Shown piece after piece: positions 1 through 14,367 of a stretch of DNA of 14,367 nucleotides; position 1 is the first letter of the stretch, and the number at the start of each line of letters is the position of its first letter. The DNA lies in NCBI GenBank assembly GCA_014376915.1, contig JACMQP010000199.1, forward strand, positions 1 to 14,367. The letters run 5' to 3'. Below the pieces are notes generated by a model, which was not told the origin of the DNA, searched no databases, and worked only from the letters and a program-made list of their open reading frames with translations. The DNA comes from Ramlibacter sp. (GTDB taxonomy: Bacteria; Pseudomonadota; Gammaproteobacteria; Burkholderiales; Burkholderiaceae). Both the position numbers and the translations under genes were made by a program.

Positions 1-334
1 CCAGGCCGACAGCCCGCGCTGCGATCATGAAGTAGGCGCCGCCGAGCGTGCCGTTGCGGCTGGCGGTGGCTTGCGCAAGTGCGGCGTTGCCTTCGAAAGT
101 TTCCCTGGCGCCAGGCTGGTGCCAGACCTGCGGCATGTGTTCGTAGAACTGCGTGTCGTTCGCCACGATCACCGTGACCGGCGCGTCGCGCGTCTTGTCC
201 AGGTCGCCCGCGCCGAGCGCCATCTGTTTGCCCATTAGGACAGGGCGCGACGGGTAGGCGCTGCGGGCAACCGCCGACGCATGGCCGAGCACGGCGGCTG
301 CCAGCAACGCCGCGGCAACGAGCAGTTTTCCCAT
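1..334 (-). CDS. Chimeric open frame: Bug-receptor signal peptide fused to a HadB/RutE-type nitroreductase (partial, runs off the window)
   Basis: The frame starts at ATG 334 and stays open to base 1 (111 residues visible). Residues 1-24 are a signal peptide (MGKLLVAAALLAAAVLG...), followed by RSAYPSRPV, the standard mature N-terminus of Bug/TctC tricarboxylate-type receptors. The expected next motif (R-L-V-V-P-F-x-P-G-G) is absent. From about residue 37 the protein instead resembles the middle of the HadB/RutE nitroreductase subfamily: GDLDKTRDAPVTVIV, then QFYEHMP, then SRNGTLGGAYFMIAARAVGL. The roughly 65 N-terminal residues of a HadB/RutE protein, including the early FMN-binding part (K-W-G-P-T-S-A-N), are missing. 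The join lies near 225-240. A Shine-Dalgarno-like GGAAAGG overlaps the end of the SnoaL-like gene, whose stop is 3 bases upstream. I infer a deletion that joined two same-strand genes. The reductase half would be exported and incomplete, so probably inactive. ATG 235 or 223 could start a truncated reductase. Family assignments rest on remembered motifs. Confidence 0.7.
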   Translation of the reverse strand, partial: MGKLLVAAALLAAAVLGHASAVARSAYPSRPVLMGKQMALGAGDLDKTRDAPVTVIVANDTQFYEHMPQVWHQPGARETFEGNAALAQATASRNGTLGGAYFMIAARAVGL

Positions 335-337
335 CCC

Positions 338-943
338 TTACCTTTCCAGCGCGCCGCCGGCCAGCCAGAGCGCGCCGCGCCGGTACAGCTGCTCGACCAC
401 CGGGCCCTTGAGCATCGGCATGTCCATCTTGACCGTGTAGCCGATGCGGGTCTGGATATAGGCCAGGTGCCGATAGCCCTCGGGGAATTTCGCCAGGGCG
501 GCGGCGTCGAGATCGAGGCTGGCGCCGGGATCGACCGGGTCGATCCGGTCCTTCTCGTAGATCGGCTGGCGGTGCAGCAGCTTCCACTCGCCTTCGTGCT
601 TGACGACGAAGTCGTAGAAGCGACCGGTGCAGACAACGTCGCACAGCACCCCCTCGACCATGCCACGCTGCGAGATCGTCATCTTGGTCTGCCCGATCGC
701 GCGGTCGCCAGCCACCTCGACCGCCGAGCCGCCCAGAAAGTGCAGGATGCTCACGCCCTTGGCCCACCCCTCCTGCGTCACGCGAATGAAGTCGTTGAAC
801 GGCCCCTGGAACCAGGTCGCCATCATCACGCCATCCGGATGCCACACGGTGGCGAAGCGCTCCCAGTCGCCGGCGTCGCGCCACACCGCCCAGCGCTCCA
901 CCATGCGGCGCACCAGCAGTTCATCGGTCAGGTCGTCGTTCAT
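338..943 (-). CDS. SnoaL/NTF2-like domain protein
   Basis: 201 residues, ATG at 943, TAA at 338. The N-terminal half has the NTF2-like pattern of polyketide-cyclase, scytalone-dehydratase and ring-dioxygenase-beta relatives: an N-terminal helix (DELLVRRMVERWAVWRDAGD), then WERFATVWHPDGVMMATW, then a strand pair ending in GRFYDFVVKHEGEWKLLHRQ. Such proteins act as small dehydratases, cyclases or isomerases, or only bind ligands; the substrate here is unknown. The tail of about 60 residues is longer than a minimal SnoaL domain (usually 120-150 residues). The start is set by the ATGA overlap with the stop of the Dabb-like gene (940-943), which implies translational coupling. The same frame stays open far upstream, but that part overlaps two better genes. 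As the fourth gene after an intradiol dioxygenase it probably handles a ring-cleavage product or its precursor. Family call fairly sure, function inferred. Confidence 0.82.
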   Translation of the reverse strand: MNDDLTDELLVRRMVERWAVWRDAGDWERFATVWHPDGVMMATWFQGPFNDFIRVTQEGWAKGVSILHFLGGSAVEVAGDRAIGQTKMTISQRGMVEGVLCDVVCTGRFYDFVVKHEGEWKLLHRQPIYEKDRIDPVDPGASLDLDAAALAKFPEGYRHLAYIQTRIGYTVKMDMPMLKGPVVEQLYRRGALWLAGGALER

Positions 944-1290
944 GCCGAGGTCTCCCGGTTGTGGCTGGCGCTGGGGGCTGGCCGCGGCGGCGCCAGCGCG
1001 AAGTCCACCTGGTAGCGGGCGGTGCGCAGGTCGCCCAGCTCGCGCTTCACCCGCAGGTGCTCGGGATGGCTGGCATAGGCGTCGAGTGCGGCCTGACTTT
1101 CGAATTCGGAGTAGAGCACCACGTCGCAGGCGTAGTCGACCCGGCTGGTGTCGATGCCGACCTCGATATGCAGCAGACCCGGGATGCGGCCGCGCAGGCT
1201 GGCAAAACTGCTTTGCAGCTGCGCGATGGCGCGCGCCCTGGCGCCCGGCGTGTCGCCGCGCACGTTCCACATGACGATGTGCTTGATCAT
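940..1290 (-). CDS. Dabb (stress-responsive alpha/beta-barrel) domain protein
   Basis: 116 residues. It opens with MIKHIVMWNVRGDTP, typical of Dabb proteins (normally M-I-K-H-I-V-x-x-K). A helix (ARAIAQLQSSFASLRGRIPG), a strand (LHIEVGIDTSR), the D-V-V-L-Y-S-E-F strand and the family signature ALDAYASHPEHLRV follow. Dabb domains are ferredoxin-like dimeric barrels related to YciI, EthD and muconolactone isomerase. Some act as small cyclases or isomerases, others are of unknown function. The start overlaps the YciI-like stop (ATGA, 1287-1290) and the stop overlaps the SnoaL-like start (940-943), so it sits inside a coupled chain. The last 15 or so residues (PPRPAPSASHNRETSA) are proline/serine-rich and probably disordered. 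Role beside the dioxygenase is inferred: processing of a ring-opened acid. Confidence 0.85.
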   Translation of the reverse strand: MIKHIVMWNVRGDTPGARARAIAQLQSSFASLRGRIPGLLHIEVGIDTSRVDYACDVVLYSEFESQAALDAYASHPEHLRVKRELGDLRTARYQVDFALAPPRPAPSASHNRETSA

Positions 1291-1586
1291 GGCGCGAAGC
1301 CGGCCTTCTGGGGCCAGAGATTGGTGAAGGCGTGAACGGCGGTACTGGCATACAGGCCGCCCCGGGTGAAGGGCTCGGCCGCGAGCCATGCCTGCGCCGC
1401 CTCGCGCGACGGGAAGTCGATCGCCAGCAAGCTGCCCAGCATCTGCTGGCCGTCATCGGTGGTGAACGGGCCGGCGAAGGCAATCCGGTCGGCCACAGCC
1501 GCCAGGTAGGCCTTGTGCTCGGGCCGCAAGCGCTGGCGCAGTTCGGCGGCGCCGGGCCTGTCCATCAGGATGAAGGTGTAGATCAT
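1287..1586 (-). CDS. YciI-like protein, possible TftG-type dehydrochlorinase or isomerase
   Basis: 99 residues covering the whole YCII fold: MIYTFILMDRPGA at the N-terminus, R-x-x-H in LRPEHKAYL, the glycine turn FAGPF, SLLAIDFPSREAAQAWLAAEPF, and a final strand AVHAFTNLWP. The conserved aspartate (D9) and histidine (about H24), proposed as the acid-base pair in this family, are present. The ATG at 1586 overlaps the dioxygenase stop (ATGA, 1583-1586). Established knowledge: TftG, a YciI-family protein of the 2,4,5-trichlorophenoxyacetate pathway, removes HCl from 5-chlorohydroxyquinol just before the hydroxyquinol 1,2-dioxygenase step. Direct adjacency to such a dioxygenase makes a similar dehalogenase or isomerase role attractive, but this is inference; many YciI proteins have no known reaction. 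Confidence 0.85.
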   Translation of the reverse strand: MIYTFILMDRPGAAELRQRLRPEHKAYLAAVADRIAFAGPFTTDDGQQMLGSLLAIDFPSREAAQAWLAAEPFTRGGLYASTAVHAFTNLWPQKAGFAP

Positions 1587-2425
1587 GGGCCGGCTTTCGC
1601 GCAGGGGTTCAGCACGAAGTCGTACTCCAGCAGGTAGGTTCCATCGGCCTGCTGGCGCCAGTCGGCGACCAGCGATTCGCGCACGCCGAACACGGCGTCC
1701 GAATCGAGGTACTGGTCGCCACTGCGGAACACATGGGTCACCAGCCGCTCATAACCGTCGGCCACGATCATGAAGTGCAGGTGGGCAGGCCGCCAGGGAT
1801 GGCGGCCGGTGGCCTGCAGCAACTCGCCCACCGGGCCGTCGTGCGGGATCGGATACGACTCGGCCAGCACGCTGCGGAAGGCGAAGCGGCCGTCCGGGCC
1901 GGAACGCAGCACGCCGCGCGCCTGGTGGTGATCCAGGCCCTCGTACTGCACGTCGTAGTTGCCCTGGGCGTCGGCCTGCCAGACCTCCACGGTGGCGCCG
2001 GCCACGGGCTTGCCGTCCAGGCCCAGCACGCGGCCAAGCACCAGGCAGGGCTCGCCCGCAGCGCCGTTGGCGATGTCGGCGCCGTTCTCGTACTGCGGCG
2101 CCCCTTCAACGTGGAACGGCCCGAACACAGTGGCCTCGGTGCAGCCCTGCGGCTTGTCGTTGTTCATCGCCACGGTGAGCATCGACAGGCCCAGCGTGTC
2201 GGACAACAGGATGAACTCCTGGCGCCTGTCGGTGGTCTTGTGGCCGACCTCGGTCAGGAACCGGATGCCCTGGAGCCACTCATCCTCGGTCAGCCGCACG
2301 TCGCGGGCGAAGGCATGCAGGTGCTGCACCAGGCTGGTCATGACTTCGCGCAGCCGTGCGTCGGGCGTGCCCGCCAGCCGCGCGATAACGGCCTGGGTGA
2401 TGTTGTCCTGAGTGAGATTGCGCAA
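1583..2425 (-). CDS. Intradiol ring-cleavage dioxygenase, probably hydroxyquinol 1,2-dioxygenase type
   Basis: 280 residues from a TTG start at 2425. GGAGG lies 5 bases upstream, and the resulting N-terminus, MRNLTQDNITQAVIARL, matches the family. An upstream ATG at 2548 would add 41 basic residues unlike the family and would use up the promoter region. The N-terminal helical dimerisation domain contains RRQEFILLSDTLGLSML, followed by EATVFGPFHVEGAP. The beta-sandwich carries all four Fe(III) ligands: Y157 (GNYDVQ), Y191 (ESYPIPHDGPVG), H215 and H217 (HPWRPAHLHFMI). These enzymes add O2 between the two hydroxylated carbons of catechol or hydroxyquinol, giving muconates or maleylacetate, in the cytoplasm. 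The long N-terminal linker domain and the sequence favour hydroxyquinol over plain catechol, but substrate specificity is not proven. It heads the four-gene coupled operon and is divergent from a LysR regulator that probably controls it. Confidence 0.93.
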   Translation of the reverse strand: MRNLTQDNITQAVIARLAGTPDARLREVMTSLVQHLHAFARDVRLTEDEWLQGIRFLTEVGHKTTDRRQEFILLSDTLGLSMLTVAMNNDKPQGCTEATVFGPFHVEGAPQYENGADIANGAAGEPCLVLGRVLGLDGKPVAGATVEVWQADAQGNYDVQYEGLDHHQARGVLRSGPDGRFAFRSVLAESYPIPHDGPVGELLQATGRHPWRPAHLHFMIVADGYERLVTHVFRSGDQYLDSDAVFGVRESLVADWRQQADGTYLLEYDFVLNPCAKAGP

Positions 2426-2594
2426 GAAGCCTCCGGCGCAGCACAGTCGCTGCCGGTCGAATTTAGGAGAGCGGCGGCGCTTGCGGAAGACCGGGGACGC
2501 AAATGACTTTTTCGCGCAGCGGAACACTGGCCGGCCCAGGCGCGACAATCGCCAGCAGGAACATTCAAAAAAAGCCGACTGGCAGGAGAAGCGC
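2426..2594. promoter_or_regulatory. Divergent promoter/operator region between dioxygenase operon and LysR regulator
   Basis: This 169-base gap separates two genes that both start with TTG and both have strong Shine-Dalgarno sequences (GGAGG at 2431-2435 read on the minus strand, AGGAG at 2584-2588 on the plus strand). It contains an inverted repeat TTGCG-N12-CGCAA at 2481-2502, a candidate LysR-type operator. On the minus strand a weak -10-like TAAATT (2460-2465) lies 17 bases from TTCCGC, which overlaps the repeat. This would put the operator at the -35 region of the dioxygenase promoter. A run of seven A at 2576-2582 may add bending. Promoter boxes are poor matches; the operator is a guess from symmetry and position. 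Confidence 0.45.
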
Positions 2595-3524
2595 TTGGAT
2601 CGCTGGACCGAAATCGAACTGTTCGTGCAGGTGGCAGAGACCGGCAGCCTGAGCCGCGCCGCCGAGGCGCTGGAGCTGTCGAACGCCGCCGCCAGCCGTC
2701 ACCTGTCGGCGCTGGAGCAGCGGCTGGGCGCGCGGCTGGTCGAGCGCAACACCCGCCGGCTGTACCTGACCGACACCGGCACCGAGTTCTTCGCGCGGGC
2801 CCGGGCCATCCTGGCAGACCTGAAAGACGCGGAATCGGCGGTGAACGCCACGGCGCTCAACCCCACCGGCATGCTCCGGATCACGGCCTCGCTGTCGTTC
2901 TCGATGCACCACGTGGCGCCGCTGCTGCGCGAATACACCCAGCGCTACCCGAACGTGCAGGTCCACGTGGAGGCCGCCAACCGCTACCTGGACATCATCG
3001 ACAACAACATCGACGTCGCCATCCGCACCCGCGAATACGAGCCGGACTCGAACATCACGATCCGGCGGCTGGCCGAAACGCGGCGCATCCTGGTGGCGTC
3101 GCCGCGCTACTTCGCCCAGCACGGGCGGCCGGCCAGCCTCGAGGACCTGCAGCGTCACAAGCTGCTGCTCTACGTGCACGCGAACAACCCGAACGAGTTG
3201 CGCTTCAGCCGCCAAGGGCAGACGACGGCCGTCGCCGTGCACGGTCTGCTGGAATCGAACGACGGACAGATTTTGCGCGCCGCCGCGCTCGACGGGCTGG
3301 GCATCCTGGTGCAGCCGACCTACATCGTCTACGACGACATCGTGGCCGGCCGGCTGGTGCCGGTGCTGGACGAGTGGGACCTGCCGCGGCTGATGATCAA
3401 CCTGGCTTACCCCAGCCGCAAGCACCTGTCGGCGAAAGTGCGGACCTTCATCGACTTCATCGCCGAGCACTTCGGCCGGATGGAATACCAGCGGAAGTGG
3501 ACCGGGCGCTTCAACGTGTATTGA
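2595..3524 (+). CDS. LysR-family transcriptional regulator
   Basis: 309 residues from TTG 2595, with AGGAG 6 bases upstream. The start MDRWTEIELFVQVAETGSLS is typical of LysR proteins. The winged helix-turn-helix covers about residues 3-60 (RAAEALELSNAAASRHLSALEQ as recognition region, then LVERNTRRLYLTDTG). A linker helix (FFARARAILADLKDAESAV) leads to a substrate-binding domain from about residue 90. That domain includes the subunit features DIIDNNIDVAIRTREYEPDSNITIRRLAETRRILVASPRY, seen in the CrgA/DmlR-like subgroup. The protein ends in the usual basic tail. No frame upstream of the TTG looks like LysR, which supports this start. The divergent arrangement suggests it controls the intradiol dioxygenase operon, with an aromatic intermediate as likely inducer, and its own gene. 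The DNA target is inferred. Confidence 0.93.
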   Translation: MDRWTEIELFVQVAETGSLSRAAEALELSNAAASRHLSALEQRLGARLVERNTRRLYLTDTGTEFFARARAILADLKDAESAVNATALNPTGMLRITASLSFSMHHVAPLLREYTQRYPNVQVHVEAANRYLDIIDNNIDVAIRTREYEPDSNITIRRLAETRRILVASPRYFAQHGRPASLEDLQRHKLLLYVHANNPNELRFSRQGQTTAVAVHGLLESNDGQILRAAALDGLGILVQPTYIVYDDIVAGRLVPVLDEWDLPRLMINLAYPSRKHLSAKVRTFIDFIAEHFGRMEYQRKWTGRFNVY

Positions 3525-3598
3525 GCGGCCGCGCCCTTTCTGTCGAGTTTCCGTCCTACAGGCGGGTTGAATTTCGTTGCATAGGATGAGCCGCCTCA

Positions 3599-4894
3599 AT
3601 GCCTGCCAACATGAAAGTCAAGAAAAAAGTGGTCCTCTGGTTTGTCGCCGGCCTTGCAACGGCACTGCTCCTGACGCTGCTGGTCATCAACCTCTCCTCG
3701 AGCGAGAAGAAGATCGATCGGCAGCTGCAGCGCCACTACGGCTCGGCCGACCCCCAGTTCCAGTACGAGATGGGGACGCTGCTCGGTCCGCCCATCATCG
3801 ACGGCAACCGCTACAAGACGCTGGTCAACGGCGTGCAGATCTTCCCTTCGATGCTGGAGGCGATCGGCTCCGCCCGCAAGACGATCAACTTCGAAAGCTA
3901 TATTTACTGGTCGGGCGAGATCGGCCAGAAATTTGCCGACGCCCTGGGCGAACGGGCTCGCGCCGGAGTCAAGGTCAACGTGCTGCTGGACTGGGCCGGC
4001 AGCGCGAAAATCGACAAGAAGATGCTGGAGAACCTCAGGGCCTCCGGCGTCAGGCTGGAGCGGTTCCACAAGCCGTCCTGGTACCACCTGGGCCGCCTGA
4101 ACAACCGCACCCACCGCAAGCTGCTGGTTGTCGACGGCGCGGTCGGCTTCACCGGCGGTGTCGGCATCGCGCCGCAGTGGGAGGGCAATGCGCAGGACAG
4201 CGACCATTGGCGTGACAGCCATTTCCGGGTGGAGGGACCGGTGGTGGCGCAGATGTAATCGGTATTCGTCGACAACTGGACCAAGGCATCGGGCGAAGTG
4301 CTGCACGGCCCCGCGTACTTTCCGCCGCTGGCCAGGGTCGGCGAGCAGCGGGCCCATATGTTCTCCAGCTCGCCGACCGGCGGCGCCGAGAGCATGCAGC
4401 TGATGTACCTGATGGCCATCACCGCCGCCGACCAGAGCATCGACCTGGCCAGCGCCTACTTCGTGCCCAACGAGCTGACACGGGCGGCCATGGTCACGGC
4501 GATGAAACGAGGCGTGAAGGTCCGAATCATCGTGCCCGGTCCGTTCACCGACGCCGATACCGTGGGCAACGCCTCGAAAGCGACCTGGGGCGAGCTGCTG
4601 GACGCGGGCGCGAAAATCTACGAGTACCAGCCCACCATGTACCACTGCAAGGTGATGGTGGTGGACGGCCGCATGTCCTCGGTCGGGTCGACCAACTTCG
4701 ACCAGCGTTCCTTCAGCCTCAACGACGAAGCCAACCTCAACGTCTACGAAGAAGATTTCGCCCGCGAGCAGACCCACATCTTCGAGCTGGACCTGGCAAA
4801 AAGCCGTGAATACACAGCCGCGCAGTGGCACTCGCGGCCGGCGTGGGACCGGTTCAAGGAACGCGCTGCCAGCCTGTTGTCGTCACAGCTGTGA
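3599..4894 (+). pseudogene. Phospholipase D/cardiolipin-synthase-like gene, broken by an in-frame TAA
   Basis: One frame encodes a complete two-HKD phospholipase D superfamily protein of about 430 residues, interrupted at codon 220 by TAA (4256-4258). N-terminal part: basic start, transmembrane helix about residues 11-31, then the first HKD motif THRKLLVVDG (H172, K174, D179) and HWRDSHFRVEGPVVAQM. Right after the stop the family sequence continues as SVFVDNW. The second HKD motif is YHCKVMVVDG (H349, K351, D356), followed by SSVGSTNFDQRSF. Homologues usually have Gln in the M-Q-x-V-F segment, so CAA to TAA is the likely change. Intact, it would join two phosphatidylglycerols to cardiolipin, or move phosphatidyl groups, at the inner membrane. 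Both halves are otherwise undamaged, so the lesion is recent or a sequencing error. Each half has only one HKD, so independent activity is unlikely. The start could also be ATG 3611; no strong ribosome site decides. Confidence 0.88.
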
Positions 4895-4896
4895 CG
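4881..4896. repeat. 16-base perfect palindrome at the end of the phospholipase D-like gene
   Basis: CGTCACAGCTGTGACG reads the same on both strands and includes the stop codon (TGA, 4892-4894). It can form a hairpin with a 6-base stem and an AGCT loop, or be the site of a symmetric DNA-binding dimer. It is followed at once by a second GC-rich stem, so a role in ending transcription is possible. Confidence 0.55.
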
Positions 4897-4920
4897 CCGG
4901 CCCCGAGGCCCGGGGGTCGG
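4897..4920. terminator. Possible GC-rich hairpin between convergent genes
   Basis: CCCCG (4901-4905) pairs with CGGGG (4911-4915) around AGGCC. The flanking CCG (4897-4899) can pair with CGG (4918-4920) across a bulge. It lies in the 39-base gap between the convergent phospholipase D-like and FAH-family genes. No T-tract follows on either strand, so it is a weak terminator candidate. Confidence 0.3.
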
Positions 4921-4933
4921 GAGCGCCCTGGGC

Positions 4934-5812
4934 TCAGCCGTCGACAAAGCGGTTCTCGATCTCGCCCAGTCCGTCGACGGCGATCCGTACCGTGTCGCCG
5001 GCCTTGAGCCAGCTGGGGGGCGTCATTCCCATGCCGACGCCGGCCGGCGAGCCGGTGGCGATCAGGTCGCCCGGGTGCAGCGTGATGCCGCGCGACGCGG
5101 TCTCGATCAGGCTGGGCAGGTCGAAAATGAGGTCGGTGGTCAGCGCGTCCTGGCGCAGGTCGCCGTTGACCCAGCAGCGCACGCGGGTGTTGCGGCCATC
5201 GAGTTCGTCGGCCGTCACGATCCACGGACCCATCGGGCAGAACGTGTCGAACGACTTGCCCAGATCCCATTGCTGGTGGCGCATCTGCACGTCGCGCGCG
5301 GTGACGTCGTTGACGATGGTGTAGCCGAAGACGTGCGCCATCGCCTGGTCGCGCGGAATGTTCTTGCCGCCCTTGCCGATGACGATGGTCAGTTCCGCCT
5401 CGTAGTCGATCTGGGTCGAAATGGCGGCGCCGGGCAGCACCACCGCGTCCTTCGGACCGATCACCGTCTCCGGCGCCTTGGTGAAAAAGATCGGCCAGGA
5501 GGTCGTATCCGCCGCATTGTTCTTGAACACCGAGGCTTGCAGTTCCCTGGCGTGCGCGTGATAGTTGCGGCCCACGCACCACACGTTGCGCCGCGGCACG
5601 GGAATCGGCGCTTCGAGTTTGACGCCGCCCAGCGGTAGCGCGGCGCCCCGGGTGGCGGGCATGGCCGCGCCACCAGCCAGCTGCTCGATCAGCGCGAGCA
5701 TGCCGCGCTCGCCGGCAGCGGCGGGCAGGTCCAGCGCGGTGACCGTCCGGCCATCCGCAGCAAACACGCCGACGTGGCGCTGGCCCTGGTGATTGAAAGT
5801 TGCAAACCTCAT
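4934..5812 (-). CDS. Fumarylacetoacetate hydrolase (FAH) family protein
   Basis: 292 residues, ATG at 5812 with AGGAG about 6 bases upstream. A short N-terminal domain (MRFATFNHQGQRHVGVFAADG) precedes the FAH catalytic domain from about residue 75: VWCVGRNYHAHARE, FFTKAPETVIGPKDAVVLP, the metal-ligand stretch IDYEAELTIVIGKGGKNI, GYTIVNDVTARDVQ, KSFDTFCPMGPWIV, and the C-terminal LHPGDLIATGSPAGVGMG. The two glutamates of YEAEL and the aspartate of NDVTARD are the usual Mg/Mn ligands. Relatives hydrolyse or isomerise beta-diketo acids from aromatic breakdown (fumarylpyruvate, 2-hydroxyhepta-2,4-dienedioate, 2,4-diketo-3-deoxy acids); the exact substrate cannot be read from sequence. It is divergent from the tannase-like gene by 130 bases, which fits shared control in aromatic-ester catabolism, though that is inference. 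Confidence 0.92.
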   Translation of the reverse strand: MRFATFNHQGQRHVGVFAADGRTVTALDLPAAAGERGMLALIEQLAGGAAMPATRGAALPLGGVKLEAPIPVPRRNVWCVGRNYHAHARELQASVFKNNAADTTSWPIFFTKAPETVIGPKDAVVLPGAAISTQIDYEAELTIVIGKGGKNIPRDQAMAHVFGYTIVNDVTARDVQMRHQQWDLGKSFDTFCPMGPWIVTADELDGRNTRVRCWVNGDLRQDALTTDLIFDLPSLIETASRGITLHPGDLIATGSPAGVGMGMTPPSWLKAGDTVRIAVDGLGEIENRFVDG

Positions 5813-5895
5813 CGACTCTCCTGTTGCGGTGGCCGCAGACGACCCATGGCGGGAAAGTCCGGATTATCGGCTGCGTCGGGCGGCTTTTGCGGCCG

Positions 5896-5901
5896 ATATG
5901 A
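5896..5901 (+). promoter_or_regulatory. Candidate -10 box (TATGAT) upstream of the tannase-like gene
   Basis: TATGAT lies in the 130-base divergent gap, 41 bases before the chosen start at 5943. No good -35 hexamer sits 16-18 bases upstream, so an activator would be needed. If real, it favours start 5943 over the in-frame ATG at 5898, which overlaps the box. Confidence 0.3.
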
Positions 5902-5942
5902 TCGCTCTCGCGGCGCTGGCCCGCGCTCGAAGAAAGACCCCC

Positions 5943-7655
5943 ATGACTGTCTCCCCTGTTGCCGCGCCGCGCGCACTCCTGGCGCTGGCCGGGCTCGCGT
6001 TGCTCAGCGGCTGCACCGCCCTGCCCTGGACCCAGTCAGACGCGGATGCCGAACTTGGCTGCACCGCGCTGATGGCGCCGATCCCGGCGTCGGCCATCGG
6101 CCTGCCCAGCGGTGGCGCCGTCATCGAAACCGCGACGCTGCTGCCCGCCAGCGGCCTGACACTGACCAATCCCCTGCCCTTCATCCCGCCGCCGCCCGAG
6201 GCCGTGGTGCAGCCAGCCACCCCGCAGTTCTGCAAGGTGGTCGGCGCGATCCAGCCGGTGGACCCGAACGCGCCGCCGATCCGGTTCCAGGTCAATCTGC
6301 CCACGCGCTGGAACGGCCGTTCGCTGCAATTGGGTGGCGGCGGCTTCAACGGCGTGCTGGTCACCGGCCTGGGCCTGCCGCCCTCGGCGCGCATCGACCT
6401 GCCGTCGCCACTGGCGCGCGGCTTCGTCACGGTGGGCACCGACTCGGGCCACCAGAACTCGCCCACGGTGCCGCTGCAGGCCTTCGCTCTCAACGACGAG
6501 GCGCTCGCCAATTTCGCCCACGCTTCGTACAAGAAGGTGCGCGACCTGTCGGTCGAGCTGATGAAGCGCCGCTACGGCCAGGCGCCGCAACGGCTGTACT
6601 TCATGGGCAGCTCCGAAGGCGGCCGCGAAGGGCTGACCATGGCCCAGCGCTACCCGCAGGACTTCGACGGCATCTTCGCCCGGGTGCCGGTCATCCACTG
6701 GATGGGGCTGCAGGCGGCCGGGACGCGCATGGGAGCGACCCAGCTGGGCGACGGCTGGCTCGCGCCCGCCGACGTGAAGCTGGTCGGCCAGGCCGTGCTG
6801 GCGCAGTGCGACGCGCTGGACCGCCGGGTCGACGGCATCGTCGGCGACCCGCAGGCCTGCCACGCCAGCTTCGACCCGGCGCGGCTACTGTGCCGCGCGG
6901 CCAAAACGCTGTCCTGCCTGACTGAAGCGCAGGTGCAGGCGCTGCGGACTCTGCATTCGCCTTACGAGTTCAGCTTCCCGCTCGCGAACGGCGTGCGCAG
7001 CTATCCCGGCTGGGCCTGGGGCGGCGAAGCGGCCAGCGGCACCGGCCCGGTGGGCGGCTATGTCAGCTGGCAGACCGGCACCGCCCGCCAAACCCTACCG
7101 GTGAGTGGCACCAGCAGCCGCGCGTGGCTCTACGGCAGCGGCGCGATCCAGTACTTCGTGCTGCGCGACGGCAACGCCGACCCGAGCCGCTTCAAGCCCG
7201 AGGAGCACGCGCAGCGGGTGGGCGAGATCTCGCAGCTGATGGATTCGACCGACCCCGATCTGTCGGCGTTCCGCGCGCGCGGCGGCAAGCTGGTGCTCAG
7301 CGAGCACCTGGCCGACTACGCGCAGAGCCCGTATGCGGGCATCGCGTACTACCGCGCGGTGGTCGCGAAGATGGGCCAGGAGACGGCGGACGATTTCCTG
7401 CGCCTGTACACCACGCCCGGCGCCGACCACGTGGGCACCGGAGCGCCGGTCGGCGTCGACATGCTCGACGTGCTGGTGCAATGGGTCGAGCATGGCCGCG
7501 CCCCGCAGGACCTGGTGCAGGTGGACCTGGAGCCGGTACCGCCGTTCCCGGTCATGACGTCGCGGCCGATGTGCCGCTGGCCGGCGGTGCAGCGCTACCG
7601 CGGCCACGGCGACCCGGTCCGCGCCAGTAGCTACGAATGTGCAAGGGACAACTGA
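5943..7655 (+). CDS. Tannase/feruloyl esterase family lipoprotein with altered active-site disulfide positions
   Basis: 570 residues. Residues 1-24 form a lipoprotein signal ending in the lipobox LLSGC (C24). The tannase-family alpha/beta-hydrolase follows: LPTRWNGRSLQLGGGGFNG, FVTVGTDSGHQ, the nucleophile motif MGSSEGGREG (S224), a Ca-site-like CDALDRRVDGIVGDPQAC, DPDLSAFRARGGKLVLSEHLAD (D458), PGADHVGTG (H496), and the characteristic C-terminus RPMCRWPAVQRYRGHGDP. Family members cleave gallate or hydroxycinnamate esters outside the cytoplasm. Usually Cys precedes the nucleophile (G-C-S) and follows the histidine (H-C), forming a disulfide that ties the triad. Here these are S223 and V497, so both partners are gone together. 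Ser-Asp-His remain, so it is likely active on a different ester. It is followed at 99 bases by a Bug receptor, perhaps importing the product. An in-frame ATG at 5898 is an alternative start. Confidence 0.9.
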   Translation: MTVSPVAAPRALLALAGLALLSGCTALPWTQSDADAELGCTALMAPIPASAIGLPSGGAVIETATLLPASGLTLTNPLPFIPPPPEAVVQPATPQFCKVVGAIQPVDPNAPPIRFQVNLPTRWNGRSLQLGGGGFNGVLVTGLGLPPSARIDLPSPLARGFVTVGTDSGHQNSPTVPLQAFALNDEALANFAHASYKKVRDLSVELMKRRYGQAPQRLYFMGSSEGGREGLTMAQRYPQDFDGIFARVPVIHWMGLQAAGTRMGATQLGDGWLAPADVKLVGQAVLAQCDALDRRVDGIVGDPQACHASFDPARLLCRAAKTLSCLTEAQVQALRTLHSPYEFSFPLANGVRSYPGWAWGGEAASGTGPVGGYVSWQTGTARQTLPVSGTSSRAWLYGSGAIQYFVLRDGNADPSRFKPEEHAQRVGEISQLMDSTDPDLSAFRARGGKLVLSEHLADYAQSPYAGIAYYRAVVAKMGQETADDFLRLYTTPGADHVGTGAPVGVDMLDVLVQWVEHGRAPQDLVQVDLEPVPPFPVMTSRPMCRWPAVQRYRGHGDPVRASSYECARDN

Positions 7656-7657
7656 CG

Positions 7658-7741
7658 TTGCTCGACTTCAACGACGCGCTCGTTCCCGTCGGCGCAAGCG
7701 ACTTTGTCCATCTCGTCCAACGCTGGCTGGCCCAGCCCTGA
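7658..7741 (+). pseudogene. Possible C-terminal remnant of a lost gene
   Basis: Between the tannase-like stop and the Bug-receptor ribosome site, a 27-codon frame from TTG 7658 to TGA 7741 reads LLDFNDALVPVGASDFVHLV and ends QRWLAQP. The helix-like end resembles the tail of an alpha/beta hydrolase or similar enzyme, and codon use matches real genes. It has no ribosome site of its own. It could be the leftover 3' end of a deleted gene, or simply a translatable spacer. The assignment is weak. Confidence 0.22.
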
Positions 7742-7754
7742 AAGAGGAGTTTCC

Positions 7755-8717
7755 ATGACAGTTCAACGGTTTCGTCGCTGCGGCGTGGCGCTGGCTCTGG
7801 CGCTTCTCGCCGGCACCCCGGCGCTGGCGCAACGCGTCATCCACATCGTCGTTCCGTTCGGTCCAGGCGCCGTGCAGGACACGATCGCCCGCACCTTCAA
7901 CAACGAGCTGGGCCAGTTGCTCAATGCGTCGGTATTGGTCGAGAACCGGCCCGGCGCTGGCGGCACCATCGGCACCGCACAGGTTGCCAGGTCGATACCG
8001 GACGGCAACACGCTGGTGCTCGCGGCAGCCAGCCACACGCTCGCCGGCCACATGTACAGCAAGCTGCCGTACGACCCGATCAAGGATTTCGTGGGCGTGA
8101 CCTACCTGGGCAACTCGGGGTACGTGATCGCCGCGCCGGGCAACCTGGGCGTCGACAACCTGGCCGACTACGTCAAGCTGCTCAAGGCCCGGCCCGGCCA
8201 TTACAACTACGCCTCCGCCGGCAACGGCAGCGCCACCCACCTTGGCATGGCGTCGTTTCTCGCGAAGGTTGGCGTGCAGATGCAGCACATCCCGATGAAG
8301 TCCACCGGCGACGCGGTGAACGAAACGCTGGCCGGCCGCGTGCAGGGCGTGGTGCCGGCGGTGATCGGCGTCGTCCCCTTCAAACAGGATGCCCGCATCA
8401 AGCTGCTGGCCTACACCGGCCCGACGCGCTCGCGCTTCCTGCCCGACCTGCCGACGGCGGCAGAAGCCGGCGTGCCGGGCTACAAATTCGATTCATGGAT
8501 CGGACTGCTGGCGCCGGCCGCTACGCCCAGGGCCGAGGTAGAGCGCCTGAACGCCGCGTTGCAGAAGGTGCTGGCCGACCCCGCGGTGCAGCAGCGCTTC
8601 ATCAACCTGGGCGTCGAAACGGCGCCGATGACCAGCGACGAGTTCCAGAAACTGCTGCGTGCCGACTGGGACACGGCCGGCGCCATCGTCAGGGCTTCCG
8701 GCGCGAAGGTTGAATGA
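7755..8717 (+). CDS. Bug/TctC-family periplasmic tricarboxylate-type substrate-binding protein
   Basis: 320 residues, ATG 7755 with GAGGAG 5 bases upstream. The signal peptide is about residues 1-25 (FRRCGVALALALLAGTPALAQ). The mature protein begins RVIHIVVPFGPGAVQDTIAR, a variant of the usual V-P-F-x-P-G-G-x-x-D motif (PGA instead of PGG). Typical Bug segments follow: VENRPGAGGTIGTAQVAR, DGNTLVLAAASH, YDPIKDFVGVTYLG, GNGSATHLGMASF, VPAVIGVVPF, LPDLPTAAEAGVPGYKFDSWIGLLAPAATP. These are soluble receptors that capture small organic acids (aromatic acids, dicarboxylates, amides) for TctAB-type transporters or signalling. No TctA or TctB gene is in the window, so it is an orphan receptor, as is common in Burkholderiales. 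Its place after the tannase-like gene suggests the ligand is an acid freed by that enzyme. Confidence 0.95.
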   Translation: MTVQRFRRCGVALALALLAGTPALAQRVIHIVVPFGPGAVQDTIARTFNNELGQLLNASVLVENRPGAGGTIGTAQVARSIPDGNTLVLAAASHTLAGHMYSKLPYDPIKDFVGVTYLGNSGYVIAAPGNLGVDNLADYVKLLKARPGHYNYASAGNGSATHLGMASFLAKVGVQMQHIPMKSTGDAVNETLAGRVQGVVPAVIGVVPFKQDARIKLLAYTGPTRSRFLPDLPTAAEAGVPGYKFDSWIGLLAPAATPRAEVERLNAALQKVLADPAVQQRFINLGVETAPMTSDEFQKLLRADWDTAGAIVRASGAKVE

Positions 8718-8720
8718 GGG

Positions 8721-8738
8721 TGGGCGCTAGAACGCCCG
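8721..8738. terminator. Small hairpin between convergent genes
   Basis: GGGCG (8722-8726) pairs with CGCCC (8733-8737) around CTAGAA, with a T-G pair at the base. It sits exactly where the Bug-receptor and dihydropyrimidinase-like genes converge, their stops being 9 bases apart. The loop holds the stop codon of the minus-strand gene. There is no T-tract, so termination is unproven. Confidence 0.3.
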
Positions 8739-10139
8739 AACCTCGCCGCGCGGAACGAAGCGCCCCATCCCCTCGCGCCCCAGCCAGCGCGGCCCTTCGA
8801 CGATCAGGTTGCCGCGCAGGAACACTTTCTCCACCCGGCCGCGCAAGGCCCGGCCCTCCAGCAGCGTGTAGTCGCAGTTGCCATGCAGGTCGCGGGCGCG
8901 GATCGTCTGGGTTGCCAGCGGGTCGAACAGCACCACATCGGCGTCGCTGCCCACGGCGATGGTCCCTTTCTTCGGAAACAGGCCGAACAGCTTGGCCGGG
9001 GTGGTCGAGGTCAGCTGCACGAAGCGGTTCAGCGAGAGCTTGCCCTGCATCACGCCGATGTCGAACAGGCTGACCAGCCGGGTCTCGATGCCGGGCGCAC
9101 CGTTGGGAATCAGCGAGAAGTCGTCCTTGCCGCGCATCTTCTGCTGCCGGTAGCCGAGGTGGCCTTCCTTCATGCAGAAGGGGCAGTGGTCGGTGGCGAT
9201 CACCTGCAAGTCGTCGTACCGCAGCGCCCGCCACAGGTGCTTCTGGTCGTCCGTGGTTCGCAGCGGCGGCGTCATGACGTATTTCGCGATCGCGACGTCG
9301 TCACCGGCGTAGGCCGAATCGTCGAACAGCAGGTAGTGCGGACAGGTTTCGGCAAAGACTGGAATGCCTTCGTCCCGCGCCGTGACGATGTGCTTGAGCG
9401 CCTGGTTCGACGAGACGTGGACGAAGTAGATCGGCGCTTCGGCCAGCTCCGCCAGCCGGATGCCACGGTGCGTCGCCTCGCCTTCCATGATGGCCGGCCG
9501 CGTCAGCGCATGGTAGCGCGGCGAGGTGTGGCCCGCCTCCAGCGCTTCCTTGATCAGCAGGTCGATGACCGTGCCGTTCTCGGCATGCAGCGCCACCATC
9601 CCGCCGTCGGCACCGACCTGGCGCAGCATCCGGAAGATGGCGGCATCGTCGGCCATCATCACGCCCGGGTAGGCCATGAACATCTTGAAACTGGTGACGC
9701 CTTCATGGCGCATCGCATGGCGCACATCCGCCAGCACCTGGTCGTCGACCCGGGTCACGATCACGTGCAGGCTGTAGTCGACCGCCACCTGCGCCTCGGC
9801 GCTGCGCTGGGCGCGGGCAATCGCGCCCAGCGGCGAGTCGGTTTCGGTCTGCAGCGCGAAGTCGACGATGGTGGTGGTGCCGCCGAAGGCCGCGGCCCGG
9901 GTTCCGCTGGCGAAGGTGTCGCAGGTGACCGTCGGGCCGATCACGTTTTCCAGATGCACGTGGGTGTCGACGCCGCCGGGCAGCACGTAGAGCCCGGTGG
10001 CGTCGACCACATCGACGTCCTCGCCGACGGTGAGTTGCCGGCCGATGGCCTCGATCAGGCCGTCGCGCATCAGCACGTCGGCCAGGTAGTCGTCGGTGGC
10101 GGTGATGACGCGGCCGCCGCGAATCAGGGTTGAATTCAT
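8727..10139 (-). CDS. Dihydropyrimidinase/D-hydantoinase family cyclic amidase
   Basis: 470 residues, the normal length for the family. ATG 10139 has GAGGAG 9 bases upstream, overlapping the end of the preceding gene. The composite N-terminal beta-sandwich (MNSTLIRGGRVITATDD) leads into an amidohydrolase TIM barrel with all binuclear-metal ligands: H60 and H62 (GGVDTHVHLE), the carboxylated lysine K152 (TSFKMFMAYPG), H185 (VALHAEN), H241 (YFVHVSSNQAL) and D317 (IATDHCPF). YSLHV and PNGAPGIETRL are further family landmarks. It hydrolyses cyclic diamides such as dihydrouracil or hydantoins to N-carbamoyl amino acids, in the cytoplasm. It is the last gene of the operon. No N-carbamoyl amidase (the usual next step) is in the window. 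True substrate unknown; its company (barbiturase-family and deaminase-like proteins) points to a pyrimidine- or ureide-like compound. Confidence 0.95.
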   Translation of the reverse strand: MNSTLIRGGRVITATDDYLADVLMRDGLIEAIGRQLTVGEDVDVVDATGLYVLPGGVDTHVHLENVIGPTVTCDTFASGTRAAAFGGTTTIVDFALQTETDSPLGAIARAQRSAEAQVAVDYSLHVIVTRVDDQVLADVRHAMRHEGVTSFKMFMAYPGVMMADDAAIFRMLRQVGADGGMVALHAENGTVIDLLIKEALEAGHTSPRYHALTRPAIMEGEATHRGIRLAELAEAPIYFVHVSSNQALKHIVTARDEGIPVFAETCPHYLLFDDSAYAGDDVAIAKYVMTPPLRTTDDQKHLWRALRYDDLQVIATDHCPFCMKEGHLGYRQQKMRGKDDFSLIPNGAPGIETRLVSLFDIGVMQGKLSLNRFVQLTSTTPAKLFGLFPKKGTIAVGSDADVVLFDPLATQTIRARDLHGNCDYTLLEGRALRGRVEKVFLRGNLIVEGPRWLGREGMGRFVPRGEVRAF

Positions 10140-10151
10140 GTTCTCGACTCC

Positions 10152-11651
10152 TCAACAGCAGCCGCGAAACTGCGCGCTGCGGTAAAAGGGTCCCAGGTCC
10201 TCGGCCAGGGCATCGACCGTGCGACGCCAATGCGCGGCGTCCCCGGCCGCTGCCAGGCTACCGCGGACCTGCGCAATCAGCTCGGCGCGCAATGCGGCTT
10301 CGTCCACTGTGAGAACGCGGCCACCCCGGACCACGGCACGGCCGCCGATAAAGACCTGGTCGACATGCGCGCCGCTGGCTCGGGCCAGCAGCAGGTCCAG
10401 CGGATCGATGCCGGGCAGCAGAGCGTCGTCATCGAGCGTCTCCCAGTCCAGCACCAGCAGGTCGGCTGCGACGCCCTCGACAATCCGGCCGCCGGCCGTG
10501 GCTGCGGCGTCGATACCATTGACACTGCGCCTGCCGTGGATCGCAGCGAAGGCCCAGAGTTGCGCGCTGCTCATCTCCACCTCGTATCCCCAGCCCCGAT
10601 GCAGCGAATAGGCCAGCCGCATCTCGCGCAGCGCGTCGTCGTCTTCATCGAATGCCATGCCGTCCAGCCCCATCGCGATGCGGCAGCCCTGGCGCAGCAT
10701 CTCGCCCACCGGGGCGATGCCAGATTTCAGTCCCAGGTTGGAACTCGTGTTGACGGCGATGGTGACGCCACGCTCGGCCAGCAAGGCCAGCTCCGCCGGC
10801 CGGGCCCAGGCGCAATGCGCCAGCGTCAGCCGCGGGCTGAGCAGGCCGATGCGGTCGAGGAAATCGACGATGCCTTCAGGATGTGCCTGATCGGCCCAGT
10901 CGCGCTGGTAACGCGTCTCCAGCAAGTGCATGTGCACCGGCCGGCCGGTGTCGGCCGATGCCTGCGCAACGGCTTCCAGCAGCGGCGTGCTGCACCACTG
11001 GACGCCGGTCGGACCGTACTGCACCGTGACGTTCCCGGCGTAGCCTGCTTCCCGCACCATGCGGGCGACGTCATCGACCTGCGCCAGTTGCTGGGGCGCG
11101 GACGCCGGCCTCACCGACAGCCGCGCGGCCACTTCCTGCCGAATGCCGGGGCGCAGCGCCTCCAGCACGACTGTGTCGTCGCAGTAGCCCAGCCCATGGC
11201 GATCCCGCAGCGCGATCGCAAAGCCGATCCGCAGGCCCACATCGCAGGCAGCACGCGCGACGGCACGCGCTTCCTCCAGATACGGTCCCAGTCCCTGGAC
11301 CCGGGTGTAGTGCACCATCGCATCGCTCACGCCGCGCTTCACGGTCCGCGCAAAGGACGTTGCGGCGCAAAGATAGGGATCGGCCCCGGGGATCAGACCC
11401 AGGTAGGGCAGCCAGCCCTCCAGCGGCTGACCGAAGGCGCCGAGCGTGGCGCTGCGAAAGGTGCGCGCATGGTCGTGAGCGTTGACCAGTGCCGGCAGCA
11501 CCAGACGGCGGCGGCCGGCAGGGGCCGCATCGAGCGGGCCGATCTGCGCGACCCGTCCGGCGGCGATAGACAGGCGCATGTCCGCCTGAGCGGCGCGAGC
11601 GCCTGGATCGGCGATCAGCCAGGCGCAATCGATGCGGTCTGCTGCCTGCAC
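10152..11651 (-). CDS. Amidohydrolase of the Atz/Trz/SsnA/cytosine-deaminase type
   Basis: 499 residues from GTG 11651, preceded by GAGGG 7 bases upstream; the DUF3830 stop is 10 bases before it. The open frame extends further upstream, but that part lies in the DUF3830 gene. Motifs: LPALVNAHDHARTF (H59, H61 of HxH), HMHLLET (H240/H242), LAHCAW (H279), VNTSSNLGLKSG, and GLDGMAFDEDDD (D330), the usual mononuclear-metal pattern of hydrolytic deaminases and dechlorinases. Relatives remove amino, chloro or alkylamino groups from pyrimidines, purines, s-triazines or open amidines. The acidic run EDDD after GLDGMAF and the cysteine end FRGCC are noticeable. Twelve bases separate it from the dihydropyrimidinase-like gene, so they are co-transcribed. 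A deaminase feeding a ring-opening step is the natural reading but is inferred; substrate unknown. Confidence 0.87.
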   Translation of the reverse strand: MQAADRIDCAWLIADPGARAAQADMRLSIAAGRVAQIGPLDAAPAGRRRLVLPALVNAHDHARTFRSATLGAFGQPLEGWLPYLGLIPGADPYLCAATSFARTVKRGVSDAMVHYTRVQGLGPYLEEARAVARAACDVGLRIGFAIALRDRHGLGYCDDTVVLEALRPGIRQEVAARLSVRPASAPQQLAQVDDVARMVREAGYAGNVTVQYGPTGVQWCSTPLLEAVAQASADTGRPVHMHLLETRYQRDWADQAHPEGIVDFLDRIGLLSPRLTLAHCAWARPAELALLAERGVTIAVNTSSNLGLKSGIAPVGEMLRQGCRIAMGLDGMAFDEDDDALREMRLAYSLHRGWGYEVEMSSAQLWAFAAIHGRRSVNGIDAAATAGGRIVEGVAADLLVLDWETLDDDALLPGIDPLDLLLARASGAHVDQVFIGGRAVVRGGRVLTVDEAALRAELIAQVRGSLAAAGDAAHWRRTVDALAEDLGPFYRSAQFRGCC

Positions 11652-11661
11652 GTCGCTGCCC

Positions 11662-12072
11662 TCAGAGCGCTTCGAACACCACGTCCTGCGCCCCGTGCCA
11701 CAGCACCTTGGTGCCCAGCGCACGCAGGTTCTCGCGCCCTTCGACCACCGTCAGGAAATGGTTGCCGGCCAGCGGCCCCATCTTGCTGGCGAAGCTGCAT
11801 GCGCCGTAGGCAATGAGCAGCTCGGTCTCGCTGTAGCCCCCTGGGTAGAACAGGATGTCCCCTGCCGATGGATGGCTGGTGTGGTTCTCGAACCCGACCC
11901 CGAGCTTGAATTCCCCCAGCGGCACCCAGCACGCTTCGCCGCTCCAGCGCACGTGGATCAGCCGTTGCCGGTACGGCAGCAGCTTCATGAATGCGGCAAC
12001 CGTCTGGGGCGCATCGGGGTTGGTTTCGGCGACAAAGGTGTGGCCGCCGGCGGTGATTCGGATTCGGGTCAT
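11662..12072 (-). CDS. DUF3830 family protein (cyclophilin-like fold)
   Basis: 136 residues, full length for DUF3830. Landmarks: MTRIRITAGGHTFVAE, LPYRQRLIHVRWSGEACWVP, FENHTSHPSAGDILFYPGG, SETELLIAYG, and SKMGPLAGNHFLTV. The family has a cyclophilin-like beta-barrel, but no reaction is established. Its genes often sit with amidohydrolases, hydantoinases and transporters, as here. ATG 12072 overlaps the stop of the barbiturase-family gene (ATGA, 12069-12072), so the two are translationally coupled and probably made in similar amounts. The invariant W-S-G-E and H-T-S-H-P residues line up as a possible ligand pocket. It may be an accessory or binding protein for the same substrate, or an uncharacterised hydrolase or isomerase. 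Confidence 0.85.
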   Translation of the reverse strand: MTRIRITAGGHTFVAETNPDAPQTVAAFMKLLPYRQRLIHVRWSGEACWVPLGEFKLGVGFENHTSHPSAGDILFYPGGYSETELLIAYGACSFASKMGPLAGNHFLTVVEGRENLRALGTKVLWHGAQDVVFEAL

Positions 12073-13202
12073 GGGCTTGGTTCCATTCGAACGATGGCAG
12101 CGACCGGCCCGCCGCCCGGCGGACCCTGGTGTTCGGCGCCGCCGGAGACATATAGGGCAGTATGGCCCACGACCGACGCGAGCACAGCGCCGACGGCGGC
12201 ACGCGCATGCCGGGTGGAATTAATGTCGGAGTCATCCAGCATGGTGTGGCGCTGGCCGCGCACCGCGCCATCGGGGGCCGCCTCGGCCTTGGCGAACAGG
12301 TTCACCAGCCGGCGAACCACGGCGTCCGGGTCCTCGTCGGGGTCGAGCCCGAAGGCGTTGCGCAGCAGCCGGCGAACGCTCGCTGCATCGACCGCGTCGC
12401 GCATGACGGCATGGGCGATGCGGTAGGGCGACGCCGACCCCATGGCCTCGCCGAGGACGATCACCACGTTGTTGTCCAGCTCGATGCCGGAAGAGGCAGA
12501 GGCCCGCCCTGAAAAGAGGGAACCGTCCGCAAGGATGTTGGCTTGCGCCACGGCCTCGCGGGTCACCTCACCCAGGGCCACTGCGACGCCCAGCGCCGAA
12601 GCGCCGCGCGACCAGCCCATCGACTCGTAGCTGTCGCTGGTGACGGTGGACTGGCCGCGGGCCAGCGCCTCGCTTACCTTCGCCGCGGTGAGCAAGGGGC
12701 ACTTGATCTGGACGAAATGCACGTCTGCGCAATGGCGGATGCCCGCATCCAGCATCGCGGTCCGCACTGCGGCAGCAGTCGCATCGACCTGCGCCAGCCG
12801 CCCGATCTGCTCCGGCGCGAAGTCCGTTGTGTGGGCGACGCCGAGCACCAGCCGCTTGTCACCGGCGCGGCCGTGGTCCGGCAGCAAGCGCCGGGTGAAG
12901 ACGGTGAAATGCGGCGACAGCACGCCCTCGGTTCCACCCGACATCACCAGTGCGACACGATCGCCGACCTGTTCCGGCTTGCACCCGAGGTGACCAGCGA
13001 GAAAGTGCGACCAGGCCAGGGTTGCGAATTCGCGGGTGTGGTCGTTGACGCAGCCATTGCCTTCGGTCTTGCCCATCACCGCGACGATCTCGGACGGCAG
13101 CAGCTGCCCGGAATCGACCAGCGCGCGCACGCCGCTCAAATCACCGGGGCCGGCGCAGGCCACCCGACAGACGCCGACCTCCTGGCGTAATGCCGCGCTC
13201 AT
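12069..13202 (-). CDS. Barbiturase/cyanuric acid amidohydrolase family (Toblerone fold)
   Basis: 377 residues from ATG 13202, which overlaps the deacetylase stop (ATGA). The sequence shows the three-repeat architecture of this family, each repeat giving a Lys-Ser pair: K45 (VMGKTEGNG) with S88 (LVMSGGTEG), K167 (VQIKCPLL) with the serine of RASASSG (about S238), and K305 (LFAKAE) with S353 (YVSGGAEHQGPPGGG). SMGWSRGASALGVA and MLDDSDINSTRHARAAVGA are further signatures. All three pairs are intact. Known members open cyanuric acid (to carboxybiuret) or barbiturate (to ureidomalonate); I cannot tell which, or a third ring, from sequence alone. It lies in the middle of an operon with deaminase-like and dihydropyrimidinase-like genes. 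A longer frame upstream (to 13901) is the antisense-free shadow of the deacetylase and is not used. Confidence 0.92.
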   Translation of the reverse strand: MSAALRQEVGVCRVACAGPGDLSGVRALVDSGQLLPSEIVAVMGKTEGNGCVNDHTREFATLAWSHFLAGHLGCKPEQVGDRVALVMSGGTEGVLSPHFTVFTRRLLPDHGRAGDKRLVLGVAHTTDFAPEQIGRLAQVDATAAAVRTAMLDAGIRHCADVHFVQIKCPLLTAAKVSEALARGQSTVTSDSYESMGWSRGASALGVAVALGEVTREAVAQANILADGSLFSGRASASSGIELDNNVVIVLGEAMGSASPYRIAHAVMRDAVDAASVRRLLRNAFGLDPDEDPDAVVRRLVNLFAKAEAAPDGAVRGQRHTMLDDSDINSTRHARAAVGAVLASVVGHTALYVSGGAEHQGPPGGGPVAAIVRMEPSP

Positions 13203-14113
13203 TGGGTCACCTCCGCGGCATCGGCAATCGCGCCCGGCGTCGTCAGCCAGACATCCCCTGTGCCATCGGCGTTGCGGTGGGCGGCGATATGCTGTAGCGC
13301 CCGGCGCAGGTGCCGCAGCCGGTAAGGCTGGCCGATGAGGTAGGGATGCAGTGCGATGCCCATCACCAGCGACTGCGAACGCGACTGCTCCAGCATTTCG
13401 TCGAACTGGTCGATGATCATCTGCGCGAAATCCTTGCCGTCCATCAAGCGCCCCACGATCATTGGGATGTCGTTGACTTCCTGCGGATACGGAACGGACC
13501 ACAACCGGCCGGCCCGCGTTGTCATCAGCGTCGGCTGGTCGTCGTGGCACCAGTTGAGCGTGTAGCGAAACCCCGCTTCCGCCAACAGGTCGGGGGTCAC
13601 GGCGCTTTCCGAAATCCAGGGCGACAGCCAGCCCGCCGGCGCCTTGCCGTGGGCCCGCGCCATGCGCTCGCGGCAATGCACGATCAGGGCCTTTTCCTCG
13701 CTCTCGACCATCGTTCCCTGGCGCTGCGCGTTGGTGTGGCCGTGAGCGATCAGTTCGTCGCCGCGGGCCGCGAAGGCGTCGATCAGCTGGGGGCAATGGT
13801 CGTAGATCGCCGTGTTGACGATGGCGCCGGTGGGCAATGAAAGGTCGTCGAACAGGTCGAGGCAGCGCCAGACGCCGACCCGGTTGCCGTAGTCGCGCCA
13901 AGCGTAGTTCAGCACGTCCGGCGGCGGCGCGGCAGGCGCCAGGTTGGCGCCCAGGCCCTCGCCGAAGGCGAAATGCTCGATGTTGAAGCCGATGTAGAGC
14001 GCCAGCCGCGCGCCGCCTGGCCAGTGCAGGGGCGCCCGGCCGCCGATCGGCGAATAGTCGAAGCGGCCATGCGATGGCAGGGCTCCAAGATGCGCGGAAG
14101 CCGGATCATTCAT
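13199..14113 (-). CDS. PuuE-like polysaccharide deacetylase family protein
   Basis: 304 residues, ATG 14113, overlapping the permease stop by 8 bases (ATGAATGA). Landmarks: HWPGGARLALYIGFNIEHFAFGE, YGNRVGVWRCLDLFDDL, DELIAHGHTN (H124, H126), GWLSPWISES, LNWCHDDQP, VPYPQEVNDIPMI, and the late LHPYLIGQPYRLRHLRRAL. This is the NodB-fold subgroup containing PuuE allantoinase and related amidases, not the chitin or peptidoglycan deacetylases. There is no signal peptide, so it works in the cytoplasm. The classical NodB DD metal motif is replaced by FNIEH. PuuE is a metal-independent cyclic ureide hydrolase, so a C-N hydrolysing role on a small ring or ureide fits the operon. The specific substrate is not predictable. 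The ATGA to the barbiturase-family gene links the two tightly. Confidence 0.88.
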   Translation of the reverse strand: MNDPASAHLGALPSHGRFDYSPIGGRAPLHWPGGARLALYIGFNIEHFAFGEGLGANLAPAAPPPDVLNYAWRDYGNRVGVWRCLDLFDDLSLPTGAIVNTAIYDHCPQLIDAFAARGDELIAHGHTNAQRQGTMVESEEKALIVHCRERMARAHGKAPAGWLSPWISESAVTPDLLAEAGFRYTLNWCHDDQPTLMTTRAGRLWSVPYPQEVNDIPMIVGRLMDGKDFAQMIIDQFDEMLEQSRSQSLVMGIALHPYLIGQPYRLRHLRRALQHIAAHRNADGTGDVWLTTPGAIADAAEVTQ

Positions 14114-14367
14114 CGCGCGCGACTCCCGGTCGGGCCGTCCGCCGGCGCGGCAATGTCATCAACGCATAGGCGACGCCCAGCACCACGAACGACACCAGGG
14201 TGGTGACCGTTCCCAGCGCATAGATGGCCGGCGTGGTGACGGTGCTGGTCAGCCCCTGCAGTTCCAGCGGCAGTGTGTTGAGGTCGCCGATGGCCTGCGA
14301 CGTCCGGGCGATCTCGTCCCAGCTCAGGGTAAAACCGGACATGCCGACCCCGATCAGGCTGGGCGCG
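14106..14367 (-). CDS. ABC transporter permease, PotC/YdcV-like (C-terminal part only)
   Basis: The frame enters from beyond the window end and stops with TGA at 14106; about 86 residues are visible (APSLIGVGMSGFTLSWDEIA..., ending RRRTARPGVARDE). The F-T-L-S-W-D-E segment is characteristic of the second permease of spermidine/putrescine-type importers (usually S-F-T-L-S-F-D-E). LPLELQGLTSTVTTPAIYALGT and a last transmembrane helix (TLVSFVVLGVAYALM) follow, then a basic cytoplasmic tail. The ATG at 14342 is internal, not the start. The other permease, ATPase and binding protein should lie upstream, outside the window. As first visible gene of the operon, it suggests that the substrate of the downstream amidohydrolases is imported by this ABC system, probably a small cationic or N-rich compound. 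Confidence 0.87.
   Translation of the reverse strand, partial: APSLIGVGMSGFTLSWDEIARTSQAIGDLNTLPLELQGLTSTVTTPAIYALGTVTTLVSFVVLGVAYALMTLPRRRTARPGVARDE

Follow-up and report, generated by a model that had tools for sequence, protein, structure and literature searches.

A Ramlibacter operon that joins a predicted cyanuric acid hydrolase, a DUF3830 protein and putative hydantoin-type hydrolases

Cyanuric acid hydrolase (CAH) has mostly been treated as an enzyme of herbicide breakdown, and its natural role has been called unclear (PMC4051656). The AtzD-type ring-opening step is part of the atzDGEHF operon of Pseudomonas sp. ADP, whose AtzH is a DUF3225 protein (PMC6219798), and barbiturase, of the oxidative pyrimidine pathway, belongs to the same protein family (PMC3758960). 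Cyanuric acid itself has been reported from oxidative DNA damage (PMC3758960), from Paramecium secretions (PMC12342508) and, together with triuret, from the oxidation of uric acid (PMC7948467), from which allantoin also arises non-enzymatically (PMC6983136). In this work, we describe a recurring multi-gene neighbourhood of CAH that is tied to ureide chemistry, which makes the question of its natural role testable and provides a functional lead for DUF3830.

The window, that is, the whole stretch of 14,367 nucleotides from Ramlibacter sp. that was analysed, holds six tightly packed genes on the minus strand, whose open frames, as read from the sequence, have operon-like spacing, and a convergent gene beyond them:

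14106..14366, minus strand: permease, C-terminal 86 aa only, the gene running off the window (open frame)
13199..14113, minus strand: PuuE-like (polysaccharide-deacetylase-type) putative cyclic ureide hydrolase, 304 aa (TIGR03212, PDB 3cl6 match)
12069..13202, minus strand: predicted cyanuric acid hydrolase (CAH; AtzD-type ring-opening amidohydrolase), 377 aa (NF052395)
11662..12072, minus strand: DUF3830 protein, 136 aa (PF12903)
10152..11651, minus strand: Atz/SsnA-type amidohydrolase, putative deaminase, 499 aa (Amidohydro_1), with a GTG start picked by us
8727..10139, minus strand: dihydropyrimidinase/D-hydantoinase-family cyclic amidohydrolase (DHP), 470 aa (TIGR02033)
7704..8717, plus strand: TctC-type solute-binding protein, convergent with the operon (PF03401, 216 bits)

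The junctions, in operon order, are an 8-base overlap, two 4-base overlaps, a 10-base gap and a 12-base gap. The first-pass annotation, which had listed these six genes on one strand with these overlaps and gaps and proposed an operon for C-N ring chemistry, was right on both points, and DUF3830 can now be tied to ring-opening enzymes. It had also suggested a possibly undescribed pathway; the open-access literature that we searched yielded no description of this gene arrangement, nor of a cluster of CAH, DUF3830 and the Atz-type amidohydrolase.

Taken alone, the permease fragment matched no Pfam or NCBIfam family. It is 81% identical to the permease of a sister operon (L001) and 56-82% identical to proteins encoded directly beside PuuE relatives in other genomes (L155-L157, L159); in L155, the sole locus scanned for this, a SBP_bac_8 binding protein is encoded with the permease relative. 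These relatives suggest that the permease is probably part of an ABC importer, which is incomplete here because the window ends inside it. The sister operon, found on one Ramlibacter metagenome contig, reads permease-PuuE-CAH-DUF3830-Atz amidohydrolase, and its proteins are 74-93% identical, one by one, to those of the window. Its contig ends within the Atz gene (first 222 residues present), leaving five of the six genes with their order kept. Since the order recurs in this second locus, the gene block is more than a product of chance.

The ring-opening amidohydrolase scored 533.4 bits against NF052395, the NCBIfam model of cyanuric acid amidohydrolase (cut-off 360), and its best PDB match was 4bvq (435.8 bits). 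We compared it with the three Ser-Lys pairs and the specificity residues listed for AtzD and barbiturase (PMC3758960), matching residues by motif and by constant offsets inside domains rather than by structure. The alignment consisted of 81 proteins, namely the window CAH and 80 relatives, the best 80 of 495 found with short query motifs. The active-site pairs K45/S88, K167/S237 and K305/S353 were invariant in all 81, and Arg195, Thr321, Arg325, Gly345 and Gly346 of AtzD correspond to R199, T330, R334, G354 and G355 of the window, again in 81/81; R57 is a further residue of the cyanuric acid hydrolase type. Against this assignment counts the replacement of Ala234 of AtzD by Ser238. On family score and residues, the enzyme is predicted to be of the cyanuric acid hydrolase type. 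A barbiturase in its place would turn the operon into an oxidative pyrimidine pathway for barbiturate or uracil, in keeping with the fit of the protein to PF09663 and with a match of 290.7 bits to barbiturase 5hwe. The cyanuric acid hydrolase structures match better, however, and the barbiturase residues Asn195, His321, Lys325 and Val345 (AtzD numbering) are replaced by Arg, Thr, Arg and Gly in 81/81 proteins. We therefore reject the barbiturase identity, and with it the earlier assignment to barbiturate, and hold a pathway of this kind to be extremely improbable.

The Atz-type amidohydrolase matched Amidohydro_1 (105 bits) as well as 23 NCBIfam families, in each case of the latter below the cut-off. 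Residues H59, H61, H242, E245, H279 and D330 are near-invariant in 39 sequences, the window included, and meet the HxH, H, HxxE, D arrangement that we take to be the metal and catalytic pattern of Atz/SsnA-type deaminases. Its predicted structure lies nearest to adenosine deaminase homologues, isocytosine deaminase and triazine hydrolases, and resembles guanine deaminases too. This likeness to triazine hydrolases, guanine deaminases and nucleoside deaminases, together with the CAH residues and the allophanate hydrolase encoded nearby in related genomes, would suit an ordinary s-triazine operon, in which an Atz-type enzyme converts ammeline or ammelide from melamine breakdown to cyanuric acid, CAH opens the ring, and PuuE and DHP are bystanders. 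We consider such an operon unlikely, as the Atz protein falls under every family cut-off and melamine use leaves unexplained the DUF3830, dehydrogenase and second amidohydrolase genes that keep company with CAH, both in 38-44 of the 80 loci and in one genome from the Bradyrhizobium order.

The neighbourhoods of the 80 related CAH genes show what that company is. DUF3830 is encoded in the fetched locus of 38 and the Atz amidohydrolase in that of 29, with either or both in 45; a short-chain dehydrogenase occurs in 41 loci and an allantoinase/dihydroorotase-like amidohydrolase (CYC) in 44. For comparison, of 300 Burkholderiales genomes sampled, 11 have DUF3830 at any position. DUF3830 was not found near CAH in the other 42 loci, all 12 Bradyrhizobium loci included, contig ends accounting for only part of these. 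The wider cluster comprises genes for an isochorismatase-like hydrolase, an importer, the short-chain dehydrogenase, CYC, CAH, in some cases a LOG-type protein, DUF3830 and the Atz amidohydrolase. It is present in Burkholderiales and, at identities of 43-65%, in one genome from the Bradyrhizobium order, where CAH, DUF3830 and Atz are among its genes.

PuuE and DHP are not regular members of this company. At the survey thresholds, a PuuE relative lay near CAH in one locus of the 80 and a DHP relative in none, and we reject the six genes as one conserved unit; weaker PuuE relatives occur in L070 (40%) and L031 (24%), and CYC proteins are 27-32% identical to DHP. Both modules were found in one operon in the window only, L001 ending inside the Atz gene before any position that DHP could occupy. 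These counts bear on the proposal of the first-pass annotation that the enzymes act in sequence on one unrecognised substrate, a cyclic ureide or aminopyrimidine, with a deamination followed by two ring-opening steps. The tight, operon-like spacing of the six genes, the conserved order of five of them in L001, where the contig stops within the fifth, and the presence of CYC as another cyclic amidohydrolase beside so many CAH genes speak for it. Nevertheless, the PuuE/DHP pair and the CAH/DUF3830/Atz set each occur without the other elsewhere, and an enzyme with cyanuric acid residues would yield carboxybiuret, with no ring remaining for a further opening. A single substrate passing through all enzymes thus finds no support, PuuE and DHP relatives sitting in other operons and being rare near CAH, and we judge it quite unlikely. 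The finding of homologues apart from each other, named beforehand as evidence against the proposal, holds in part, that is, for these PuuE and DHP relatives.

The first-pass annotation had also remarked on missing AtzE and AtzF partners. In the window operon, indeed, no AtzG, AtzE, AtzH or AtzF and no biuret or allophanate enzyme is encoded, but related genomes do have such partners. We picked 20 genomes from the 80 loci, 16 of them with a single CAH; allophanate hydrolase scored above its cut-off in 19, and in 10 it lies on the same contig as CAH, 4.8-27 kb apart. AtzE, AtzF or HpxZ (NF033625), labelled AtzH-like as we take HpxZ to be a DUF3225 protein, is encoded near CAH in 11 of the 80 loci. 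The CAH genes beside them form no single clade, being spread over the 24-row and 57-row groups of the CAH tree (several inner forks of which are weak) among those near DUF3830 or Atz. Both sets of CAH therefore probably share the same activity.

The remaining two enzymes are found together elsewhere and make up a second module. The PuuE-like protein is a divergent relative of allantoinase PuuE by its sequence: it scored 99.5 bits with TIGR03212 (allantoinase PuuE), far under the cut-off of 424.6, is about 27% identical to canonical PuuE and matches the PuuE structure 3cl6 and its relatives. With four canonical PuuE proteins it shares, among others, N44/E46, H124, D191/D192, N214/D215 and H256. 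DHP scored 557.1 bits with TIGR02033, above the cut-off of 393.25. Its residues H60, H62, K152, Y157, H185, H241 and D317 are near-invariant in 16 sequences, and all of these except Y157 are presumably the metal ligands and the carbamylated lysine. DHP orthologues of 84-91% identity were found in 13 of 398 genomes, 12 of which have a PuuE relative, against 72 of 399 genomes overall (hypergeometric 6e-9, kinship ignored). In 5 of the 13 the two genes lie about 1.5 kb apart, and in 10 of 12 genomes fetched a gene of the ureidoglycolate-lyase family adjoins DHP or is one gene off.

The DUF3830 protein itself scored 104.7 bits with PF12903 (gathering cut-off 26). Its model resembles a cyclophilin-like fold, with 3kop and the Pictet-Spenglerases KslB/McbB nearest among the matches listed. 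A kinship with 5-oxoprolinase/KipI-type cyclophilin domains, which we considered and set aside, may exist all the same, although these domains were not among the matches listed and the literature searched offered nothing useful on the idea. Residues R42, E46, E62, E82 and H105 of DUF3830 are invariant, and H67 is nearly so. In six related genomes of the Bradyrhizobium order, DUF3830 heads an operon of allantoinase (PuuE) and OHCU decarboxylase; the PuuE proteins of these are 92-96% identical, and such near-identical relatives may represent a single event. Among 20 DUF3830 loci from this order, 14 gave no recognised ureide hydrolase in our searches, and therefore the role of DUF3830 may be wider. 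Counts of the Pfam families that flank DUF3830 came from a rough gene caller that yields spurious frames and serve as a lead only; the PuuE and OHCU/HIUase genes were checked separately. DUF3830 had no mention in the open-access literature searched, which also offered nothing for a role as allantoin racemase, a candidate that we set aside, cyanuric acid being achiral anyway. We take DUF3830 to be a small ring-handling protein and probably an enzyme, for instance an isomerase or a catalyst of the acid-base type.

With moderate confidence, we favour a reading in which the operon serves to scavenge nitrogen from small cyclic ureides, with two modules behind one importer; it builds on the genes, their spacing, the family signatures and the conserved neighbourhoods shown above, and the substrates, the order of steps and the part of DUF3830 are what we infer within it. 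In the first module (CAH, DUF3830 and the Atz-type amidohydrolase), the Atz-type enzyme would deaminate a ring that bears an amino substituent, leaving an oxo ring, CAH would open cyanuric acid to carboxybiuret or biuret, and AtzE/AtzF-type enzymes encoded elsewhere would carry these to ammonia. In the second, the PuuE-like protein and DHP would act on hydantoin-type rings like those of allantoin or 5-hydroxyhydantoin, opening them to ureido acids such as ureidoglycolate. DUF3830 may work next to cyclic ureide hydrolases in several pathways. Our guess for a common source of both rings is purine debris, which we prefer because uric acid oxidation is reported to yield cyanuric acid as well as allantoin. 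A bolder version seems possible and on balance doubtful: the CAH-centred cluster would be an undescribed pathway from a natural oxidised purine or ureide to cyanuric acid, the window a variant with PuuE and a hydantoinase instead, and DUF3830 the first of a new class of ring enzymes whose cyclophilin fold is like that of the Pictet-Spenglerases. If this holds, cyanuric acid hydrolase would gain a natural place in metabolism.

Among known systems, atzDGEHF of Pseudomonas sp. ADP (PMC6219798) resembles the window in its AtzD-type ring-opening step, and related genomes carry AtzE-, AtzH- and AtzF-like genes, AtzF sharing its contig with CAH in 10 of 20; the window differs in being without AtzG, AtzE, AtzH and AtzF and in adding DUF3830, the Atz/SsnA-type amidohydrolase, the PuuE-like protein and the DHP-like protein. 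The barbiturase known from oxidative pyrimidine breakdown (PMC3758960) shares the protein family of CAH, whereas the specificity residues in the window are of the cyanuric acid type. DUF3830 and a PuuE-family protein are likewise encoded together in the urate/allantoin operon of the L253 kind, which has genes for PuuE, OHCU decarboxylase and HIU hydrolase; the window has neither OHCU decarboxylase nor HIU hydrolase, and its PuuE is the distant relative described above. In the DHP-ureidoglycolate-lyase-family operons of the Variovorax family (L197-L204, L206, L207), DHP is 84-91% identical to that of the window, which lacks the ureidoglycolate lyase, class-V PLP enzyme and RpiR regulator genes beside it, and in five genomes a PuuE relative lies about 1.5 kb away.

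The operon noticed in the first-pass annotation is present as six minus-strand genes, and the spacing at their junctions (overlaps of 8, 4 and 4 bases, then gaps of 10 and 12 bases) makes a single transcript likely. The features are as follows:

14106-14366, minus strand, tail of a permease gene
13199-14113, minus strand, PuuE-like gene
12069-13202, minus strand, ring-opening amidohydrolase gene (CAH)
11662-12072, minus strand, DUF3830 gene
10152-11651, minus strand, Atz-type amidohydrolase gene
8727-10139, minus strand, dihydropyrimidinase-family gene (DHP)
7704-8717, convergent with the operon and downstream of it, TctC-type binding-protein gene

Genes for an intradiol dioxygenase, a LysR regulator, an FAA hydrolase and a tannase/feruloyl esterase at 1583-7655 suggest an aromatic-ester catabolic region adjoining the operon. 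A plus-strand gene at 3599-4894 with two PLD-like domains, presumably cardiolipin-synthase-like, is broken by one in-frame stop, which could mark it as a pseudogene or stem from a sequencing error.

The ring-opening enzyme scored 533.4 bits against the curated cyanuric acid amidohydrolase model (cut-off 360), and its closest solved structure is cyanuric acid hydrolase 4bvq (435.8 bits, against 290.7 for barbiturase 5hwe). According to PMC3758960, AtzD and barbiturase are told apart by five positions. The AtzD-type residues R199, T330, R334, G354 and G355 occupy them in all 81 proteins compared, that is, the window protein and the best 80 of 495 relatives, sought by short query motifs and hence biased towards it; numbering was matched by sequence, with offsets that were constant within domains. 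The earlier label of barbiturase is therefore wrong. Ala234 of AtzD, an active-site neighbour, corresponds to Ser238 in the window and is replaced in 19 of the 81 proteins, including 10 of the 12 from Bradyrhizobium; the enzyme of Bradyrhizobium japonicum USDA 110 is a characterised cyanuric acid hydrolase (PMC3758960).

Around the 80 related CAH loci, neighbours were counted by tblastn at set thresholds, with families named from single representatives; the counts are lower bounds, since contig ends shorten some loci. DUF3830 was found in 38 loci and the Atz amidohydrolase in 29; 22 loci had both and 45 at least one of the two, with DUF3830 in none of the 12 Bradyrhizobium loci. Other frequent neighbours were an ABC ATPase, a permease and a LysR regulator (45 each), an allantoinase/dihydroorotase-like amidohydrolase (44), a short-chain dehydrogenase (41), an isochorismatase-like hydrolase (39) and a LOG-type protein (16). 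One locus from the Bradyrhizobium order encodes, in one run, isochorismatase, NMT1, short-chain dehydrogenase, allantoinase/dihydroorotase-like amidohydrolase, ABC ATPase, permease, NMT1, Atz, CAH and DUF3830 (43-65% identity). Our searches of an open-access library turned up no description of a DUF3830-CAH cluster.

At the same thresholds, a DHP relative was found near CAH in 0/80 loci and a PuuE relative in one, a 4286-base Ramlibacter metagenome contig that keeps the window order from permease through the start of Atz (identities: permease 81%, PuuE 84%, CAH 74%, DUF3830 93%, Atz 81% over the first 222 residues only). Another locus has a weaker PuuE relative (40%).

Relatives of the window PuuE occurred in 72 of 399 genomes from the family of a Variovorax paradoxus genome (hits with E no higher than 1e-40, from a maximum of five scored candidates in each genome). 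DHP orthologues of 84-91% identity occurred in 13 of 398 genomes, and three more at 66-68%. All but one of the 13 (G644) also carry a PuuE relative (hypergeometric 6e-9, which ignores kinship), about 1.5 kb from DHP in five genomes (G551, G618, G677, G356 and G472). DHP neighbourhoods were read in 12 of the 13. One sequence family, whose representative in L197 is a ureidoglycolate lyase (Pfam, 194 bits), adjoins DHP or lies one gene off in 10 of these; the exceptions are G472 and L205, where the contig ends. A class-V PLP gene stands beside DHP at eight loci in seven genomes (TIGR01976 in L162). An operon recurring at six loci (L197-L201, L204) joins DHP to a class-V PLP enzyme, an RpiR-type regulator and a member of the ureidoglycolate-lyase family, and also encodes an ABC importer that includes an SBP_bac_3 protein.

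Among the nearest PuuE relatives, four (L155-L157, L159; 74-77%) come with a gene whose product resembles the window permease fragment at 56-82%. L155, the one scanned, also has a GntR/FCD regulator there, as well as an SBP_bac_8 binding protein. A distant ring-opening relative (34-35%) has a PuuE relative directly behind it in two Pseudacidovorax genomes (48-50% in L109 and L110; also L164 and L165), so more remote members of the ring-opening family show this pairing too. In L165 the pair is followed, some 1.3 kb on, by a TctC-type binding protein. L166 groups a RutB-like isochorismatase (288 bits, cut-off 378), a 31% ring-opening relative, NMT1, ABC genes and a PuuE-like protein (30%), possibly another pyrimidine or ureide cluster.

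Since the two halves, CAH-DUF3830-Atz and PuuE-DHP, occur apart in other genomes, the single linear pathway proposed earlier is unsupported. The operon is best read as a composite nitrogen-scavenging unit, with cyanuric acid and hydantoin-type ureides as its inferred substrates. Chemically oxidised uric acid can yield triuret and cyanuric acid (PMC7948467). Allantoin likewise derives from uric acid, whose oxidation might be one natural supply of such substrates.

Allophanate hydrolase exceeded the cut-off in 19 of 20 genomes selected from those behind the 80 loci, and shares a contig with CAH in 10 (4.8-27 kb apart). In sixteen of the 20 the ring-opening family has a single member; the remaining four contain six more between them, at 31-45% identity to that of the window. 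Near CAH, AtzE was found in 9/80 loci, AtzH-like HpxZ in 6 and AtzF in 4, with at least one in 11. In the 81-protein tree, in which several inner forks are weak, CAHs near these genes branch at several points in both main groups, interspersed with the CAHs that neighbour DUF3830/Atz genes, and because the two types intermix we read the predicted CAH activity as one in both settings. At L264 and L265, AtzE, an AtzH-like gene and a BMP-type transporter lie between allophanate hydrolase and CAH; allophanate hydrolase-atzGEH clusters are described for Rhodoferax and Variovorax in PMC6219798.
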